A DNA stretch of 64,000 bases from Candidatus Methylomirabilota bacterium (GTDB taxonomy: Bacteria > Methylomirabilota > Methylomirabilia > Rokubacteriales > CSP1-6), in the NCBI GenBank assembly GCA_035709005.1, contig DASTFB010000087.1, positions 186,001 to 250,000 on the forward strand, in the 5' to 3' direction. Position 1 is the first letter of the stretch. Every line of letters starts with the position of its first letter. The notes beneath the pieces were generated by a model. That model ran no database searches. It saw only the letters and a program-made list of their open reading frames with translations, and was not told the DNA's origin. A program made the translations under genes and the position numbers. Positions 1-64,000 of this stretch are shown one piece after another.

Positions 1-57
1 ACCGCGCAGCGCGTTGAAGCCGCCGACGAACTCCTGGACCCGGGCCTCCTGCGTCAT
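1..57 (-). CDS. 5' end of an unidentified gene (partial)
   Basis: An ATG on the minus strand at 55-57 opens a frame that runs without a stop off the left edge of the window; the visible peptide begins MTQEARVQEFVGGFNALR. A GGAGGG Shine-Dalgarno-like stretch lies a few bases upstream, which supports this start. Only 19 codons are visible, so no family can be named. The gene faces the same way as the glycosyltransferase that ends at 197, leaving a 139-nt spacer in which no further feature was recognised. Confidence 0.45.
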   Translation of the reverse strand, partial: MTQEARVQEFVGGFNALRG

Positions 58-196
58 CGAGCCCTCCGCTCTCCGGGAGCGGGGGTGACACCCCAGGCGC
101 CCGGCCGCTTGATCTGTCTTGATTCTATCGTCAGACGCAAGGTGCTTGCCAAAAGAACCGACGCACCCGGCCGCCAACCCGACGGGGACAGCGCCG

Positions 197-1255
197 TCAC
201 CCGGCGGTTCCCAGGTGCAAGACCGGCAGCAGGCGTCGATAGACCTCGACGTAGCCGCTGATTTCCCGCTCGGGCGGATAGAGCGTGGTCACCCGGGCGC
301 GCCCGGCGGCACCCAGGCGCGCGCGGAGCACGGGATCGGCGGCGAGCCGCGCGGCCTGGGCCTCGAGCTCGTCGTCGCTTCTGAAGAGGAGGCCGGTGAC
401 GTCATCCTCGATGAGCGAGCGGTTGCCCTCGATGTCGGCCGCGAGCACGGCGCGGCCGGCCGCGAGCGCCTCCAGCACCGAGTTGGCCATGCCGCCCTCG
501 GAGAGCGAGCAGTTCAGGACGACGTCGGCCTGGGCGAGCAGCGAGGCCATCTGGGCGTGCGGCACGACCCCCAGGAAGCGCGTCCACGGCCGGTCCGCGA
601 GCGCGGCGAGCAAGGCCTGACCCTCGTCGGCATCGAGGATCGGCCCCGCGTAGAGCAGCCGCAACTCCGGTCGTCGCGCGGCCAGCCGACCGAGGGGGGC
701 CAGGGGCAGCCGCGGCCGCTTCACCGCACGGATCCCGCCGGGGAGGACGATGAGCAGCCGATCGTCGGGCAACGACCACCGGACCGCGAGATCGAACGGC
801 TCACCCTCGGGGGGCGCCGCGGCCTGGGGCACCACCACCAGCCGGGAGCGCACATCGGGCAGCGTGGCGGCGACACGCTCGCCGATGGAGCCGTGAAACA
901 CCACGGTCGTCGCGGCTCCTTCCAGCACGCGACGCACCGCGGGGGCGCGTTCGGGATCGAAGAGGTCGTGGTTGACGTCCGTCCCTGTCAGCGTCACGAC
1001 CAGGGGAAGCTCCATCCGACGGGCCAGTCGGAGGGCGAAGGGGCCGACGCGAAACGCGTGGAAGGCGTGAATCACGCCCGGTCGATACGCCTCGACGGCG
1101 ACCTCGACCTCCGCCTCGGGCGTGGCCGAGAGATCCCAGAGGCGGAGCTCTACACCGCGCTGGCGCAGGCCGCGGGCCACACGATCGGCGGTGACGGCAT
1201 TGCCGCGGACCGACGGAAAGGCGAATGGCGCGAGCAGCGCGATCCGCGACGCCAT
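197..1255 (-). CDS. GT4-type glycosyltransferase, GLT1D1/SenB-like
   Basis: A 352-residue retaining glycosyltransferase with the two-lobed GT-B layout. The N-terminal lobe has the GNAVTADRVARGL segment (about residues 17-29) and LTGTDVN in the middle. The C-terminal lobe has the donor-binding GGIRAVKRP and the E-x7-E region EGGMANSVLEALAAG. These signatures resemble GLT1D1-like proteins and the related selenosugar synthase family (SenB), which joins selenophosphate and a UDP-sugar. Start at ATG 1255 was chosen because it gives the MASRIALLAPF opening of the family; a longer in-frame extension reads as low-complexity sequence across the divergent promoter. selD lies about 2.2 kb away, which makes a selenosugar role worth considering, but no SenA-like partner is visible. 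The fold is secure; the acceptor is unknown. Confidence 0.85.
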   Translation of the reverse strand: MASRIALLAPFAFPSVRGNAVTADRVARGLRQRGVELRLWDLSATPEAEVEVAVEAYRPGVIHAFHAFRVGPFALRLARRMELPLVVTLTGTDVNHDLFDPERAPAVRRVLEGAATTVVFHGSIGERVAATLPDVRSRLVVVPQAAAPPEGEPFDLAVRWSLPDDRLLIVLPGGIRAVKRPRLPLAPLGRLAARRPELRLLYAGPILDADEGQALLAALADRPWTRFLGVVPHAQMASLLAQADVVLNCSLSEGGMANSVLEALAAGRAVLAADIEGNRSLIEDDVTGLLFRSDDELEAQAARLAADPVLRARLGAAGRARVTTLYPPEREISGYVEVYRRLLPVLHLGTAG

Positions 1256-1338
1256 GCGTCCCGAGGATACGTTGAACGCGTGGGGCCGTCCAGAGGCCGG
1301 GAAAGAATCCCCCCGGCGTGGTCCGACATCTCCATATA

Positions 1339-1632
1339 ATGATGGCGATGGCGGACGCTCGGGAGCCCTCAGGCCCGGCCGGGGCGACACCCTCCGAGAT
1401 GGAGTGCCGCCGGATTGCGGAGCTGTTGGCGGACTATCTCGATGGTTCCCTTCCCCGACATACCGCCGAGCTGCTGGAGTGGCACATCGACGGCTGCGCT
1501 CCCTGCGTCGCCTTCCTCAACACGTATCGCGGGACCATTCGCGCCACCCGCAGCCTCATGCACGTCGAGGTACCACCCGAGCTGAAGCAACGCCTGCTGA
1601 CCGTTTTGCGGTCTCAGCGTCCCTCGCCGTAG
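1339..1632 (+). CDS. Small zinc-finger (zf-HC2) anti-sigma-like protein
   Basis: A protein of about 97 residues (94 if the third ATG at 1348 is used) with the arrangement C-(x)n-H-x3-C-x2-C seen as MECRRIAELLADYLDGSL followed by WHIDGCAPC. This is the putative zinc-finger of ZAS-type anti-sigma factors. After the finger comes an amphipathic stretch ending VPPELKQRLLTVL, with no membrane helix, so the protein is probably soluble. Three ATGs lie close together (1339, 1342, 1348). A TATAAT at 1335-1340 would place a transcript start almost on the ATG at 1348, so a leaderless message is possible. No sigma-factor gene is adjacent, so its partner is not in the window. It is divergent from the glycosyltransferase. 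Confidence 0.7.
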   Translation: MMAMADAREPSGPAGATPSEMECRRIAELLADYLDGSLPRHTAELLEWHIDGCAPCVAFLNTYRGTIRATRSLMHVEVPPELKQRLLTVLRSQRPSP

Positions 1633-1787
1633 CTGCCGAAGCCGGCACTGACATCGGTCTTCCCGATAACCCCACTGTGATTCGATCTATATTTCCGATT
1701 TGGCCTCAGCAGAAATCGTCGCATCATTTCGGGTCGTTCCACCACACCGCTGTCAGCGGCCGCCCCGACTGGGAAAGGAGCTTCAGC

Positions 1788-2903
1788 ATGAATCGACGTA
1801 CGTTCCTGAAGACCACGACGGCGCTCTCGGGGCTTGCCACTTTGTCGGGCTGGCCAGCCGGCGGCTCGCCGGCCCACGCGCAGGACAAGACGTTCGATCC
1901 TCGTCCGGGCAACTGGCGGACCTTCGAGGTCACGCATCGCATCGAGGTCCAGTGGCCCAAGGGCGTGACCCGGGCATGGCTGCCGGTGCCGTCGGTGAAC
2001 ACCGAGTACCAGCAAGTCCTCGATAACCGGTGGTCGGGCAACGCCCGGACTGCGCAGCTCCTGACCGAGCCGAAGTACCGCGCCGTGATCCTCTCCGCCG
2101 AGTTCGCCAAAGGTGAGCAGAACCCCGCGCTCGAGATGGTGAGCCGGTTCAAGACTCAAGACCGCGCCGTGGATTGGGCCCGCAAGGGCCCGGTGAAGGA
2201 GGATCCGGCCGCCCTGGCATTCTGGACGCAGCCGACCGAGCTACTGCCCACGGACGGCATCGTCCGCGACACCGCCTTGACGATCACCAAGGGCGCGTCA
2301 GGGGATGTGGAGAAGGCGCGGGCCCTCTACGACTGGGTGGTCAACAACGCCTACCGCGAACCGAAGGTCCGCGGCTGCGGTGTCGGCGACGTCCGGACCA
2401 TGCTGGAGACCAAGAGCTTCGGCGGCAAGTGCGCGGACATCAACGCCCTGTTCGTGGCTCTCGCCCGCGCGGCCGGGCTCCCGGCCCGGGACATCTATGG
2501 CGTCCGCGTTGCCGCCTCGGCGTTCGGGTACAAGGCGCTGGGCACCGGCAGTCCCAATGTCACTCGCGCCCAGCACTGCCGGGCCGACGTGTTCCTGCGC
2601 GAATACGGCTGGGTGGCGATGGACCCGGCCGACGTCGCCAAGGTGGCCCGGGAAGAGACCAGCGAGTGGCTCAAGGTGGATCATCCGCTCGTCAAGACGG
2701 TCCGTCCAAAGCTGTTCGGAAGCTGGGAGGGCAACTGGCTCGCCTACAACATGGCCCACGATGTGACCCTGCCGAACGCCACCGTGAAGAGCAAGCTGGG
2801 CTTTCTCATGTATCCCCAGGGCGAGAGCGACGAGGGCCGGTTCGACCCCTACGACCCGGACAACTTCAAGTACACCATCACGGCACGCGAGATCAGCGCC
2901 TGA
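1788..2903 (+). CDS. Tat-exported transglutaminase-like protein
   Basis: A 371-residue protein opening with a twin-arginine signal (MNRRTFLKTTTAL, then a hydrophobic run and an AHAQ cleavage region), so it is expected outside the cytoplasm. The second half holds the transglutaminase-like cysteine-protease core: the nucleophile in GGKCADINALFVALARAAGLP, the histidine in AQHCRADVFL and the aspartate in AMDPADV, giving a Cys-His-Asp triad. The start at 1788 is set by an AAGGAG at 1775-1780 and by the signal peptide; the reading frame is open for several hundred bases upstream but that part has no plausible protein sequence. It is followed 26 nt later by a TlpA-like thioredoxin, which could keep the exposed cysteine reduced. 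Substrate unknown. Confidence 0.85.
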   Translation: MNRRTFLKTTTALSGLATLSGWPAGGSPAHAQDKTFDPRPGNWRTFEVTHRIEVQWPKGVTRAWLPVPSVNTEYQQVLDNRWSGNARTAQLLTEPKYRAVILSAEFAKGEQNPALEMVSRFKTQDRAVDWARKGPVKEDPAALAFWTQPTELLPTDGIVRDTALTITKGASGDVEKARALYDWVVNNAYREPKVRGCGVGDVRTMLETKSFGGKCADINALFVALARAAGLPARDIYGVRVAASAFGYKALGTGSPNVTRAQHCRADVFLREYGWVAMDPADVAKVAREETSEWLKVDHPLVKTVRPKLFGSWEGNWLAYNMAHDVTLPNATVKSKLGFLMYPQGESDEGRFDPYDPDNFKYTITAREISA

Positions 2904-2929
2904 GTCGCATCGGGGCCGGAGGTCGCGCG

Positions 2930-3475
2930 TTGCTGGGGCCACCGGCCCCCGTTGCGGGCCGGGATCGCCTCGTACGTCTGGTCGCCGCCGCCATCGTCCT
3001 GGCGCTCGCCGGCCTGGCCGGGGCGGAGAACATCGATCGCTTCCGGCCATGGCCAGGGCCCACTCCGCCTCTCGAGCTCCAGGATCTGGCCGGGAATCGC
3101 CATGTCCTGACGCAGTACAGCGGCTCTGTCGTCCTGATCAATTTCTGGGCGACGTGGTGCCCGCCCTGCCGTGATGAGATGCCCTCCATCCAGCGGCTCC
3201 GCGAGAGCCTGGCCGGCCAGCCGTTCGTCGTCCTGGGCGTGAACTATGGCGAGTCGGTTTCGCGTATCACGAGCTTTCTCAAGCAGGTGCCCGTGGACTT
3301 TCCCATGCTGCGCGACCCCCGCCATGAGGCCATCGAGGCCTGGCGGGTCCGTACGCTGCCGGCCAGCTTCCTCGTCGGCCCCGACGGGCTGGTTCGGTAC
3401 TGGGTGGTGGGCGAGCTGGACTGGGCCGCTGACGACGTGGTCGCCCGCGTGCGAGGGCTGTTGCCTAAGCGGTGA
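2930..3475 (+). CDS. TlpA/ResA-like membrane-anchored thioredoxin
   Basis: A 181-residue thiol-disulfide oxidoreductase. An N-terminal hydrophobic segment (LVRLVAAAIVLALAGLAGA) anchors or exports it, and the thioredoxin fold carries the WATWCPPCRDEMP active site typical of TlpA/ResA and the cis-proline region RTLPASFLV. The start is a TTG at 2930, chosen because a GGAGG sits at 2918-2922 with 7-nt spacing and no ATG or GTG lies between the preceding stop and the membrane segment. It follows the transglutaminase-like gene by 26 nt and probably shares its message. Its last 11 bases overlap the convergent selD gene, so the two 3' ends are transcribed against each other. Confidence 0.85.
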   Translation: MLGPPAPVAGRDRLVRLVAAAIVLALAGLAGAENIDRFRPWPGPTPPLELQDLAGNRHVLTQYSGSVVLINFWATWCPPCRDEMPSIQRLRESLAGQPFVVLGVNYGESVSRITSFLKQVPVDFPMLRDPRHEAIEAWRVRTLPASFLVGPDGLVRYWVVGELDWAADDVVARVRGLLPKR

Positions 3476-4523
3476 CGCGAATGACGGGCTCGGCGACGAC
3501 GACGCCGATCTCGGCACAGGCCTCACCCCGCGCGGCGATTTCCCGGTGAACCTCGTTGGCGCGCTCCGGATCTACGGAGAAGAGGAGCCCGCCGGACGTC
3601 TCCGCTTCGAACAGGAGCGAGGCCAGCGCCGGGGCCACCGCCCCGTCGATCGTGAGCCGCGGGCCGAAGAGACCTTCGACGTAACGCCGGTTGCGCCTCA
3701 TGCCTCCGCTGAAGTGGCCCTTGTCGGCCAGAGCCAGGGCCCCGGGCAATAGCGGCAGCCGGCCGGCCGAGATCTCCAGGCCGGCTCCGGACGCCTCCAC
3801 CATCTCGCCGGCGTGGCCCAGGAGGCCGAACCCCGTGATGTCCGTCGCGCCTCGGGCGCCGCAAGCGATGGCCACCTGTGCGGCCGCCCGGTTGAGCCTC
3901 AGCATGCTGGCGACGGCGCCGGCCAGGACGTCCGCCGGAGCGGCGCCCTCCTTGCCCGCCGTCGTGATGACGCCGGTCCCCAGGGCCTTGGAGAGGAACA
4001 GGCGCTGACCCGGCTGCAGACCCCCCTTGACCAGGAGCCGGTCGGGATGCACCCGGCCGGTGACGCACAGGCCGTACTTGGGCTCGTTGTCGACCACCGT
4101 GTGGCCGCCGGCCACGACGCCTCCCGCCTCGGCGACTTTGTCGGCGGCGCCCCGGAAGACGTCGGCGATGATGGCCTTGGGCATGTCGCGCGGAAAGCCC
4201 GCGATGGCCAGGGCGAAGAGGACCTCGCCGCCCATGGCGTACACATCGGAGATCGCGTTGGCCGCGGCCACTGCGCCCCACACGTAGGCGTCGTCCACGA
4301 CGGGCGGGAAGAAGTCGAGCGTCTCGACGATGGCCAGATCGGGCGCCAACCGGTAGACGGCCGCGTCGTCGGCCCGGCCCAGGCCCACCAGCAAGTGCTC
4401 GTGGGCCGGCGTGCGATCGGCCTTGAGGACGGCCAGCACCTCCTGGAGATCTCCAGGAGCCATCTTGGACGCTCACCCCGCGCAGGAGGCGTAGGCGGTG
4501 AGGCGGATGTCCTTGCCCGTCAC
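3465..4523 (-). CDS. selD: Selenide, water dikinase SelD, a selenoprotein (Sec17)
   Basis: Makes selenophosphate from selenide and ATP, the selenium donor for Sec-tRNA synthesis. The gene must be read through an in-frame TGA (minus-strand codon at 4473-4475): the N-terminus becomes TAYASCAG-U-ASKMAPGDLQ, which puts Sec at residue 17 and lysine at 20, the same numbers as the catalytic Cys17 and Lys20 of E. coli SelD. The total is 352 residues, close to the family's 347. Later landmarks are FFPPVVDDAY, NAISDVYAMGG, GGHTVVDNEPKYG and TDITGFGLLGH. The GTG start at 4523 overlaps the LysR gene's TGA (GTGA), implying translational coupling. A hairpin 13 nt after the UGA is a fitting SECIS. Without recoding, the first ATG (4463) lies downstream of the catalytic site, so a truncated enzyme would be dead. 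Confidence 0.93.
4440..4459 (-). promoter_or_regulatory. Candidate SECIS hairpin of selD
   Basis: A perfect 20-nt palindrome starting 14 nt after the UGA. It folds as a 7-bp stem (CUCCUGG/CCAGGAG) with loop AGAUCU, whose second base is G. This matches the bacterial SECIS pattern of a short hairpin whose loop lies about 16-37 nt from the UGA, and the loop differs by one base from AGGUCU of E. coli fdhF. It lies inside the coding sequence, as bacterial SECIS elements do. No bulged U is obvious. Confidence 0.7.
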
Positions 4524-5434
4524 GGGTCTTGCGATGCGCGCTCGCGCGCCTGCGATTCCACGAATTCCAGGAACGCCTGGGCCAGAGGCGAACGACTGCG
4601 ATCGCGATGAGTGACCAGGTGGAACGACCGGCTTACGCCGAGATCCCGAACGGCCAGGCAGACGAGGAGCCGCGCCCGGCACTCGTCCTCGACCGCCAGC
4701 CTGGACACGAGTGACACGCCGAGGCCCGCGCGCACCGCCTGCTTCACGGCCTGGGCGGAGCCCATCTCGCCCGCCACGCGCAGGGCGGACAGGTCGGTGC
4801 CGGCCTCGGCGAGCGCTCGCTCCAGCGCCTGGCGAGTCCCCGAGCCGCGCTCGCGCAGCACCAGCGGCTCGGTCCGGACGTCGGCCAGCGTCACGCTCTG
4901 CCGCGAGCTCCACGGATGATCGGGTGGCACGATGATCACCAGACGGTCCGCCAACAGCTCCCGGGCGACCAGGGCCCGGCTATCCGGACGGGCGCCCACC
5001 ATCCCTATCTCCACGCGGCCTTCCTGCACCCACTCGCTGACCTGCTGACTAGCGCCGACACGGAGGCGGATGGAGACCTCGGGGTACTTGGCTTTGAACT
5101 GCCCGATGAGGGCGGGAAGAATGTACTCGCCCGGGATCGTGCTTCCCCCCACCTCCAGCTCGCCGATGAGCCGGCCCTGGAACTGGTCGATGGCCTGACG
5201 GGCTTCGCGCATGAGGACCAGGACGCGATGGGCGTACTCCAGCAGCAGCTCCCCCGCGCGGGTGGGCACGGCACCCCGACCCAGCCGATCGAGTAGTTGC
5301 ACGCCCAGATCCTCCTCGAGAGCGCGCACGTGCTCGGAGACCGTCGGCTGGGTGAGGAAGAGCGCTTCAGCAGCGCGCGAAAAGCTCCGCAGCTCGGCGA
5401 CCTTCACGAACACCTCGAGCCGGCGGAGATCCAT
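4520..5434 (-). CDS. LysR-type regulator of selenium metabolism
   Basis: A 304-residue LysR protein. The winged helix-turn-helix occupies residues 1-60 (RSFSRAAEALFLTQPTVSEH), a linker helix follows, and the C-terminal effector domain starts near residue 90 (GELEVGGSTIPGEYILP). It belongs by sequence and position to the LysR subgroup commonly found directly upstream of selD; here its stop codon overlaps the selD GTG start, so both are made from one message. A role in setting SelD expression or sensing a sulfur/selenium metabolite is inferred from this placement; the ligand is unknown. The FmdB gene ends 28 nt upstream of its start. Confidence 0.85.
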   Translation of the reverse strand: MDLRRLEVFVKVAELRSFSRAAEALFLTQPTVSEHVRALEEDLGVQLLDRLGRGAVPTRAGELLLEYAHRVLVLMREARQAIDQFQGRLIGELEVGGSTIPGEYILPALIGQFKAKYPEVSIRLRVGASQQVSEWVQEGRVEIGMVGARPDSRALVARELLADRLVIIVPPDHPWSSRQSVTLADVRTEPLVLRERGSGTRQALERALAEAGTDLSALRVAGEMGSAQAVKQAVRAGLGVSLVSRLAVEDECRARLLVCLAVRDLGVSRSFHLVTHRDRSRSPLAQAFLEFVESQARERASQDP

Positions 5435-5462
5435 GAGGGGGCGGCCCTTCAGGGGCCGGGAA

Positions 5463-5672
5463 TCAGTGGCAGGCGCAACCGCCCCCGCAGCAGGAGCCGC
5501 CCGAGGGCATGGCGGTCGACACCGCTCCCTCCGCCTTGAAGGCGAAGAGCGAGAGCTTGCGCTTGACGTTCGCGCTGGCGCAGGCCGGACACGTCACGCC
5601 CGCGGTCGGCGTGGCCACATAGCGCTCGAACTCCCGCCCGCAGCCGGCGCAGCGGTATTCGTACACCGGCAT
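5463..5672 (-). CDS. FmdB-family zinc-ribbon protein
   Basis: A 69-residue protein with the FmdB start MPVYEYRCAGCGREFE and a second CPAC knuckle, giving a CxxC-CxxC zinc ribbon in residues 8-33. The last residues form a Gly/Cys/His-rich tail (GGSCCGGGCACH) that could bind a further metal ion or cluster. FmdB-type proteins are mostly of unknown function; some have been linked to regulation of amidase/formamidase genes. It starts 3 nt after the pup stop codon, so the two are very probably cotranscribed, an association not seen in the usual actinobacterial pup loci. Confidence 0.85.
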   Translation of the reverse strand: MPVYEYRCAGCGREFERYVATPTAGVTCPACASANVKRKLSLFAFKAEGAVSTAMPSGGSCCGGGCACH

Positions 5673-5675
5673 CGC

Positions 5676-5879
5676 CTACTGCCCTCCCCGCTGGACGTAG
5701 CTCTTGACGAACTCCTCGGCGTTCTCCTCCAGGATCTCGTCGATCTCGTCGAGGAGCTTGTCGATGTCTTCCTTGATCTTCTTGCCCTTCTTCGTCAGCT
5801 CGGGGCTGCCTGCCGCCGCCCCGTCGCCGCCCTCGGAAGGTTTGCTCGGCCTGGTCTCTTTCTTCTTCTGCTCTGCCAT
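5676..5879 (-). CDS. pup: Prokaryotic ubiquitin-like protein Pup
   Basis: A 67-residue, lysine- and glutamate-rich, disorder-prone protein ending LLDEIDEILEENAEEFVKSY followed by VQRGGQ. This C-terminal block, the coiled-coil helix that docks on the proteasomal ATPase Mpa/ARC followed by GGQ, is diagnostic of Pup. The terminal Gln must be deamidated by Dop before PafA can attach it to substrate lysines. A GGAGAG element precedes ATG 5879. No pafA, dop, mpa/arc or 20S proteasome genes are in this window, so those must lie elsewhere. The immediate neighbours are FmdB downstream and a dCTP deaminase upstream. Pup is best known from Actinobacteria and some Nitrospirae, so its presence bears on the taxonomy. 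Confidence 0.93.
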   Translation of the reverse strand: MAEQKKKETRPSKPSEGGDGAAAGSPELTKKGKKIKEDIDKLLDEIDEILEENAEEFVKSYVQRGGQ

Positions 5880-5965
5880 AAGCGCTCTCCGTCGGTCAGG
5901 TGGACCGCGCCGCTGCCACCATCCTGTCCCAATTCTAACAGATGGCCCGAGGCCAGCGGCCCTTT

Positions 5966-7129
5966 TCAACCCCGCCTAAAGTGCTTGCTCAACGTCAAGG
6001 TCTGATGCTGGTAGGACGAATTGAGGCCGACGCCGTACACGCGCTCCGGCCGGCTGGCCAGCCGCTCGAACAGGACCTTGAAGGAGATCTGGCCGTCGTA
6101 GAGGAGGAACGGAACCTCCCGAGCCCGCACCTCCATGACGACCTTCGTGCCCAGCACGCTACCGTCGCCGTAGCCGAAGCCGGGATCGAAGAACCCCGCG
6201 TAGTGGGTGCGAATTTCCCCCGCCCCGGCGTCGTACACCACCATCTCCGCCGCGAAGTCCGGGGGCACCCGGATGCGCTCGCGCGAGACCAGGATATAGA
6301 ACCGGTTCGCTTCCAGGATGTAGGCATCGCGCCCGGGACGCTTGATGGGCTCCCAGAACTCGGCGGGATCGTACCAGTCGACGCGACCCAGGTCGACGGC
6401 GGGCGGGTTGGGATGCGCCCGATAGCCGATGATGCCGCCGGTGCGCCGTCCCGAGAGGTCGACGCCCATGCACAAGCCCTCATTGAAGACGACCCGCTCC
6501 AGGGGGATCTGGCGGTCGTCGTCGTCGTAGAGGAGCGGCGTGTTCCGGTAGAGCTCGGCCAGTCCCGCGTCGGGCAGCAGCGCCTGGCCGCTGAGCAGCC
6601 GGAGCTGGTTGAGGGACTGCCCGCGGTGCACGCGAACGGGGAACGATTGGGGCGAGATCTCGAGATACAGCGGGCCCTCGTAGCCGGCGCCGATCTCGTC
6701 GAACCGCGGGGTGGCGTCGGTGATGACGCGCGTGAAGATGTCCAGTCGCCCGGTGGTGCTCTTGGGATTGCAGCGGCCGCGCACTGCCGGGGGCAGCGCC
6801 AGCGACTCCAGCAGGGGCACCAGATACACCGAGCCCCGCTGGAGCGTGGCCCCCGCCTCCAGCGACAGCCGGTCGATGACCAGGTCGGTGTCCTCGTGGC
6901 GCAGCCGTGCTTCCACGGATTCCCGGAACGGCAGGAAGCTGGCGCGCAGCTGGTAGGCCACGGCTCCCAGACGCAGGTCGAGACTGGCCGGCTGGAACTG
7001 CTGGTCGTCGAGCGCCGCTGTCGCGCGGATCCAGCCCGCAGCGGCGCCGGCTCGCAGCGCCTGGTAGGGAAGCACCCCGGGGGGAAAGCCGGGCTCGCCC
7101 GGCGCGGAGCTCCGCGTCACGCGCTCCAC
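5966..7129 (-). CDS. 2'-deoxycytidine 5'-triphosphate deaminase
   Basis: A 387-residue member of the long two-domain dCTP deaminase family, which converts dCTP to dUTP for thymidylate synthesis. The N-terminal half has the substrate-binding ARG/Ser-type segment GRCNPKSTTGRLDIFTRVI and the C-terminal half repeats the dUTPase-like barrel, with FFDPGFGYGDG and the beta-rich RAREVPFLLYDGQ. The start is a GTG at 7129; no ATG precedes the conserved LPYQALRAG opening. It lies 86 nt upstream of pup on the same strand and 22 nt downstream of an MFS gene, so one transcript could include all of them. Confidence 0.8.
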   Translation of the reverse strand: MERVTRSSAPGEPGFPPGVLPYQALRAGAAAGWIRATAALDDQQFQPASLDLRLGAVAYQLRASFLPFRESVEARLRHEDTDLVIDRLSLEAGATLQRGSVYLVPLLESLALPPAVRGRCNPKSTTGRLDIFTRVITDATPRFDEIGAGYEGPLYLEISPQSFPVRVHRGQSLNQLRLLSGQALLPDAGLAELYRNTPLLYDDDDRQIPLERVVFNEGLCMGVDLSGRRTGGIIGYRAHPNPPAVDLGRVDWYDPAEFWEPIKRPGRDAYILEANRFYILVSRERIRVPPDFAAEMVVYDAGAGEIRTHYAGFFDPGFGYGDGSVLGTKVVMEVRAREVPFLLYDGQISFKVLFERLASRPERVYGVGLNSSYQHQTLTLSKHFRRG

Positions 7130-7151
7130 TTAGCATCGCCCCCCGGCACCG

Positions 7152-8405
7152 TCAAGGCGTCCGACGGCGGGCCAGCCAGAAGCAGGCCGAGCCGAGCGCG
7201 CTGAAGAACACCGACGACAGGAACACCAGACGGTAGGACCCCAGGAGGTCGTGCACCGCGCCTCCGAACCAGGGCCCGATGGCGGCGCCCACGCCGTTGG
7301 ACACGTTCAGCACACCGTAGATCACGCCGAAACGGCGGCCGCCGAACAGCTCCGTGGCGATGGCGGTGATGATCGGACCCCGGGCGCCGAAGCCGAGCCC
7401 GAACAGCACGGCGTAGGCCACGAGCCATCCCGCGTGGGGCCAGGCTTCCGTCGCGATCAACGTGAGGGCGCCCGCGGCGGTGCAGCCGAAGGAGACCGTG
7501 GCGGAGACCGCGCCCCCGAACCGGTCGGCGGCCACGCCGAAGAGCGGGCGGCCCAGACTCGACATCAACCCCATCAGCCCGAAGATCGAGGCCACCAGCA
7601 GCCGCGGGAAGCCCAGGTCCACGGCGAACGCCACCTGGTGCGTGAAGACGGGAAAGACGGCCAGGGGCGTGAGGAGGTACGCGGCGAACAGCGCCCAAAA
7701 CGCGCGTGCGCGCAGCGCGCCGGCCAGGGTCGCCTCCCGCGCGCGGCGCGCGGCGGTATGATCCACGGCGCGCGAGCGCCGCGTTCCGTCGGTGCCCTCC
7801 GCCGCCGACGCCACGGGATCCCGCGTGCCGAACCACGCGGTCGGCAGCAAGACGACGAGCACGGCCAGGCCGAGCGCCAGGCTGGCCGCGCGCCAGCCCA
7901 GGTGATCGATGAGCCACTGGCTGAGCGGACTGATCACGAAGATGCCGGCGCCCATACCGGAGAACGCCAGGCCGACCATGCGGCCCCGCCGCTCCGTCAC
8001 CCAGTGGGACAGGAGCACGCCCATGGGCACCCAGCCCATGGCCACGATCCCCATGGCGCCCAGCACGCCCGTGTAGACATAAAACTCCCATGGCGTGCGG
8101 ATGGTCGCCGCGAGGATCGCCGAGGCGCCCAGCAACCCGACCCCGGCGAGGATGACGCGGCGCGGTCCCACGCGATCGACCACGATACCGGCGACGGGAG
8201 CCAGGAGACCCTGCAGCAGCGTCGACATCGACAGCGCGCCAGCGGTCAGGGCGCGCGACCAGCGGAACTCGTCGAGGAGGGCGACGAAGAAGATGGGAAA
8301 GGTGAAGAAGACGCCGTAGGCGACGGCCAGCACCAGCCACACCGCCGCGACGACCCGGTGCTGCCGTCGACCTCCGGCGGCCCCGGGCGATGGCGGGCCC
8401 GTCAC
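7152..8405 (-). CDS. Major facilitator superfamily transporter
   Basis: A 417-residue integral membrane protein with about twelve hydrophobic segments and a charged central loop (residues about 190-225, RRSRAVDHTAARRAREATLAG). The loop between helices 2 and 3 reads DRVGPRRVIL, the MFS signature. The organisation resembles monocarboxylate/oxalate-formate-type porters, but the substrate cannot be read from sequence. The GTG start at 8405 overlaps the stop of the homoserine kinase gene (GTGA), which implies translational coupling; the preceding gene's frame runs through the same region without other good starts. Confidence 0.85.
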   Translation of the reverse strand: MTGPPSPGAAGGRRQHRVVAAVWLVLAVAYGVFFTFPIFFVALLDEFRWSRALTAGALSMSTLLQGLLAPVAGIVVDRVGPRRVILAGVGLLGASAILAATIRTPWEFYVYTGVLGAMGIVAMGWVPMGVLLSHWVTERRGRMVGLAFSGMGAGIFVISPLSQWLIDHLGWRAASLALGLAVLVVLLPTAWFGTRDPVASAAEGTDGTRRSRAVDHTAARRAREATLAGALRARAFWALFAAYLLTPLAVFPVFTHQVAFAVDLGFPRLLVASIFGLMGLMSSLGRPLFGVAADRFGGAVSATVSFGCTAAGALTLIATEAWPHAGWLVAYAVLFGLGFGARGPIITAIATELFGGRRFGVIYGVLNVSNGVGAAIGPWFGGAVHDLLGSYRLVFLSSVFFSALGSACFWLARRRTP

Positions 8406-9328
8406 GCGATGGCGTGCGCGACGGCACCCTGCCCGTCGACGTCGAGGGTACGTGCGCGGCCCGCGATCTGCGCGCGCCGGAGGGCCGCCTCCATCGCTTC
8501 GGCGACGGCCTGGGCGTCGTCGGCCACCACGGCCAGCAGCGCCGGGCCGGCGCCGCTCAGCACGCATCCCAGCGCTCCGGCCCGGCGCGCCGCCGCAGCC
8601 ACCTCCGGCATCCAGGGGAACAACGACAGGCGGTACGGCTCGTGCAGCCGATCCTCCAGGGCCACCTGCAGGATCTCGGGACGGTCGGCCTGCAAGCTCG
8701 CCAGCAGCAGGGCCACCCGCTGCACGTTGAAGACCGCGTCTGAATGGGACACCGTCGCCGGCAGCACCGCCCTGGCCTCGGCGGTCGAGCTCGTGATCTC
8801 GGGCACGAGGACCACCCAGCGCAGGCGCTCGGGGACCGGCAGTGGCACGGCGGTGACTCCGTCCTTGCCCGAGCAGGACACGGTCAGGCCCCCGTAGAGC
8901 GCGGCCGCGACGTTGTCGGGATGGCCCTCGGCCCGAGCCGCCAGCGTGAGCAGCGCCGGACGGTCGAGGGGCGAGCCGAGCAGCGCATTGCCGGCCATCA
9001 GCCCGCCCACCCAGGCCGCCGCGCTGGAGCCGAGCCCGCGCGCCAGTGGGATGCGGTTCAGGCAGCGCACGGCGCATCCGGGGAAGCGACGACCGGCCGC
9101 CTCGTAGGCGGCGCGGATGCCGCGTACCACCACGTTGGGCTTGCCCGTGGGAACCTTGCCGGCACCCTCGCCCTCGACCGTCACGCTGATGCCGTCGGCT
9201 TCCTCGGCGCTCACCTCGTTGTAGAGCGCCAGGGCCAGGCCCAGCGCGTCGAAGCCCGGCCCCAGGTTGGCCGTGCTGGCAGGGACCTTGACCTGGACCT
9301 GCGGCGCTACAGCCGCTCGAGCAGCCAC
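8402..9328 (-). CDS. thrB: Homoserine kinase
   Basis: A 308-residue GHMP-family kinase that phosphorylates L-homoserine in threonine synthesis. It has the N-terminal VKVPASTANLGPGFDALGLAL motif, the ATP-binding glycine/serine loop PLARGLGSSAAAWVGG (about residues 93-108) and the C-terminal GCVLSGAGPALLAVV motif of GHMP motif 3. It overlaps ccdA by 22 nt upstream and the MFS gene by 4 nt downstream, so it sits inside a tight operon. No other threonine-pathway gene is adjacent. Confidence 0.92.
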   Translation of the reverse strand: MAARAAVAPQVQVKVPASTANLGPGFDALGLALALYNEVSAEEADGISVTVEGEGAGKVPTGKPNVVVRGIRAAYEAAGRRFPGCAVRCLNRIPLARGLGSSAAAWVGGLMAGNALLGSPLDRPALLTLAARAEGHPDNVAAALYGGLTVSCSGKDGVTAVPLPVPERLRWVVLVPEITSSTAEARAVLPATVSHSDAVFNVQRVALLLASLQADRPEILQVALEDRLHEPYRLSLFPWMPEVAAAARRAGALGCVLSGAGPALLAVVADDAQAVAEAMEAALRRAQIAGRARTLDVDGQGAVAHAIA

Positions 9329-10044
9329 GCGGGCGTCAGCGAGATGGCCCAGGCGTTGAGGACCGTGTAGTAGTTCGTGAAGACGAGCACGCCCACGACG
9401 ACGAGCAGGACGCCGGCGCTGCGCTCGACCACGGGGATGAAGGGCCGGTAGCGCTTGAAGAAGCGCAGGAAGGAGCCCAGGGCCAGAGCCGACAGCAGGA
9501 ACGGCACGCCGAGGCCGGCGGAATAGGCGACGAGCAAGCCCACCCCCCGCTGCACCGTCTCCGCCGTGCCGGCCAGCGACAGGATCGCGCCCAGAATGGG
9601 TCCGACGCAGGGCGTCCAGCCGACGGCGAACGTGATGCCCACCAGGAGGGATCCCGCGTACCCTGCGGGCTTCTCGCGCAGCTGGAAGCTCGCGGTGCGG
9701 CCCAGAAGCCCCAGCCGGAATACGCCGGCGATGTAGAGGCCGAAGAGCACGATCAGCGCGCCGCCCAGTCGACGGATCCCCTCGCGATGCTCGAGCAGAA
9801 ACTGCCCGGCCGCGCTGAACGTGGCCCCCAGCGCGATGAAGACCATGGAGAAGCCGGCCACGAAGGCGATCGCGTGCAGGAGGATGCGGCGGCGCGCCGC
9901 CGGCGCGATGTCGCCGGTCAGGTCGGCCACCGACATGCCGGTGATGAAGGACAGATACGAGGGGAACAACGGCAGCACACAGGGTGACAGGAACGAGAAG
10001 AGGCCCGCGCTGAAGGCCACCGCCACGCCGACCGACTGTCCCAT
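9307..10044 (-). CDS. ccdA: CcdA-type thiol-disulfide transmembrane transporter
   Basis: A 245-residue polytopic membrane protein of the CcdA/DsbD family that carries reducing equivalents from cytoplasmic thioredoxin to extracytoplasmic partners. The conserved FLSPCVLPLFPSYL near residue 20 and VGWTPCVGPILGAIL near residue 145 each hold one of the two redox cysteines and helix-breaking prolines. It begins 2 nt after the end of a TlpA-like gene (10047-10730), its likely extracytoplasmic electron acceptor, the usual CcdA-TlpA pairing. Confidence 0.92.
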   Translation of the reverse strand: MGQSVGVAVAFSAGLFSFLSPCVLPLFPSYLSFITGMSVADLTGDIAPAARRRILLHAIAFVAGFSMVFIALGATFSAAGQFLLEHREGIRRLGGALIVLFGLYIAGVFRLGLLGRTASFQLREKPAGYAGSLLVGITFAVGWTPCVGPILGAILSLAGTAETVQRGVGLLVAYSAGLGVPFLLSALALGSFLRFFKRYRPFIPVVERSAGVLLVVVGVLVFTNYYTVLNAWAISLTPAWLLERL

Positions 10045-10046
10045 CC

Positions 10047-10730
10047 CTATCTCGTCAGACCTTCCACCAGGGAATGCGCCGCGTCATTGTCCCAGGTTCG
10101 TGGCCCCAGCGCCAGGGCGGCCAGGTTGCCGTGCCGGTCGACGATGAACGTCGCGGGCAGCGCGCGCACGCCGTAGAGGTTGGCCACCTCGAATTTGGAG
10201 TCCAGCGCGACCGGGAACGTCAAGCGATGCTCGGCCACGAAGGGCCCGACGGGGGCGGGATCGCCGTCCAGCGAGACCGCGAGCAGGACGAAGCCACTGC
10301 CCTTGTGCTGTCGCCACAGCCGCTCCAGCGCCGGCATCTCCTCGAGGCAGGGTGGGCACCAGGTGGCCCAGAAGTTGACGAGGAGCACCTGTCCCCGATG
10401 CGCGGCGAGGCGGAAGGACTTGCCGCCCAGCAGGGGCAGCGTGAAGTCCTGCACGGCGCGGGGCCGGGACGGCCGGATCAGGTCCAGCTCGCGCATGGCC
10501 GCGTCGACGGAGATCTGACGCCCGCCCCGCGGCGTGCCCGCAGAGCCGGACGCCGGCCCCGGGGGCGCCGGCGCCGCTGGGGACGCCGGCGGCGTCTCCG
10601 GGCGGGCCGGCCGGGCGTGGACGACCGGAGCCTCGTCTTCCGCCGGACGTGAGGCGACGTAGGCGAGGCTCACGGCGATCGCCGTCAGCACCGCCGCGAG
10701 CAGAATCGAGCGAGCCAGCGCTCTCGACAT
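10047..10730 (-). CDS. TlpA-like extracytoplasmic thioredoxin
   Basis: A 227-residue protein with one N-terminal membrane anchor (SILLAAVLTAIAVSLAYVA), a Pro/Ala-rich linker (about residues 30-65) and a thioredoxin domain with FWATWCPPCLEEMPAL and the cis-Pro segment VRALPATFIVD. ATG 10730 was chosen over GTG 10742 because the GAGGG at the proper distance serves the ATG only. Its start region is shared with the divergent promoter of the peptide-binding protein gene. It is the likely partner of the CcdA encoded just downstream, for cytochrome c maturation or general thiol reduction. Confidence 0.9.
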   Translation of the reverse strand: MSRALARSILLAAVLTAIAVSLAYVASRPAEDEAPVVHARPARPETPPASPAAPAPPGPASGSAGTPRGGRQISVDAAMRELDLIRPSRPRAVQDFTLPLLGGKSFRLAAHRGQVLLVNFWATWCPPCLEEMPALERLWRQHKGSGFVLLAVSLDGDPAPVGPFVAEHRLTFPVALDSKFEVANLYGVRALPATFIVDRHGNLAALALGPRTWDNDAAHSLVEGLTR

Positions 10731-10752
10731 GGATGAAAGCACCCTCTATATT
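10724..10752 (+). promoter_or_regulatory. Sigma-70-type promoter of the ABC binding-protein gene
   Basis: TCGACA (10724-10729) and TATATT (10747-10752) are separated by 17 nt, close to the -35/-10 consensus and unusual in this GC-rich background. The predicted start near 10759 leaves a short leader holding GAGGAGG at 10767-10773 before ATG 10780. The -35 box lies inside the first codons of the divergent TlpA-like gene. Confidence 0.55.
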
Positions 10753-10779
10753 ATGCCCGCCTCGGCGAGGAGGTCGGAC

Positions 10780-12576
10780 ATGGATGAACGAGAGCTGCAC
10801 GAGCTGCTGAGAGAGGTCAAGGCCGGACGCCTGTCGCGCCGCGCCTTCATGACGTCGATGATCGGGCTGGGGCTGACGGCGCCGATGGTGAGCCAGATGC
10901 TGGCGTCGGCCGGGATCGCGCAGGCCCAGCCGAAAACGAGCGGCTTCACCCCCACCAAGCGCGGCGGCGGAGGCCTGGTGAAGGCCCTCTTGTGGCAGGC
11001 GCCCACGCTCCTCAACCCGCAGTTCGCCGTGGGGACCAAGGACCAGATCGCCTCCCGCGTGTTCTACGAGCCGCTCTGCTCCTACGACCCCGACGGCAAT
11101 CTGGTCCCCGTGCTGGCCGCCGAAGTTCCCAGCCAGCAGAACGGGATGTTGACGAAGGACGGAAAGTCGGTCACCTGGCGGCTGAAGAAGAACGCCGTGT
11201 GGCACGACGGCAAGCCGTTCACGGCCGACGACGTCGTCTTCACCTGGGAGTACGTGATGGATCCGGCGACGGCGGCCGTCACGGCCGGCCCCTACCGGGA
11301 CATCGCGCGCATCGACAAGCTGGACAGCCACACCGTGAAGATCGCCTTCAAGAACCCGGCGCCGTTCTGGTCGGCGCCCTTCTGCGGCGGCACCGGCATG
11401 ATCATCCCCAAGCACCTCTTCGCAGCGTACAAGGGGGACAAGTCGCGCGAGGCGCCCACGAACCTCAAGCCGGTGGGCACCGGGCCCTTCAAGTTCGTGG
11501 ACTTCAAGCCCGGCGACATCGTGCGCGGCGAGATCAATACGCAGTACCACGTCCCCAACCGCCCCTTCTTCGACCAGGTCGAGCTCAAGGGCGGCGGCGA
11601 CGCCATCTCGGCGGCTCGCGCGGTCATCCAGACCGGCGAGTACGACTACGCCTGGAACCTGCAGGTGGAGGACGACATCCTCAAGCGCCTGGAGCAGGGC
11701 GGCCGAGGGCGGGTCGACATCGCCGCCACCGGCAACATCGAGCACATCCAGCTCAACAACACCGACCCGTGGAACGAGGTGGACGGCGAGCGCTCCTCGG
11801 TCAAGAGCAAGCATCCGGTCCTGACCGACCCCGCCGTGCGCCAGGCCCTGAACCTCCTGGTGGACCGGGCCTCGGTGCAGGAGCAGATCTACGGGCGGAC
11901 GGGTCTGGCCACCGCGAACTTCCTCAACGCGCCCGAGCGGTTCCGCTCGAAGAACACGCGCTACGAGCTCAACATCGACAAGGCCAACCAGATCCTGGAC
12001 CAGGCCGGTTACAAGCGGGGCCCGGACGGGATCCGGGCCAAGGACGGCAAGAAGCTGAAGTTCGTCTACCAGACGTCGATCAACGCCCCCCGGCAGAAGA
12101 ACCAGCAGATCGTCAAGCAGGCCTGCGCCAAGGCTGGGATCGATGTGGAGCTGAAGGCCGTGACCGCCTCCGTCTACTTCTCGTCGGACGCGGCGAACTG
12201 GGACACCTACAATCACTTCGCCACCGACATCCAGATGTACACGACCACCATGACCGAGCCCGACCCCCAGCGCTTCATGGATCAGTTCACCTCCTGGGAG
12301 GCGGCCGGCAAGGCCAACAAGTGGCAGGGACGCAACAAGACCCGGTGGCAGAACGGGGAGTACGACAAGCTCTGGAAGGCCGCCGAGTCCGAGATGGATC
12401 CGGTCAAGCGGGCGAGCCTGTTCATCCGGATGAACGATCTCGTCATCCGCAACGTTGTCGTCATCCCCGTCGTCTACCGGCCGCGCGTGGCCGGTATCTC
12501 CAGCCGGCTGCGGGATGTCGTCCAGAGCGGCTGGGACGTGGATACCTGGGGCCTGGCCTACTGGTCGCGCGCCTAG
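10780..12576 (+). CDS. ABC transporter substrate-binding protein, peptide/opine type
   Basis: A 598-residue family-5 extracellular solute-binding protein. Residues 1-45 hold a Tat-like signal (LSRRAFMTSMIGLGL then ASAGIAQAQ), and the mature part shows the family pattern WRLKKNAVWHDGKPFTADDVVFTWEY near residue 130. The C-terminus ends VDTWGLAYWSRA. ATG 10780 is fixed by a GAGGAGG 6 nt upstream; an in-frame GTG/ATG further upstream would lie before the predicted transcript start. The two permease genes follow immediately, but no ATPase subunit genes do, so the ATPases must be encoded elsewhere or borrowed. The ligand (oligopeptide, opine, nickel chelate or other) is not determined. Confidence 0.92.
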   Translation: MDERELHELLREVKAGRLSRRAFMTSMIGLGLTAPMVSQMLASAGIAQAQPKTSGFTPTKRGGGGLVKALLWQAPTLLNPQFAVGTKDQIASRVFYEPLCSYDPDGNLVPVLAAEVPSQQNGMLTKDGKSVTWRLKKNAVWHDGKPFTADDVVFTWEYVMDPATAAVTAGPYRDIARIDKLDSHTVKIAFKNPAPFWSAPFCGGTGMIIPKHLFAAYKGDKSREAPTNLKPVGTGPFKFVDFKPGDIVRGEINTQYHVPNRPFFDQVELKGGGDAISAARAVIQTGEYDYAWNLQVEDDILKRLEQGGRGRVDIAATGNIEHIQLNNTDPWNEVDGERSSVKSKHPVLTDPAVRQALNLLVDRASVQEQIYGRTGLATANFLNAPERFRSKNTRYELNIDKANQILDQAGYKRGPDGIRAKDGKKLKFVYQTSINAPRQKNQQIVKQACAKAGIDVELKAVTASVYFSSDAANWDTYNHFATDIQMYTTTMTEPDPQRFMDQFTSWEAAGKANKWQGRNKTRWQNGEYDKLWKAAESEMDPVKRASLFIRMNDLVIRNVVVIPVVYRPRVAGISSRLRDVVQSGWDVDTWGLAYWSRA

Positions 12577-12626
12577 CGGTCCGAGGCGGGAGCCGGGTCG
12601 CCCGGCCCGGCTTCCGCTGAGGCGGC

Positions 12627-13586
12627 ATGTCCAGGTACCTCGTTCGGCGCCTCTTGATCGCCGTCCCGGCCCTCCTGGGGATCAGCCTCGTGCTGTTCAC
12701 GGTCCTGGCCCTGGCCCCGGGCGACCCCTTCGAGGAGCTGGCCACCAATCCGAATGTTCCGGCCGAGGTGCGCCTGAACCTCAGGGCGAAGTTCGGCATG
12801 GACGATCCGGTGCCGGTGCGCTACGCGCGCTGGCTCACCTCCATGCTGCGCGGGGAGTGGGGATTCTCGTTCGCCAGCCGCGTCGACGTCGACACCTTGA
12901 TCCTCCAGCGGCTGCCTACCACGCTCATCGTCTTGGGCTCCGCCCAGCTGCTGGGGCTGCTCATCGCGCTTCCCGTGGGGACGCTGTCGGCGATGCGCCC
13001 CTACTCCATCTTCGACCAGGTGGCGACGACGTTCGCCTTCATCGGCTTCTCGCTGCCGACGTTCTTCACCGGCCTGCTCTTCATCCTGCTCTTCAGCATC
13101 TATCTCGACTGGCTGCCCTTCATCTATCGCGCCGACATCGCGGCGACCGGCTGGCAGTGGTACTGGGAGCACCTCAAGCAGGCCATCATGCCCGTCACCG
13201 TGCTGGGCCTCTTCCAGGCCGCCTCGCTGACCCGGTTCACCCGCTCGGCGGTCCTCGACGTGATCCGGCTGGATTACGTCACCACCGCCCGGGCCAAAGG
13301 GCTCTCCGAGCGCGTCACCATCCTCAAGCACGTGATCCGCAACGCCCTCATCCCGGTGGTGACGCTGGTCGCGCTCCAGCTGCCTCAGATCTTCACCGGA
13401 GCCGTGGTCACCGAGCAGATCTTCCGGGTTCCCGGCATCGGGTCCCTGCTCATCTCGGCTATCCTGGCCAACGACACGCCGGTGATCATGGCCATCACCT
13501 TCGTGTTCTCGTGCCTGGTCGTGCTCTTCAACCTGGTGGCGGACCTCGCCTACGGCTGGCTCGACCCCCGGATCTCCTTCCGCTGA
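12627..13586 (+). CDS. ABC transporter permease, DppB/OppB type
   Basis: A 319-residue inner-membrane permease. The N-terminus SRYLVRRLLIAVPALLGISL is characteristic of DppB-like subunits, followed by the large periplasmic loop and the EAA-like cytoplasmic loop containing DYVTTARAKGLSERVTILKH (about residues 213-232), which contacts the ATPase. Its TGA shares one base with the ATG of the next permease, so the two are translationally linked. Confidence 0.93.
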   Translation: MSRYLVRRLLIAVPALLGISLVLFTVLALAPGDPFEELATNPNVPAEVRLNLRAKFGMDDPVPVRYARWLTSMLRGEWGFSFASRVDVDTLILQRLPTTLIVLGSAQLLGLLIALPVGTLSAMRPYSIFDQVATTFAFIGFSLPTFFTGLLFILLFSIYLDWLPFIYRADIAATGWQWYWEHLKQAIMPVTVLGLFQAASLTRFTRSAVLDVIRLDYVTTARAKGLSERVTILKHVIRNALIPVVTLVALQLPQIFTGAVVTEQIFRVPGIGSLLISAILANDTPVIMAITFVFSCLVVLFNLVADLAYGWLDPRISFR

Positions 13587-14527
13587 TGGCCGACGACGCC
13601 GCCTCGGCCGCCATTTCGGCTCCCGTTCTTCCCCGCGGCGTGGCCAGCGACACGCTCTGGACCGAGATGCGGCGCCGCTTCCGACGCCATCGTCTGGCCA
13701 TGGCGGGGACGCTGGTGCTCGCCCTGATGGTCCTGGCGGTCCTGGTCGGGCCGCTAATCTACCGGGTGCCCGTCAACGAGATCGATTTCCGGGCCAAGCT
13801 CCAGGGACCGTCCTGGGCGCATCCGCTCGGCACCGACGATCTCGGCCAGGACCTGCTGGCCCGCATGCTCTATGGCGGGCGCATCTCGCTGGCGGTCGGC
13901 CTGGCCGCCATGCTGATCGCGATCACCGTCGGCACGCTCATCGGCGCGCTGTCCGGGTATGTCGGCGGCGTGATCGATCAGGCCCTCATGCGCGTGACCG
14001 ATCTGTTCCTCTCCCTCCCGCAGCTACCGCTGCTGCTGCTCATCGTCTACCTCTTCCGTGACCTGCTGAAGAACGCGCTGGGCGCGGAAGCCGGGGTGTT
14101 CGTGCTCATCGTGGCCGTCATCGGCGGGCTGCGCTGGATGCCGGTGGCCCGTCTGGTGCGTGCGCAGTTCCTGTCCCTGCGCGAGAAGGAGTTCGTCGAA
14201 GCCGCGCGCGCGCTGGGCGCGCCCCCGCCCCGCGAGGTGATTCGCCACATCTTGCCCAACGCCGTGGGCCCGGTGATCGTGGCCGGCTCGCTCGACGTGG
14301 CCACGGCCATCATCGCCGAGTCCACGCTGTCGTTCCTCGGCCTGGGCTTCCCGCCCGACATCCCGACCTGGGGACGGATCCTCTTCGACGCCAAGGACAA
14401 CCTGGACTTCGCCCCTCACTGGGCGGTGTTCCCGGGGACGGCCATCTTCCTGACCGTGCTGTCGATCAACTACGTGGGCGATGGGCTGCGCGACGCGCTG
14501 GACCCTCGGCGAGTGCTGGGGGATTAG
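13586..14527 (+). CDS. ABC transporter permease, DppC/OppC type
   Basis: A 313-residue permease with the DppC-type N-terminal cytoplasmic segment (LWTEMRRRFRRHRLAMAGTL), the characteristic HPLGTDDLGQDLLARMLYGGR after the first helix, and the EAA loop FVEAARALGAPPPREVIRHI. It ends 4 nt before a strong bidirectional hairpin terminator. No ATPase genes follow, which makes the operon incomplete as an importer. Confidence 0.93.
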   Translation: MADDAASAAISAPVLPRGVASDTLWTEMRRRFRRHRLAMAGTLVLALMVLAVLVGPLIYRVPVNEIDFRAKLQGPSWAHPLGTDDLGQDLLARMLYGGRISLAVGLAAMLIAITVGTLIGALSGYVGGVIDQALMRVTDLFLSLPQLPLLLLIVYLFRDLLKNALGAEAGVFVLIVAVIGGLRWMPVARLVRAQFLSLREKEFVEAARALGAPPPREVIRHILPNAVGPVIVAGSLDVATAIIAESTLSFLGLGFPPDIPTWGRILFDAKDNLDFAPHWAVFPGTAIFLTVLSINYVGDGLRDALDPRRVLGD

Positions 14528-14531
14528 GGAC

Positions 14532-14558
14532 ATGGGGGGCCCCGAGATGGCCCCCCAT
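14532..14558. terminator. Bidirectional hairpin terminator
   Basis: Perfect 10-bp inverted repeat ATGGGGGGCC / GGCCCCCCAT around a 7-nt loop, placed between the convergent permease gene and the UGSC selenoprotein gene. There is no long U-tract on either strand, so it is a GC-rich hairpin terminator rather than a textbook one. Confidence 0.6.
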
Positions 14559-14574
14559 TCCCCCCAACGCGTAT

Positions 14575-15105
14575 CTAGCCCTGGCCCTGCAGGAGGAGCT
14601 TGGCCACCTCGGACACGATCGCGCGAGCCCGTTGGTCCAGCTCGGCTTCCGTGAGGTTGGCGATCGGGTGCGGCATCATCAGGAACCGGTAGTCGGGGAG
14701 CCCCCACTGGGTGGCCATGGCCCGGCCTGTTCCCTCGAACACGTCGGTCACGATCGAGGCCGAAGGCACGCCGGCCTTCTCGAGGACGATGCCGTCGAGC
14801 ACACTGCCCGACGAGCAGGACCCTCAGTCGCCGATGCCGGCGACCACGACGTCGCAGGTCCGGCGCACCTCCTCGACGATCTCCTCGTGGGCGGGCACGC
14901 TGGCGTTCCGCTTGCGCCACATGCGCGCCGAGGCGGCCCCGTACTCCTGGACCAGCAGATCACCGATCTTCTGGAGCAACCGGTCGGAGTTGAACTTGGT
15001 GTTCTCGATGAGGGCCACGCGCTTGCCGGTGAGCGACGTCGGCCGGGCCGTGTAGGCGATGGCCTGCCGGGCCGCCGGGGTGGTAGGGTCGAGGAGCTCG
15101 ATCAT
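14575..15105 (-). CDS. Stand-alone UGSC-motif selenoprotein (Sec94)
   Basis: A 176-residue protein read through an in-frame TGA at 14824-14826: DVVVAGIGD-U-GSCSSGSVLDGIVLEKAG. The frame continues without shift for 82 more codons of sensible protein sequence (TDVFEGTGRAMATQWGLPDY, MPHPIANLTEAELDQRA). The Sec-Gly-Ser-Cys motif defines the UGSC selenoprotein family, and a Sec/Cys pair two residues apart suggests a selenenylsulfide redox centre, though the reaction is not known. Its ATG overlaps the TGA of the preceding partner-domain gene (ATGA). The same strand carries a second UGSC domain, aligned throughout, in the fusion gene at 16171-17769. A hairpin at the same distance after the UGA as in the paralogue serves as SECIS. 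Confidence 0.93.
14793..14813 (-). promoter_or_regulatory. Candidate SECIS hairpin of the stand-alone UGSC gene
   Basis: Positions +11 to +31 after the UGA fold as an 8-bp stem CGUCGGGC/GCUCGACG (one G-U pair) with loop AGUGU. Spacing, stem length and loop are the same as in the fusion paralogue (loop AGUAU). Base pair 16/26 is G-U here and U-A there, and pair 18/24 is C-G here and G-C there, so pairing is kept despite substitutions. Confidence 0.8.
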
Positions 15106-16139
15106 CGCTTGATCTCCTTTGTCACGGCTTGGCAGGAGCGCCGGCTGCCCCAGCCGGGAATGTAGGCGGAGAAGGCTCCGGCTCGCCCGCCTGCGGCCAC
15201 GACCAGAATATCATCGGGCGTTTCCACCAGCGGGCGCATCTTGCTCTCGTCACCCGGCTGAACCGGGCCGGCCATCCGCTGGGTCCGCCTGAGGTGGGCG
15301 TGGGAGTTCTGGGTGTGCTCCCACACGAAGCGGCGGATCTCCGGCTTGCCCCAACCGCCGGCGGCGATGGTCCGCATGTGCTCGCCGGCGATGATCAGCG
15401 CGTAATGCGGCTGCCCCATCACGTTGCCGGAGATCCGCATGGCGTCGCTGAGGGTGGTGAGAAACCCTTCGGCGGTATTGGAGAGCTGGTTGTACACCTG
15501 ATGGGGAGCCTCGGCGGCCATCACGGTCACCGCGCTCTGCTCGGGCCGGAGCCCCCGCTCCACGTGCAGGGGCGTCCACGGACTTTCCTCCTCGTTCTCC
15601 CCGATCACGTAGGAGAGCTTGCCGGGATGGCCCAGGGTGCCCCGGTCCAGCGTCCCCGGCCAGGATCCGCACACGTTGCGCATGATCAAGCGCACGGCCC
15701 GCCCGATGGTGAGATTCGAACGCCAGCCCGGCCCGAAGAGATTGTCGCCGCAGTTGATGTCCAGCTCCCGCCGGATGGGCCCGTTGACGATCATCAGCAC
15801 CCCGGCGCCGGCCGTCGAGGTGCCGGGCCCGTGATAGGACCACCGCGGGTCTCCGATGGCCTCCACGGCAGCGACCACCACCGGCATGTAGGCGGGGAGG
15901 CAGCCGGCCATCACCGCGTTGATGGCGACCTTCTCGGCGGTGATGGAGACCGCGCGGTGCTCGACGTAGGACACCTGGTGCTGCGGCTGCAGCCGGACCG
16001 CCTCCAGCATGGCCCGCACCTTGGCCTCGGTCGGGGGCACGACGGGCAGACCGTCGCTCCACCCTTGCTGAAAACAGAACTCGATGGCGTCGTCCGCGCT
16101 TGCCACGGAGTGACGCTGCGACGTCAACGTGACGGACAT
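15102..16139 (-). CDS. UGSC partner protein (uncharacterised conserved family)
   Basis: A 345-residue soluble-looking protein that I cannot assign to a named family. It aligns over its length with the C-terminal two-thirds of the UGSC fusion protein. Shared blocks are QGWSDGLPVVPPTEAKVRAML, MIVNGPIRRELDIN, the strongly conserved TLGHPGKLSYVIGENEEESPW followed by PLHVERGL, and the C-terminal PDDILVVAAGG. The conserved His, Glu and Gly residues suggest an enzyme or metal/cofactor binder. ATG 16139 follows an AAGGAG with good spacing. The gene overlaps the stand-alone UGSC gene by 4 nt, so partner and selenoprotein are made together, and the fusion elsewhere in the operon implies they act as one complex. 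Confidence 0.85.
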   Translation of the reverse strand: MSVTLTSQRHSVASADDAIEFCFQQGWSDGLPVVPPTEAKVRAMLEAVRLQPQHQVSYVEHRAVSITAEKVAINAVMAGCLPAYMPVVVAAVEAIGDPRWSYHGPGTSTAGAGVLMIVNGPIRRELDINCGDNLFGPGWRSNLTIGRAVRLIMRNVCGSWPGTLDRGTLGHPGKLSYVIGENEEESPWTPLHVERGLRPEQSAVTVMAAEAPHQVYNQLSNTAEGFLTTLSDAMRISGNVMGQPHYALIIAGEHMRTIAAGGWGKPEIRRFVWEHTQNSHAHLRRTQRMAGPVQPGDESKMRPLVETPDDILVVAAGGRAGAFSAYIPGWGSRRSCQAVTKEIKR

Positions 16140-16170
16140 GGCGCTCCTTTCTCCAGCGGCGGCCACCCTA

Positions 16171-17769
16171 TCACCGCCCCCTGGCGGGGGCAACGGGCTC
16201 TTCCACGGGCACGGTCACCGCGCGGGTGGCCCCGAAGGTCGGGACGATCGCCGAGTGCTTGCCGGGGCCTCCGGCCACGACCACCATCACGTCGTCGGGG
16301 GTGACGGCGACGCTCACGGTGTCGTCGGGCGAACGGCCGCGGAACCGGGCGGGGTCGATGGTGGCGAACCGGGCCAGGTTTTCCCGGCTGAACGCGCCCA
16401 GGCGCACGCGCGCGCGCTCGAAGAAGGCGCGCTTGAGGTCTTGCTTCGACCAGCCCGACGCGGCGATGGTCCGGGCGTGCTCGGGACCGAGAATGATCAA
16501 TGGCTCTCCGCCCAGGTAGATGTTGTTGTTGCCGGTGGTCGCGGCGGTACCGGCCAGCGCCGACAGCATCGCCTCCGCCGACGTCGAGCCATGGTCGTTG
16601 ACATTGTGGGGCGCCTCGGCGCCGCACACGGTCACGCAGCTGGTCGAGGCCGCCAAGCCGCGCTCGACGTGGAGCGGCTCCCAGGGCGATTCCGCCTCGT
16701 TCTCGGCCACACAGTAGGTGAACTTGCCGGGATGGCCGAGCGTGGCCCGGTCACCCTGGCCGGGTCGCGCCCCGCCGACGTTCTGCAGCGTGAGCCGGAG
16801 GGCGCGCCCCACGACGGCGTTCGCCCGGTGACCCTGCCCCAGGGCGTTGGGACCAGCGCTCACCCCGAGCCGCCGGGCGGCGGGACCATTCACGATCACC
16901 AACGGTGTGCACGGGTGGGTGGTGGCCTGGATGGCGTCGAGGTTGAAGCGGGGATCGGCGACAGCGCGGACAGCGGCGATCACCAGCGGCAGATGCTCGG
17001 GTCCGGCGCCGGCCAGCGCGGCATTGGCCGCGATCGCTTCGAGGGTTGCCCCGCCCCGTCGCGGCGCCAGGGTGGCCACGACCTCTCCGGCCGGCCGGCC
17101 GGAGAGCAGACGGGCGACTCGCTCGGCAGTCGGCGGCAGCACCGGCAGCCCGTCCCCCCAGCCTTCGGCGAGGGCGAACTCCTGGAACGCCTCGATGTCG
17201 TCGGGCGCGGCCAGCAGGGCGGCCGCGCGCGCCGCCGCCCTCGCCGAGGGAACGGGATCACGGGTCAGCGCGTGCACAACCGCGTCGAACACGCCGGCGG
17301 CGCGCGCCGCGACGGCCTCCGGATCCACGCCGCCGATGGGGTGGGCTACGGTGACGACGGGAAGGTCGGGCATGCCCAGCGCGGCGGCCGCGCCGTGGCC
17401 CAGCGAGGCGAAGAGATCAGTGCCCAGAACGACGGTGGGGATTCCCCGCGCCTCGATCTCGACCGCGTCGTGGATACTCCACGACGTGCAGGACCCTCAG
17501 TCCGCGGAACCGGTCAGGACGACGTCGGCGGCTCCCACGATGGCGTCGATGTCTTCGGCGGCCCGCGAGGACCCCGGCTTGCGCCAGCGGCGGATCGAGG
17601 CCACGCCGGCCCGGCTGACCAGGAGCTCGGCCAGGCGCGCCAGGAGCACGTCCGCGTTGGGCTTGGAGTTGTCCAGGACGGCGAGCCGGCAGCCGCCGAG
17701 AGCGGCGGGGCGCTTGGCCAGCGTTCTCAGCGATGTGTCGGTCAGCCCCAGCGGACTCAGCACCTGCAT
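16171..17769 (-). CDS. UGSC selenoprotein fused to its partner domain (Sec91)
   Basis: A 532-residue protein read through TGA 17497-17499: DVVLTGSAD-U-GSCTSWSIHDAVEIEA. Residues 1-175 are a UGSC domain (opening CRLAVLDNSKPNADVLLARL, then RRWRKPGSSRAAEDI). After a short linker, residues about 195-532 match the stand-alone partner protein (EGWGDGLPVLPPTAERVARL, RATLGHPGKFTYCVAENEAE, SPWEPLHVERGLA, VTPDDVMVVVAGG). ATG 17769 is preceded by GGGGAGG at 8-nt spacing. Stopping at the TGA would give a 90-residue stub and leave the long downstream reading frame (ATG 17373) without an N-terminus or ribosome site. It begins 14 nt after a CPBP protease gene and is followed 31 nt later by the partner gene. 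Confidence 0.93.
17466..17486 (-). promoter_or_regulatory. Candidate SECIS hairpin of the UGSC fusion gene
   Basis: Positions +11 to +31 after the UGA form a fully paired 8-bp stem CGUCGUGG/CCACGACG with loop AGUAU (G at the second loop base). This meets the bacterial SECIS requirements for distance and loop composition and is superimposable on the hairpin of the stand-alone paralogue. Confidence 0.82.
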
Positions 17770-17783
17770 CGAGTGGGCCTCCC

Positions 17784-18779
17784 CTATGTCCAGGCGTGGG
17801 CCAGGAACGCGACTAGATCGTAGACCACGTGGACGACGATAGTAAACGTCGTCGAGGTGCGCCGTTTCACCAGGCCGAGCGCTGCCCCCACCGCGAAGAT
17901 CATGAGGATTCCTGGGATCTGATACTGGACGTGGAGGACGGCGAAGAGCGCGGCGCTGACGGCGATGCCGACCCGGGGCTGGAGCGCGCCCCGGAAAAGC
18001 ACTTCCTCGCCCACCCCGGCGCTGAGCGACACCAGGGCTGCGCCAGCCACCGGCGGGATGCCGACGAGCTCGAATTCGAACCGGTCCTCGAGCGCGTGAA
18101 CGCCGGGAAGCACCAGGCTCTCGGCCCACTCCATGACGGCGACCGCGACGTTCAGGGCGAGCGCCGTCAGCGCCGCGTAGCCGACCTGCGGCGGCCGGAG
18201 TGGTCTGAGGTCGAGACGGGCCAGGGTCACGGCCACGTCGCGCGTGACCAGGAAGCCGACGCCGGCCAGAGCCAGGGCGACGTCGGAGACGACGGCGACC
18301 AGTGGCTCCGTCGGATGGAACGGGACGCTGGCGGAGGGCTCCTCCTGCAGTTGCACGAACAGGACGGCCGCGGAAAGGGCGGTCAGCACCATCGTCGCGG
18401 CGGCCACGGCGTGGACGGGACAGGCCGGGTCGAGCCCCAGCGGTCGCAGCCAGGCCGCGCGGAGCCGGGCCGGCGCCAGCACGGCGGCCAACGCGGCCGC
18501 CGCAAGCGAGGCGACGACCGTCTCGAAGGGATCGAGCCCGAACGGCTCCAGCGCGAGCGCCCACGTCGCGGCCGCGCCGGCCGCACACACTGCGGCGACC
18601 GCCAGGGCCACCCCGGTCAAGTGATTCCTGCCCCAGCTGGCGCGCCCCACCGCGTGCGCCGCCACCGCGGCGACGATCAGCGGAACGGTGAGGGCCAGGC
18701 CCTCCGCGACACCGGCGAGGTCGAGCGCAGTGAAGGCGACCGATAGAACCAGCCAGAGGAGCAGGCCCCACCCGGGCAT
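17784..18779 (-). CDS. CPBP-family intramembrane metalloprotease
   Basis: A 331-residue polytopic membrane protein. The C-terminal third holds the CPBP (CAAX protease/bacteriocin-processing) motifs: GVGEEVLFRGALQPR (glutamates and arginine of motif 1), FAVLHVQYQ (motif 2 histidine) and VVHVVYDLVA (motif 3). The N-terminal part is made of hydrophobic helices rich in Ala. An AGGAGGG precedes ATG 18779. It ends 14 nt before the UGSC fusion gene and is probably its operon leader, which hints at a membrane-linked job for the UGSC system; this is inference from position only. Confidence 0.87.
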   Translation of the reverse strand: MPGWGLLLWLVLSVAFTALDLAGVAEGLALTVPLIVAAVAAHAVGRASWGRNHLTGVALAVAAVCAAGAAATWALALEPFGLDPFETVVASLAAAALAAVLAPARLRAAWLRPLGLDPACPVHAVAAATMVLTALSAAVLFVQLQEEPSASVPFHPTEPLVAVVSDVALALAGVGFLVTRDVAVTLARLDLRPLRPPQVGYAALTALALNVAVAVMEWAESLVLPGVHALEDRFEFELVGIPPVAGAALVSLSAGVGEEVLFRGALQPRVGIAVSAALFAVLHVQYQIPGILMIFAVGAALGLVKRRTSTTFTIVVHVVYDLVAFLAHAWT

Positions 18780-18852
18780 CCTGTCCTGCCCTCCTAGCAC
18801 CTCCCGACGCGCCTGACGAGCGGCGGACCAGGGACGCCACGGCCCGCCTCGC

Positions 18853-20403
18853 TCAGGACGGGCGCCCGCGTTCGACGCGCCCGGCCGGCGGCATAGCCAC
18901 GGCCTGCCGGAACGGCAGCGTGACGGTGAACGTCGCGCCGTACCCGAGCCCCGGGCTCTCCGCCTGGACCGTGCCCCCGTGGAGCTCGACCAGATGGCGG
19001 ACGATTGCCAGTCCCAGTCCGAGCCCGCCGTGGGTTCGCGCACTGGTGGTTTCGGCCTGGCGGAACCGCTCGAAGACGTGGGGGAGAAATTCCGGACTGA
19101 TGCCCTGTCCGGAATCGCGGACGATGATCCGGACGTGCGCCCCGTCGGTCTGCAGGCTCACCTCTACGCGTCCACCGGTCGGCGTGAACTTCACCGCGTT
19201 CGAGAGCAGGTTCCACATGACCTGCTGGAGCCGACCGGGATCCCCCAGGAAGTGGGCGCCGGGGGAGTCCAGCTTCGTCTCGACGCGGATGGCCTTGGCC
19301 TCGGCCGCGGCCAGCACTCCGTCCAGGGCGGCGCGGATGACCGCGTTGAGATCGAGCGGCCGTACATCCAGGCGGAGGCGGCCGGTGATGATGCGCGACA
19401 CGTCGAGCAGGTCCTCGATGAGCCGGGTCTGAATGCCCACGTTGCGCTCGATCGTCTCCAGCGCGTGCTGGGTGGCCGTCTCGTCGAGCATGCGGTTGCG
19501 CAGCATCCGCGTCCAGCCCAGCATCGAGGTGAGCGGAGCCCTGAGCTCGTGCGAGACGGTGGCCAGGAACTCGTCCTTGGCCCGATTGGCGGCCTCGGCC
19601 TCGGCGCGGGCGACTTGCTCCCTGGCCAGCAAGGCCGCCCGCTCCTTCTCGGCCTGCGTGCGCTCGGTGACATCGCTCACGATGTACACGCAACCGATCA
19701 GCGTCCCCTCGTCGTCGAGGACGGGATCGGCCGTGACATGGTACCAGCTGTCGCGGAAGGCCATGGTAGCGGTTTCCCGGCGGCAGCTCAGGAGCAGCCG
19801 CACGAAGGGCAACTCGGAGTCACGCTCGGGCGGCCCCCCCCACAGCCGCATCACGGGAGTCCCGGTGATGTCCGAGCCGGCGCGCGCGAATATCCGGAGG
19901 AACGCCTCGTTGCACTGCAGCACGGTTCCCGCGACATTGAGGACGGCGACGCCGTCCCGGATGGCGTCGAAGGTCGCCTGCCATTGCTGGGCCAGCTGGC
20001 GTGCGCGTGCTTCGGCCCGCCGAATGCGCAGCAGGGCCTTGATGGTCGCTACCAGCACGGGCGGCTCCACCGGCTCCGTCAGATACCCGTCGGCGCCGCC
20101 CTCCAGGCCCAGGGCGCGATGGCCGGGGTTGACGAACGTCGCCGACAGATGCAGCACCGCGATCATGGCCGTCCGCGGCTCCGTCTTGAGGCGCCGGCAC
20201 ACCTCGAAACCGTCCATGTCGGGCAAGTTCACGTCGAGCAGCACCACCGCGGGAGCGTGGGCCAGGGCCGCCCGCAACGCCTCGGCGCCGGTCGTCGCCT
20301 CCCGTACGGTGAAGCCTGCCCGGCGCAGGACCTGGGTGCGCGCGTAGCGGGTCGGCTCGTAGTCGTCCACGTTGAGCACCAGGGCCGCGGCCGTTTCACC
20401 CAC
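18853..20403 (-). CDS. Response-regulator/PAS/histidine-kinase hybrid
   Basis: A 516-residue signalling protein in the order receiver (about 8-125, phosphoacceptor Asp in VVLLDVNLPDMDG), PAS (about 135-255), coiled coil, HisKA with VSHELRAPLTSMLGW (about 300) and HATPase_c with NLLSNAVKFTPTGG, DSGQGISPEF and GGLGLGLAIVRH. No membrane segment is present, so it is cytoplasmic. The GTG at 20403 has a GGAGG 6 nt upstream and overlaps the end of the preceding kinase gene by 8 nt, so it was preferred to the TTG 15 nt upstream. It is the last gene of the stressosome-type cluster and may pass the signal on through its receiver domain. Confidence 0.9.
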   Translation of the reverse strand: MGETAAALVLNVDDYEPTRYARTQVLRRAGFTVREATTGAEALRAALAHAPAVVLLDVNLPDMDGFEVCRRLKTEPRTAMIAVLHLSATFVNPGHRALGLEGGADGYLTEPVEPPVLVATIKALLRIRRAEARARQLAQQWQATFDAIRDGVAVLNVAGTVLQCNEAFLRIFARAGSDITGTPVMRLWGGPPERDSELPFVRLLLSCRRETATMAFRDSWYHVTADPVLDDEGTLIGCVYIVSDVTERTQAEKERAALLAREQVARAEAEAANRAKDEFLATVSHELRAPLTSMLGWTRMLRNRMLDETATQHALETIERNVGIQTRLIEDLLDVSRIITGRLRLDVRPLDLNAVIRAALDGVLAAAEAKAIRVETKLDSPGAHFLGDPGRLQQVMWNLLSNAVKFTPTGGRVEVSLQTDGAHVRIIVRDSGQGISPEFLPHVFERFRQAETTSARTHGGLGLGLAIVRHLVELHGGTVQAESPGLGYGATFTVTLPFRQAVAMPPAGRVERGRPS

Positions 20404-22549
20404 GGGGCGCCTCCACAACGATGCCCGCCTGGACTAGCGCCTCCCGCAACGCGGCTCGGGCGGCGCGCCGGGAACTGTTGCCTTTGGAGAGCACGGCCGC
20501 CGCCCGGCTGGCCAGCTGGCGGTGCTCGGCGGCGTCGAGCATCTTCGAGGTCAGCACGATCACGGGGATGTCGGCCGTGCGCGGCTCGCCCCTGAGACGG
20601 TCGAGCACCTCGAATCCGGTCAGGCCGGGCATGACGAGATCCAGGATGATGGCGTCCGGTCGCTCCTCCCGGGCGCGCCGCAGGCCCTCCTCCCCGCTCG
20701 CGGCTTCGCCGACGACGAACGGCAAGTCCCGCAGCACCGTGCGCAGCACATAGCGATCCACCTCCTCGTCGTCGATGATGAGCAGCCGCCGCTCGGGGGC
20801 GGGCAGCGTGAGCCGGGTCAGCGTATGGATGAGCCAGTCGCGCTCGATGGGCTTGACGCCGTACGCATCGGCGCCGAGCGCCAAACCCTTCTGGCGATCC
20901 TCGACGGAGGTCGCCACGATGACGGGGACCGATTCCCCCTCGTGGCCCCGCTTGGTCTCGACCAGGAATTCCCACGCGTCCTCGCCCCGCAACACGATGT
21001 CCAGGATCACGGCGCGGGGCCGCGCCACCTTCAGCGCCTGCCGCGCCTGGCGGGTCGTGGCGGCGTGCACGAGCTGAAATTGAGTGCCCCTGAGGAACTT
21101 CTCGTAGAGCAGACGCTCCTGGGAGCTGTCCTCCACGACCAGCACCGGCACGCGGTCGGGCTCGGGCCGCCAGTCGGCCTCGAGGGGCGGCTCCACCGGC
21201 TCGGGCTCGGCATAGCGGATCGGGATCGTCGCCGAGAACGTCGAACCCAGGCCAGGCTGGCTCTGGACGGCGATGCTACCGCCCAGCAGGGCGGTGAGCT
21301 TGCGGGTAAGCGGCAGGCCCAGGCCGGTGCCGCGGAACCTCCGCTGCACGGGATGGTCCAGCTGGGTGAAGTCCTCGAAGATCCGCTCCAGGTCCTCGGG
21401 GGCGATCCCGATCCCGGTGTCGGCGACGGAGAAGACCACGGCCTGCCCATCGGAACTGAGGGTTGCCGACACGCGCACCTCGCCGCGCTCGGTGAACTTG
21501 AGCGCGTTGGAGATGAAGTTGCGCAGGATCTGGGAGACCTTGGCCTCGTCCGTGTCGAGCGGCGGGAGCGAGGATGGATCCTCGATCACGAGGCTCACCG
21601 CTTCGTTGACGAGGAGCGGGCGCAGCATGCCGCGCAGCGCCCCGAACAGGCCGGCCACGTCGAATTCCGAGGGCCGGACGACGATCTTGCCCGCCTCCAC
21701 CTTGGCCAGGTCGAGCAGGTCGTTGACCAGCTCGGAGAGCTCCTCGGCCGCGCGCCGGATGAACCCGACCTGTTTGTCCTGCTCGCTGGTCAACGGCCCG
21801 TCGGCATGCTCGAGGAGCAGGCCGGACAGGGCCAGGATGGAATTGAGGGGGGTGCGGAACTCGTGGCTCATGTTCGACAGGAACCGCGACTTCATCGTGT
21901 CGGCCTGGCGCAGATGCTCGGCCTTCTCGTCGAGCTCGGCATAGAGGGCCACCACCCCCCGGTTGGTGTCCTCGAGCTCGCTGTTGAGCAGCGAGAGCTC
22001 CTCCTGGCGGGCCCGCAGCTCCTCCAGGGTGCGCAGGAGCTCCTGGTTCTGGCGCTGGAGCTCGGCCAGCGGGTCGATGGACTCCTGCATCGCCAGCCGC
22101 CTGCCCAGCGCGTCGAGCATCTCGGGGAGCATGACCGGCGCTCGTCGCGGGAACAGCTTTTTCAGCGACACCCGCGTCCCGCGACCGGGGGTCGACTCGA
22201 TCTCGAACCGGTCCACGAGACGCCGGGCGCCCACGATGCCCAGGCCCATTCCCGTTCGGGATTCGTAGTCGCCGTCGAGGACCCGGGACAGATTCGGGAT
22301 CCCGGGCCCCTGGTCGCTCACCTGGACGACGAAGAGCTGCGGCGCCTCCTTGCCTTCCACCAGGAAGTCCACGCGGCCGCCCCCGGCGTACGAGTACGCG
22401 TTGCGCGCGATCTCCGAGACGGCAGTGGCGATGCGCGTCTGGTCCTGCGCGTCGAACCCGAGCTGCTCGGCAATGGCCCGGGCCCGCTGGCGGGCCGTCA
22501 CGACATCGGGTTCGTGTCGGAGGGCTAGCCCGAGCACAAGGGACGGCAT
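20396..22549 (-). CDS. RsbT-like ATPase/histidine kinase with two receivers
   Basis: A 717-residue multidomain protein. Residues 1-130 are a stand-alone type HATPase of the RsbT/RsbW class (AVSEIARNAYSYAGGGRV, SDQGPGI, RTGMGLGIVGARRL). A coiled coil follows (155-215), then HisKA with His229 in NMSHEFRTPLNSILA, a second HATPase (NFISNALKFTERG, DTGIGIAPEDL, GTGLGLPLTRKL), and two receiver domains (about 467-585 and 595-710, the latter with IILDLVMPGLTGFEV). The fusion of an anti-sigma-type ATPase to a hybrid kinase suggests it receives the output of the stressosome encoded upstream and feeds a phosphorelay. It begins 4 nt after the RsbX-like gene. Confidence 0.9.
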   Translation of the reverse strand: MPSLVLGLALRHEPDVVTARQRARAIAEQLGFDAQDQTRIATAVSEIARNAYSYAGGGRVDFLVEGKEAPQLFVVQVSDQGPGIPNLSRVLDGDYESRTGMGLGIVGARRLVDRFEIESTPGRGTRVSLKKLFPRRAPVMLPEMLDALGRRLAMQESIDPLAELQRQNQELLRTLEELRARQEELSLLNSELEDTNRGVVALYAELDEKAEHLRQADTMKSRFLSNMSHEFRTPLNSILALSGLLLEHADGPLTSEQDKQVGFIRRAAEELSELVNDLLDLAKVEAGKIVVRPSEFDVAGLFGALRGMLRPLLVNEAVSLVIEDPSSLPPLDTDEAKVSQILRNFISNALKFTERGEVRVSATLSSDGQAVVFSVADTGIGIAPEDLERIFEDFTQLDHPVQRRFRGTGLGLPLTRKLTALLGGSIAVQSQPGLGSTFSATIPIRYAEPEPVEPPLEADWRPEPDRVPVLVVEDSSQERLLYEKFLRGTQFQLVHAATTRQARQALKVARPRAVILDIVLRGEDAWEFLVETKRGHEGESVPVIVATSVEDRQKGLALGADAYGVKPIERDWLIHTLTRLTLPAPERRLLIIDDEEVDRYVLRTVLRDLPFVVGEAASGEEGLRRAREERPDAIILDLVMPGLTGFEVLDRLRGEPRTADIPVIVLTSKMLDAAEHRQLASRAAAVLSKGNSSRRAARAALREALVQAGIVVEAPRG

Positions 22550-22553
22550 GACG

Positions 22554-23576
22554 TTACTCCGACGACTCGCGGGCCACGATGACCGTCACGTCGTCGCGGC
22601 CGCGGGTGAAGTCACGGTAGAGCACACCGGCGATCAGGCCGGGGTGACGCCGGGCCAGCCCCGGGTAGCGCTCGAGGTCCCAGTGGGTGGCCAGGCCGTC
22701 CGAATGCAGCACGAGCAGGCCGCCGGGCGGCCACGGATAACTGAACTCGTCGATCCGTCCGGCGGAGTGTCCCGCCGTCCCGTTCTGGGAGACCAGCCGG
22801 CGAACACCCTCGTCGCCGACGATGACGGCCGAGATGTTGCCGAGCCCGCAGAACCGGACCACGCTGCGGCCGAGATCGACCTCGGCGACGGCCAGGGCGC
22901 CTCCCCGGGTGCCCTTGAGCCCGGCATGGGCCGCGGCGACCCAGCTCCGCGGTCCGTCACCGGTATGCCGACGGACCAGTCGCATCGCCGTCCAGGCGGC
23001 CTCACCCGCCAGGGGACCATGCCCGAGACCGTCGGCGACGGCGATGATGCTCCGCAAGCCGAGCCGCTCCACCATCCAGTCGTCGCCAGCGACGTCCTCC
23101 CCGGCCTTGGCGACACACACGGTCCCGACGTCCAGCCTCGGCCCGGCGGGCCGCGTGGGCTTCCTCTTGCCCCAGAGCTGGACCACGATCGCCGTGCCGG
23201 CGGCGGCCAGCGAATACAGGTCGAAACGGTCGCTGAGCCGGCGGACCGCGCCAAGACCGGTCCCCGGCGTCCCCGCGGTCGAGGCGCCGTCGCGCAGCGA
23301 CTCGGCCAGGTTGGCGATGCCCGGTCCGCGGTCCACCGCTGATACTCCCACGCCGCAGCAACCGTCCTCGTCCAGCGTCTGGAGCAGCAGCTCGCCGCCG
23401 CCCGCGTGCTTCAGGAGATTGCTACCCAGCTCCGTGACTACCAGCGCCACCCGGCCGGCATGCTCGGCGTCGAACCCCAGTCGGAGGGCCAGCTCCTGGG
23501 CGGCCCGGCGAGCCTCCCCGGGCTGGCTCGGGTCCATGACGGCAAACTGGCGGGTGGCGCCCCGGCCGGCCGTCAT
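22554..23576 (-). CDS. RsbT-like ATPase fused to an RsbX-like phosphatase
   Basis: A 340-residue protein. Residues about 20-135 are an HATPase of the RsbT/RsbW type (VVTELGSNLLKHAGGGELLL, VDRGPGIANLAESL, TGLGAVRRL). Residues about 150-340 are a PP2C/SpoIIE-like serine phosphatase as in RsbX (SIIAVADGLGHGPLAGEAAW, FCGLGNISAVIV, LVLHSDGLATHW, GRDDVTVIVARE). In stressosomes RsbX removes phosphate from RsbR/RsbS to reset the complex. ATG 23576 overlaps the TGA of rsbT (ATGA). Confidence 0.9.
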   Translation of the reverse strand: MTAGRGATRQFAVMDPSQPGEARRAAQELALRLGFDAEHAGRVALVVTELGSNLLKHAGGGELLLQTLDEDGCCGVGVSAVDRGPGIANLAESLRDGASTAGTPGTGLGAVRRLSDRFDLYSLAAAGTAIVVQLWGKRKPTRPAGPRLDVGTVCVAKAGEDVAGDDWMVERLGLRSIIAVADGLGHGPLAGEAAWTAMRLVRRHTGDGPRSWVAAAHAGLKGTRGGALAVAEVDLGRSVVRFCGLGNISAVIVGDEGVRRLVSQNGTAGHSAGRIDEFSYPWPPGGLLVLHSDGLATHWDLERYPGLARRHPGLIAGVLYRDFTRGRDDVTVIVARESSE

Positions 23577-23971
23577 CTCCACTTGGTCACCGTCACCCGC
23601 GTGCCTTCACCGCGCCGCGACACGATCTCGAATTCGTTGCACAGCCTTCGGGCGCCCCCCAGGCCGAGCCCCAGGCCCCCGCCCGTCGTGTACCCGTCCT
23701 TGAGGGCAAGCTCGATGTCCCCGATTCCCGGCCCCTTGTCCTCGAAGATGAGCCGCAGGCCCCGCCGGGTCCCCTCGGCCAGCGCCTGCAGATCGACGCG
23801 GCCTCCCCCGCCGTGATCGAGCGTGTTCCGGGCCAGCTCGCTGGCCGCGGTGACCAGCTTGGTCTGATCGACCAGCGAGAATTGCAGATCCACCGCCCAT
23901 TGCCTCACTTGCTGGCGAACCGCGACGATGTCGTCCGAGGACCGGATGGGGCGGCTGTCACTCCTGAGCAC
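23573..23971 (-). CDS. rsbT: Stressosome switch kinase RsbT
   Basis: A 132-residue single-domain serine kinase of the GHKL fold. The N box is ASELARNTLDHGGGGRVDL, the ADP-binding G1 box FEDKGPGIGDIELAL, and the lid/G2 region GGGLGLGLGGARRL. In the paradigm, RsbT is held by the RsbR-RsbS complex, phosphorylates both on stress and is released to activate a downstream partner. The start is a GTG at 23971 that overlaps rsbS by 14 nt. The gene order R-S-T-X is conserved here. Confidence 0.93.
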   Translation of the reverse strand: MLRSDSRPIRSSDDIVAVRQQVRQWAVDLQFSLVDQTKLVTAASELARNTLDHGGGGRVDLQALAEGTRRGLRLIFEDKGPGIGDIELALKDGYTTGGGLGLGLGGARRLCNEFEIVSRRGEGTRVTVTKWR

Positions 23972-24329
23972 GACCCCGCCCGTTCGCGCGCAGCAGCTCC
24001 ATGCCCTTCTCGACGTTGAGGGCGGTCCGCACGCCGGGCAGCTGGAGCCCCAGCTCCACGAGCGTGATGGCCACGGCCGGCTGCATGCCGACGACGACGG
24101 TCTGGGCGTCGAGGACTCGGGACATCCCCGCGATGTTGGCGAGCATGCGCCCGATGAACGAGTCCACCACCTCGAGCGACGAGATGTCGATGAGCACTCC
24201 CCGGGCCCGTGTCTTCACGATGCGGTCCGTGAGGTCGTCCTGCAGCGTCATGGCCAGGCGATCGTGCATGTCGACCTGAATCGACACGAGCAGAAACTCG
24301 CCCATTTTGAGGATCGGAATACGTTCCAT
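23958..24329 (-). CDS. rsbS: Stressosome STAS protein RsbS
   Basis: A 123-residue single STAS domain (MERIPILKMGEFLLVSIQVD). The predicted phosphorylated serine is in ISSLEVVDSFIGRML, equivalent to Ser59 of Bacillus RsbS. It has no N-terminal sensory extension, which separates it from RsbR. It lies 12 nt after rsbR and overlaps rsbT. Confidence 0.93.
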   Translation of the reverse strand: MERIPILKMGEFLLVSIQVDMHDRLAMTLQDDLTDRIVKTRARGVLIDISSLEVVDSFIGRMLANIAGMSRVLDAQTVVVGMQPAVAITLVELGLQLPGVRTALNVEKGMELLRANGRGRAQE

Positions 24330-24341
24330 GCTGCGCTCCGC

Positions 24342-25205
24342 TCAGCGGGAGCCCTGGCGCGACATCGGCGCGCCCGTTTTCTGCAGCGCCACCGCGAAGG
24401 CGTCGGCCAGCGTGGCCTTGGTGATCACCGCGCCCAGCTCCACCCCGAGATGGACGATGGTCTGGGCGATCTGGGGCCTGATCCCGCTGATGATGCAGTC
24501 GGCGCCCATGAGCCGGGCCGCGGCGACGGTCTTCAACAGGTGCTGGGCCACCAGCGTGTCGACGGTCGGCACCCCGGTGATATCGATGATGGCGATGGCG
24601 GCGCCCGTCTCGACGATGCGCTGCAGGAGCGTCTCCATGACCACCTGGGTCCGGGCGCTGTCCAGCGTGCCGATCAACGGCAGGGCCACGATCCCATCCC
24701 ACAGCTGCACGACCGGCGTGGACAGCTCCAGCAGCTCCTGCTGCTGCCGGAGGATGATGTCCTCGCGATTCTTCTGGAAGACTTCCATCGTGTAGAGTCC
24801 GAGCCGATCGAGTACCAGCGTGGCGGCCCAGATCTCGTCGACCAGCATCTCAGGCGACCCCGCGTATTCCTGGCGCAGACGCGCGAACACCGGCTGCTTC
24901 AGGGAGAAGACGAAGGTCGCGGTCTCCGCCGGCGTGAATCCGTGCTTGGCCCGCTGGCTGGAGGCCTCGGCCAGCAGCCCCCGGACGTCGCTCCAGACCG
25001 GGTCGGCGACGTCGGAACTCCCGCCGCGCTCCACGGCCTCGCGGAACGCGGCCAGGAAATGGCGCGACTGCTCGCGCTGCTCGGCCTCGTTCATGCGGTC
25101 CGAACGCAATGAGGAGCTGGCCAGTTGCTCCTTGATCCACAGGTTGAGCAGGTCCCCCTCGTGCTTTCGGATGATTTCGGCGAATCCCGGTCCAACTCGG
25201 CCCAT
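24342..25205 (-). CDS. rsbR: Stressosome sensor RsbR with RsbRD-type N-domain
   Basis: A 287-residue protein. The first half is an all-helical N-terminal domain of the RsbRD type (IIRKHEGDLLNLWIKEQL near the start), which here would be the stress-sensing turret. The second half is a STAS domain (VVQLWDGIVALPLIGTLDSA, IIDITGVPTVDTLVAQHLL). Thr residues in LIGTLDSART and VPTVDT match the two RsbT target sites of Bacillus RsbR. It is the first gene of the cluster; the 145-nt region upstream has a weak TTGCCG-N17-TAGGGT promoter candidate on this strand. Confidence 0.92.
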   Translation of the reverse strand: MGRVGPGFAEIIRKHEGDLLNLWIKEQLASSSLRSDRMNEAEQREQSRHFLAAFREAVERGGSSDVADPVWSDVRGLLAEASSQRAKHGFTPAETATFVFSLKQPVFARLRQEYAGSPEMLVDEIWAATLVLDRLGLYTMEVFQKNREDIILRQQQELLELSTPVVQLWDGIVALPLIGTLDSARTQVVMETLLQRIVETGAAIAIIDITGVPTVDTLVAQHLLKTVAAARLMGADCIISGIRPQIAQTIVHLGVELGAVITKATLADAFAVALQKTGAPMSRQGSR

Positions 25206-25350
25206 GTCCGCTGTCCTCCTACGGAGACAGCACCCTTCGCTGTCGGTTCCGTCGAAGCTCTACCCTAGACACGCCGGCTCCGACCGGCAATGCGTAGTCG
25301 TACGTGATTCCGGAGTCGGGCCCTACGCGGGTGCGTAGCCGGCCGGCCGC

Positions 25351-25998
25351 TCAGTCGGCGGATAGGATTCCCTGGCGGATCGCGTAGCGGATCAGGTCCG
25401 TCTGGCTCCGGAGGCCGAGCTTGCGCAGCAGACTGGCTCGATGTGTCTCCACGGTCCGAGGGCTCAAATACAGGCGCTCGGCGATCTCCTGGCTCGTGCG
25501 GCCCTCGGCCGCCAGCTTGAGCACCTCGCGCTCACGAGTGCTGAGCGTCTCGTGTGGCGCCGGCGCAGCGGCCCGGGCGCCTTCCACGTAGGCCTCGACC
25601 GCCCGCTGGGAGAGGGTGGGGCTGAGGTAACGGTGTCCGGTGGCGACGGCCCGGATGGCGTCGACGAGGTCGCTGGGGCTCGCCTCCTTGAGCACGTAGC
25701 CGCTGGCCCCCCCGCGGACCGCCTCCCGCACGTAGGCGTCGCTGTCGTACATGGACAGGACGACGACCTGCGTCCGCGGCACGCGGCTCACAATCTGCCG
25801 GGTCACTTCGAGCCCCGTCATCCCGGGCATCATGAGATCCACCAGGATGACGTCGGGTTTCAGGCGCTCGGTGAGGCGCACCGCCTCGATGCCGTCACCG
25901 GCTTCTCCGATGACCTGGAGGTCGGCCTCGCCTTCCAGCAGGGACCTGAGCCCCCGCCGCACGACGGGGTGATCGTCGGCGAGCACGATGGTCGTCAT
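25351..25998 (-). CDS. NarL/LuxR-type response regulator
   Basis: A 215-residue regulator with a receiver domain (residues 1-120; phosphoacceptor in VILVDLMMPGMTGLEV, preceded by VLADDHPVVRRGL) and a C-terminal LuxR helix-turn-helix (ETLSTREREVLKLAAEGRTS, YLSPRTVETHRASLLRKLGL). ATG 25998 overlaps the TGA of the kinase gene (ATGA), so the pair is a translationally coupled two-component system. It ends 145 nt upstream of rsbR and could drive that operon; this is inferred only from position. Confidence 0.93.
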   Translation of the reverse strand: MTTIVLADDHPVVRRGLRSLLEGEADLQVIGEAGDGIEAVRLTERLKPDVILVDLMMPGMTGLEVTRQIVSRVPRTQVVVLSMYDSDAYVREAVRGGASGYVLKEASPSDLVDAIRAVATGHRYLSPTLSQRAVEAYVEGARAAAPAPHETLSTREREVLKLAAEGRTSQEIAERLYLSPRTVETHRASLLRKLGLRSQTDLIRYAIRQGILSAD

Positions 25999-27011
25999 GC
26001 CGCACCGTGCCCCTGCTCCGTCCTGTTCACCGGAAGCCAGCCCGTCACCATCGTCCCCTGGCCCGGCTGGGACTCGATGGTGAGGTGGCCACCCAGCAGG
26101 TCGGCTCGCTCGCGCATCCCCGAGAGGCCCGACGAGGCCCCGGAGGCCAGCGCCGTTTCCACGGCGAACCCCGCTCCCTGGTCCTCGATCTGCACCACGA
26201 GCATCGTGCCACCCTTCACGACGCGGACCGAGACGTGACGGCCCCGGGAGTGGCGGGTGACATTGGTCAGCGCCTCCTGGACGATCCGGTAGGCCGCCGT
26301 TTCCACCCGGTGCGGCAGGCGGGCCTCCAGTCCTCCGTGCTCGAACCGGACGCCGATGTTGGTGCGCGCGGTGTAGCGCTCGAAATAGGCCTCGAGCGCC
26401 GCGCGCAGGCCGAGGTCGTCCAGGACGGTGGGCCGCAGGTCGAGCGAAAGGCCCCGGACACGCCACACCAGCTCGTCGACGAGCTCGCCGGCCTCCTTCA
26501 AGACGTGCTCCCGGGCAGTGGAATCGCGCTGGGCCAGCCTGAGGAGCATCTTGAGAGCCGTCAGCTCCTGGCCCACGTGGTCATGCAACTCACGAGCCAG
26601 GGCCCGTCGCTCGCTCTCCTGAGCGTCGAACAGCTGCTCGCCCAGGCGCTGCTCCAGGCGCTTGCGCTCGGTGACATCGACGATGGCCCCGACCCATCGT
26701 CCGGGAAGCCCGTCCTCCGACGGCTCGGGACGGGCATGCCCGATGACCCATCGCGCTTCCCCGTCCGGACGCCGCACACGGAACTCGGCGGCGAACTCCC
26801 GTCGCTCGTCGAAGGCCTGCTGCCAGGCCTTGAGGATGCGATCCCGGTCGTCGGGATGGACGGCAGCCGCCCACCCCGTGCCCAACGCCTGGTCGGCCGG
26901 CAGCCCGGTGATGGCGAACCATTGATCGTTGACGTAGGTGAGCGATCCGTGGGCGTCGGCTTGGGCAAGACCGACCGGAGCATGCTGCGCCACTTGCCGT
27001 GATTCGCTCAC
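25995..27011 (-). CDS. PAS-containing NarX-type histidine kinase
   Basis: A 338-residue cytoplasmic kinase. A PAS/PAC domain fills residues about 5-120 (GSLTYVNDQWFAITGLPADQ, RWVGAIVDVTERKRLEQRL). The HisKA_3 dimerisation helix has ESERRALARELHDHVGQELTA, with the phosphorylatable His in LHDHVGQ, and the HATPase has IVQEALTNVTRHSRG and EDQGAGF. There is no transmembrane segment. GTG 27011 has a CAGGAG 8 nt upstream and was preferred to the TTG at 27053. It is coupled to the NarL-type regulator. Confidence 0.9.
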   Translation of the reverse strand: MSESRQVAQHAPVGLAQADAHGSLTYVNDQWFAITGLPADQALGTGWAAAVHPDDRDRILKAWQQAFDERREFAAEFRVRRPDGEARWVIGHARPEPSEDGLPGRWVGAIVDVTERKRLEQRLGEQLFDAQESERRALARELHDHVGQELTALKMLLRLAQRDSTAREHVLKEAGELVDELVWRVRGLSLDLRPTVLDDLGLRAALEAYFERYTARTNIGVRFEHGGLEARLPHRVETAAYRIVQEALTNVTRHSRGRHVSVRVVKGGTMLVVQIEDQGAGFAVETALASGASSGLSGMRERADLLGGHLTIESQPGQGTMVTGWLPVNRTEQGHGAA

Positions 27012-27111
27012 GCTTGCAACTCCTGCCACGGGTGCCGCCCAAGGATCGTGCAATGACCGCGTCGGCGAAGCCCACGCTACCGGCCGGGCGCGACCCTGTC
27101 AACGCGTCGCT

Positions 27112-28284
27112 TCACGCCGTTCGCCCTCTCCTCGCCACGACGACGATCAGGGCGGCCACGGCAGCCAGCCCCACGGCCGTCGCGGCCGTCAGATAGGCTC
27201 GCGCGAAGGCGGTGTCGAAGCCGGCCGCCGCGCGCGCCACCGCGAACACGTAGGCCAGCGTCGCCACACCGCCCACCGTTCCGAGCGTACGGGCCAGAAA
27301 GGCGAAGCCGCCGGCAACGCCCTGCTGCCCGGCTGGAAACTGCGCCATCAGCGCCGTCATGTTGGGGGCCTGAAAGAGGCCGACGCCCAGACCGGCGGCG
27401 AGAAGCGCTGCCGCCAGCAGCGCGGAAGACGTCGTCGGGCCGGCGGCCGACAGCACCAGCAGTCCCGCCGACTCCAGAGCGAGCCCGGCCGCCATCGGCG
27501 CCCAGGGACCGACCCGATCGGCGAGCCGGCCCGCGGGCGTCGCGGCCAGCGCGGTGCCCATCGGCATCAGCATGAACAGCGCGCCCCCGTACAGGGCGCC
27601 CAGCCCGCGGCGCTCGAGCAGATCGAACGGGCCGAACAACCAGATGGCGAATATGCCGGCCTGGGCCAGGAAAGCCAGGACGCCGGTGCCGAGGACACCT
27701 GCGCGTGCGACCTCACGCAGCGGGATCAGCGGAGCCCCGACACGGCCCGTGGTCGCTGGCGCCGCCGCCATTGCCCAGCCCAGCACGGCCAGGGCCAGGG
27801 GCGCTCGCAGGTAGAACACCGATGCCCAGCCCCAGCGGTCCACGACCAGGCCCGCGATGAGCGGCCCCAGGGCGAAGCCCAGCCCGATCGCCGCGTTGAG
27901 AAACCCCAGCGCTCGGCCACGCGTGTCGGGCGCGGCGGCGAACGTGACCAGCGCGGGCGTGGTGCCGTAGACCAGGCCGCCCGCGAGCCCCTGGAGCACG
28001 CGTCCCCCCAGGAGCGCCGCGAAGCTGGCCGCCGTGCCGCAAACGACGAAGCTCAGCGCGCTCAACCCCAAGCCGGCCAGGAACACGGGACGGTGTCCGA
28101 CGCGATCCCCCAGTGCCCCGCCGAAGAACGACACCAGGGCGTAGGTGAGCACGTAGCTGATGACCACCCAGCGGATCCGCTCGGCAGGAACGGCGAAGGC
28201 GGCGGCCATCGCCGGAAAGGCGATGTTCACGGTGGAGTCGAGCGAGACCACGAAGGCGCCCGCCCCCGCCAGCGCTTTGCCCAC
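27112..28284 (-). CDS. MFS transporter, drug-efflux (DHA2-like) type
   Basis: A 390-residue membrane protein of about twelve helices. It opens AFVVSLDSTVNIAFPAMAAA, the D-x-T/S-V-x-N pattern of helix 1 in DHA2/EmrB-like exporters, and has GDRVGHRPVFLAGLGL for the loop 2-3 signature plus GRVLQGLAGGLVYGTTPALV for helix 4. It probably exports drugs or metabolites by proton antiport, but the substrate is unknown. It is divergent from the TauE-type gene with only 32 nt between the starts. Confidence 0.87.
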   Translation of the reverse strand: MGKALAGAGAFVVSLDSTVNIAFPAMAAAFAVPAERIRWVVISYVLTYALVSFFGGALGDRVGHRPVFLAGLGLSALSFVVCGTAASFAALLGGRVLQGLAGGLVYGTTPALVTFAAAPDTRGRALGFLNAAIGLGFALGPLIAGLVVDRWGWASVFYLRAPLALAVLGWAMAAAPATTGRVGAPLIPLREVARAGVLGTGVLAFLAQAGIFAIWLFGPFDLLERRGLGALYGGALFMLMPMGTALAATPAGRLADRVGPWAPMAAGLALESAGLLVLSAAGPTTSSALLAAALLAAGLGVGLFQAPNMTALMAQFPAGQQGVAGGFAFLARTLGTVGGVATLAYVFAVARAAAGFDTAFARAYLTAATAVGLAAVAALIVVVARRGRTA

Positions 28285-28316
28285 ATCGCGTATGATGGCA
28301 CGAGTGCGGACACGCG

Positions 28317-29048
28317 ATGCCTGACCCGTTCGGCTGGGCCCTCCTGCTCGGCGGTGCGGCGCTCGGCTCGGTCATCGGGGGCGTCGCCGGATTCGGCGCC
28401 GGGCTCATCTTGCTTCCCCTGCTGGTCTGGGCGGTGGGCGTCCGCGCCGCCGCGCCCGTGCTCACCGTCGCCATGCTGCTGGGCAACATCTCGCGGATCT
28501 GGTGGAGCCGGCGCGAGGTGCACCCCGGCGTGGCGTTCCGCTTCCTGGCCGGCGCCATGCCCGCCACCGCTCTTGGCGTGGTGTTCTACGCGGGCGCCCC
28601 CGGAGAGTCGTTGCGGTGGATCATGGGCGCTTTCCTCATCGCCTCGGTGCCGTTGCGGCGCCTGCTGCTCAACCGAAGCGTCACCGTGCGGCTGCGCCAC
28701 TTCCCCGTGGTCGGCGCTCTGGTCGGCACGCTGTCCGGAATCGTGGTGGCCACCGGTCCCGTCGCCTCCCCGTTCTTTCTGGCCTACGGCCTCCGGCGCG
28801 GGGCCTACATCGGCACCGAGTCCGTGTGCGCCCTGGGGATGCACGTGGCCCGCGGGCTGACCTTCGCCGGCTTCGCCCTGATCACCTGGGAAACCGTGAC
28901 GGTGGGCCTGGTGCTGGGGGCGGTCATGTTCGTGGGCGCCTGGCTCGGCCGCGGCCTGCTCGACCGCATGAGCGATCGCACCTTCCTGGCCATTCTCGAG
29001 GTCTTCCTGGTGCTCATGGGCTTGCGGTTCCTCCTCGTCTCGCGGTAA
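28317..29048 (+). CDS. TauE/SafE-family anion exporter
   Basis: A 243-residue membrane protein with about eight hydrophobic segments. The two half-repeats each begin with a glycine-rich segment (GSVIGGVAGFGAGLILLPLL near residue 18; GTLSGIVVATGPVASPFFLA near 137), as in the TauE/SafE permeases linked to export of sulfite, sulfoacetate or related organic anions. It starts a plus-strand series with a thioesterase and two MaoC proteins. The substrate is not determined. Confidence 0.88.
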   Translation: MPDPFGWALLLGGAALGSVIGGVAGFGAGLILLPLLVWAVGVRAAAPVLTVAMLLGNISRIWWSRREVHPGVAFRFLAGAMPATALGVVFYAGAPGESLRWIMGAFLIASVPLRRLLLNRSVTVRLRHFPVVGALVGTLSGIVVATGPVASPFFLAYGLRRGAYIGTESVCALGMHVARGLTFAGFALITWETVTVGLVLGAVMFVGAWLGRGLLDRMSDRTFLAILEVFLVLMGLRFLLVSR

Positions 29049-29060
29049 AAGGGGCGCGCC

Positions 29061-29456
29061 ATGGACCTGAAGGCCGGCGCCAACGCCGAGGTGGCCGTCA
29101 CGGTGACGCCCGATCGCACGGCCGACGCCATGGGCAACCGAGGCGTCCACGTCTTGGCCACGCCATTCGTCGTCGGACTGCTGGAGGACGCCGCCGGCGC
29201 CGTGCTCGAGCCGCATCTGCCGGCGGGCGCGGCGACCGTGGGCACCATGGTGGAGATGCGCCACCTCGCCGCCACGCCCGTCGGCATGCGAGTGCGGGCC
29301 CGGGCCACCCTGCTCCAAGCCGACGGACGGCGGTTCCTCTTCTCGGTCGAGGCGTGGGACGACCGGGAGAAGATCGCGGAAGGCAAGCACGAGCGCTTCT
29401 TCGTGCGCGATCTCTCAGTATTCCTGGACCGGGTCATGCAGAAAGGCCGGGCCTGA
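29061..29456 (+). CDS. FlK-like hot-dog thioesterase
   Basis: A 131-residue hot-dog fold protein. Its N-terminal VAVTVTPDRTADAMGNRGVH and central ATPFVVGLLEDAAGAVLEPH followed by GTMVEMRHLAATPVGMRV match the fluoroacetyl-CoA thioesterase-like (FlK) family, where Thr, Glu and His residues in these segments hydrolyse short acyl-CoA thioesters. Its TGA shares one base with the ATG of the MaoC N-domain gene, so the three downstream genes form a tight catabolic operon. Confidence 0.85.
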   Translation: MDLKAGANAEVAVTVTPDRTADAMGNRGVHVLATPFVVGLLEDAAGAVLEPHLPAGAATVGTMVEMRHLAATPVGMRVRARATLLQADGRRFLFSVEAWDDREKIAEGKHERFFVRDLSVFLDRVMQKGRA

Positions 29457-29911
29457 TGGCCGTCGCCCTCGCCACCGCCATCATCGGCAAGGAGTACCCG
29501 CCCTTTGCATTCACCGTGGAGCGCGGGAAGATCAAGGAGTTCGCGCGAGCCATCGGCGATCTCAACCCCTTCTACCTCGACGACGAGGCGGGGCGGGCCT
29601 CGCCGTGGGGCGACATCATCGCGCCCCCGACCTTTCCCATCATCTTCCGCTCGGAGGCCGCCGATTCGACCGCCGTGCTCCGCGACCTCGGCGTGGACAT
29701 CGGCCGGGTGCTCCACGGCGAGCAGGAATTCGAGCAGGTTCGCCCCATCACGCCGGGCGAGACCCTGCTCTGCCGGACGCGGGTCGTCGACGTCTACGAG
29801 AAGCCCGGGCGCAGCGGTCCCCTGGGATTCGTGGTGCGAGAGATGAACGTGACCGACCGCGACAACGAGATCGTGGCGACCATGCGACAGGTCACGGTGG
29901 TGCGGCTGTGA
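29456..29911 (+). CDS. MaoC-like dehydratase subunit, FAS1-like N-domain
   Basis: A 151-residue hot-dog protein of the non-catalytic MaoC N-domain type (IIGKEYPPFAFTVERGKIKE, AIGDLNPFYLDDEAGRASPW, APPTFPIIFR). It lacks the catalytic D-x4-H of true hydratases, keeping DLNPFYLDD instead. Such chains pair with a catalytic MaoC chain as a two-subunit enoyl-CoA hydratase; the next gene supplies that chain and overlaps it by 4 nt (GTGA). Confidence 0.9.
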   Translation: MAVALATAIIGKEYPPFAFTVERGKIKEFARAIGDLNPFYLDDEAGRASPWGDIIAPPTFPIIFRSEAADSTAVLRDLGVDIGRVLHGEQEFEQVRPITPGETLLCRTRVVDVYEKPGRSGPLGFVVREMNVTDRDNEIVATMRQVTVVRL

Positions 29912-30342
29912 AGTTCGCCCGGCTCTACTTCGAGGACGTGGCGGTGGGCGCCGACACGCCGCCGCTCGTCAAGGGCCCGATCCAGCAGATCCAGCTCACC
30001 CGCTACGCCGGCGCGTCCGGGGATTTCAACCCGATCCACCAGGACGAGGAGTTCGCCCGCGCGGCCGGCATGAGCGGCGTCTTCGCTCACGGCATGCTCT
30101 CGATGGGCTTCGTGGCCCAGGCCCTCACCGACTGGGCCGGGCCCGGCACCGTGCGCAAGCTGGGCGTCCGCTTCACCGCGCTGGTGAGGCTCAAGGACAC
30201 CGTGACGTGCCGGGGGCGCGTGCTGGCCAAGCAGTCCAAGGACGACCAGCACCTGGTGGAGCTGGATGTCTGGGCCGAGAATCAGCGGGGCGAGAAAGTG
30301 GTGACCGGCCGCGCCACCCTCACCCTCCCCTCCCGGCTGTAG
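29908..30342 (+). CDS. MaoC-like enoyl-CoA hydratase, catalytic subunit
   Basis: A 144-residue hot-dog hydratase with the catalytic motif YAGASGDFNPIHQDEEFAR (Asp and His of the hydratase-2 dyad) and GVFAHGMLSMGFVAQALTDW. The GTG start at 29908 is coupled to the end of the preceding non-catalytic chain. Together they should hydrate a 2-enoyl-CoA, possibly in a side-chain degradation pathway; the exact substrate is unknown. Confidence 0.9.
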   Translation: MKFARLYFEDVAVGADTPPLVKGPIQQIQLTRYAGASGDFNPIHQDEEFARAAGMSGVFAHGMLSMGFVAQALTDWAGPGTVRKLGVRFTALVRLKDTVTCRGRVLAKQSKDDQHLVELDVWAENQRGEKVVTGRATLTLPSRL

Positions 30343-30430
30343 TGGCCCTTCGAGCGCCGGCTCCGCTGGCGCCTCCGGTCCTGGGGGAGGATTCGGAGGG
30401 GGTCGTCGCGCCCCTTAAGGGCGCACCAGT
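30343..30430. repeat. Degenerate copy of the intergenic hairpin repeat
   Basis: The 88 nt between the convergent MaoC and Nudix genes contain GGGGAGGATTCGGAGGGGGTC followed by CGCGCCCC, a diverged version of the block found intact near 40.47 kb (GGGGAGGTTTGGAGGGGGCGG). The segment 30408-30424 can still fold as GCGCCC/GGGCGC with a 5-nt loop and may terminate transcription. Confidence 0.5.
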
Positions 30431-30976
30431 TTAACCGCCGGGAACCTCGCCGCGGGAGGCGACCCACTCGCGCAACGCGTCACGCGTCGAGGGAAAGGCC
30501 AGGGCCGTCCAGGGAATCTCCGACGGCTTCATCCACTCGAGCGCGTCGTTCTCGTTACAGGCGGTCAGGGTACCTCCCGTGACTCGGGCCTGGTAGACGA
30601 TGATCACGGGAGCGGCCGGATAGGAATAGACGTTCAGCAGCCCCGTGAGCTCGGCCCGGAGCCCGGTCTCCTCGAACGTCTCGCGCAGGGCCGCGTCCGT
30701 CGCCGTCTCGCCGAAGTCGACGAAGCCGCCCGGGAAGGTCCACAAACCGCGCCCCGGGTTGATGGCGCGACGGGTGAGGAGGATCCGGCCATCCTGTTCG
30801 AGGATGGTGCCGGCGACGACCTTGGGATTGAGATAGAACACGAAGCGGCAGGCCGAGCACACCGCCTGCTCCCGCTGGTCGGGCGGGACCGCCTCCCGCG
30901 CCAGCGGCGCGGCACAGAGCGGACAGAACCGGATGGTGTGCGGGGCCAACAGCCGCTGTCCGTGATCGTCGCTCAC
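30431..30976 (-). CDS. Nudix hydrolase with N-terminal zinc ribbon
   Basis: A 181-residue protein. Residues 15-50 form a zinc ribbon (CPLC then CSAC), and the Nudix box is GGFVDFGETATDAALRETFE followed by ETGL. The two-part layout is that of NudC-like and related pyrophosphohydrolases that clean up nucleoside diphosphate derivatives such as NADH or ADP-ribose. The start is a GTG at 30976. It is divergent from livK. Confidence 0.92.
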   Translation of the reverse strand: MSDDHGQRLLAPHTIRFCPLCAAPLAREAVPPDQREQAVCSACRFVFYLNPKVVAGTILEQDGRILLTRRAINPGRGLWTFPGGFVDFGETATDAALRETFEETGLRAELTGLLNVYSYPAAPVIIVYQARVTGGTLTACNENDALEWMKPSEIPWTALAFPSTRDALREWVASRGEVPGG

Positions 30977-31001
30977 GCCGTCGAGTCTAGCATGTGGTCG
31001 C

Positions 31002-31031
31002 TTGACACCTTCCGTGACCCGGTGCTAGAAC
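31002..31031 (+). promoter_or_regulatory. Promoter of the liv operon
   Basis: A perfect TTGACA at 31002-31007 and TAGAAC at 31026-31031 (4 of 6 to consensus) with an 18-nt spacer. The predicted start near 31038 gives a leader of about 40 nt with GGGGGAGG before ATG 31079. Confidence 0.55.
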
Positions 31032-31078
31032 GCAGGCGTCATCCGCACCGTTCTCTCGCCATCGGGGGGAGGTCACCC

Positions 31079-32353
31079 ATGCGCCACCGTGTCGTCGGCG
31101 TCACCGCCAGCCTGCTCGTCCTCTCGGTCGTCGTCCTGCTCAGCGGGAGCCAGGCCCAGCCGCTGGCCGGCGAGTACAAGATCGGCGTCCTCGAACCCCT
31201 GACCGGACCGCTGGCCGGCGAGGGCAAGCGCCACCTGGAGGGCTTCGAGATCGTGCGGGACATGATCAACGAGCGGGGCGGGGTGATGGGCAAGCGGCTC
31301 GTCTTCGCCGTGGGCGACGCCCCCGACCCCACCGCGGCGGCCAGCGAGGCCAACCGCCTCATCACCCGCGAAGGGGTGAAGATCATCACGGGGACCTTCT
31401 CCTCCACGCTGTGCGGCGCGGCCAGCGAGGCGGCCGCCCGGCACAACGTCATCTACTGGGAAACCTCGTGCGTCGATCCGCGCTTCAGCAAGCGCAATCT
31501 CAAGACCGCCTTCCGGACCGAAATCGACGCCACCGGCTTCGGCTGGTACAACGTCGAGTTCATCGCCAAGCACCTGGCCCCCCGCCTGAACCTCCGACCG
31601 AATCAGCTCAAGATCGCCTTCCTCAGCGAGGACTCCTCGTACGGGCAGGGCGTCACCGAGTCGGCGCGGCAGCGAGCCAAGCAAGAATTCGGGATGCAGG
31701 AGGTGGGGCTGGAGTATTACAACTTCCGGACCATCAACGACTTCACCCCGGTCATCGTCAAGTTCAAGCAGGCCAACCCCGACGTCCTCCATCACGTCGC
31801 CTACAACAACGACGCGATCCTGTTCTGGCGGCAGGCGCGCGAGCAGAGCTTCCTCTTCAAGGCGCTGGTGCACGCTGGGGCCACCGGCTACGGCTCTCCC
31901 GATTTCGGCAAGGCTCACGGGGCCGACGCCAACGGGCCCTTCGCCCTGCTGGAGCCGGGGCCGGGCTTCCGCATCGAGTCCCTCCGGCCGGAGGGGCGGA
32001 AGCTGGAGCAGGAGTACCGTGAGGCCGTACAGAAACGCACCGGCTCCTATCCGCAAGGTGGCCACCAGCTCGCCGGCGGCGGCCTCTGGCTGCTCAAGCT
32101 CGTCCTCGACCGCGCCCGCACTGACGATCCCGAGACCTTCCGGAAGACGGTCCTCTCGCTGGATCTGCCGGTCGGGTCGATGATCAACGGCTGGGGCGTG
32201 AAGTTCAGCGAGGTGGGGCAGAACGCCAACGAGCGCGTACAGCACTACATGCTGCAGTGGCAGGACGGCCGCCTCGTCACCGTGTGGCCGGAGGAGTTCA
32301 CCACCCTGCGGGCCAAGTGGATTCCCCTGCCCGCCTGGGGCCAGCGGAAATAA
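31079..32353 (+). CDS. livK: Branched-chain-type ABC substrate-binding protein
   Basis: A 424-residue periplasmic-binding-protein of type I fold. The signal peptide covers residues 1-26 (SLLVLSVVVLLSGSQAQ), and the mature part opens YKIGVLEPLTGPLAGEGKRHLEGFE, typical of LivJ/LivK-like proteins. Mid-protein GTFSSTLCGAASEAAARH and LSEDSSYGQGVTESARQRAK are the hinge-proximal ligand-binding segments. ATG 31079 follows GGGGGAGG. Such proteins in soil bacteria bind amino acids, amides, urea or aromatic acids; the ligand here is unknown. The transporter genes follow without a gap. Confidence 0.92.
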   Translation: MRHRVVGVTASLLVLSVVVLLSGSQAQPLAGEYKIGVLEPLTGPLAGEGKRHLEGFEIVRDMINERGGVMGKRLVFAVGDAPDPTAAASEANRLITREGVKIITGTFSSTLCGAASEAAARHNVIYWETSCVDPRFSKRNLKTAFRTEIDATGFGWYNVEFIAKHLAPRLNLRPNQLKIAFLSEDSSYGQGVTESARQRAKQEFGMQEVGLEYYNFRTINDFTPVIVKFKQANPDVLHHVAYNNDAILFWRQAREQSFLFKALVHAGATGYGSPDFGKAHGADANGPFALLEPGPGFRIESLRPEGRKLEQEYREAVQKRTGSYPQGGHQLAGGGLWLLKLVLDRARTDDPETFRKTVLSLDLPVGSMINGWGVKFSEVGQNANERVQHYMLQWQDGRLVTVWPEEFTTLRAKWIPLPAWGQRK

Positions 32354-33234
32354 TAGGCGTCCTCGCCCAGCTCGGCGTCGCCACGGTCCTGTTAGGGAGC
32401 ATCTATGCGTTGATCGCCGTCGGGCTCACCCTGATCTTCGGGATCATGCGCGTGGTGAACTTCGCTCACGGCGAGTTCCTCATGCTCGGCATGTACCTGG
32501 CCTTCTGGTCGTTCACCCTGTGGTCCATCGACCCCTGGTTCATGGTGGTGGTGGCCATTCCGCTCTTCTTCCTCATCGGCCTGCTGACCTACGCCCTCGT
32601 CATGCGGGGCATCATCCACGCCTCGCATAACGTGCAGATCTTCACGACGGTCGGGCTGTCCATCGCGCTCCAGAACCTCGCCCTCGTCCTGTGGACGGGC
32701 GACTACCAGGTACTTCGTCCGTGGCACGCCGCGGTCGTGGTCCGCATCGGCAGCGCGGCCTTCAACCTCTCCCAGGTGGTCGCCTTCGCGGCATCGATGG
32801 CCCTCACCCTCGCCCTGTTCGCCTTCATGAAGTGGACGGCGGCCGGCCGGGTCATCCGGGCCACCGCTCAGGACGGGGAAGCGGCCACGCTCATGGGGAT
32901 CGACACCGATCGCGTGTACCGCGTCACCTTCGCCATCGGCATCGCCTGCGTGGGCGCCGCCGGGGTGCTCGTCTCCCCCCTCTATGCCGCCTACCCGACC
33001 GCGGGCTTGCAGTTCGTGCTCCTGGCCTACGTGGTGGTCGTCCTGGGTGGCCTGGGCGACATGGTCGGCGCCCTGCTGGGCAGCCTCATCGTGGCCGGCG
33101 TGGAGGTGGTGGGCTCGTACTTCTTCGGCGCCGCCTGGAAAGAGGTCTTCTATTTTGTCCTGTTCATCGCCGTGCTCGTGTTCCGCCCGGCCGGGCTCTT
33201 CGGCCAGCGGGGCGCCGAGATGCTGGGCGCGTGA
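32317..33234 (+). CDS. livH: Branched-chain-type ABC permease LivH
   Basis: Inner-membrane permease of about 305 residues. GSIYALIAVGLTLIFGIMRV then VNFAHGEFLML is the LivH hallmark near the start, and the ATPase-contact loop has RATAQDGEAATLMGIDTDRV. The start is uncertain: no ATG or TTG lies between the livK stop (32353) and the first helix. GTG 32317 inside the end of livK is the nearest conventional codon and is used here, adding about a dozen residues; an unconventional ATA start at about 32345-32350 would give the usual N-terminus. Coupled to livM by a one-base stop/start overlap. Confidence 0.87.
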   Translation: MDSPARLGPAEIIGVLAQLGVATVLLGSIYALIAVGLTLIFGIMRVVNFAHGEFLMLGMYLAFWSFTLWSIDPWFMVVVAIPLFFLIGLLTYALVMRGIIHASHNVQIFTTVGLSIALQNLALVLWTGDYQVLRPWHAAVVVRIGSAAFNLSQVVAFAASMALTLALFAFMKWTAAGRVIRATAQDGEAATLMGIDTDRVYRVTFAIGIACVGAAGVLVSPLYAAYPTAGLQFVLLAYVVVVLGGLGDMVGALLGSLIVAGVEVVGSYFFGAAWKEVFYFVLFIAVLVFRPAGLFGQRGAEMLGA

Positions 33235-34205
33235 TGGGCGCCCCGCGTCTCGGGCGGTGGGGCCCCGCGCTGCTCGTCGTCGTCGCCGGGGTCACGCCGC
33301 TGGTGGTGCACGATGCCTTCTTCCTCGACGCGCTGGTCCTCGTCCTCTTGTGGGGCGCCATCTCCGCCGCCTGGAACGTCGCCGGCGGCTACGCCGGCCA
33401 GGTCTCGCTCGGCCACTCCGCGTTTTTCGGGATCGGCGCCTACTCGGCGGCCCTGCTCTCCACCCGATGGCAGCAGAGCCCGTGGCTCGGCATGCTGGTG
33501 GGGGTACTCGTCTCCCTGGTCGCCGGCGCGCTGATCGGCTACCTGTCGAACCGCCTGCGCGGGCCGTACTTCGCACTGTCGACCATTGCGTTCTCGCAGG
33601 TGCTGCTGATCCTGGTCAGTCGATGGCGCGGCTTCACCGCCGGGTCCGAGGGCATCCCGGTGCCCTTTCGGCCCGGCTTCTGGACGCTCGGGCTGGATCA
33701 TGTGGCCTGGGTGTATCTGGCTCTGGCGCTGGCCATCCTGTACTACGCCGTACAGCGGTACTTCGAACGCTCGCGTATCGGCTACCAGCTGGCCGGCGTG
33801 CGCGAAGACGAAGACGCCGCCCAGGCCCTCGGCATCCCGAGCCGGCGACTAAAAATCTTTGCCGTCACGCTGAGCGCGGCCATGACGGCGATGGTGGGAA
33901 CGCTGTGGGCGCAGTACGTGGGCTTCGTGGATCCGTACTACGTCTTCTCCGTCGACCTCTCCATCCGGTTCGCGCTGAACGCCATCATCGGCGGTCTGGG
34001 CACCGCGCTCGGCCCGTTCCTGGGCTCGCTCCTCATCACCACGATCGAGACGTACCTGCGCGCGACCTTTTCCGGCGTGAAGACGGGCTTCGCCGGCATC
34101 TACCTCGTCTTCTACGGGTGCGTCCTGATCCTCGTCGTTCGCTTCGTTCCCGAAGGGCTGGCGGGGCTGGCCGCCCGCCTCCGGGCCCGGCCGGCGCGGG
34201 CTTAG
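33234..34205 (+). CDS. livM: Branched-chain-type ABC permease LivM
   Basis: A 323-residue permease with AISAAWNVAGGYAGQVSLGH then SAFFGIGAYSAALL, the LivM hallmark, and the coupling loop SRIGYQLAGVREDEDAAQAL followed by GIPSRRLKIFA. Its ATG shares one base with the livH stop. Together with LivH it forms the membrane channel. The ATPase genes follow 22 nt downstream. Confidence 0.92.
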   Translation: MGAPRLGRWGPALLVVVAGVTPLVVHDAFFLDALVLVLLWGAISAAWNVAGGYAGQVSLGHSAFFGIGAYSAALLSTRWQQSPWLGMLVGVLVSLVAGALIGYLSNRLRGPYFALSTIAFSQVLLILVSRWRGFTAGSEGIPVPFRPGFWTLGLDHVAWVYLALALAILYYAVQRYFERSRIGYQLAGVREDEDAAQALGIPSRRLKIFAVTLSAAMTAMVGTLWAQYVGFVDPYYVFSVDLSIRFALNAIIGGLGTALGPFLGSLLITTIETYLRATFSGVKTGFAGIYLVFYGCVLILVVRFVPEGLAGLAARLRARPARA

Positions 34206-34227
34206 GCCTGAAAGGACATGACGAGCG

Positions 34228-34953
34228 ATGCTCAAGCTCGAGGGGGTGACCAAACGCTTCGGGGGGCTCACCGCTGTGAGGCAGGTCACGCTGGCCGTCG
34301 GCTCCGGCGAGCTCGTGGGCGTCATCGGCCCCAACGGGGCCGGCAAGACCACCCTCTTCAACGTCATCGCTGGGTACCACCCGCCCGACGGGGGACGCGT
34401 GCTGTTCGAGGAGCGGGACATCACCGGCCAGCCGCCCCACCTCATCTGTCAGAGCGGACTCACTCGCACGTTTCAGATCGTCAAGCCCTTCGGCAACCTG
34501 TCCGTCCTCGACAACGTCATGATCGGCTCGCTCACCAAGGTGACCTCCGTCCGCGCCGCCCGCGTCGACGCCGAACGGGTCGTCGAGACGTGCGGGCTGG
34601 CTGCGTACACGACGACACGCGCCAAGGCGCTGCCGGTCGGGCTGCGCAAGCGGCTGGAGGTGGCGCGGGCCCTGGCCACGCGGCCCCGGCTGCTCCTGCT
34701 CGATGAGGTGATGGCCGGCCTCAATCCGACCGAGCTGGCCGCCATGGTCGATCTCATCCGGGGCCTGCACGCCCAGGGCCTCACGCTGCTCGTGATCGAG
34801 CACATCATGGCGGCGATGATGCGCCTGGCCCAGCGCATCGCCGTCCTTCACCACGGCGAGCTGATCGCCGAAGGCCCCCCGGCGCAGATCGCCAGCGATC
34901 GCCGGGTGATCGATGCGTATCTCGGCGAGGAGTTCGTGCTTGCTCAAGCTTGA
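34228..34953 (+). CDS. livG: Branched-chain-type ABC ATPase LivG
   Basis: A 241-residue ATPase. Walker A is GPNGAGKTTLFNVIAG (about residues 34-49), the Q-loop region TRTFQIVKPFGNLSV follows, and Walker B is RLLLLDEVMAGLNPTE. The signature motif is diverged: ALPVGLRKRLEVARAL in place of LSGGQ-like or SYGQQRRLE forms, with no Ser-Gly-Gly. LivG proteins often have relaxed signature motifs, so this is unusual but not disqualifying. It overlaps livF by 14 nt. Confidence 0.92.
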   Translation: MLKLEGVTKRFGGLTAVRQVTLAVGSGELVGVIGPNGAGKTTLFNVIAGYHPPDGGRVLFEERDITGQPPHLICQSGLTRTFQIVKPFGNLSVLDNVMIGSLTKVTSVRAARVDAERVVETCGLAAYTTTRAKALPVGLRKRLEVARALATRPRLLLLDEVMAGLNPTELAAMVDLIRGLHAQGLTLLVIEHIMAAMMRLAQRIAVLHHGELIAEGPPAQIASDRRVIDAYLGEEFVLAQA

Positions 34954-35644
34954 AGCGGTCGACGCCTTCTACGGCGATCTGCAGGCGCTCTTCGGGGTCT
35001 CCCTGGAAGTGCGGGACCGGGAGATCGTCGCGCTGGTCGGCGCCAACGCCGCCGGCAAGACGACGACGATCCGCGTCATCTCGGGCCTGCTGGCACCGCC
35101 GCGCGGTCGTGTGCTGTTCGGGGGGGACGACCTGGCCCGGGTGGCCGCTCACCGCCGCGTGGACCTGGGCATCGTACAGGTGCCCGAAGGGCGCCGGCTG
35201 TTCCCCTTCATGTCGGTGATGGAGAACCTCTTGCTCGGCGCTCACCCCGAGCGCGCCCGGCCCGAGCGTGGCCGCGCCCTGGATTACGTGTTCGCGCTGT
35301 TTCCCGTCCTGGCCGAGCGCCGGGGGCAGCTGGCCGGCTCGCTCTCGGGTGGCGAGCAGCAGATGTGCGCCATCGGCCGCGCCCTCATGGCCCGGCCCCG
35401 CCTCCTGATGCTCGACGAGCCGACGCTGGGCCTGGCCCCGTTGCTGGTCCGGCAGATCTTCGAGACCGTCCGCACCATCAACGCCGACGGGATGACCGTG
35501 CTGCTGGTCGAGCAGAACGTGCGCCAGGCCTTGACGGTCGCCCACCGGGCTTGCGTGCTGGAGAGCGGGCGCCTCGTCCTCGACGGTCCGGCCCGCGACC
35601 TGCTGCGCGACGACCGCCTCAGGCGCGCCTACCTGGGTCTGTGA
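34940..35644 (+). CDS. livF: Branched-chain-type ABC ATPase LivF
   Basis: A 234-residue ATPase. Walker A is reduced to GANAAGKTTTIRVISG (Ala in place of the usual Gly before GKT), the signature is GSLSGGEQQMCAIGRALM, and Walker B is RLLMLDEPTLGLAP. A TTG at 34940 with GAGGAG 7 nt upstream (34927-34932) was chosen as start; the preceding in-frame ATG has no ribosome site and would add residues foreign to the family. The stop overlaps the GTG of the DUF429 gene. Confidence 0.92.
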   Translation: MLKLEAVDAFYGDLQALFGVSLEVRDREIVALVGANAAGKTTTIRVISGLLAPPRGRVLFGGDDLARVAAHRRVDLGIVQVPEGRRLFPFMSVMENLLLGAHPERARPERGRALDYVFALFPVLAERRGQLAGSLSGGEQQMCAIGRALMARPRLLMLDEPTLGLAPLLVRQIFETVRTINADGMTVLLVEQNVRQALTVAHRACVLESGRLVLDGPARDLLRDDRLRRAYLGL

Positions 35645-36264
35645 TCACGCGCCGGCGCGTGTGGGCGGGCGTGGACGTGGGGGCCGCGGCCAAAGGTTTC
35701 CACCTGGCGCTCGTCGACGACCGTCGGCTGGTCGGCGGCCCCGAGCGGTGCCCGAGCGTCGCCCAGGCGGTGCGCCGGCTCGCATTCTGGGCGCCGCGCC
35801 TCGTCGCCGTCGACAGCCCCCGCCGGCCGGCGCCGGCCGGCGAACGGTCTCGGCCCTGCGAACGCGAGTTCGCGCGGGCGGGAATCTGCGGCTTGCGCTT
35901 CACGCCGGACCGGGGGACCTTGCAGTCCAATCGCTATTACGCGTGGATCCTGAATGGCTTCGCCCTGTACCGGGCGCTGCAGGCCGCCGGCCTCGCCGCG
36001 GTCGAGTGCTTCCCCACAGCCTCGTGGACCCGCTGGCACGGGCCGCGCCGCGCCTCGCGAACGGCATGGTCCGGGGCCGCCCTCCGCGACCTGCCCCTCG
36101 CGGGCGTCCCTGGCCGTCTCAACCAGGACGAGCGCGACGCGATCGCCGCCGCCGTGACGGCCCGGGAACACCACCTGCGGCTCACCGAGCGCTTCGGCGA
36201 TCTGGTGGTGCCGCGGCACCGGACGATCGGCGATCCTGGACGCGACGGCCTGGTTGCGTTATAG
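35641..36264 (+). CDS. DUF429-family protein, predicted nuclease fold
   Basis: A 207-residue protein with AGVDVGAAAKGFHLALVDD at the start and LVAVDSPRRPAPAG and TVECF-like AAVECFPTASWTRWHG segments, then QDERDAIAAAVTAREHH near the end. The spaced acidic residues are the pattern of the DUF429 family, predicted to have an RNase H-like fold; no activity is established. Its GTG start overlaps the livF stop (GTGA), so it is translated with the transporter for reasons that are unclear. Confidence 0.75.
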   Translation: MITRRRVWAGVDVGAAAKGFHLALVDDRRLVGGPERCPSVAQAVRRLAFWAPRLVAVDSPRRPAPAGERSRPCEREFARAGICGLRFTPDRGTLQSNRYYAWILNGFALYRALQAAGLAAVECFPTASWTRWHGPRRASRTAWSGAALRDLPLAGVPGRLNQDERDAIAAAVTAREHHLRLTERFGDLVVPRHRTIGDPGRDGLVAL

Positions 36265-36273
36265 GACTGTCAG

Positions 36274-37515
36274 ATGAAGATCGAGCGAAGCCGCCTCGAG
36301 CACTCCATCCAGACGCTGGGCCGCATCGGCGAAACCGCGCGGGGCGGCCTCACCCGCCTGGCGCTCAGCGACGACGACAAGCGGGCCCGCGACCAGATGG
36401 TGGCGTGGATGCGGGAGGCCCGGCTGAGCGTGACCGTCGATCAGATGGGCAACATCTTCGGCGAGCGCCCCGGCGCGGGCGCGCTGCCGCCCGTCGTCAT
36501 CGGCTCCCACGTGGACTCGGTGCCGACCGGCGGCAAGTACGACGGTCAGCTGGGCGTGCTGTGCGGGCTGGAGGTGATCCGCGCCCTCGACCAGCACGGG
36601 GTGCGCACGCGCCATCCGGTGACGCTGGCGATCTTCACCAACGAGGAGGGCGCCCGCTTTCAGCCGGCCATGATCGCCAGCGGCGTCATGGCCGGCAAGA
36701 TCTCGCTGGAGGACGCCTACAACGCCCGCGACAAGGACGGCCGGCGCCTCCTGGACGAGCTGGAGCGGATCGGCTACCTGGGATCCGAGCCCTGCGTGGC
36801 GCGACCCCTGCGGGCCTATCTCGAGCTGCACATCGAACAGGGCCCCTTCCTCGAAGAAGAGGGCCTGTCGGTCGGCGTGGTGGAAGGCATCGTGGCCATC
36901 TCGTGGTCGCGCCTGACTGTCCACGGGGTGCAGGACCACGCCGGCCCCACCCCGATGCGCAGCCGCCACGACGCCCTGGTGGCTGCCGCGGAGGTGATCA
37001 CCGGCGTCCGTCGGCTGGCCAAGGATCTCGGGCCCGACACGGTGACGACCGTCGGCAACCTCACCGTGCAGCCCAATATCGTCAACGCGATTCCCGGCCG
37101 CGTGGTGCTGTCGATCGACATCCGGGACCCGCGTGACGAAACGCTGGCCCGCGCCCGGCCGATGCTCGATCGCCTGGTGAAGGAGGCTTGCGAACGCGAG
37201 GGCGTGCGCTGGGAGCTCGAGCACTACTGGCAGGTGCCCTACACGGCGTTCGATCCGGGTGTCGTCACCGTGGTGGAGCGCGCGGCCAGGGCCGCCGGCG
37301 CCCGCTACCGGCGCATCCGCTCGGGCGCCGGCCACGATGCCCAGTACATGGCGGCGATCGCGCCGGCTGGGATGATCTTCGTGCCCTCGCACGACGGCCG
37401 CAGCCACTGCGAGGAAGAGTTCACCCCCATGGACGACATCGAGCACGGCGCCAACACGCTGCTGCTGGCAGCCGTGGACTTGGCCGGCCGGGCGGACACG
37501 GCCGGCCAGGACTGA
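36274..37515 (+). CDS. Zn-dependent amidohydrolase, hydantoinase/carbamoylase (M20) family
   Basis: A 413-residue metalloenzyme of the N-carbamoyl-amino-acid hydrolase / allantoate amidohydrolase group. Metal and substrate motifs in order are GSHVDSVPTGGKYDGQLGVL (His and Asp ligands), FTNEEGARF, YLELHIEQGPFLE, GVQDHAGPTPMRSRHDAL, SGAGHDAQYMA and HDGRSHCEEEFTP. The family hydrolyses the C-N bond of carbamoyl-amino acids, allantoate or ureidoglycine. It follows a complete branched-chain-type importer, so an imported ureido or amide compound is a reasonable substrate, by inference. Confidence 0.9.
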   Translation: MKIERSRLEHSIQTLGRIGETARGGLTRLALSDDDKRARDQMVAWMREARLSVTVDQMGNIFGERPGAGALPPVVIGSHVDSVPTGGKYDGQLGVLCGLEVIRALDQHGVRTRHPVTLAIFTNEEGARFQPAMIASGVMAGKISLEDAYNARDKDGRRLLDELERIGYLGSEPCVARPLRAYLELHIEQGPFLEEEGLSVGVVEGIVAISWSRLTVHGVQDHAGPTPMRSRHDALVAAAEVITGVRRLAKDLGPDTVTTVGNLTVQPNIVNAIPGRVVLSIDIRDPRDETLARARPMLDRLVKEACEREGVRWELEHYWQVPYTAFDPGVVTVVERAARAAGARYRRIRSGAGHDAQYMAAIAPAGMIFVPSHDGRSHCEEEFTPMDDIEHGANTLLLAAVDLAGRADTAGQD

Positions 37516-37528
37516 GGGCGGTCCGGCC

Positions 37529-38278
37529 ATGAAGCCCCATCCCATCTTGCCCGGGTACTATGCCGACGAGACGCAGCGTCGCCGCTTCCTCACCCGGATG
37601 TTCAACGAGACGGCCACCCACTACGACCGCATCAACGGGATCATGGCCTTCGGCTGGGGCATCTGGTACCGGCGCTGGATTTTACGGCGCGTGGGGCTGC
37701 GACCGGGCGCCCGCCTCCTCGATGTCGCCGTGGGAACCGGCGCCGTCGCCGGCGCCGCCGTCCGGATCGTGGGATCGCCCGGCCGCGTGGTCGGGATCGA
37801 CCCGAGCCCCGGCATGCTGGCCGAAGCCAGGCGGAAGCTTCCGATCCCGCTCGTCCAGGGCCTCGCCGAGCAACTCCCCTTCCGCGCGGGCCAGTTCGAC
37901 TTCGTCAGCATGGGATACGCGCTGCGCCACGTCTCCGACCTCAAGCACACCTTCGGCGAATACGTCCGCGTGTTGCGGCCCGGCGGCACCCTGCTGATCC
38001 TGGACTTCGCCTGCCCGCGCTCTCGGCTGGGTCGCGGCCTGGGACGGCTTCACGTCAATCACCTGGGCCCGCTCGTCGCCCGGCTGCTGTCGCGCCGTCG
38101 CGAGGCGCAGACGCTGATGCGGTATTGCTGGGACACCGTCGAGCACCTGGTGCCCGCGGACACGATCCTCACCGCCATGGCCAACGCCGGGTTCGAGGTC
38201 GTCAACGCCACGGTCCGGTTCGGGTTGCTGAGCGAGTATCTCGGTCGCACACCGTCGCACCGCGGCGGCGGCCCGTGA
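37529..38278 (+). CDS. UbiE/MenG-type class I methyltransferase
   Basis: A 249-residue SAM-dependent methyltransferase. FNETATHYDRINGIMAFGWG near the start and LLDVAVGTGAVAGAAVRI (motif I) followed by VVGIDPSPGMLAEARRKL and DFVSMGYALRHVSD are the UbiE/COQ5 layout for quinone-ring C-methylation. No other quinone gene is adjacent. Its TGA overlaps the GTG of an acyltransferase gene, so it may instead methylate a lipid or pigment precursor. Confidence 0.85.
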   Translation: MKPHPILPGYYADETQRRRFLTRMFNETATHYDRINGIMAFGWGIWYRRWILRRVGLRPGARLLDVAVGTGAVAGAAVRIVGSPGRVVGIDPSPGMLAEARRKLPIPLVQGLAEQLPFRAGQFDFVSMGYALRHVSDLKHTFGEYVRVLRPGGTLLILDFACPRSRLGRGLGRLHVNHLGPLVARLLSRRREAQTLMRYCWDTVEHLVPADTILTAMANAGFEVVNATVRFGLLSEYLGRTPSHRGGGP

Positions 38279-39186
38279 TCGCTCCGCCGGGCGAGCGCCG
38301 CACCTCCCCGGGGGCGGGGCCACGATGGTACTCGCATCCCTACAACCGCGCCGAGCTGTATCGGCTGGCCGGGGCGCTGGGCCGGCTGCCACGCCGGCTA
38401 CGGCTGCGTCTGGCCCGGGGGCTCGGCTCGCTCGCCTCCCGGCTGCTGCCCGCAGAGCGCCGGGTCGTCCGCCGCACGCTCGCGACGGTGACCGGCGCGA
38501 GCGGCTCCCGGCTGGACGCCCTCGCGCTCGGCGTCTTCCGGGAGTTCGCCATGTGCTTCAGCGACCTCGTCTCCACGAATCGCCAGCCGGCTGACCGGCT
38601 GGCCACGCTCGTGGGCTCGGTCAGCGGAACGGATGGCTTCGTCGATCACCGCGGGGGGCTCATCTCGCTCACCGCCCACGTGGGCAACTGGGAGCTCGCC
38701 GGCCGCCTGCTGGCGCGACGTGCGGCGCGGGCCACGCACGTCGTCGTGGCCCAGGAGGAAGGGCCTCAGCTCGAGCACTGGCTCCGACGCAACGGGGACG
38801 GCGTGCGCTTCGTGACGCGGTCCCGACCGACGGTCTCGCTCGGGCTGGTCGCCGCGCTCCGTCGCGGCGAGGTGGTGGCCCTACAGGGGGACCGCGCGCT
38901 CGGGACCCGCGGCGACGCGCTCGTGCCGTTCTTCGGGCGTCCTGCGCCCTTCCCGCTCGGCCCATTCCTGCTCGCCGGCGCCGTCGGCGTTCCGATCGTG
39001 CCGGCATTCTGCGTCCTGGACCCGAGCTTCCGGTATCGGGTCGTCTTGCCGGAGCCGCTCCACGTCACCCCGGGAAGCGAGCGCGAGGCGTTGACAGCCT
39101 GGGTGGAGCATCTGGAATCGATCGTGCGCGCTCACCCGACTCATTGGTTCAATTTTTTCGACATTTGGGATCCATTCAGTACGTGA
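38275..39186 (+). CDS. LpxL/HtrB-like lysophospholipid acyltransferase
   Basis: A 303-residue acyltransferase. TAHVGNWELAGRLLARRAAR has the catalytic H-x4-E arrangement of the LpxL/LpxM family, ALQGDRALGTRGDALVPFFG carries the conserved GDR segment, and the C-terminus ends WFNFFDIWDPF. The family transfers acyl chains to lipid A or related lipids; no lipid-A genes lie nearby. The GTG start at 38275 overlaps the methyltransferase stop (GTGA). Confidence 0.85.
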   Translation: MIAPPGERRTSPGAGPRWYSHPYNRAELYRLAGALGRLPRRLRLRLARGLGSLASRLLPAERRVVRRTLATVTGASGSRLDALALGVFREFAMCFSDLVSTNRQPADRLATLVGSVSGTDGFVDHRGGLISLTAHVGNWELAGRLLARRAARATHVVVAQEEGPQLEHWLRRNGDGVRFVTRSRPTVSLGLVAALRRGEVVALQGDRALGTRGDALVPFFGRPAPFPLGPFLLAGAVGVPIVPAFCVLDPSFRYRVVLPEPLHVTPGSEREALTAWVEHLESIVRAHPTHWFNFFDIWDPFST

Positions 39187-39190
39187 TCAC

Positions 39191-40402
39191 ATGAGCATTC
39201 GGGCCCCGGCGGTGGCAGGGCAAGCGGAAGCCGAGCGAGTAGCCTCGGCGCTCGCTCGCCTCCTGCCTGCCAGCCTGGTGCCCCTGTTCGACGCCTCGTT
39301 CTGTCGCTCCGGGAGCCTCTACGAGGAGTACGCCCACCGCTTGACCATCGACGTCTTCCGTCGCGCCGGACTTGAAGAGGCGGCGCGAGCGCCCGGGGAC
39401 GCGGCCGAGATCTCCGCCCGGGCGGGCCTGGCTGGCGGAGCGTCCCTGACCGCAGTCGACTGGCTGCTCCGGCACCTGGCCGCGCGTGGATTGCTCGAGA
39501 GCATCGACGCTGACGGCTTCCGACGCTTTCGGCTCCGCCGGGCGTTGCCCGACCTCGATCCCGCCGATGTGGCCAGGGAGCAGCAGGCGCACGACGCGTC
39601 CTGGCTGCCCTCCTACGTGCTCGCGGAAGCGGTCGCCCACGATTATCCGGCCTTCCTGCAGGGCGAGCGAACCGGCGAGGAAATCCTGTTCTCCCCGGCG
39701 CGCTTTCCACTCTGGGTGGCGTACTTCTCCAACGACAACGGGCTGTACGCCATCAACAACCGCGTGGGCGCCGCCGCGGTGGAAGCATGGCTGCCCGCGG
39801 GCGGAGGCGCGATCCTGGAGCTGGGCGGCGGCCTGGCCAGCGGGGCCATCGCCGTGCTCGAGGCGCTCGAGCGCGCCGGGCGGCTGCCGGAGGTTCGCAC
39901 GTATCAGTTCACGGAACTGGTGCCGCACTTCCTGCGGCGCGGCCAGCGCGCCCTGCAGTCCCGGTTTCCCGAGGCCGCGTTCCTGACCTTCGGCCGTCTG
40001 GACATGAACGCTTCGTTCCGCGAGCAAGGCGTGCCGCCCGGCGGCCTCACCGTGGTGTACGCCGTCAACACGCTGCACGTCGCGTACGACCTCGAGGCCA
40101 CCCTGGGCCAAGTGCGCGAGGCCCTGGCGCCCGGCGGGCGTCTGGTCGTTTCCGAGTGCGTGCGCCCCCGGGCCGGGCAGCCGATCTATCCGGAGTTCGT
40201 GTTCAATCTCATGGAGACGTTCCGCGCCCCCCTCCTCCGCCAGCCCCACCGGCCCAACGGCGGATTCCTCACGCCGGAGCAGTGGACGGGGGCGCTCGAG
40301 GCCTCCGGCTTCCGCGACGTCTGCTGGCTGCCCGACCTCGTCCGCCTCCGCGACGAGTTCCCGGGCTTCTACGTCGCCGCCATCGGCGCGACACGGAGTT
40401 GA
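39191..40402 (+). CDS. Class I SAM methyltransferase with an N-terminal winged-helix domain
   Basis: A 403-residue protein. Residues about 20-125 look like a dimerisation/winged-helix part (LTAVDWLLRHLAARGLLESI). The Rossmann methyltransferase follows with motif I AILELGGGLASGAIAVLEAL, acidic LDMNASFREQGV and VVYAVNTLHVAYDLEATLGQ before LAPGGRLVVSECVRP. The layout resembles polyketide-type C/O-methyltransferases. It is the last gene of the plus-strand run that starts with livK and is separated by 4 nt from the acyltransferase; substrate unknown. Confidence 0.75.
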   Translation: MSIRAPAVAGQAEAERVASALARLLPASLVPLFDASFCRSGSLYEEYAHRLTIDVFRRAGLEEAARAPGDAAEISARAGLAGGASLTAVDWLLRHLAARGLLESIDADGFRRFRLRRALPDLDPADVAREQQAHDASWLPSYVLAEAVAHDYPAFLQGERTGEEILFSPARFPLWVAYFSNDNGLYAINNRVGAAAVEAWLPAGGGAILELGGGLASGAIAVLEALERAGRLPEVRTYQFTELVPHFLRRGQRALQSRFPEAAFLTFGRLDMNASFREQGVPPGGLTVVYAVNTLHVAYDLEATLGQVREALAPGGRLVVSECVRPRAGQPIYPEFVFNLMETFRAPLLRQPHRPNGGFLTPEQWTGALEASGFRDVCWLPDLVRLRDEFPGFYVAAIGATRS

Positions 40403-40517
40403 GACGGCGACTGCCGTCGCACCCCGCGTGAACGCGTGGTGTGCAGGGGTGCGTTGTGACACCCCGCGCGGATGGGGAGGTTTGGAGGGGGCGGTCTCCG
40501 CCCCCTCCAAGCTGAAG
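40403..40517. repeat. Intergenic hairpin plus two degenerate 50-bp units
   Basis: Read on the minus strand this spacer holds a hairpin, then CCCCTCCAAACCTCCCCATC and a second unit ending ACGCGGGGTGCGAC with GTCGCCGTCTC. The same order and sequence occur on the plus strand at 57487-57658. The spacer separates the convergent methyltransferase and EEP genes. Confidence 0.75.
40482..40510. terminator. Perfect 13-bp hairpin within the repeat
   Basis: TTGGAGGGGGCGG (40482-40494) pairs perfectly with CCGCCCCCTCCAA (40498-40510) across a 3-nt loop, at a convergent gene junction. There is no U-tract, but its position and stability fit a bidirectional terminator. Confidence 0.65.
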
Positions 40518-41276
40518 TCACTCGGCCGGAGGCAGCTCGTCGGCCCGCACGTACCCATCCAGGGCGGAGGGCCTGGGCCGGACCCGCAAGCGCGCGACCA
40601 CGGGCAGATGATCGGAAGCCAGGCGGGCCCGCCGGCTCCGGTGCACATGGAATGTCTCGCCTTCCAGCTCCAGGTCCCAGTAGATTCGGTCGAGCCGGAA
40701 CAGTGGGAACAGCGCGGGATGGGTCCGGCGCATCCGCCGCATCGGCGAGGAAAACTCGTGGCGCAGGCCTCGGGTCACCGGTCCCCGATGCCACTCGTTG
40801 AAGTCCCCCATCAGGATGCGAGGCCCTTCCAGCCGGGACGAGGCCCGGATGAAGTCGGCCAGGAGCGTGAGCTGGTCCCGGCGCTCGCGCAGGCTCAGGC
40901 CGAAGTGGCAATTGAAGACGTGCACGGTGCGCCCGCTGGCGGTCAGGTCGACCCGCAGGCAGGCCCGCGGCTCCCGGCGGCTGCATGACAGATCGCAACC
41001 GGCCCAGCCGAGCACCGGCAACCGCGTGAGCACCGCGTTCCCGAACGTGCCGTCGCGGTGTGGCCGGGTGACGCCCATGACCAGCGTGAGGCCGAGGCGT
41101 GAAGCCAGGTGCGCCGCCTGGTCGGCCCAGCCCGTCCCCGGTCGCCGGATGACCTCCTGGAGACCGATCAGGTCCGGGGAGATCTCGTCGATGACGTCGG
41201 CGATGCGGTCGATATCCAGGCGGCGATCGAGCCCGACCCCCCGGTGAATGTTGTAGCTGGCGACGACCAGTTGCAC
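40518..41276 (-). CDS. Endonuclease/exonuclease/phosphatase-family hydrolase
   Basis: A 252-residue EEP-fold protein. In order: VVASYNIHRGVGLD (Asn), PDLIGLQEVIRR (metal-binding Glu), the FNCHFGLSLRERRDQ histidine, ILMGDFNEW (Asp-Asn pair) and LASDHLPVVARL (catalytic Asp-His). The family includes DNases and phospholipid/inositol phosphatases, so the substrate is open. The GTG start at 41276 is 3 nt from the end of the upstream alkaline-phosphatase-fold gene, and the two are probably one transcript. Confidence 0.88.
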   Translation of the reverse strand: MQLVVASYNIHRGVGLDRRLDIDRIADVIDEISPDLIGLQEVIRRPGTGWADQAAHLASRLGLTLVMGVTRPHRDGTFGNAVLTRLPVLGWAGCDLSCSRREPRACLRVDLTASGRTVHVFNCHFGLSLRERRDQLTLLADFIRASSRLEGPRILMGDFNEWHRGPVTRGLRHEFSSPMRRMRRTHPALFPLFRLDRIYWDLELEGETFHVHRSRRARLASDHLPVVARLRVRPRPSALDGYVRADELPPAE

Positions 41277-41279
41277 GGG

Positions 41280-42914
41280 CTAGCCCTCGTAGTAGGTCAT
41301 GAAGTGCGAATAGAGCTGCACGGGGTGAGTGATGCCGGCGGGCACCGACGCGCCGGGCGGGCTGACGATGAAGGTGTGGAGCTCGTCGGCCGATGGTCCG
41401 GCGTGCGCTCCGGCCTCGGGGATGTAGCTGATAGTCCCGTCGGGCGCGTCGTTGCCGTAGATCACCAGGTCCCCGGCGCAGGGCATGGCCATGAGGTCGC
41501 GGATCCCCTGAGCAGCCAGGGCCCAGTCCTCTCGGCCCGCCAGCGGCCCCACCGGCTCATCGCCCACCAGATAGCGTTTCCCTCGCCACAGACACACCGG
41601 CCCCGCCGCGCTCCGGGCCAGCACGAAGCCGACGCCACGGTGGCGTGAGAGCTCTTCGGCCAGCGCCGGGAAGCGTTGCTCGACCATCTCCAGGCTGAGG
41701 GGCTGGTCGTCGTCGAGGAAATAGACGAAGGCGTTGGGGCCGGCGGCGATGACCCGCACCCCGCCTTGCTGGCGGGCTTCCGGAGTCTCCCCCAACGTCC
41801 ACGGGAAGTCCTGCTCGAGGTAGTTCATGAACCGCTGGAAGATGCCCGGAGCCCTCTGGGTCCGGAAAGTCTTGAGGCCGGTGGCCAGCCGCCGGCGGCC
41901 CCGACGGACCGGGGCGGTGTCGATGGCGTCCCCGGGCAGGAGCTCGTCGAAGAACACGCGCTCGAAGGCACGGCCGCGGGAGAGGTTCTGGTAGGGGATC
42001 GAGGCGACCTGCCCGTGGTCGGACAGCACATACAGATGATACCGGTGCTCGGGGACGCGGCGGACGACCCGCCACAGCTGGTGGATCGAGCGGTCGACAC
42101 GACGCAGCGCGTGCAGGGCGCGACGATGCCGTGGCCCGAAGGAGTGGGCAAAGACGTCGTAGTCGACGTAGTTGACATAGATCGCCCGGACGCCGGCGTA
42201 GAGGTCGCGCGCGGTCACCAGCGTGAAGAGCTCGCGCACCCAGACCGATAGCGCGATCTTCAGGCCCAGCCACCTCCAGCCCCGGGCCGTCTCGCCCACC
42301 GGGTCGGCGATCAGGCGCAACACGGCCCGGACGATCTCCAGGCTGGTCAACGTCACGCACTTGACGATCACCCACAAGAGGACGACGAAGGCCGACACCA
42401 CCCGGAGCAGCCCGCTGCCGGTGGGGCGCTTCAGCATGGCGAAGTTGAACACGTTGTTGACGGCGCTGCCCGTGAAGACGCATCCGTACGCGCTGCCCTC
42501 GGCCAGGATCCCGAGCCGCCCCCGGGCGTGAGCGTCTTCGACGAGCGCGGCGTCGCCCCCGCGAGGGAAGTAGACGTCGGCGTGCCGGCGCTTGTCGTGG
42601 TAGTGAAAGCCGGGGATGTCCGGCCGGACTCCGTACATGGCAGCCATCTGAAACGCCGGTGTCGAGGTGGGCAGACCCACGGACATCGGCGTGAGGCGGT
42701 GGCCGTGGCGCTGGAGCAGCCGTCTCAGGAACGGCATGCGCCCCTGGGCCAGCGCCTGCTCCAGCACGGCACGAGACAGTCCGTCGATCTGGACGATGAG
42801 GAGACGCTGGCGGGGACTGGCCGCGGGCGCGGCACCGAGCCGCAAGCGCCGCACCAGACGATCCACCAGGCGCTGCAGTCTCAGGACCGGCTCGTCCAGC
42901 GACATCGTTTCCAT
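41280..42914 (-). CDS. Alkaline-phosphatase-fold phosphodiesterase-like membrane protein
   Basis: A 544-residue protein. RLLIVQIDGLSRAVLEQALA (metal-binding Asp near the start), RLTPMSVGLPTSTPAFQMAA (nucleophile Thr/Ser region), YVNYVDYDVFAHSFGPRHRR and LYVLSDHGQVASIPY (Asp-His metal site) follow the type I phosphodiesterase/nucleotide pyrophosphatase pattern. A hydrophobic stretch in the middle (VVSAFVVLLWVIVKCVTLTS) suggests a membrane anchor. ATG 42914 is supported by a GGGGAG 6 nt upstream; the in-frame GTG/ATG farther up was rejected for lack of a ribosome site. Pairing with an EEP hydrolase suggests lipid or nucleotide phosphoester turnover. Confidence 0.85.
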   Translation of the reverse strand: METMSLDEPVLRLQRLVDRLVRRLRLGAAPAASPRQRLLIVQIDGLSRAVLEQALAQGRMPFLRRLLQRHGHRLTPMSVGLPTSTPAFQMAAMYGVRPDIPGFHYHDKRRHADVYFPRGGDAALVEDAHARGRLGILAEGSAYGCVFTGSAVNNVFNFAMLKRPTGSGLLRVVSAFVVLLWVIVKCVTLTSLEIVRAVLRLIADPVGETARGWRWLGLKIALSVWVRELFTLVTARDLYAGVRAIYVNYVDYDVFAHSFGPRHRRALHALRRVDRSIHQLWRVVRRVPEHRYHLYVLSDHGQVASIPYQNLSRGRAFERVFFDELLPGDAIDTAPVRRGRRRLATGLKTFRTQRAPGIFQRFMNYLEQDFPWTLGETPEARQQGGVRVIAAGPNAFVYFLDDDQPLSLEMVEQRFPALAEELSRHRGVGFVLARSAAGPVCLWRGKRYLVGDEPVGPLAGREDWALAAQGIRDLMAMPCAGDLVIYGNDAPDGTISYIPEAGAHAGPSADELHTFIVSPPGASVPAGITHPVQLYSHFMTYYEG

Positions 42915-43000
42915 TGTAAACTCCCCAGGAAGCAATGATCCCGCCCGCTGGTGAGATAATTCGTGGTAGATCGTCCGCGAGGTCACGGGGGAGCATCACC

Positions 43001-43288
43001 ATGGCCGAGCACCCACTGCCAACTGGGGACGTCGAGGACATCGTCGAGGGGGCGGCCGCACCACCCTGGATGACGATCCTGCACAACTGCGACTGTCACA
43101 CCTTCGATCAGGTCGTCAAGCAGCTGCAAAAGGCGATCGGCTGCTCGGAGGCCGAGGGCTGGGACATCGCCTGGCGCGTGCACAACACCGGTAAGGCCGT
43201 GGTCAAGATCGGGCCGGAACCGGAGTGTGTGCGGGTGGGCAACGTCCTGGCCGCCATCGGGCTGGTGGTCACCGTCGTCCAGTCCTGA
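43001..43288 (+). CDS. clpS: ClpS-like protease adaptor
   Basis: A 95-residue protein resembling ClpS, the adaptor that hands N-degron substrates to ClpAP/ClpCP. PWMTILHNCDCHTFDQVVKQ matches the ClpS strand-helix region that binds the N-terminal residue (normally HNDD; here HNCDC, with the first acid replaced by Cys), and EGWDIAWRVHNTGKAVVKIG matches the conserved helix and H-x-T-G segment. The loss of one of the two acidic pocket residues could change or weaken N-degron recognition. ATG 43001 has a GGGGGAG upstream and GATAAT at 42955-42960 is a possible -10 box. Confidence 0.85.
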   Translation: MAEHPLPTGDVEDIVEGAAAPPWMTILHNCDCHTFDQVVKQLQKAIGCSEAEGWDIAWRVHNTGKAVVKIGPEPECVRVGNVLAAIGLVVTVVQS

Positions 43289-43298
43289 GCCTGGGGCA

Positions 43299-44201
43299 TC
43301 ACACCCCCGTCGGCCGCTTGATGCGCAGCGCCACCCCGGGATCCTTCTCGAGCTGGATCGTGGTGTGATCGATGCCGAAGCGCGCGTGGAGCACCGCGTG
43401 AAGCTCGTCGAGCAGGCGCTCGCTCTCGGCCAGATCCTCGACCACCACGTGAGCGCTCATGGCTTCCCGCCCCGACGTCAACGTCCACACGTGCAGGTCG
43501 TGGATGCGCCGGACCCCGGCCACCTGCGTCATGGCCGCGCCGATCTCGTCCAGCTGCAGGTGGGGCGGCGTTCCCTCCAGCAGGACGTTGACGGCCTGCA
43601 CCAGCAGGCGCCACGTCCGGGGCACGATGAACACCGCGATGGCGGCACTGACGAGGGGATCCACCAGCGTCCAGCCGGTGAGCAAGATCACGAACCCGGC
43701 AACCAGCACGCCCACCGAGGCCAGAGCGTCGGCCACCACTTCCAGATAGGCCCCCCGGATGTTCAGGCTCTCCCGGGCCCCCCGGCGTAGCAGCCAGGCC
43801 GAGAACAGGTTGACGCCCAGCCCCACCGTCGCGATGGCCAGCATGGGGACGGCCATGATGGCCGGCGGCGCGAACAGCCGCCGGTACGCCTCGGTCAGGA
43901 TGACGCCCGCGATCACGAGCAAGATCAGCGCGTTGACGAGAGCGGCCAGGATCTCCACCCGGTAGTAGCCGAACGTCTTGGCCGGCGTCGGCGGCCGCCC
44001 GGCGATCCACACGGCGAAGAGCGCCAGGGCCAGCCCGCCGACATCGGTGAGCATGTGGCCGGCGTCCGCAGCCAGCGCCAGGCTGCTGGTCCAGATCGCG
44101 CCGACGGTCTCGACGAGCATGAACGCTCCGGTCAGAACCAGCACGGCCACGAGCCGGCGGCGCGAGCGGCCGGCGGCGGTCTCTCGGTGTTCGTGCATCA
44201 T
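43299..44201 (-). CDS. Cation diffusion facilitator metal exporter
   Basis: A 300-residue membrane protein with six transmembrane helices and a cytoplasmic C-domain. The transport site is built from LAADAGHMLTDVGGLALALF (His and Asp of helix 2) and YLEVVADALASVGVLVAGFV (helix 5); the C-domain contains RRIHDLHVWTLTSGREAMSAH. Sequence is closest to zinc/cobalt/cadmium-exporting CzcD-like members. The polarity is opposite to ClpS, with only 10 nt between the ends. Confidence 0.92.
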   Translation of the reverse strand: MMHEHRETAAGRSRRRLVAVLVLTGAFMLVETVGAIWTSSLALAADAGHMLTDVGGLALALFAVWIAGRPPTPAKTFGYYRVEILAALVNALILLVIAGVILTEAYRRLFAPPAIMAVPMLAIATVGLGVNLFSAWLLRRGARESLNIRGAYLEVVADALASVGVLVAGFVILLTGWTLVDPLVSAAIAVFIVPRTWRLLVQAVNVLLEGTPPHLQLDEIGAAMTQVAGVRRIHDLHVWTLTSGREAMSAHVVVEDLAESERLLDELHAVLHARFGIDHTTIQLEKDPGVALRIKRPTGV

Positions 44202-44559
44202 CGAACCGATCCTAACAGGCCGCTGAGAAGGCCCGGCGGGATCCTAGCACCGGCGCGGCCCGAGCCTCGCGGAGAGATCCCCTGCATCGTGCTGGGGCTG
44301 GTGGTGCTGACCGGCGCCGCGATCATCCGCTGGTGGGTGATCCGGACTCGACCCGACTGCTGTAGCGAGCTGGCGGCGCTCGCGCAGCCGACGCGCCGCC
44401 TCAAACCGCCGCGCGGGATCCACGTCGTTCATCCGTCGTGCCCGCCACATCTCGAAAATCAGCCGGGCCGTGCGCGGTCCACTATACAATAGCGGTCGGA
44501 CCGGGGCCGCGGGCGGGGTTGCCGGCGTCCTGCTCGCGGTCTGGGAAAAAGGACAGGGC
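44202..44559. other. Intergenic region with promoter-like box
   Basis: This 358-nt stretch between the divergent CDF and NYN genes has no convincing gene. A hydrophobic plus-strand frame (GTG at about 44289, VLGLVVLTGAAIIRWWVI) and basic minus-strand frames exist but lack ribosome sites and family resemblance. TACAAT at 44485-44490 could be the -10 box of the NYN gene, with start near 44497. Confidence 0.5.
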
Positions 44560-45327
44560 ATGAACGGGGAACGAAAGCTGGCGTTGTTCATCGACTTCGA
44601 GAACATCGCCCGCGGGGTCAAGGAGGCGCAGTACAAGCAGTTCGAGATCAAGCTGGTGCTGGAGCGGCTACTCGAGAAGGGCAAGATCATCGTGCGCCGC
44701 GCCTATGCCGACTGGAGCCGCTTCACCGAGTACAAGCGCCCGTTTCACGAGTGGGCCATCGAGCTCATCGACGTCCCCCAGAGCCGCTACAGCGGCAAGA
44801 ACTCCGCCGACATCCGCATGGTCGTGGACGCGCTGGACCTGGCCTACGGCAAGTCGCACATCGACGCCTTCGCCCTGGTCTCCGGCGACTCCGACTTCTC
44901 GCCGCTGGTCTCCAAGCTGCGCGAGAACGACCGCTACGTGATCGGGCTCGGAGTCAAGTCGTCCTCATCCGACCTGCTGGTGGCCAACTGCGACGAGTTC
45001 ATCTTCTACGAGGACCTCATCCGGGACACCAAGAAGACGAACCTGTTGCGGGGCCTGCCCGAGAAGAAGGCCGAGGCCATGGCGCAGCTCATCGACGCCA
45101 TCCAGGCGCTCCTGCGCGAGAACAAAGAAACGTTGTGGGGATCCATGGTCAAACAGACCATGATCCGCAAGAACCCCGCCTTCAACGAGTCCTATTACGG
45201 ATACTCCACGTTCTCGAAGCTACTGGAGGATGCCGCCAAGCAGAAAATCGTCACCCTGGAGCGCGACGAGAAGAGCGGCACCTACGTCATCACTTCACTC
45301 ACCGAGGAGAGCGGGCGGGCGGCCTAG
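44560..45327 (+). CDS. NYN/PIN-like ribonuclease with C-terminal LOTUS-like domain
   Basis: A 255-residue protein. Residues about 5-150 are an NYN domain (PIN-like RNase fold) with acidic residues in LALFIDFENIARGVKEAQYK, GKNSADIRMVVDALDLAYG and LVSGDSDFSPLVSKLRENDR. Residues 175-245 look like an OST-HTH/LOTUS-type winged helix (LIDAIQALLRENKETLWGSM, YSTFSKLLEDAAKQKIVTLE), which binds RNA in other proteins. ATG 44560 follows a GGACAGG. It probably acts in RNA processing or decay. Confidence 0.9.
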   Translation: MNGERKLALFIDFENIARGVKEAQYKQFEIKLVLERLLEKGKIIVRRAYADWSRFTEYKRPFHEWAIELIDVPQSRYSGKNSADIRMVVDALDLAYGKSHIDAFALVSGDSDFSPLVSKLRENDRYVIGLGVKSSSSDLLVANCDEFIFYEDLIRDTKKTNLLRGLPEKKAEAMAQLIDAIQALLRENKETLWGSMVKQTMIRKNPAFNESYYGYSTFSKLLEDAAKQKIVTLERDEKSGTYVITSLTEESGRAA

Positions 45328-45458
45328 GGGCGTTGCGCGATATTCGGGGCCAGCGTATTCTTGGCCCGCATGAACGACAGGGCGTGCGAATTCCGTTGTG
45401 GTCCCGAATCCGCTGTAGGTTCCGGCCGCTCTGCTCGGCGCCATCCGATCCCCGACCC

Positions 45459-45767
45459 ATGGCCTTCGTAAGCGTCGCCACCCCCGACGAGATTCCCATC
45501 GGTCACGGTCTCCTGGTCGAGCGCAACGACCGCACGGTGGCCATCTTCAACGCCGGCGCCGGGCGCTTCTTCGCCTGCGCGGCTTCCTGTCCCCACGAGG
45601 ACGGACCGCTCGCCGAAGGCTGGCTGGAAGGTGACGCGGTGGTGTGCCCCTGGCACGGCTTCGACTTCGATCTGGCCACCGGTCGCTGTCGCGTGGACGC
45701 CGACCTGGCGATTCCCGTCTATCCGGTCCGGGTATCGGCCGGCGCCGTGGAGGTCGACCTGCCGTGA
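45459..45767 (+). CDS. Rieske-type [2Fe-2S] ferredoxin
   Basis: A 102-residue protein with a Rieske cluster site: CPHEDGPL about residue 43 and CPWHGFDFDLATGRC about residue 61, i.e. C-x-H ... C-x2-H. The small size and NirD-like ending VYPVRVSAGAVEVDLP resemble NirD-type or dioxygenase ferredoxins. It starts 131 nt after the NYN gene and is followed directly by a frameshifted cupin gene. It could donate electrons to an oxygenase encoded elsewhere. Confidence 0.9.
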   Translation: MAFVSVATPDEIPIGHGLLVERNDRTVAIFNAGAGRFFACAASCPHEDGPLAEGWLEGDAVVCPWHGFDFDLATGRCRVDADLAIPVYPVRVSAGAVEVDLP

Positions 45768-46089
45768 GCCCGCCGGCGAGCAGTCTCTACGTTCAGGCCG
45801 CCGACCACCCGTGGGTCGAACGGCGGCCCGCGTGTTCTGGAAGATCCTCCGGGAGGAGGGCGACCGGCGAACGGTGCTCACCCGCTACGCGCCCGGCGCC
45901 ACGATCCCCCGCCACCGGCACCTCGGCGAGGAGCAGATCTACGTGCTGGAGGGCAGCGTCGCCGACGATACCGGTACGTGCACAAACGGCAACTACGCCC
46001 GGCGACCGCCGGGCTGTATCCACACCGTGACCAGCCGCGCGGGCGCGCTGGTGCTCGCCGTGATGTCCGGCGGTACCGAGCGATGCTAG
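45764..46089 (+). pseudogene. ChrR-type cupin gene with a single-base frameshift
   Basis: GTG 45764 overlaps the Rieske stop (GTGA) and opens a cupin-like N-terminus (SLYVQAADHPWVERRP), but the frame then loses sense. From about 45828 a different frame continues the cupin: VFWKILREEGDRRTVLTRYA, PRHRHLGEEQIYVLEGSV (metal-binding His/Glu motif) and GCIHTVTSRAGALVLA. Restoring one G in the run CGGCGGCCCGCG (45821-45832) joins both halves, so one base is missing. This may be a real lesion or an assembly error. A zinc-cupin anti-sigma or sensory role would fit the adjacent regulator. Confidence 0.75.
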
Positions 46090-46475
46090 CTTCGCCCGGG
46101 GCGGCATCGAGGGAAACCGTGGCCGAACGCGCCGTCCCACACGTGCGAAAGTTTCTCGGGCAACGACTGCGCGCCCTGCGCAAGCAGCGGGGCCTGAGCC
46201 AGGAACGCTTGGGGCGAAAGTCCGCGCTCAGCGGGAAGTTCATCGGTGAAGTGGAGCGCGGCGAGAAATCGATCTCTGTCGACAGTCTGTATCACGTGGC
46301 GGTGGCGCTCGAGGTGCCGCTACGCCACCTGACCGACGTGCGGCCGGGCCGGCGGACTCCGGTGCCCAGCGAAGAGGCCGAGCGCCTCTTCGCGATGGTG
46401 TGCGCGCACCGGCGCCCCGGCGAGGTGCGCAAGGCCCTCGAGGTCGTCCGGGCCATGCTGGGAGGCGCCGCGTGA
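46083..46475 (+). CDS. XRE-family helix-turn-helix regulator
   Basis: A 130-residue protein with one lambda-repressor-type HTH in residues 24-80 (LGQRLRALRKQRGLSQERLG, SGKFIGEVERGEKSISVDSL). The C-terminal tail after RPGRRTPVPSEEAERLF is helical and may mediate dimerisation. ATG 46083 overlaps the last codons of the frameshifted cupin gene. It may regulate the Rieske-cupin-XRE series; target unknown. Confidence 0.87.
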   Translation: MLASPGAASRETVAERAVPHVRKFLGQRLRALRKQRGLSQERLGRKSALSGKFIGEVERGEKSISVDSLYHVAVALEVPLRHLTDVRPGRRTPVPSEEAERLFAMVCAHRRPGEVRKALEVVRAMLGGAA

Positions 46476-46503
46476 TGGCCGTCAGCGGCGCCGAGGTGGA
46501 TGA

Positions 46504-46785
46504 ATGCTGACCAGCGAACACGTATGGGTCGGCATCGGGCTGCTCGGCCAAGCGCTGTTCTCGGCGCGCTTCGTGGTGCAATGGCTCGCCACCGAGCGCA
46601 AGCGGCGCAGCGTGGTGCCCCGTCAATTTTGGTACTTTTCGATCGGCGGCGGCCTCACGCTTCTGGCCTACGCGATCTATCGCGTCGACCCCGTGTTCAT
46701 TCTCGGGCAAGCCGCCGGGCTTCTGGTGTACTCTCGCAATCTCTATTTCATTCACCGCTACGGCGGGCAGGCGGCCGAGGCCTGA
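46504..46785 (+). CDS. LAB_N-domain small membrane protein
   Basis: A 93-residue membrane protein with three hydrophobic segments. GLLGQALFSARFVVQWLATE then RKRRSVVPRQFWYFSIGGGL and GQAAGLLVYSRNLYFI are the lipid A biosynthesis N-terminal (LAB_N) domain. In other bacteria this domain sits next to lipid glycosyl- or aminoarabinose-transfer genes, but no such partner is adjacent here. Confidence 0.88.
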   Translation: MLTSEHVWVGIGLLGQALFSARFVVQWLATERKRRSVVPRQFWYFSIGGGLTLLAYAIYRVDPVFILGQAAGLLVYSRNLYFIHRYGGQAAEA

Positions 46786-46816
46786 CGTGGCGGAAGGACA
46801 AGGAGCGGCAGCAACT

Positions 46817-48022
46817 ATGATTTGGGCCCAGTGTCAGACCCGTCCGGTGCTGATGATTCCCGGCCCCACCGAGCTTCCCCCGCCCGTGATCCAGGCCCTC
46901 AACCGCCCGCCGGCGATCCACTACGACGACTCGTTCGACGTCGGCATGCTGGAGCCCACCACGCTGGCGCTCCGCGAGGTGTTCCGGACCCGCAACGAAG
47001 TGCTCCTCCTGCCGGGCTCGGGCCGGACGGCGCTGGAAGCGGGAGCCACCTCGCTCATCGAGCCGGGCGACCGCGTCCTCGTCGTCGGCGCCGGCCAGTT
47101 CGGCGTCCTGATGCGGGACATCATGAACCGGGCGGGCGCGGCCTGGTCCGAGTTCAACGTCGAGCTGGGCCGCCCGCTCGACCTGACGGCGCTGGCCGCG
47201 GAGGCCGAGCGGTTGCGGCCCAAGGCCATCACGCTGGTGCACAACGAGACCTCCACGGGCACCACCTACCCGGCCGCGCAGGTCGGGGAGATCGCGCGGC
47301 GCGTGGGCGCGTTGTTCATGCTCGACACCGTGTCGGCCCTGGCCGGCATCGACGTGCGCACCGACGAGTGGGGCGTCGACCTCAACATGACCGGCTCCCA
47401 GAAATGTCTGGCCGCCCCGCTCGGGCTGGCCCTGGTGTCGGTGAGCGCCCGGGCCTGGGAGGCCATGGAGCGACGGCGGCGGCCGTCCCACAGCTGGTCC
47501 TACGACCTGCTCCGGTGGCGCGAGCACTGGATCCCCGAATCGCGAGGCGGCCGGCTCAGCGAGGGCGCCCCCCGGCGGCAACCCGTCTCCATCCCCACGC
47601 ACCTCACCGCCGCCATGCAGGCGGCCGTCCGGCTCATCCTCGAGGAAGGGCTGGGCCAGCGCTTCCGCCGTCACGAGGTGGCCGCCACCGCGCTGCGGGC
47701 CGGCGTGCAGGCCATGGGGCTCGACCTGTTTCCCGATCCGTCGCTGTGGTCGAACACCGTGTCGTGCATCAAGGTGCCCAAGGCGGTGGAGCCCGCGGCC
47801 GTCGTCGCCCACATGCGCGATCGGCACGGCATCCTCATCGGCACCGGGCTCGACAAGCTTCGGACCAGTACGCTCCGCATCGGGACGATGGGGATCACGG
47901 CCAGTCCGCTCTTCGTGCTGCCGACGCTTTCGGCGCTGGAGCTGGCGTTGCGGGACCTGGGCCACAAGAGCGACCCGGGCGCCGGCCTCGCCGCCGCCCA
48001 GCGCGTCTTCGCCGACGCCTGA
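46817..48022 (+). CDS. Class V PLP aminotransferase (alanine-glyoxylate / purine-catabolic type)
   Basis: A 401-residue PLP enzyme. MIPGPTELPPPVIQAL and YDDSFDVGMLEPTTLAL at the N-terminus, LLLPGSGRTALEAGATSLIE for the cofactor phosphate, LFMLDTVSALAGIDVRTDEW (Asp ligand of the pyridine N) and MTGSQKCLAAPLGLALVSVS (Schiff-base Lys) define the serine-pyruvate/alanine-glyoxylate group. It includes the (S)-ureidoglycine-glyoxylate enzyme PucG. The start at ATG 46817 gives the family opening; the AGGAG lies 12 nt upstream, a long spacing. It is followed by a 2-hydroxyacid dehydrogenase, which could handle the keto-acid product. Confidence 0.88.
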   Translation: MIWAQCQTRPVLMIPGPTELPPPVIQALNRPPAIHYDDSFDVGMLEPTTLALREVFRTRNEVLLLPGSGRTALEAGATSLIEPGDRVLVVGAGQFGVLMRDIMNRAGAAWSEFNVELGRPLDLTALAAEAERLRPKAITLVHNETSTGTTYPAAQVGEIARRVGALFMLDTVSALAGIDVRTDEWGVDLNMTGSQKCLAAPLGLALVSVSARAWEAMERRRRPSHSWSYDLLRWREHWIPESRGGRLSEGAPRRQPVSIPTHLTAAMQAAVRLILEEGLGQRFRRHEVAATALRAGVQAMGLDLFPDPSLWSNTVSCIKVPKAVEPAAVVAHMRDRHGILIGTGLDKLRTSTLRIGTMGITASPLFVLPTLSALELALRDLGHKSDPGAGLAAAQRVFADA

Positions 48023-48047
48023 GCAGAAACGCGCCTGAGGAACGGGC

Positions 48048-49076
48048 GTGACGCAGCCACACGCACCTAGAGCAGCCCACCCTCGGCCTGAACCGAGCTC
48101 GCGGCCCCCGCTACAAATAGTCATTCCCGACGACTTCCCGTCGGTATTCGAGGGAACCGTCGCGCACGACCGGGCCCGGCAACTGGGTGAGGTGCACGTC
48201 TACACCGCTCACGGCGCCGAGGACGAAGCCGAGCTGATCCGCCGTATCGGCCGCGCCCGGGTGGCGATCAACATCCGGGCTCACGCCCGGTTCACCGAGC
48301 CGGTCTTCGCGGCCTGCCGGAACCTCAAGATGGTCTCCATCTGGGGAACGGGCACCGACAACATCGACCTGGATGCCGCCGGCCGGCACGGCGTGACGGT
48401 CTGCAACACGCCGGGGATCAATGCGCGGGCCGTCGCCGAGCACACGCTGGCCCTCATGCTGGCGGTGGCCCGGCGGATCCCCCGGATCGATCACGAGGTC
48501 CGGGAAGGCCGCTGGCCGCGCGATCTGCTGACCCAGCTGCTCGGCAAGACCCTGGGCGTGTTCGGAACGGGGACGATCGGCGCCCGCGTCATCGAGCTGG
48601 GCCGTGCGATCGGCATGACGGTGCTGGCCTGGAGCCTGCGCGGCGAGCCGGACCGCATCGCGGCCCTGGGCGCCCGGGCCGCGGGTAAGGAGGAGATCCT
48701 GCGCGAGGCCGACGTCATCTCGCTGCACCTGCGCCTGGTCCCCGAGACCCGCGCCTTCCTCACCCGCAAGGAGTTCGGCCTTGTGAAGCGCAGCGCGATT
48801 CTCATCAATACCGCGCGGGGGGCGTTGGTGGAGCGCGACGCCCTGCTCGATGCGCTGAGCCAGGGCAAGATCGCCGGCGCCGGCCTCGACGTCTTCCACG
48901 ACGAGCCCCTGCGGCCCACCGATCCCGTCCTCAAGCTGGACAACGTCGTGCTCTCGCCGCACAACGCCGGTCAGACGCCCGAGGTCATCCGGGACGGCTT
49001 GCTCCGCGCGGTGGAAAACATCGAGCACTTCCTCGAGGGCCGTCCCACCGACGTCGTGGTGGCTCCCGCCCGCTGA
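48048..49076 (+). CDS. D-2-hydroxyacid dehydrogenase
   Basis: A 342-residue NAD(P)-dependent dehydrogenase. KTLGVFGTGTIGARVIELGR is the dinucleotide-binding loop, INTARGALVERDALLDALSQ holds the catalytic Arg region, and the catalytic Glu and His lie in AGLDVFHDEPL and NVVLSPHNAGQTPE. A proline-rich first 20 residues precede the fold and may be a start artefact; a downstream start is possible. It sits 25 nt after the aminotransferase gene. Confidence 0.9.
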   Translation: MTQPHAPRAAHPRPEPSSRPPLQIVIPDDFPSVFEGTVAHDRARQLGEVHVYTAHGAEDEAELIRRIGRARVAINIRAHARFTEPVFAACRNLKMVSIWGTGTDNIDLDAAGRHGVTVCNTPGINARAVAEHTLALMLAVARRIPRIDHEVREGRWPRDLLTQLLGKTLGVFGTGTIGARVIELGRAIGMTVLAWSLRGEPDRIAALGARAAGKEEILREADVISLHLRLVPETRAFLTRKEFGLVKRSAILINTARGALVERDALLDALSQGKIAGAGLDVFHDEPLRPTDPVLKLDNVVLSPHNAGQTPEVIRDGLLRAVENIEHFLEGRPTDVVVAPAR

Positions 49077-49083
49077 GTCCGGC

Positions 49084-49956
49084 CTACCAGCCGTGTGACG
49101 CGTACCAGTCGTAGATCTCTTCGCCGGTGGTAAGCCAGACGCCCTTGTGCTTCTTGATGTAGTCGTAGACCGCCTCGAAGTACTTGATGCGATGCGGGAC
49201 GCCGGAGATGTAGGGATGCACGGCGATGGCCATCACCCGCGGGTTCCGGGCGCCCTCCGCGTAGAGCCGGTCGAACTGGTCTCGGCACCGCTGGAGCCAC
49301 TCCGACGACGAGTGGTGCTGGATGATCATCATGGGGATGTCGTTCAGCTCGACGGTATAGGGTACCGACACGAGCCGCCGCGCCGTCGTGCGGATCTCGT
49401 AGGGCTGGTCGTCGTTGACCCAATCCGAGACGTACTCGATCCCTTCTTCAGCGAGCAGATCGAGGGTCTCCCACGTCTCGGTCAGCCCCGGGCCCAGCCA
49501 GCCTTTGGGCTTGCGGCCCGTGAACTTCTCGAGCGTCTGGACCGTGTCGCGGATGACGGCGCGCTGATCGGGCAGCAGGTGCATGGCTCCCTGGACCATC
49601 CCGTGGCCCATGAACTCCCACTTGGCGTCGAGCATAGCCTGGGCCACCGCCGGATAGGACTCGCAGACGTGGGCGTTGATCGCCGTGGTGGCCCGGATCT
49701 TCCGCTTGCCCAGCGCCTCCAGGAATCGCCAGAACCCGACCCGCATCCCGTAATCGTGCCAGGCCCAGTTCGGCACATCCGGGACGACGGCCACGCCCTG
49801 GGGCGTCGTGAGGTATTGGCGCGGCATCGGCTTTTCCGGGCTCCACTCCTCCACGTTGACGATGGTCCAGACGGCGATCCGGGCCCCTTTGGGGAGCTTC
49901 CAGGGACGGCGGTGGGCGATGGGAGAGTACGGAAAGCGCTCCGATGGCAGTTTCAC
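49084..49956 (-). CDS. Polysaccharide-deacetylase-like protein (PuuE type)
   Basis: A 290-residue NodB-fold protein of the cytosolic group that includes allantoinase PuuE. WAWHDYGMRVGFWRFLEALG carries the first metal/catalytic residues, TTAINAHVCESYPAVAQAML and EFMGHGMVQGAMHLL the second, and MAIAVHPYISGVPHRIKYFE the C-terminal His motif. With the M20 amidohydrolase and the PucG-like aminotransferase in this window, a purine/ureide catabolic role is possible but not demonstrated. Confidence 0.85.
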   Translation of the reverse strand: MKLPSERFPYSPIAHRRPWKLPKGARIAVWTIVNVEEWSPEKPMPRQYLTTPQGVAVVPDVPNWAWHDYGMRVGFWRFLEALGKRKIRATTAINAHVCESYPAVAQAMLDAKWEFMGHGMVQGAMHLLPDQRAVIRDTVQTLEKFTGRKPKGWLGPGLTETWETLDLLAEEGIEYVSDWVNDDQPYEIRTTARRLVSVPYTVELNDIPMMIIQHHSSSEWLQRCRDQFDRLYAEGARNPRVMAIAVHPYISGVPHRIKYFEAVYDYIKKHKGVWLTTGEEIYDWYASHGW

Positions 49957-50007
49957 AGGCCCCTCCTCGCGAGGCTTTTCGATCGACCGGGCCGCGCGGG
50001 CCTATAG

Positions 50008-50013
50008 TACAAT
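50008..50013 (+). promoter_or_regulatory. -10 box of a probably leaderless gene
   Basis: TACAAT lies 8 nt upstream of the GTG start codon at 50022, and no Shine-Dalgarno sequence is present, so transcription would begin at or within two bases of the start codon. No good -35 element was found. Confidence 0.45.
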
Positions 50014-50021
50014 CACGACCC

Positions 50022-51029
50022 GTGACTCCGCCCCTGGGCATCGACATCCACTCGCACTTCTACCCGGAGAGCTACCTCAGACTGATCGAGCAGGAAGGGG
50101 CGGCCGCCGGCGCCCGGATCGACCGCAGCCGCGGTGACGGCCCGGCCATCGTGCTACCCGGAGTCAGCACCCCGCCGCTCTCGCCCGCCTACTGGGATCT
50201 CGACCTGCGCATCAAGGCCATGAACCGGACGGGCATCGCGGTACAGGCCCTGTCGCTCACCAGCCCCATGACGTACTTCGCCAGCCCCAGCCTGGGCCGG
50301 CGCCTGGCCCAGGTCTTCAACGACGCCCTGGCCCAAGCGCATACGGCCTACCCCGATCGCTTCGTGGGCTGCGCCACGTTGCCGATGCAGGATCCCGCGG
50401 CCGCCGTCGCCGAGCTGGAGCGGTCGGCTCGGCTGTCGGGCGTCCGCGCCGTCTACCTGGGCACCAACATCGGGGGGCGGGAGCTCTCGGACCAGGCGTT
50501 CTCCGCGCTGTTCGAGCGCTGCCAGGAGTACGAGCTGCCGATCTTCCTGCATCCCCTCAACGTCGTCGGCAGCGCGCGCCTGGGGCCCTTCTACCTCAGC
50601 AACCTGCTGGGCAACCCGTTCGACACGGCGATCGCCGCGGCCCATCTCGTCCTGGGCGGGGTGATGGACAAGTTTCCCCGGCTGCAGATATGTCTGCCGC
50701 ACGCCGGCGGAGCCCTGCCCTACCTCTTCGGACGGCTTCAGCACGGGCAGCGCGTACGTCCCGAGGCCCGCGATCGGGCCCGGCGTCCCTTCGGCGCCTA
50801 TCTCCGGCGCTTCACCTACGACACGATCAGCCACTCGCCGGAGGCGCTGCGCTACCTCATCGGCCTCGTGGGCGCCGACCGGGTCATGATCGGGAGCGAT
50901 TTCTGCTTCGACATGGGCTACGAGCGGCCGCGAGACATCGTCACCAAGCGGCTGGGGCTCAAGGCGGTGGACCAGGCGCGGATCCTGCGCGGGAACGCCG
51001 CCCGCCTGCTGGGCCTGGGGACGGGGTGA
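50022..51029 (+). CDS. ACMSD-like amidohydrolase-superfamily decarboxylase/hydrolase
   Basis: A 335-residue TIM-barrel metalloenzyme of the amidohydrolase_2 group. The metal-binding GIDIHSHFYPESYL is near the N-terminus, PIFLHPLNVVG gives the middle His, QICLPHAGGALPYLFGRLQ the next and RVMIGSDFCFDMGY the terminal Asp. This group includes aminocarboxymuconate-semialdehyde, salicylate and resorcylate decarboxylases. The GTG at 50022 is the earliest start giving the family opening; a longer frame reads back into the divergent deacetylase gene. Confidence 0.9.
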   Translation: MTPPLGIDIHSHFYPESYLRLIEQEGAAAGARIDRSRGDGPAIVLPGVSTPPLSPAYWDLDLRIKAMNRTGIAVQALSLTSPMTYFASPSLGRRLAQVFNDALAQAHTAYPDRFVGCATLPMQDPAAAVAELERSARLSGVRAVYLGTNIGGRELSDQAFSALFERCQEYELPIFLHPLNVVGSARLGPFYLSNLLGNPFDTAIAAAHLVLGGVMDKFPRLQICLPHAGGALPYLFGRLQHGQRVRPEARDRARRPFGAYLRRFTYDTISHSPEALRYLIGLVGADRVMIGSDFCFDMGYERPRDIVTKRLGLKAVDQARILRGNAARLLGLGTG

Positions 51030-51223
51030 GGGGGCGCGCGGCCGGCGCCGGCCGCCGCCTGCCGGCGTTCCTGCCCATCAGGTTCCATCTCCACCGCAAT
51101 ATCCGGAAGTACCCGGAGCTCTTCGCGCGGGCTCGCTCCGTCCTGGACGCGGTCGGCCTGGCCGGCGAAGCCGACGAGGCGGTGCGCAACCTGTCCCACG
51201 GCGACCGGATCACCTGGCAGTGA
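51026..51223 (+). pseudogene. Fragment of a LivG-like ABC ATPase
   Basis: A 65-codon frame whose C-terminal part (FHLHRNIRKYPELFARARSV, LDAVGLAGEADEAVRNLSHGD) resembles the helical region of branched-chain-type LivG ATPases just before the signature motif; it then ends RITWQ. There is no Walker A, Walker B or full signature. The GTG start overlaps the amidohydrolase stop (GTGA), so the remnant may still be translated. It points to a lost transporter operon together with the LivF-like fragment at 52280. Confidence 0.55.
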
Positions 51224-51230
51224 CGCCCCT

Positions 51231-52280
51231 GTGAAAGCCATGGTGCTGCGCAAGCTGGGTGGCCCGCTCGAGCTGGCCGACGTGCCCGTTCCCCGTATCG
51301 GCCCCAACGACGCGCTCCTCCGCGTGCGCGCCACCGGTGTGGGGCTCACCGTGGTCATCATGGTCGGCGTCCCTGGCCGGGTGACGTCCTTCCCGCGGAT
51401 CCCCGGCCACGAGGTGGCCGGAGAGGTCGTCGAGGTCGGCTCCGAGGTGACCACCGTGCGGCCGAGGGACCGGGTCACCTGCCACTTCTATCTGACATGC
51501 CACGCCTGCGCCTACTGCCGGAGCGGGCGGGAAACGCTGTGCACGGCGTTTCGGGGCAACGTCGGGATGGCGTGCGACGGCGGCTATGCCGAGTACATGG
51601 CCATTCCCGCCGCCAACCTCGTGCGAATCCCCGACGGGGTGTCGGACGTCGAGGCGGCCCTGGCCGCCGACGCCATCTGCACGCCGTACCACGCCTGCCG
51701 CGAGGAAGCGCGGGTGGGCCCGGGCGACGTGGTCCTGGTCATCGGGGCCGGAGGCGGGGTGGGTATCCACATGGTGCAGATGGCCAAGCTCTGCGGAGGC
51801 TGGGTGATCGGCGTCGACGTGTCGGACGCCAAGCTGGAGATGGCCCGCAGCCTGGGCGCCGACGCCGTCGTGGACGCCCGCCGGGACAGCCTGGCCCGGC
51901 AGGTGCTGGCCTTGACCGACGGCCGGGGCGTCGACGCGGCGATCGACACGGTGGGATCGACGGAAACCCTGGAGGGTTCGCTGGCCTCGCTGGCCCGGGC
52001 CGGCCGCCTGGTCATCATCGGTCACCGCCCTCCCGAGGTCTTCGGGGTGGAGGCGACGTTCCGGGTCGATCCCGGGCTGGTCCTCACCCGCATGCTGGAG
52101 ATCCACGGCTCGCGATACGTCTCGCTGGCCGAGATCGGCCAGACCCTCGAGCTGCTCCGCCAGCGCCGCATCAAGGCCATCGTGAGCCGAACGTTCCCCC
52201 TGGAAGGCGCCCAGGAAGCCCACGAGCTCCTTCGCCGGAACGCCCTGGTGGGCCGGGCCGCCCTGCTTCTGGATCGGTGA
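51231..52280 (+). CDS. Zinc-type medium-chain alcohol dehydrogenase homologue
   Basis: A 349-residue MDR protein. The cofactor domain has DVVLVIGAGGGVGIHMVQMA, and the structural-zinc lobe is present (CHACAYCRSGRETLC). FPRIPGHEVAGEVVEVG keeps the catalytic-zone His/Glu. The usual catalytic-zinc cysteine (as in GVCHTDL) is missing: the equivalent segment reads RATGVGLTVVIMVGVPG. The enzyme may therefore bind zinc differently or act as a different MDR oxidoreductase. The GTG start at 51231 lies 7 nt after the LivG fragment stop. Confidence 0.88.
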   Translation: MKAMVLRKLGGPLELADVPVPRIGPNDALLRVRATGVGLTVVIMVGVPGRVTSFPRIPGHEVAGEVVEVGSEVTTVRPRDRVTCHFYLTCHACAYCRSGRETLCTAFRGNVGMACDGGYAEYMAIPAANLVRIPDGVSDVEAALAADAICTPYHACREEARVGPGDVVLVIGAGGGVGIHMVQMAKLCGGWVIGVDVSDAKLEMARSLGADAVVDARRDSLARQVLALTDGRGVDAAIDTVGSTETLEGSLASLARAGRLVIIGHRPPEVFGVEATFRVDPGLVLTRMLEIHGSRYVSLAEIGQTLELLRQRRIKAIVSRTFPLEGAQEAHELLRRNALVGRAALLLDR

Positions 52281-52312
52281 TGCTCGAGGTGCGCGACATC
52301 CACACCTGTCAA
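52280..52312 (+). pseudogene. N-terminal fragment of a LivF-like ABC ATPase
   Basis: ATG 52280 overlaps the dehydrogenase stop (TGATG) and opens MLEVRDIHTCQG, which matches the usual LivF N-terminus (MLEVRDIHTYYG-like). The frame then continues for 26 codons of unrelated sequence. The segment lies between the alcohol dehydrogenase and the hydroxyisobutyrate dehydrogenase genes. The fragment is short, so the assignment is tentative. Confidence 0.45.
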
Positions 52313-52392
52313 GGACTGGAACGTGACCGGCTCAGCTGTGGGAGAACGAACCCGATCAAGTCCCGCTACCCGGGACTGGGAGGAGCGACGAC

Positions 52393-53274
52393 ATGAAGCG
52401 CGTCGGCATCATCGGCGTGGGCTTGCTCGGCACGGCGGTCGCCTCGCGCCTGCTGGAGGGCGGGTTCGACGTCGTCGGCTACGACACGCGGCCAGCGCAG
52501 CCGGCGGCGCTGGCGGCGCGGGGTCTCCGGCCGGCGGCCAGCCTGCTGGAAGCCGCGGCCGAGGCCGACGTGGTGTTCACCATCCTGCCCTCACTGGAAG
52601 CGGTGGACGCGGCGATACGAGGTCCCGGCGGGTTGCTGGAGACGGCCCCGCCCACCGCCACCATCGTGCAGATGAGCACGATCTCGCCGACCCTCACCCG
52701 GGCGCTGGGGGCCGCCGCCGCCCAGCGGGGTATCGGATTCCTGGACGCGCCGATGAGCGGGACCAGCGCTATGGTCGCCCGGGGGGATTGCACGATCTTC
52801 GTGGCCGGCGACCGCCCGCGGGCCGATGCCTGCCGGTCCGTCTTCGACGCCATCGCGCGCAAGACGATCTACGTCGGCGCTATCGGTCTGGCCACGCTGG
52901 CCAAGCTGGCCACCAATCTCCTCGTCGGCCTCAACACGGCGGCGGTCGCCGAAGCGCTGGTGCTGGGGGCCAAGGGCGGTCTCGACCCCGCTCAGCTCCT
53001 GGCCATTCTCAAGGAGAGCGCAGCGGGATCGCGCATGCTCGAGGTACGGGGTCCCCTGATGGTCAGCCACCGCTTCGAGCCCCAGATGAAGGCCGAGCTC
53101 TTCTTGAAGGACTTCAAGCTCATGCTCGAGGAAGGCCTGCGCGTGGGGGCCCCGCTACCGCTCACGAGCCTGACCGAACAGCTCACGGTGGCCACGGTGG
53201 CCGCCGGGCACGGCGGCGAGGACATCGCGGCGATCATCACGGCCCTGGAGCGAATGGCCGGCCTGGAGCGGTAA
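52393..53274 (+). CDS. 3-hydroxyisobutyrate dehydrogenase-family protein
   Basis: A 293-residue beta-hydroxyacid dehydrogenase. RVGIIGVGLLGTAVASRLLE is the NAD(P) loop, FLDAPMSGTSAMVARGDCTI the substrate-binding serine/glycine motif, and GLATLAKLATNLLVGLNTAA has the catalytic Lys. C-terminal FEPQMKAELFLKDFKLMLEE is the conserved helix. Substrate could be 3-hydroxyisobutyrate, tartronate semialdehyde or a similar acid. GGGAGGAG precedes ATG 52393. Confidence 0.9.
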   Translation: MKRVGIIGVGLLGTAVASRLLEGGFDVVGYDTRPAQPAALAARGLRPAASLLEAAAEADVVFTILPSLEAVDAAIRGPGGLLETAPPTATIVQMSTISPTLTRALGAAAAQRGIGFLDAPMSGTSAMVARGDCTIFVAGDRPRADACRSVFDAIARKTIYVGAIGLATLAKLATNLLVGLNTAAVAEALVLGAKGGLDPAQLLAILKESAAGSRMLEVRGPLMVSHRFEPQMKAELFLKDFKLMLEEGLRVGAPLPLTSLTEQLTVATVAAGHGGEDIAAIITALERMAGLER

Positions 53275-53285
53275 GGCTTCGCCGG

Positions 53286-54854
53286 CTACGCCCGGTCGCG
53301 ATGATCGCCGGTGAAGCCAGCCTCGGGCGCCGCCGGCGTCCCGGGCTCCGGGATCGAGCTCAGGATGCGTCCCAGCCGCCGGGTCAGGGCCCGGCGGACC
53401 AGCGGCGAGAGCAGCATCAGCACGGCCAGCCCCAGGAGCGTGGCCGCGATGGGTCGCTCGACGAACACCATGAACTCCCCGTGGGAGTAGATGAGCGACC
53501 GCCGCAGGTTGGCTTCGAGCTGCGGTCCCAGGATCATGGCCAGCACGAGCGGAGCCGGCTCGAACTGGAACTTCCGCATCAGATACCCCAGGAGTCCGAA
53601 AATGACGGTGAAGCCCACATCCGTGGCATTGTTGTTGACGCTGTAGGCGCCCACCAGGACGAACATCACGATCAACGGAGCCAGCAGGGGGTAGGGAACC
53701 TGAAGCAGGCTCACCCAGAGCCGGATGAGGGGCAGATTCAGGATGAGCAGCATGAAGTTGCCGAGGTACATCGAGACGATCAGGCCCCAGAAGATCTCGG
53801 GCCGCTCCTGGATGAGGAGTGGGCCGGGCCGGATGCCGTGGATGAGAAGGGCGGCGAAGATCAGGGCGATGGAGGCGTTGCCGGGAATGCCGAGCGTCAG
53901 CAGGGGAATGAACGAGCTGGTGGCCGCCGCGTTGTTGCCGGCTTCCGGCGCGGCCACTCCCTCGAGCGCGCCCCTTCCGAATTGCTCGGGATGGCGGCTG
54001 AGCTTCTTTTCCAGGGCGTAGATCAGGAACGACGAAATGGTGGCTCCCCCGCCGGGCAGCACCCCGATCAGGAACCCGATCAGCGAGCCGCGGGCGATGG
54101 GCGCGGAGGCGGATCGCCACTCCTCGCGGCTGCCTAGCAGGCCGCTGATCTTGGCCTTGAGGATCTCGGGCTTGACGCTGCGCTCGATGTTGACGAGCGC
54201 CTCGCCGATGCCGAACAGCCCCATGGCCACGATGACGAACTCGAACCCCTCGGAGAGCTTGAAGAAGCCGTAGGTGAAGCGGGGGCTGCCCATGATCGGG
54301 TCCAGGCCCACCGTGCCGAGCAGGAGTCCCAGCGCCGCCATGCTGAGACCCTTGGCCATCGAGCCGCCGCCCAGATAGCCGACCATCATCAAGCCCAGGA
54401 TCAGCAGCGCGCTGTTCTCGGGGGCTCCGAACCTGAGGGCGAACTCGGCGAGCGGCGGGGCCAGCAGCATCAGGCCCACGATGGCCAGCGAACCGGCCAC
54501 GAACGATCCGATGGCGGAGATGGCCAGGGCCAGCCCGGCCCGGCCCTGACGGGCCATCTGATACCCGTCGATGCACGTCACGACCGAGGCGGCCTCGCCC
54601 GGGATGTTGAGCAGGATCGAGGTGGTGGAGCCGCCGTACATGGCGCCGTAGAAGATACCGGCGAGCAGGATGACGGCCGAGGTGGGCGGCATGCCGTAGG
54701 TGACGGGCAGCAGCAGCGCGATCGTGGCCGGCGGCCCCAGCCCCGGCAACACGCCGACGGCGGTGCCCACCAGCGCCCCCAGGAAGCAGTAGAAGAGATT
54801 GACGGGCGTGACGGCGACCGCGAAGCCGTGAGCCAGGCTGCCCAGGATCTCCAC
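53286..54854 (-). CDS. tctA: Tripartite tricarboxylate transporter, large permease TctA
   Basis: A 522-residue membrane protein with about twelve helices and the family motifs GALVGTAVGVLPGLGPPATI and AATSSFIPLLTLGIPGNASI, the inverted repeats with conserved Gly/Pro that characterise TctA. It works with the small TctB and periplasmic TctC chains encoded upstream to import carboxylates by ion symport. Gene order in transcription is tctC-tctB-tctA, with 6 nt from tctB to tctA. Confidence 0.93.
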   Translation of the reverse strand: MEILGSLAHGFAVAVTPVNLFYCFLGALVGTAVGVLPGLGPPATIALLLPVTYGMPPTSAVILLAGIFYGAMYGGSTTSILLNIPGEAASVVTCIDGYQMARQGRAGLALAISAIGSFVAGSLAIVGLMLLAPPLAEFALRFGAPENSALLILGLMMVGYLGGGSMAKGLSMAALGLLLGTVGLDPIMGSPRFTYGFFKLSEGFEFVIVAMGLFGIGEALVNIERSVKPEILKAKISGLLGSREEWRSASAPIARGSLIGFLIGVLPGGGATISSFLIYALEKKLSRHPEQFGRGALEGVAAPEAGNNAAATSSFIPLLTLGIPGNASIALIFAALLIHGIRPGPLLIQERPEIFWGLIVSMYLGNFMLLILNLPLIRLWVSLLQVPYPLLAPLIVMFVLVGAYSVNNNATDVGFTVIFGLLGYLMRKFQFEPAPLVLAMILGPQLEANLRRSLIYSHGEFMVFVERPIAATLLGLAVLMLLSPLVRRALTRRLGRILSSIPEPGTPAAPEAGFTGDHRDRA

Positions 54855-54860
54855 GACGGC

Positions 54861-55316
54861 TCAGCGCGCGAGGAAGCCGGCGGGCAGCGGGACGCCGAGC
54901 CACAGCCCGAAGAGCACGTACGATCCGCCGGCGGCGAGCAGGGCCATGCCCAGGGCCACCGGCCAGCGATGCGGCTCGGTCACCCGCAGCATGAAGAGGA
55001 CGAGGCCGAAGGTGGCGAGGGGATAGCCGACGGTGTCGAGCGTCAGGGCGTAGACGGTGAGCAGCGCGAGCACGCCGACGACCTTGCCGAACCGACCGCC
55101 CTCGCTCTGCCGCGGCTCCCGGGCCTTCAAGAGAGAGTGGCCGAGCAGCACGATCGCGAGCGACCCCAGGGCCAGACTCACCCACCAGGGATAAAAGCCG
55201 GGCCCGGGGTTGCGGACCACGCCGTAGGGCAGAAGTCGCGCAGACTCCGCCACCCCGATGGCCGCGAACACCAGCAACGCCGAGGCCGCGACCGCGTCGC
55301 GTCCGGCCATCGTCAC
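54861..55316 (-). CDS. tctB: Tripartite tricarboxylate transporter, small permease TctB
   Basis: A 151-residue membrane protein with four hydrophobic segments and the family's NPGPGFYPWWVSLALGSLAI segment. It starts at GTG 55316 or possibly ATG 55310. The gene lies between tctC and tctA, and the small subunit has no other known partner. Confidence 0.9.
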   Translation of the reverse strand: MTMAGRDAVAASALLVFAAIGVAESARLLPYGVVRNPGPGFYPWWVSLALGSLAIVLLGHSLLKAREPRQSEGGRFGKVVGVLALLTVYALTLDTVGYPLATFGLVLFMLRVTEPHRWPVALGMALLAAGGSYVLFGLWLGVPLPAGFLAR

Positions 55317-55326
55317 GAGGAACCGC

Positions 55327-56286
55327 CTACTTGGCGGCCTCGACGAGCTTGGAATGCTGCTCCCACTCCTCGCGCCAGGTCTTCGCGAAATCCTTGCCGG
55401 ACTGGAAGCTGACCTCGTCGCCCAGGCTCTTGATCAGTCCCTTGAAGGACCGATCCTCGCTGAGCTTCCTGAACGCGGTCTCGAGCTTGTCCATGATCGG
55501 CTGCGGGGTGCCCTTGGGGGCCAGCACCGCCCGCCACATCGTGAAGACGACGTCGAGGCCCTGCTCCTTCATGGTAGGGACATCGGGGAAGCTCGGATGC
55601 CGCTTGACGTCGGTGTTGGCGAGGAGCCGCATCTTGCCCGCCGCGACCTGGGGCGTGAGCTGGGCGGTGAAGCCGAAGGTGGCGTCGGCGTGGCCGCCCA
55701 GGACGGCCAGTAGCGCGGGTCCACCGCCGTCGTGGGGGATATTGTTGTATTCGAAACCGGCAGCCTTGCCCAGCATCCGCATGGGCAGGTCGGCGGCGCC
55801 CCAGGGGCCGCTGTTGGCGAAGTTCAGCTTGCCGGGATTCTTCTTCGCGTACTCGACCATCTCGCCCAACGTCTTCCAGGGCGCGTCGCTCCGGACCGCG
55901 ATGAAGGGCGCGCTGTAGTTGATCCGGCACACCGGCTGGAACTGGTCAGGGCCGATCGGCGCCTTCTGCACGAGGGCGAACGTGGTGTTGGGCCCCGTGC
56001 CACCGAACAGCAGCGTGTAGCCGTCGGGCTTGGCGCGGATCACGTGCCGCGAACCGACGGCGCCACCGCCACCCGGCCTGAGGACGACCAGCAACGGCTG
56101 GCCGAGGTGCTCGTGGGCGACGCTGGCCACGGCCCGGGCGGTGAGGTCGTGCGAGCCGCCGGGACCGAAGGGGAGCACCAGCTCGACCGGCTTGGTCGGG
56201 AACTCCTGGGCAGAGGCCGAGAGCCCCGAACCCAGAACCGCCACCAGCGCCATCAGCGCCAGCGTCAACGCGCGCTTGTGGGCCAT
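55327..56286 (-). CDS. tctC: Tripartite tricarboxylate transporter substrate-binding protein TctC
   Basis: A 319-residue extracytoplasmic binding protein. Residues 1-26 are a signal peptide (ALTLALMALVAVLGSGLSAS), and the mature part opens FPTKPVELVLPFGPGGSHDL, the Bug/TctC hallmark. Bug proteins bind a wide range of carboxylates and related molecules, so the ligand is unknown. It is the first gene of the tct operon and divergent from a Gfo/Idh dehydrogenase. Confidence 0.93.
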   Translation of the reverse strand: MAHKRALTLALMALVAVLGSGLSASAQEFPTKPVELVLPFGPGGSHDLTARAVASVAHEHLGQPLLVVLRPGGGGAVGSRHVIRAKPDGYTLLFGGTGPNTTFALVQKAPIGPDQFQPVCRINYSAPFIAVRSDAPWKTLGEMVEYAKKNPGKLNFANSGPWGAADLPMRMLGKAAGFEYNNIPHDGGGPALLAVLGGHADATFGFTAQLTPQVAAGKMRLLANTDVKRHPSFPDVPTMKEQGLDVVFTMWRAVLAPKGTPQPIMDKLETAFRKLSEDRSFKGLIKSLGDEVSFQSGKDFAKTWREEWEQHSKLVEAAK

Positions 56287-56426
56287 GAACGCCTCCTATC
56301 ACCGAGCAGGCTTTCCGCGTACGTGCGCATCAAGATAGTGGGCGCCGCCGTAGAATGCAATAAGGCTTGAGCGGGCCCACACGCTCGTATAGAGTGCCTG
56401 GCGCCTTGCCCAGAGGAGGTCGCCCC

Positions 56427-57461
56427 ATGAACCGGATCGAGGTGGGCATCATCGGCACCGGCTGGATCGGCGAGATCCGGGCTCACACCTGCGCCCGTCA
56501 CCCGCTGGTCGCCGGGCTCCACCTGGCGGAGATCGACGAGGCCAGACTGCGGCGGGTGGCGAGCGAGACGGGCGCCCGCACCGCCACCACGGACTACCGC
56601 GAGCTGCTCAAGCGCGAGGAGATCGACGCCATCATCGTCTCCACCACGCCGGAGACCACCCACTACCCGTTCACCCGCGATTGTCTGCTCGCGCGCAAGC
56701 ACACCTTCCTGGAGAAGCCCATGGGGCTGGAGCTCAAGGAGGCCGACGAGCTCATGAGCCTGGCCCGGGAGCACGATCTCAAGCTCACCATCGGCTACAC
56801 CCAGCGCTTCAACCCCAAGTACGCGTACGTCAAGAAGTGCCTGGACGACGGCACGCTGGGCCGGCCCGTCACCGCGCTGGTGAGCCGCAACGTCTCTCGC
56901 TCCATCGGCAACAAGATCGGCGGGCGCATCCGGCTGTCGCCCGCCGTGATGGAAGCCACCCACGACATCGACTTCATCCTCTGGTGTCTGCAGGGCGCGC
57001 GCCCGGTGCGGGTCTTCTCCCAGACCGTGTACCGCATCATGGAGCGCGCGCACGGCGTGCCCGACTGTCAGTGGATCGTCGTCACCATGGACGACGGCAC
57101 CGTGTTCACCATCGGCGCCGGCTGGGCGCTGCCCCCCGGCTACCCGCACTTCTCCTCGGCCACCATCGAGTTCGTGGCCACCGAGGGGGCCCTGCTCATC
57201 GACGACAGTCACCGGGACATCGTGCTCAACACGATGAAGAAGGGCATGGTGCTGCCGCTCAGCACGATGCCAGGGGAGCAGGTCGGGCACGTGTACCAGG
57301 GCCCCATGGAGGCGGAGACGATCCACTTCATCGAAGCCGTGACCCTGAACCGGCCGCTGCTGGTCACGCCCGAGCAGGCACGCCAGGTGATGGAGGTGAC
57401 GCTGGCTGCGGACCTCTCCGCGGAGCGTCACGCGCCGGTCAGCTTGCCGCTCGATAAGTAG
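56427..57461 (+). CDS. Gfo/Idh/MocA-family dehydrogenase, inositol-dehydrogenase-like
   Basis: A 344-residue NAD-dependent sugar/cyclitol oxidoreductase. VGIIGTGWIGEIRAHTCARH is the nucleotide fold, HTFLEKPMGLELKEADELM carries the EKP catalytic Lys, and ATHDIDFILWCLQGARPVRV the catalytic Asp-His region. ATG 56427 has AGAGGAGG in front of it. It is divergent from tctC by 140 nt and could act on the compound that the tct system imports, an inference from position. Confidence 0.9.
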   Translation: MNRIEVGIIGTGWIGEIRAHTCARHPLVAGLHLAEIDEARLRRVASETGARTATTDYRELLKREEIDAIIVSTTPETTHYPFTRDCLLARKHTFLEKPMGLELKEADELMSLAREHDLKLTIGYTQRFNPKYAYVKKCLDDGTLGRPVTALVSRNVSRSIGNKIGGRIRLSPAVMEATHDIDFILWCLQGARPVRVFSQTVYRIMERAHGVPDCQWIVVTMDDGTVFTIGAGWALPPGYPHFSSATIEFVATEGALLIDDSHRDIVLNTMKKGMVLPLSTMPGEQVGHVYQGPMEAETIHFIEAVTLNRPLLVTPEQARQVMEVTLAADLSAERHAPVSLPLDK

Positions 57462-57486
57462 GCGGCGACGACCTGGGATCGTTAGC

Positions 57487-57519
57487 TTGGAGGGGGGCGC
57501 TCGACGCGCCCCCCTCCAA
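57487..57519. terminator. Perfect 14-bp hairpin at the head of the tandem repeat
   Basis: TTGGAGGGGGGCGC (57487-57500) pairs exactly with GCGCCCCCCTCCAA (57506-57519) around TCGAC. It lies 25 nt after the Gfo/Idh stop at a convergent junction and closely resembles the hairpin at 40482-40510. Confidence 0.65.
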
Positions 57520-57658
57520 ACCTCCCCCGTTCACGCGGGGTGCGACCACCGTCGCCGTCTCCCCTCCAAACCTCCCCCATTCACACGGGGTGCGACCACC
57601 GTCGCCGTCTCCCCTCCAAACCTCCCCCGTTCACGCGGGGTGCGACACGGTCGCCGTT
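57511..57658 (+). repeat. Three tandem 50-bp repeat units
   Basis: Units 57511-57560, 57561-57610 and 57611-57658 each run CCCCTCCAAACCTCCCCCGT then TCACGCGGGGTGCGACCACC and GTCGCCGTCT. The second differs at two bases (ATTCACAC for GTTCACGC) and the third lacks two bases near its end. Units abut with no spacer, so this is not a CRISPR array. The same unit occurs inverted at 40403-40517. Confidence 0.88.
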
Positions 57659-57667
57659 TCCGCAGGC

Positions 57668-58717
57668 CTAGTCTTTCCCCAGCTCGAAGGCGTCGTGGGC
57701 GTCGGCGTGCAGGTGCATGCCGGCGAGGCCGGCCGACTGCACGTCACCGCTGACCAGGTGCAGGCGGTTGCCGATGACGCCGCCGGCCAGGCCGTGGCGG
57801 GGCATCGGCATGCGCGGCAGCATGATCCAGCGGTTGGTGGCCGGCTCGTACGCTTCCAGGGCGCGAAACGCGGCCATCAGGCGGTCGTCCTGAAACTCGC
57901 CGCCGGCCACGTAGATCCGGTCGCTGTGGACGCCCCACGCCACCGCACTGCGGGCGGTCGGCATCCGGGCCCGGATGCCTCCCCACTGGTCGGTCGCCGG
58001 ATCGTACTCCTCGACGATGTCCGTGTTGCTGGCCACGCTGATAAAGGCGGCGCCGATACGGCCGCCGATGACGTAGATCTTGTTGTTCACCACCCCGACG
58101 GCGGCGTGGTTGCGCGCCGTCGGCATGGGGCTGCGACCCCGCCAGGTGTTCGTGGCCGGATCGTACTCCTCCACCGTCCCCACCGAGCGATGGGGCCGCG
58201 CCGGATGCACGGCGGGCTCCGAAGAGCCGGGATGTGTGCTGGCGCCGCCGATCACGTAGACCTTCCCGCCCACGGTGGCCGCGACCGGCGATCCCCGCTT
58301 GCTGGGCATGGGCGCCAGCGCCTTCCACGAATCGTTGGCGGGGTCGTATTCCCAGGCGTTGTCGACCGGCACCCAGGCTGGCCGGCCAGCCTTCGGAGGC
58401 ACGAACCCTCCGAACACATAGACCTTGCCGTTGAGCTCGGTGACCGCCACGTGATGCGAAGGCAGGGCCATCGGCTTTTTCTTGGTCCACTTGTTCTCGG
58501 CCGGGTCGTACTCGAAGACCAGCCCCCGGGGCTGCCAGCCCGGCGCCAGGCCGCCGAAGACGTAGAGCTTGCCGCCAGCGCTGACACCGTAGAGCTCCTC
58601 GGCGGGCTCGGGGAACGGGGCCAGCTTCACCCACCGGCTGGGCGCCTGGGCTTCCAGGGAAACGGCCCCTGTCACCGCGACGACGAAAACGAGGATTCCC
58701 ACCAGTCGCACCATCAT
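57668..58717 (-). CDS. Exported kelch-repeat protein
   Basis: A 349-residue protein. Residues 1-24 are a signal peptide (GILVFVVAVTGAVSLEAQA). The rest holds about six kelch blades, each with a YVFGG/YVIGG-type double glycine followed by a W and EYDPA (for example KLYVFGGLAPG, KVYVIGGASTH, KIYVIGGRIG), which should form a beta-propeller outside the cytoplasm. ATG 58717 overlaps the stop of the AhpD-like selenoprotein gene (ATGA) and has a GGAGG before it, so the two are made together. Confidence 0.9.
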   Translation of the reverse strand: MMVRLVGILVFVVAVTGAVSLEAQAPSRWVKLAPFPEPAEELYGVSAGGKLYVFGGLAPGWQPRGLVFEYDPAENKWTKKKPMALPSHHVAVTELNGKVYVFGGFVPPKAGRPAWVPVDNAWEYDPANDSWKALAPMPSKRGSPVAATVGGKVYVIGGASTHPGSSEPAVHPARPHRSVGTVEEYDPATNTWRGRSPMPTARNHAAVGVVNNKIYVIGGRIGAAFISVASNTDIVEEYDPATDQWGGIRARMPTARSAVAWGVHSDRIYVAGGEFQDDRLMAAFRALEAYEPATNRWIMLPRMPMPRHGLAGGVIGNRLHLVSGDVQSAGLAGMHLHADAHDAFELGKD

Positions 58718-59367
58718 GGTTCCTCCCTGCCCGAAGCTCCGGCTGCCGCGCAGATCCGACAAGCGTACTCGTCCAGCGTGCGCGTGGTCACGCCGACCGC
58801 CCCGTGCTGGCGCCGGTTGTACTCCTCGGGCTCGAGCTCGGTCCGGAAGGCGTCGTTGAGCCGGTTGATCATGTTGAACAGCGCCGAGGCCATCGAGATC
58901 TCGACGATCTCGGCGTCGGAGAAGCGACGGCGCATCTCCCCCCAGGCCGCCTCGTCGTACCGGGCCGTGTTGCGGGTGAGGGCTTCGGCCCAGCGCAGCA
59001 CCGCCCGCTCCCGGGCGTCGAAGATCGGGCCGCCGGCATCGTCACTCTGCAGGGCGGTGAACTCCGCATCGGTGAGGCCCAGGGCTTGACCAAGCACCCG
59101 GTTGTGCTCCGTTCAATAGTGACACCCGTTGAGGATGGACGTCTTGAGCACCGCCAGATTGCGCAGGCGAGCCGCCGAGACCGCGCCGGCCTGCGGTTGC
59201 CGCACCGCCGCGACCAGGGGAAGGAACCACCGGGCGAGGCCCGGACTGTGGGCAAGGATACGGAGCAGATTGGCCACTCGCCCCAGCATGGCCTCCGCCG
59301 CGTCGTACACGGCGCGCACGCCGGCCGTCGCTTCATCGTTGGCGATACCGCGGATGCGCTGGGTCAT
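58714..59367 (-). CDS. AhpD/carboxymuconolactone-decarboxylase-like selenoprotein (CxxU, Sec85)
   Basis: A 217-residue protein read through TGA 59113-59115: VLKTSILNGCHY-U-TEHNRVLGQALGLT. The fold family is the all-helical AhpD/CMD group, whose active site is C-x2-C-x3-H(N); here it becomes C-x2-U-x3-HN with Sec as the second redox residue. The frame on the far side continues in phase with DARERAVLRWAEALTRNTAR and DAEIVEISMASALFNMINRL, typical of CMD-like proteins. ATG 59367 gives a normal length; the upstream ribosome site is weak. A U-bulged hairpin follows the UGA. It probably reduces peroxides or disulfides. The kelch gene overlaps its stop and a UbiD gene is divergent. Confidence 0.92.
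59079..59101 (-). promoter_or_regulatory. Candidate SECIS hairpin of the AhpD-like gene
   Basis: Positions +12 to +34 after the UGA pair as CCGGG-U-GCUU / AAGC-CCUGG with loop GGUC and a single bulged U (+17) on the 5' arm. Loop GGUC and the bulged U reproduce the SelB-binding features of the E. coli fdhF SECIS. The four base pairs above the bulge and five below it (one G-U) are intact. Confidence 0.85.
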
Positions 59368-59424
59368 CGCGAGCGCAGGGAGGGGCTGCTCACGGCCGAG
59401 ACAATAGCATAGACTAAGAGCGCG

Positions 59425-60795
59425 ATGAACCAGGACCTCCGCAGCTTCATCGGCGATTACCAGCGGGCGTTCCCCGGCGAGGTGGTCCGCGTCACCGACC
59501 CGGTCGGCCTCGAGCACGACGTGATGGCCGTCGTCCTCGAATACGAGCGACGCCGGCGCTGGCCCATTCTGCTCTTCGAACACGTCCGTGGTCACACCAT
59601 TCCCATTGTGGCCAACGTCGTGGCCAGTCGCCAGGCGCTGGCCTTCGCGCTCGGCGTCGCCCCCGGTGAGCTGGCCGCCGAGTACGCCCGCCGCATCAAA
59701 GAGCGCATCAAGCCCGTCGTCACCCCCGAGGCGCCCTTCCGTCACCATGTCGTCACCGGCGAGGCCGTGAATCTCGAGGCCCTACCCGTCCCGCTCTACT
59801 TCCCGGGCGACGTCGGACGCTACCTCACCGCCGGGATGTTGGTGGCGCGGGACCCGGACACGGGCGTGGAGACGGAGGGGTACCACCGCTTCCAGGTCAA
59901 GGGCCGCAACCGGATGGGCCTGAGTCTGCACTCGCGGCGCCGCATGTTCGAGTACCAGCGGCGGGCCGAAGCTCGCGGCGAGGCCCTGCCCTGCGCCGTC
60001 GTGCTCGGCCTGCACCCGCTGGTGTCGATGGGCTCCCTGGCCTACCCCCCACCCGACGTCGGCAAGTTCGAGGTCGTGGGCGGCCTGCTGGGCGAGCCGC
60101 TGCACGTCGCGCCTTGCGCGACGATCGACTTGCAGGTGCCGGCGACGGCCGAGATCGTCATCGAGGGCGAGATCCTGCCCGGAGTCCGGGAGCGCGAGGG
60201 CCCCTTCGGGGAATTCACCGGATACTTCTCGCAGCGCTCGACCGAGCACGTGTTCGTGGCCGGCGCCATCGCCATGCGCGAACGCCCCTGGTTCCAGTCC
60301 ATCGGCTCCGGCCGGGCCGGCGACCACATCACGACGCTCGGGTTGGTTCGCGAAGCCGAGATCCTCAACGCGCTGAGCCGGGTCATCCCCAACGTGACGG
60401 CCGTGCATGTGCCTCTGTCGGGGACGTCCTCGTTCAGCGCCTACGTCGCCATCAAACAAGGCCGACCCGGTGAGGCCAAGCACGTGATCCCCATCGTGTT
60501 GGGGGTGGACCATTACCTCAAGTTCGTCATCGTCGTCGACGACGACATCGACGTTTTCGACGAAGCCGAGGTGTTGTGGGCGGTGGCCACCCGGATGCAG
60601 GCCGACCGCGACCTGGTGGTGATCTCGGGGAGCCTGGGCGCGCTGCTGGATCCCAGTGCCGACGACCGCGGCGTGACGGCCAAGCTCGGAATCGATGCGA
60701 CCAGGCCGTTCGGCCGGCCCTTCGCCGAGAAGCTGCGCATGAGCCCGGACCGGATGGCCTGGGCCCGGGCGCTGGTCGACCGACTCTCCTCCTGA
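59425..60795 (+). CDS. UbiD-family prenyl-FMN decarboxylase
   Basis: A 456-residue (de)carboxylase of the UbiD superfamily, which needs prenylated FMN made by UbiX. EGEILPGVREREGPFGEFTG has the conserved E-R-E region, HRFQVKGRNRMGLSLHSRRR binds the cofactor/metal, and the N-terminus (RSFIGDYQRAFPGEVVRVTD) is normal. No ubiX lies nearby. UbiD homologues act on aromatic and alpha,beta-unsaturated acids; the exact substrate is unknown. It is divergent from the AhpD-like selenoprotein with 57 nt between the start codons. Confidence 0.92.
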   Translation: MNQDLRSFIGDYQRAFPGEVVRVTDPVGLEHDVMAVVLEYERRRRWPILLFEHVRGHTIPIVANVVASRQALAFALGVAPGELAAEYARRIKERIKPVVTPEAPFRHHVVTGEAVNLEALPVPLYFPGDVGRYLTAGMLVARDPDTGVETEGYHRFQVKGRNRMGLSLHSRRRMFEYQRRAEARGEALPCAVVLGLHPLVSMGSLAYPPPDVGKFEVVGGLLGEPLHVAPCATIDLQVPATAEIVIEGEILPGVREREGPFGEFTGYFSQRSTEHVFVAGAIAMRERPWFQSIGSGRAGDHITTLGLVREAEILNALSRVIPNVTAVHVPLSGTSSFSAYVAIKQGRPGEAKHVIPIVLGVDHYLKFVIVVDDDIDVFDEAEVLWAVATRMQADRDLVVISGSLGALLDPSADDRGVTAKLGIDATRPFGRPFAEKLRMSPDRMAWARALVDRLSS

Positions 60796-60798
60796 CCC

Positions 60799-62325
60799 CT
60801 AGCGACCGACGCCCAGGCGCTGGGACATCGCCTGCGTGTTGCTGATGGCCCCCGCCAGCTCGTCCTCGCTCATGCCGCTGGCCCGGGCATCGTCGATGAA
60901 CCGCCACAACCGCTCGCACAGCGCCTGCGCTTCGTGGCGGCTCCCCTCATGCGCCAGCCGATCGACCGGCGCGTGCCACGCATCGACGAGGTTCTCGAGC
61001 GCACGGGTCAGCGGCCGCCGGGTCTCCTCCAGACGATTGGGGCCTACGCTACCGAAGCGGAGCGCGCGCAGTAACGGCGGGATGGCCTCCTCGTACATGC
61101 CGCTCTCCAGCCACCGCATCCCGACCTTCGTATAGCTCCACCACAGTCGGCGCTCGAGCTCCTGCCGTCGCCGCTCGGGCAGCCCCTCCTCGGGGATGAC
61201 CGCCAGGATCTCCTCGGCTCGCTCCAGCGTGGCCAGCGCCTCGGCCTCCTTACCATCCCGCATGCGGCGGAGGGCTTCGGCAGTGAGCTGCCCCACCTCG
61301 CCCCCGTAGGTTCCCGACAGCAGTTCCCTCAGGTTGGACTCGAGGTCGGCCGGCGGGGCGGGGATCGCGGCGAGCGCCTGCTTCATGACCTGCCGGGCCC
61401 GCTCGTACTCCTGCCGTTGGATCAGCTCCAGCGCCACGCGCTCGTAGGCCGGCCAGAGGGCGTCGCGGGCGGCGGCCTGAGCCGCTCCCAGGTCCTCGTC
61501 CCCGGGCACGATCTCCAGGCCCCGGTCGAGCCAGCCGAGCGCCTCGCGGATGGCAGCCAGGCGCTCCTGACCATCGGCCAGGCTGGGATTCTGCGCCCAC
61601 GCGCTCCGCTCGCGGCCCATGCGCAACGCCAGCGTAGCCAGATGGCGCTCCCAGGTGGGACGCTCGGCGCCGGGGGCCGCGGCGATCGCCGCCTCGAACG
61701 CCACCCGGGCCGCGGCGGGCTCGCCCAGGGCCAGCCGGGCCAGGCCGAGCACACCCCACAAGCGCGCGGTGTCTTCGCCAGCTGCGCCGCCCTCCAGCGC
61801 GCCTGTGGCCTCGGTCACGACGTCGCTGAACTGCTGGCCCTCGTACAACGCATAGCAGCGCTCGACGGGTGGCCGGGCCGGCGGCGGCGGGGCGGCGGCG
61901 ACGTCGGGCTCCGGCGCGACCTCCATCGGCGCCGCCGGGCTCAGGACGGGTTCAGGGGCAGCCGCCTCGGCGGCCACGGGGACGGCGTCGACCACGGGCA
62001 GGGCCTGGAATCCGCCGTCTGCAGCCGGGGCAGCCGCCGGCACGACCGGTTGCCCGGGCCGCGGGCCGGGCGGCACAGCGCCGAACGGCTCGGGGCGGTC
62101 GCTGAAGATGGGCCGCCGCGCGAGAACCTCGCGCACGGGATCGGTAGCGCGCGGCCGCAAGGGCACAGCACCGGTTCGGGCACGCCGCCAGGGGTCCCGC
62201 TCCGGCGCCCCGCGGCGGCCAGGATAGCGAGAGCGTGTCGGGGCGATCAACTCCAGCACCCCGAGGATCAGCAGGCCCACCGCCACCGCCGCTCCGATCA
62301 GGATGAGCGCTTCTTCGCTCAGCAT
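60799..62325 (-). CDS. Membrane-anchored TPR-like protein
   Basis: A 508-residue protein with one N-terminal membrane helix (LILIGAAVAVGLLILGVLEL, about residues 7-26), a Pro/Ala-rich linker (about 30-150) and a C-terminal helical region with tetratricopeptide-like pairs (ARLWGVLGLARLALGEPAAA, AYERVALELIQRQEYERARQ, GMRWLESGMYEEAIPPLLRA). TPR proteins serve as scaffolds; no enzyme motif was seen. It overlaps the Gfo/Idh gene by 7 nt and is probably cotranscribed with it. Confidence 0.8.
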   Translation of the reverse strand: MLSEEALILIGAAVAVGLLILGVLELIAPTRSRYPGRRGAPERDPWRRARTGAVPLRPRATDPVREVLARRPIFSDRPEPFGAVPPGPRPGQPVVPAAAPAADGGFQALPVVDAVPVAAEAAAPEPVLSPAAPMEVAPEPDVAAAPPPPARPPVERCYALYEGQQFSDVVTEATGALEGGAAGEDTARLWGVLGLARLALGEPAAARVAFEAAIAAAPGAERPTWERHLATLALRMGRERSAWAQNPSLADGQERLAAIREALGWLDRGLEIVPGDEDLGAAQAAARDALWPAYERVALELIQRQEYERARQVMKQALAAIPAPPADLESNLRELLSGTYGGEVGQLTAEALRRMRDGKEAEALATLERAEEILAVIPEEGLPERRRQELERRLWWSYTKVGMRWLESGMYEEAIPPLLRALRFGSVGPNRLEETRRPLTRALENLVDAWHAPVDRLAHEGSRHEAQALCERLWRFIDDARASGMSEDELAGAISNTQAMSQRLGVGR

Positions 62326-63299
62326 GCCGGCTCGACGGGGCGGCCTTCCGCGATGGAGCGGTAAGCGGCCAGCACAACCGCCAGGTCGGCGCGGCCGGCG
62401 GCTCCGTCCATTTCCTCGGCCTTGCCCCGGACCGTGGCCTCCGCGAAGGCGGACAGCATCGCCTCGTAGCCGCGGACGTCACCCCGGGTCAGCCAGAGCC
62501 GGGAGCGTCGGCCGCCGCGGAGGGCCAGCCATCGCCCGCGATTGTCGGCGAAGCAGGTCGCCTGAGAGCCTGTCACCGTCGACCATTGAAACTTCGGAAG
62601 GCCTGGCGCTGCAAGTGAATTTGACAGGAGGCCAACGCCGCCTTCGTCGAGCTCGGCGAGCAGGCTGACCGCGTCCTCGCCGCCGAAGCCGACGAGCGTC
62701 TGCGGCGGCCGCAGGGCGAAGACCCGACGCACGCCCCCGCCCCACCAGCGCAGGGCGTGGACGTAGTGGATTCCCCCGTCGATCAGGGCGCCGCCGCCGG
62801 TCTGCTCGGCCTGCAGGCGCCACCCGGAGCGACGGTGGAGGCCGCGGGCCACCAGTTGGATCTCGCGTAGCGCACCGAGGACGCCACCGTCGAGGAGCGC
62901 CTTGAGCCGCCGGAAGGCCGGCATGAAGTGGAACTGCTCGGCGACCATGACGACCCGGCGGCTAGCCTCGGCGGCTGCGATGAGCTCGTCGGCCTCCTCC
63001 AGCGTCCGGGCGATCGGCTTCTCCACCAGCACGTGCTTGCCGGCGGCGAAGGCCAGCCGGGCATCGCTGAGGTGGCGATCGTGCGGCGTGCAAATCACGG
63101 CGCCGGCCGCGCGGGGATCGGCCAGGGCCGCTTCGTAGGATCCGTACGCCGCCACGGCTCGAAACCGGCGCGCGTATGCCCGGGCGCGCTCGAGGTCGCG
63201 GCTGGCGAAGATGATCGGCAGACCGAGCCGCCGGGCGGCGGCGGCGTGGCGCAGCGCGATCCACCCGCATCCCAGGATGACCAGCCCGGGCCCCGCCAT
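62319..63299 (-). CDS. Gfo/Idh/MocA-family oxidoreductase
   Basis: A 326-residue oxidoreductase. LVILGCGWIALRHAAAARRL is the nucleotide-binding start, KHVLVEKPIARTLEEADELI carries the EKP Lys motif, and ALIDGGIHYVHALRWWGGGV has the active-site Asp/His region. ATG 63299 gives the usual start; the frame extends upstream without a ribosome site. It is divergent from the thiolase gene with 40 nt between the starts; TATCAT at 63311-63316 is a possible -10 for the latter. Confidence 0.9.
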   Translation of the reverse strand: MAGPGLVILGCGWIALRHAAAARRLGLPIIFASRDLERARAYARRFRAVAAYGSYEAALADPRAAGAVICTPHDRHLSDARLAFAAGKHVLVEKPIARTLEEADELIAAAEASRRVVMVAEQFHFMPAFRRLKALLDGGVLGALREIQLVARGLHRRSGWRLQAEQTGGGALIDGGIHYVHALRWWGGGVRRVFALRPPQTLVGFGGEDAVSLLAELDEGGVGLLSNSLAAPGLPKFQWSTVTGSQATCFADNRGRWLALRGGRRSRLWLTRGDVRGYEAMLSAFAEATVRGKAEEMDGAAGRADLAVVLAAYRSIAEGRPVEPAC

Positions 63300-63339
63300 G
63301 GGCCGAATGCTATCATTGGACCACGCACAAGGAGGGGGT

Positions 63340-64000
63340 ATGCGCCGAGTTGCGGTGATCGGAGTCGGAGTGACGAAGTTCGGGAAGCACGAGCGCACGT
63401 CGGCGGAGCTCTTCGCCGAGGCCGCCCGTGACGCGCTGGCCGACGCCGAGCTGACGCCGGGCGCGGTGCAGGCCATCTACTACGGCAACGTCGTGGGTGG
63501 CGAGACCGAAAAGCAGCTCCACACGGGGCCTCAGGCCGCTTCGGTCCTGGGCATTCCGACCGTGCCGACCACGCGATTCGAGACCGCCTGCGCCTCCTCG
63601 CATGCGGCCTTCCGCCACGCCGTGATGGAGATCGGCGCTGGCCTGGCCGACATCGTCCTGGTCGGGGGCGCCGAGCGCGTGCTCAACGTGTCGACCGCGG
63701 AATCCACGGAGTACTTCGCTTACGCTTCCGACGCCGTGTGGGAGCAGCCGGCCGGCCTCACGTTCCCGGGCGTGTTCGCGCTCATCGCCCGCGCCCACAT
63801 GACGAAGTACGGCACCACCGAGGAGCAGATGGCGCACGTGGCCGTCAAGAACCACCGACACGGGACGCTGAATCCCAAGGCCCAGTTCCAGAAGGAGATC
63901 ACCCTGGAGCAGGTCATGAAGTCGGCGTACGTCGCCGACCCCCTCAAGCTCTACGACTGCTGCCCGTTCACCGACGGCGGCGCGGCGGTCGTGCTGGCCG
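63340..64000 (+). CDS. Thiolase-family acyltransferase (3' end beyond window)
   Basis: The first 220 residues of a thiolase. RRVAVIGVGVTKFGKHERTS opens the protein, RFETACASSHAAFRHAVMEI carries the nucleophilic Cys, and DIVLVGGAERVLNVSTAEST and DPLKLYDCCPFTDGGAAVVL follow. The pattern is that of the SCP2/acetyl-CoA acetyltransferase-like thiolases often found with MaoC and Zn-ribbon genes. AAGGAGG precedes ATG 63340. The frame is open at the right edge. Confidence 0.92.
   Translation, partial: MRRVAVIGVGVTKFGKHERTSAELFAEAARDALADAELTPGAVQAIYYGNVVGGETEKQLHTGPQAASVLGIPTVPTTRFETACASSHAAFRHAVMEIGAGLADIVLVGGAERVLNVSTAESTEYFAYASDAVWEQPAGLTFPGVFALIARAHMTKYGTTEEQMAHVAVKNHRHGTLNPKAQFQKEITLEQVMKSAYVADPLKLYDCCPFTDGGAAVVLA

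Follow-up and report, generated by a model that had tools for sequence, protein, structure and literature searches.

The question raised by this locus is whether two neighbouring genes, each interrupted by an in-frame UGA, carry hairpins that let the UGA be read as selenocysteine (Sec), and whether these hairpins are kept for the sake of the RNA or for the sake of the protein encoded there. The genes, A and B, lie on the minus strand of the window (the whole stretch of DNA analysed, 64 kb) and are neighbours in the genome of a soil/groundwater bacterium. Read-through translation of gene A (14575..15105) gives a stand-alone UGSC family (seleno)protein of 176 aa whose residue 94 is Sec; its UGA is at 14824..14826. 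The same treatment of gene B (16171..17769) gives 532 aa, a UGSC domain with Sec at residue 91 (UGA at 17497..17499) fused to a partner-like C-terminal domain; its terminal TGA (16171-16173) was taken as a stop and not as U533. Both Sec codons were placed by sequence and by alignment column, and the UGSC domain of each gene holds a single TGA. In profile searches gene A scores 141.6 bits against NF041046 (cut-off 125) and 205.5 bits against PF24696 (cut-off 25), and gene B 133.8 and 167.7 bits against the same two cut-offs. The two proteins are members of the known UGSC (seleno)protein family defined by these profiles. The genome holds six UGSC genes, all with a UGA.

Between the two genes lies an open reading frame for a partner protein of 345 aa (15102..16139, minus strand), whose stop codon overlaps the start of gene A (ATGA), so gene A and its partner are probably translationally coupled. 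The partner shares 42% identity with the C-terminal part of gene B and has tblastn matches in 208 loci, counted among homologue loci longer than 1500 bases. It matched no Pfam or NCBIfam family and no PDB sequence, and 46 of its members searched against Pfam gave no credible match. Its fold is predicted with a pLDDT of 92.7, and the top Foldseek matches have a TM of about 0.3; we claim no function for it. The predicted fold of the UGSC protein itself (pLDDT 93.3) finds weak Foldseek matches only, to mixed alpha/beta folds including flavodoxin-like ones (best E 8.9e-4, TM about 0.5), and VIA-align reaches Z up to 10.3 against many unrelated alpha/beta folds. Since these matches are weak and unspecific we claim no particular relative or function from the predicted model, and a flavodoxin-like or other specific kinship was dropped.

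The earlier note claimed that each UGA is followed, at +11 to +31, by a hairpin with an 8-bp stem and a 5-nt loop, AGUAU or AGUGU, and this can be read directly from the sequence; both stems are complete. On the minus strand the UGA of gene A (14826-14824) is followed by GGGTCCTGCT CGTCGGGC AGTGT GCTCGACG, with +11 to +31 at 14813-14793 and the conserved core, +14 to +28, at 14796-14810. The UGA of gene B (17499-17497) is followed by GGGTCCTGCA CGTCGTGG AGTAT CCACGACG, with +11 to +31 at 17486-17466 and the core at 17469-17483. The two differences said to preserve pairing are also there: 16/26 is G-U in A and U-A in B, and 18/24 is C-G in A and G-C in B. A19 and U23 can pair as well, which closes the loop to a triloop, GUG in A and GUA in B, and RNAfold forms that pair. 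Both loops are within 3-9 nt and have a G in the first two positions, as part of GU or GG; the stems, 8 bp plus A19-U23, are within 4-16 bp and below the -7.5 kcal/mol limit for MFE; 18 nt separate the UGA from loop nt +19, inside the 16-37 nt range for bacterial SECIS elements (bSECIS). The 50 nt including flanks fold at -25.2 kcal/mol in gene A and -20.1 kcal/mol in gene B. Against dinucleotide shuffles this gives z -3.32 for A (0/200 shuffles as stable) and z -1.71 for B (9/200), and the 60 nt after the UGA give z -1.00 and -1.76. These energies are only moderately unusual, so two sequences alone are weak evidence and it is the homologues that settle the matter.

The homologues we gathered are a non-random sample. 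A search of the phylum gave at least about 359 matches in 72 genomes (a hand sum over the matches listed), with exactly one TGA per match among the matches listed; 29 new loci were taken from it directly, 100 more were picked by choice from the matches listed, and a further 40 were picked by choice from another search. The 363 profile matches include 3 with no residue at the Sec column, leaving 360 sites, or 287 after removal of identical flanks. The Sec column of these 287 reads TGA in 242, TGC in 41 and TGT in 4, so the family's U/C-G-S-C motif has interchangeable Sec or Cys. A Sec site followed by fewer than 60 nt was left out, and 241 UGA and 45 Cys homologues were analysed; the tree of both types together holds 283 sequences. 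Four of 135 loci fall outside the G-[STA]-C motif pattern and were recovered by the profile. Variants of the motif occur: L077 and L078 have the TGA in USSC, L083 has it in UGGC, and L099 reads UGGC. Among 31 pattern matches on viral contigs there was no relative.

Of the 241 UGA homologues, 199 have the exact core, made up of pairs 14/28 to 19/23 and a GU at 20-21. Synonymous-codon shuffling leaves it in 1.9 on average and 6/241 at most (100 rounds). None of the 45 Cys-codon homologues has it, and four of them have the six pairs without the GU. A looser measure, a contiguous bSECIS-like stem of at least 5 pairs in any register, gives 238/241 UGA genes versus 82.8 after synonymous shuffling; Cys homologues show no excess by it (25/45 versus 24.4 shuffled). 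The 8-bp stem of the earlier note holds for genes A and B and not as the general element; what is conserved is a stem of 6 bp and a GUN loop. Of the outer pairs, 11/31 is formed in 150 of the 241 UGA genes, 12/30 in 151 and 13/29 in 172. They show no significant covariation there in a tree-aware test and are lineage-specific.

The earlier note saw covariation in one pair of genes. In the larger alignment of 241 genes the two pairs it had named, 18/24 and 16/26, come first and second among all 1128 position pairs, with E 0.007 to 0.013 under a tree-based null. Branches with a change on both sides number 7 for 18/24 (0.37 expected), 7 for 16/26 (0.85) and 6 for 15/27 (0.54), and 7, 6 and 4 of these go from paired to paired. 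Pair 15/27 by itself is not significant in the tree-aware test on the 241 genes (E 2 to 3), and pairs 14/28, 17/25 and 19/23 lack significant covariation because they vary too little. A thinned alignment of 63 sequences has a covariation score of 0.318, versus 0.105 shuffled and at most 0.102 slid. Its list of 65 took only sites with GT at 20-21, so the score describes the in-register class, and L292 and L310 were omitted because their 4-nt loops would need gaps; branch counts and pair ranking used all 241.

The synonymous codons tell the same story more sharply. Position 18 sets the Val codon at codon 8 (nt 22-24) in 175/175 UGA genes: it is GTC in 34/34 when nt 18 is G and GTG in 141/141 when nt 18 is C. 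The 33 Cys homologues with Val there have G-C 12 times, G-G 6, C-C 4, C-G 7 and others 4 (p 0.14). At codon 7 the UGA genes use AGT for Ser in 196/196 cases (background 4.4%), GGT for Gly in 5/5 and TGT for Cys in 6/6; Cys homologues use AGT in 2/12 Ser codons. A Burkholderiales MAG supplies a direct comparison, L179, 66% identical to gene A: it has the same peptide, SSGSVLDGILL, with TGC replacing TGA, its Ser codon at that position is TCG, and the hairpin is lost. Conversely, the amino acids vary while the pairs persist (SSGSVLD, SSSSVLD, TSWSVHD, SAASLAD, TTCSVHD). Covariation, synonymous coupling, shuffles and Cys homologues thus support the earlier contention that selection acts on RNA structure rather than on protein; the RNA is selected for its pairing and for GU in the loop.

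The exceptions need to be considered. There are 42 UGA genes of 241 that depart from the exact in-register core, and most have a re-registered stem or a different loop. Homologues that keep the UGA and lose the hairpin, which the earlier note would have counted against itself, are rare: three of 241 (L097, one mismatch short, L302 and L313) have no contiguous stem of at least 5 pairs with an early loop G, and the remaining 238 keep one. Divergent clades have the variant loops GGUC, CGUGNU, GGUU, CUUGU and AUGUG, and the peptides over re-registered hairpins are quite different (SPAVVGH, TPAVLRAS, TWQGSAG, TSWLVHD). Six UGA genes have CUUGU or CUUGC loops, which conform to the published rule for the loop only when the closing G-C pair is opened. 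In genomes such as G102 and G104, each with one SelB found, the AGUNU type occurs together with CUUGU, so that a single SelB would have to recognise non-consensus loops. It may be, though we would put this a little short of even, that the SECIS steered the evolution of the UGSC protein, confining residue 7 to Ser, Gly or Cys with neighbouring codons co-evolving by pairing, and that it was re-invented in place in divergent clades, in other registers and with other loops, with one SelB reading the non-consensus loops.

We believe that both hairpins are very probably bacterial SECIS elements directing UGA to selenocysteine. The hairpin, its conservation and covariation, its loss in Cys homologues and the presence of SelA, SelB and tRNA-Sec were computed here; we infer SelB binding, recoding and the position of the ribosome. 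With the UGA in the ribosomal A site, the core stem-loop (+14 to +28, 6 bp with a GUN triloop) would sit just outside the mRNA entry and would hold SelB-GTP-Sec-tRNA(Sec), and the UGA would be decoded as selenocysteine, not as a stop. By then the outer pairs (+11 to +13) would lie within the ribosome and be melted, which would account for their lack of conservation. Selection on the RNA fixes the synonymous codons, AGU for Ser and GUG or GUC for Val through complementarity. In genes where the element is in register it also leaves only amino acids encoded by NGU for the seventh residue past Sec, and Ser, Gly and Cys are the ones observed.

Could the nucleotides instead be conserved because the protein is conserved beside its active site, the hairpin being a by-product? 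Residues encoded after the Sec motif are indeed conserved, with D at codon 10 and S/T at codon 4, but the signal sits at synonymous positions, the core is destroyed by synonymous shuffling, L179 lacks the hairpin with its amino acids unchanged, and the pairs persist between peptides as different as SSGSVLD and TTCSVHD. We judge this idea refuted by the coupling, the shuffles and L179, and its chances to be very slim. The view that the UGA codons are true stops, in pseudogenes or split genes, or are assembly errors, draws on the fact that automatic ORF calling breaks both genes at the UGA. It is just as improbable, since the UGA falls in the same column at 242/287 non-redundant sites and is otherwise a Cys codon, listed phylum matches never have more than that one TGA, a long conserved coding sequence follows it, and the genome has SelA (596.2 bits), SelB (361.1 bits) and tRNA-Sec (68.9 bits), each over its cut-off. 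The same three hits stand against a genome-wide reassignment of UGA, to Trp or Gly for example. That genes A and B both read through a UGA would fit such a reassignment, but there is a single UGA per UGSC gene, in one column, with only Cys as its replacement, and if every TGA is read as sense the frames become implausibly large. This is the least credible of the alternatives and its probability is close to nil.

That the hairpin is a conserved coding-region structure serving some other end (ribosome pausing, mRNA stability, read-through without Sec) is improbable too, if slightly less so. It is true that one cannot tell from sequence data what binds the RNA. Against this reading, position, stem length, loop G-U and energy match the bSECIS rules as published in PMC13188914, and the hairpin is missing from homologues with Cys in place of Sec, where SelB is mostly missing too: outside the phylum SelB is over cut-off in 15/19 Sec-UGSC genomes versus 4/20 Cys-only genomes. 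SelB over cut-off was not found in the other 4 of those 19, nor in 11/95 phylum genomes, probably because the MAGs are fragmented. G103 likewise gave no SelB, although almost all of its roughly 25 UGSC matches have UGA.

A covariance model of the element gives scores of 50 to 65 bits to this genome's six UGSC genes, and its best match after them has 24 bits. With E up to 5 it gives 22 matches, of which six are the UGSC genes and two the opposite strand of UGSC hairpins. As for other SECIS sites in this genome, none of the seven next matches examined lies at a TGA within an open frame. An Rfam scan of the window found no family at gathering score; relaxed E-values gave three unrelated matches, far below gathering scores.

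A single folded sequence is usually enough for a bacterial SECIS element to be accepted. In this case one family offers hundreds of natural variants, a matched Cys set without the element and synonymous covariation, all pointing to selection on the RNA. Its paralogue sets, six here and about 25 in one betaproteobacterial MAG, are natural libraries for the loop requirements of SelB, and the covariance model can distinguish a UGSC UGA codon from a stop when genomes are annotated. The case also illustrates how an RNA signal within a gene restricts the amino acids beside an active site.

How does this compare with what is known? The UGSC family and its use of selenocysteine are already known; it is an abundant selenoprotein family, for which GOS Table 2 gives 255 sequences with Sec and 21 with Cys (PMC2398784). 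Genes A and B agree with that family (NF041046; PF24696; PMC2398784) in scores over the cut-offs, in the UGSC motif and in Sec or Cys at its first position. There is no difference at the level of the family; gene B carries the partner domain as a fusion, and the partner belongs to no Pfam or NCBIfam family. In the literature searched we found no published covariation analysis of the UGSC SECIS, which does not prove that none exists. The bSECIS consensus as given in PMC13188914 has a loop of 3 to 9 nt, a stem of 4 to 16 bp, the loop 16 to 37 nt after the UGA, a G in the first two loop positions (N1-G-U-N-N2) and an energy below -7.5 kcal/mol. The hairpins of genes A and B follow every one of these rules (PMC13188914) with the loop A-G-U-N-U, and some other UGSC genes deviate from them with CUUGU, CUUGC or AUGUG.

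The two hairpins are, in our opinion, an ordinary bacterial SECIS element that is unusually well supported. The classical case is the fdhF SECIS of E. coli, whose minimal upper stem-loop was reportedly the subject of Liu et al. in 1998. In the fdhF element the upper stem-loop alone is essential, the lower part is dispensable, and there is a bulged U. Its dispensable lower part fits the conserved core seen here, whereas the UGSC core differs from it in having no bulged U and a GUN loop closed by A-U.

Two minus-strand UGSC genes lie in the window. The stand-alone gene A (15105-14575) contains an in-frame UGA at 14826-14824, predicted to encode selenocysteine (Sec) at residue 94. Gene B (17769-16171) has its UGA at 17499-17497, predicted Sec residue 91. 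Counting from the base after each UGA, nucleotides 11-31 read CGUCGGGC-AGUGU-GCUCGACG in gene A and CGUCGUGG-AGUAU-CCACGACG in gene B, and the outermost ends of the two hairpins lie at 14793 and 17486. All stem positions are paired in both sequences, and the predicted RNAfold structures additionally form an A19-U23 pair. The earlier note described these, from sequence alone, as covarying SECIS hairpins, and both the hairpins and the two paired differences between them are indeed present. The observation and its interpretation stand with one correction: what is conserved is a 6-bp hairpin with a GUN loop, not the full 8-bp stem.

UGSC genes occur in 72 of 95 Methylomirabilota genomes, with up to 12 in one genome, and among the phylum matches listed every UGSC gene has exactly one TGA, as does each of the six in the window's own genome. 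Among named loci, those of Candidatus Rokubacteria and Rokuibacteriota MAGs are nearest, which places the window's genome in the Rokubacteria group; further named relatives are in Entotheonella, Tectomicrobia, Nitrospinota, Betaproteobacteria, SAR324, Binatota and Actinobacteria. Searching with a profile yielded 287 non-redundant sites, all in one column, with 242 TGA, 41 TGC and 4 TGT. The cysteine (Cys) forms are mostly from Actinobacteria, plus plasmids of haloarchaea and others. Since the tree requires 12 or more switches between Sec and Cys (at least 37 with shuffled labels), Cys genes are scattered among Sec clades, several joints being weakly supported. One Sec gene with a SECIS hairpin (L361) lies on an IncP plasmid of Acidovorax sp. 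T1, NZ_CP021650.1, which is typed as conjugative; annotated there as a shortened hypothetical protein, it is probably a misannotated selenoprotein borne on a mobile element.

The core consists of the six pairs from 14/28 to 19/23 and a GU at 20-21; it is complete and in register in 199 of 241 Sec genes versus none of 45 Cys genes. Shuffling synonymous codons according to the genes' own codon usage leaves it in a mean of 1.9 of 241 (maximum 6). The outer pairs 11/31, 12/30 and 13/29 are formed in 150, 151 and 172 of the 241. With a covariance model built for the element, the six UGSC genes of the own genome reach 50 to 65 bits, and every other match there stays at or below 24 bits; none of the seven next matches examined is a TGA inside an open frame.

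Covariation was assessed with a purpose-written, R-scape-like test, which differs from R-scape proper; it uses a protein tree from which the Sec region was excluded, and its null reassigns the same substitutions among branches. In this larger alignment the two pairs singled out in the earlier note, 18/24 and 16/26, come first and second among the 1128 position pairs, with E between 0.007 and 0.013 for the two weightings of the null. Pair 15/27 ranks eighth and is not significant alone (E 2 to 3); the five pairs ranking in between all lie in the same or adjacent codons. Both partners changed on 7, 7 and 6 branches for 18/24, 16/26 and 15/27, where 0.37, 0.85 and 0.54 are expected. There is no signal for 11/31 or 12/30 in this tree-aware test. 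In an in-register alignment thinned to 63 sequences, both sides changed in 8 of 9 pairs and the covariation score is 0.318 versus 0.105 when shuffled, falling to 0.102 or less when the partner is slid by 1 to 3 columns.

A hairpin in coding sequence could be a by-product of constraint on the protein, and here the codons decide. Positions 18 and 24 are the third bases of codons 6 and 8 after Sec. Where codon 8 is Val (175 Sec genes), it is GTC in 34 of 34 genes with G18 and GTG in 141 of 141 with C18; of the 33 Cys homologues that also have Val at this codon, 12 are G-C, 6 G-G, 4 C-C, 7 C-G and 4 others (p 0.14). Codon 7 is AGT in all 196 genes with Ser, although in the rest of these genes 4.4% of the Ser codons are AGT, GGT in 5 of 5 with Gly and TGT in 6 of 6 with Cys, so the loop GU is kept regardless of the residue. 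A Burkholderiales homologue 66% identical to gene A (L179) has the identical SSGSVLDGILL peptide, with TGC in place of the Sec codon, TCG for the codon-7 Ser and a broken hairpin. The synonymous Val and Ser coupling together with this homologue cannot be explained by protein-level constraint, and selection on RNA rather than protein, as first proposed from the two genes, is upheld.

Of the 241 Sec genes, 42 are without the exact core; in many of these the stem is shifted to a different register or carries a different loop. GGUC occurs at 18-21 on SPAVVGH-type peptides and CGUGNU at 18-23 on peptides of the TPAVLRAS type; the other loops include GGUU and UGUAU. Six Sec genes (L267, L270, L286, L288, L289, L356) have CUUGU or CUUGC loops; these place a G at loop position 1 or 2, as the published rule demands, only when the closing G-C pair opens. 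L283 and L354 have AUGUG, again lacking the G that is usual at one of these positions; the stem is intact in all eight. L313 has a loop of this type too, on a short stem. That homologues keeping the UGA also keep a hairpin is largely borne out: when any register is allowed, 238 of 241 have a bSECIS-like stem with 5 or more pairs, compared with 82.8 after shuffling (maximum 101); among Cys genes the count is 25 of 45, versus 24.4 shuffled. The departures are L097, with a single mismatch (G16, A26), and L302 and L313, which lack a contiguous stem of 5. Two genomes, G102 and G104, have one SelB match each (E up to 1e-40) and genes of both AGUNU and CUUGU types, so the loop tolerance of a single SelB can be tested.

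In SelB-dependent recoding, an established mechanism, the ribosome-bound mRNA has its lower helix unwound (PMC13188914). The core hairpin would accordingly bring SelB, carrying Sec-tRNA, to the UGA, and freedom to lose the outer three pairs would fit their location at the ribosomal mRNA entry. The own genome has SelB, tRNA-Sec and SelA, all above cut-off, the latter two on the same contig. Within the phylum, 84 of 95 genomes have SelB above cut-off; outside it, 15 of 19 Sec-UGSC genomes do, versus 4 of 20 Cys-only genomes. The misses in Sec-UGSC genomes likely reflect incomplete MAGs. This includes G103, a betaproteobacterial groundwater MAG with about 25 UGSC matches, almost all with one TGA, where SelB is absent from matches at E up to 1e-40; its SelB may be on contigs absent from the assembly, the MAG may be a mixture, or its UGSC genes may go undecoded.

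The neighbors of UGSC give hints of what the protein may do. The model shows a generic alpha/beta fold, with Sec predicted at a helix N terminus following a strand. A gene for a 345-aa partner (15102-16139) lies directly upstream of gene A with an ATGA overlap, and the same partner is fused as the C-terminal part of gene B (42% identity). In bacteria and haloarchaea alike it sits next to UGSC or forms a fusion with it; it matches no Pfam or NCBIfam family and has no confident match in a structure search. Two plasmid-borne Cys forms have thioredoxin-system genes adjoining UGSC and its neighbor gene: trxA and trxB (thioredoxin and thioredoxin reductase) in Arthrobacter (L360), and trxB in Roseovarius (L365). 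These hint at thiol-dependent, thioredoxin-dependent reduction. Beside the UGSC genes, 10729-14527 appears from its sequence to encode a peptide-type ABC transporter, with a binding protein and two permeases, which may supply the substrate. A 564-aa open frame antisense to gene B (16129-17823, plus strand) is probably a by-product of high G+C.

Both proteins score above the curated NF041046 and PF24696 cut-offs, so they belong to the UGSC family, which was described in 2008 from marine metagenomes (PMC2398784) and is also listed in a 2026 review (PMC13188914). The same review already reports that Methylomirabilota can be selenoprotein-rich, with 63 predicted genes in one MAG. The UGSC SECIS hairpins are a very well supported case of a known type of element.
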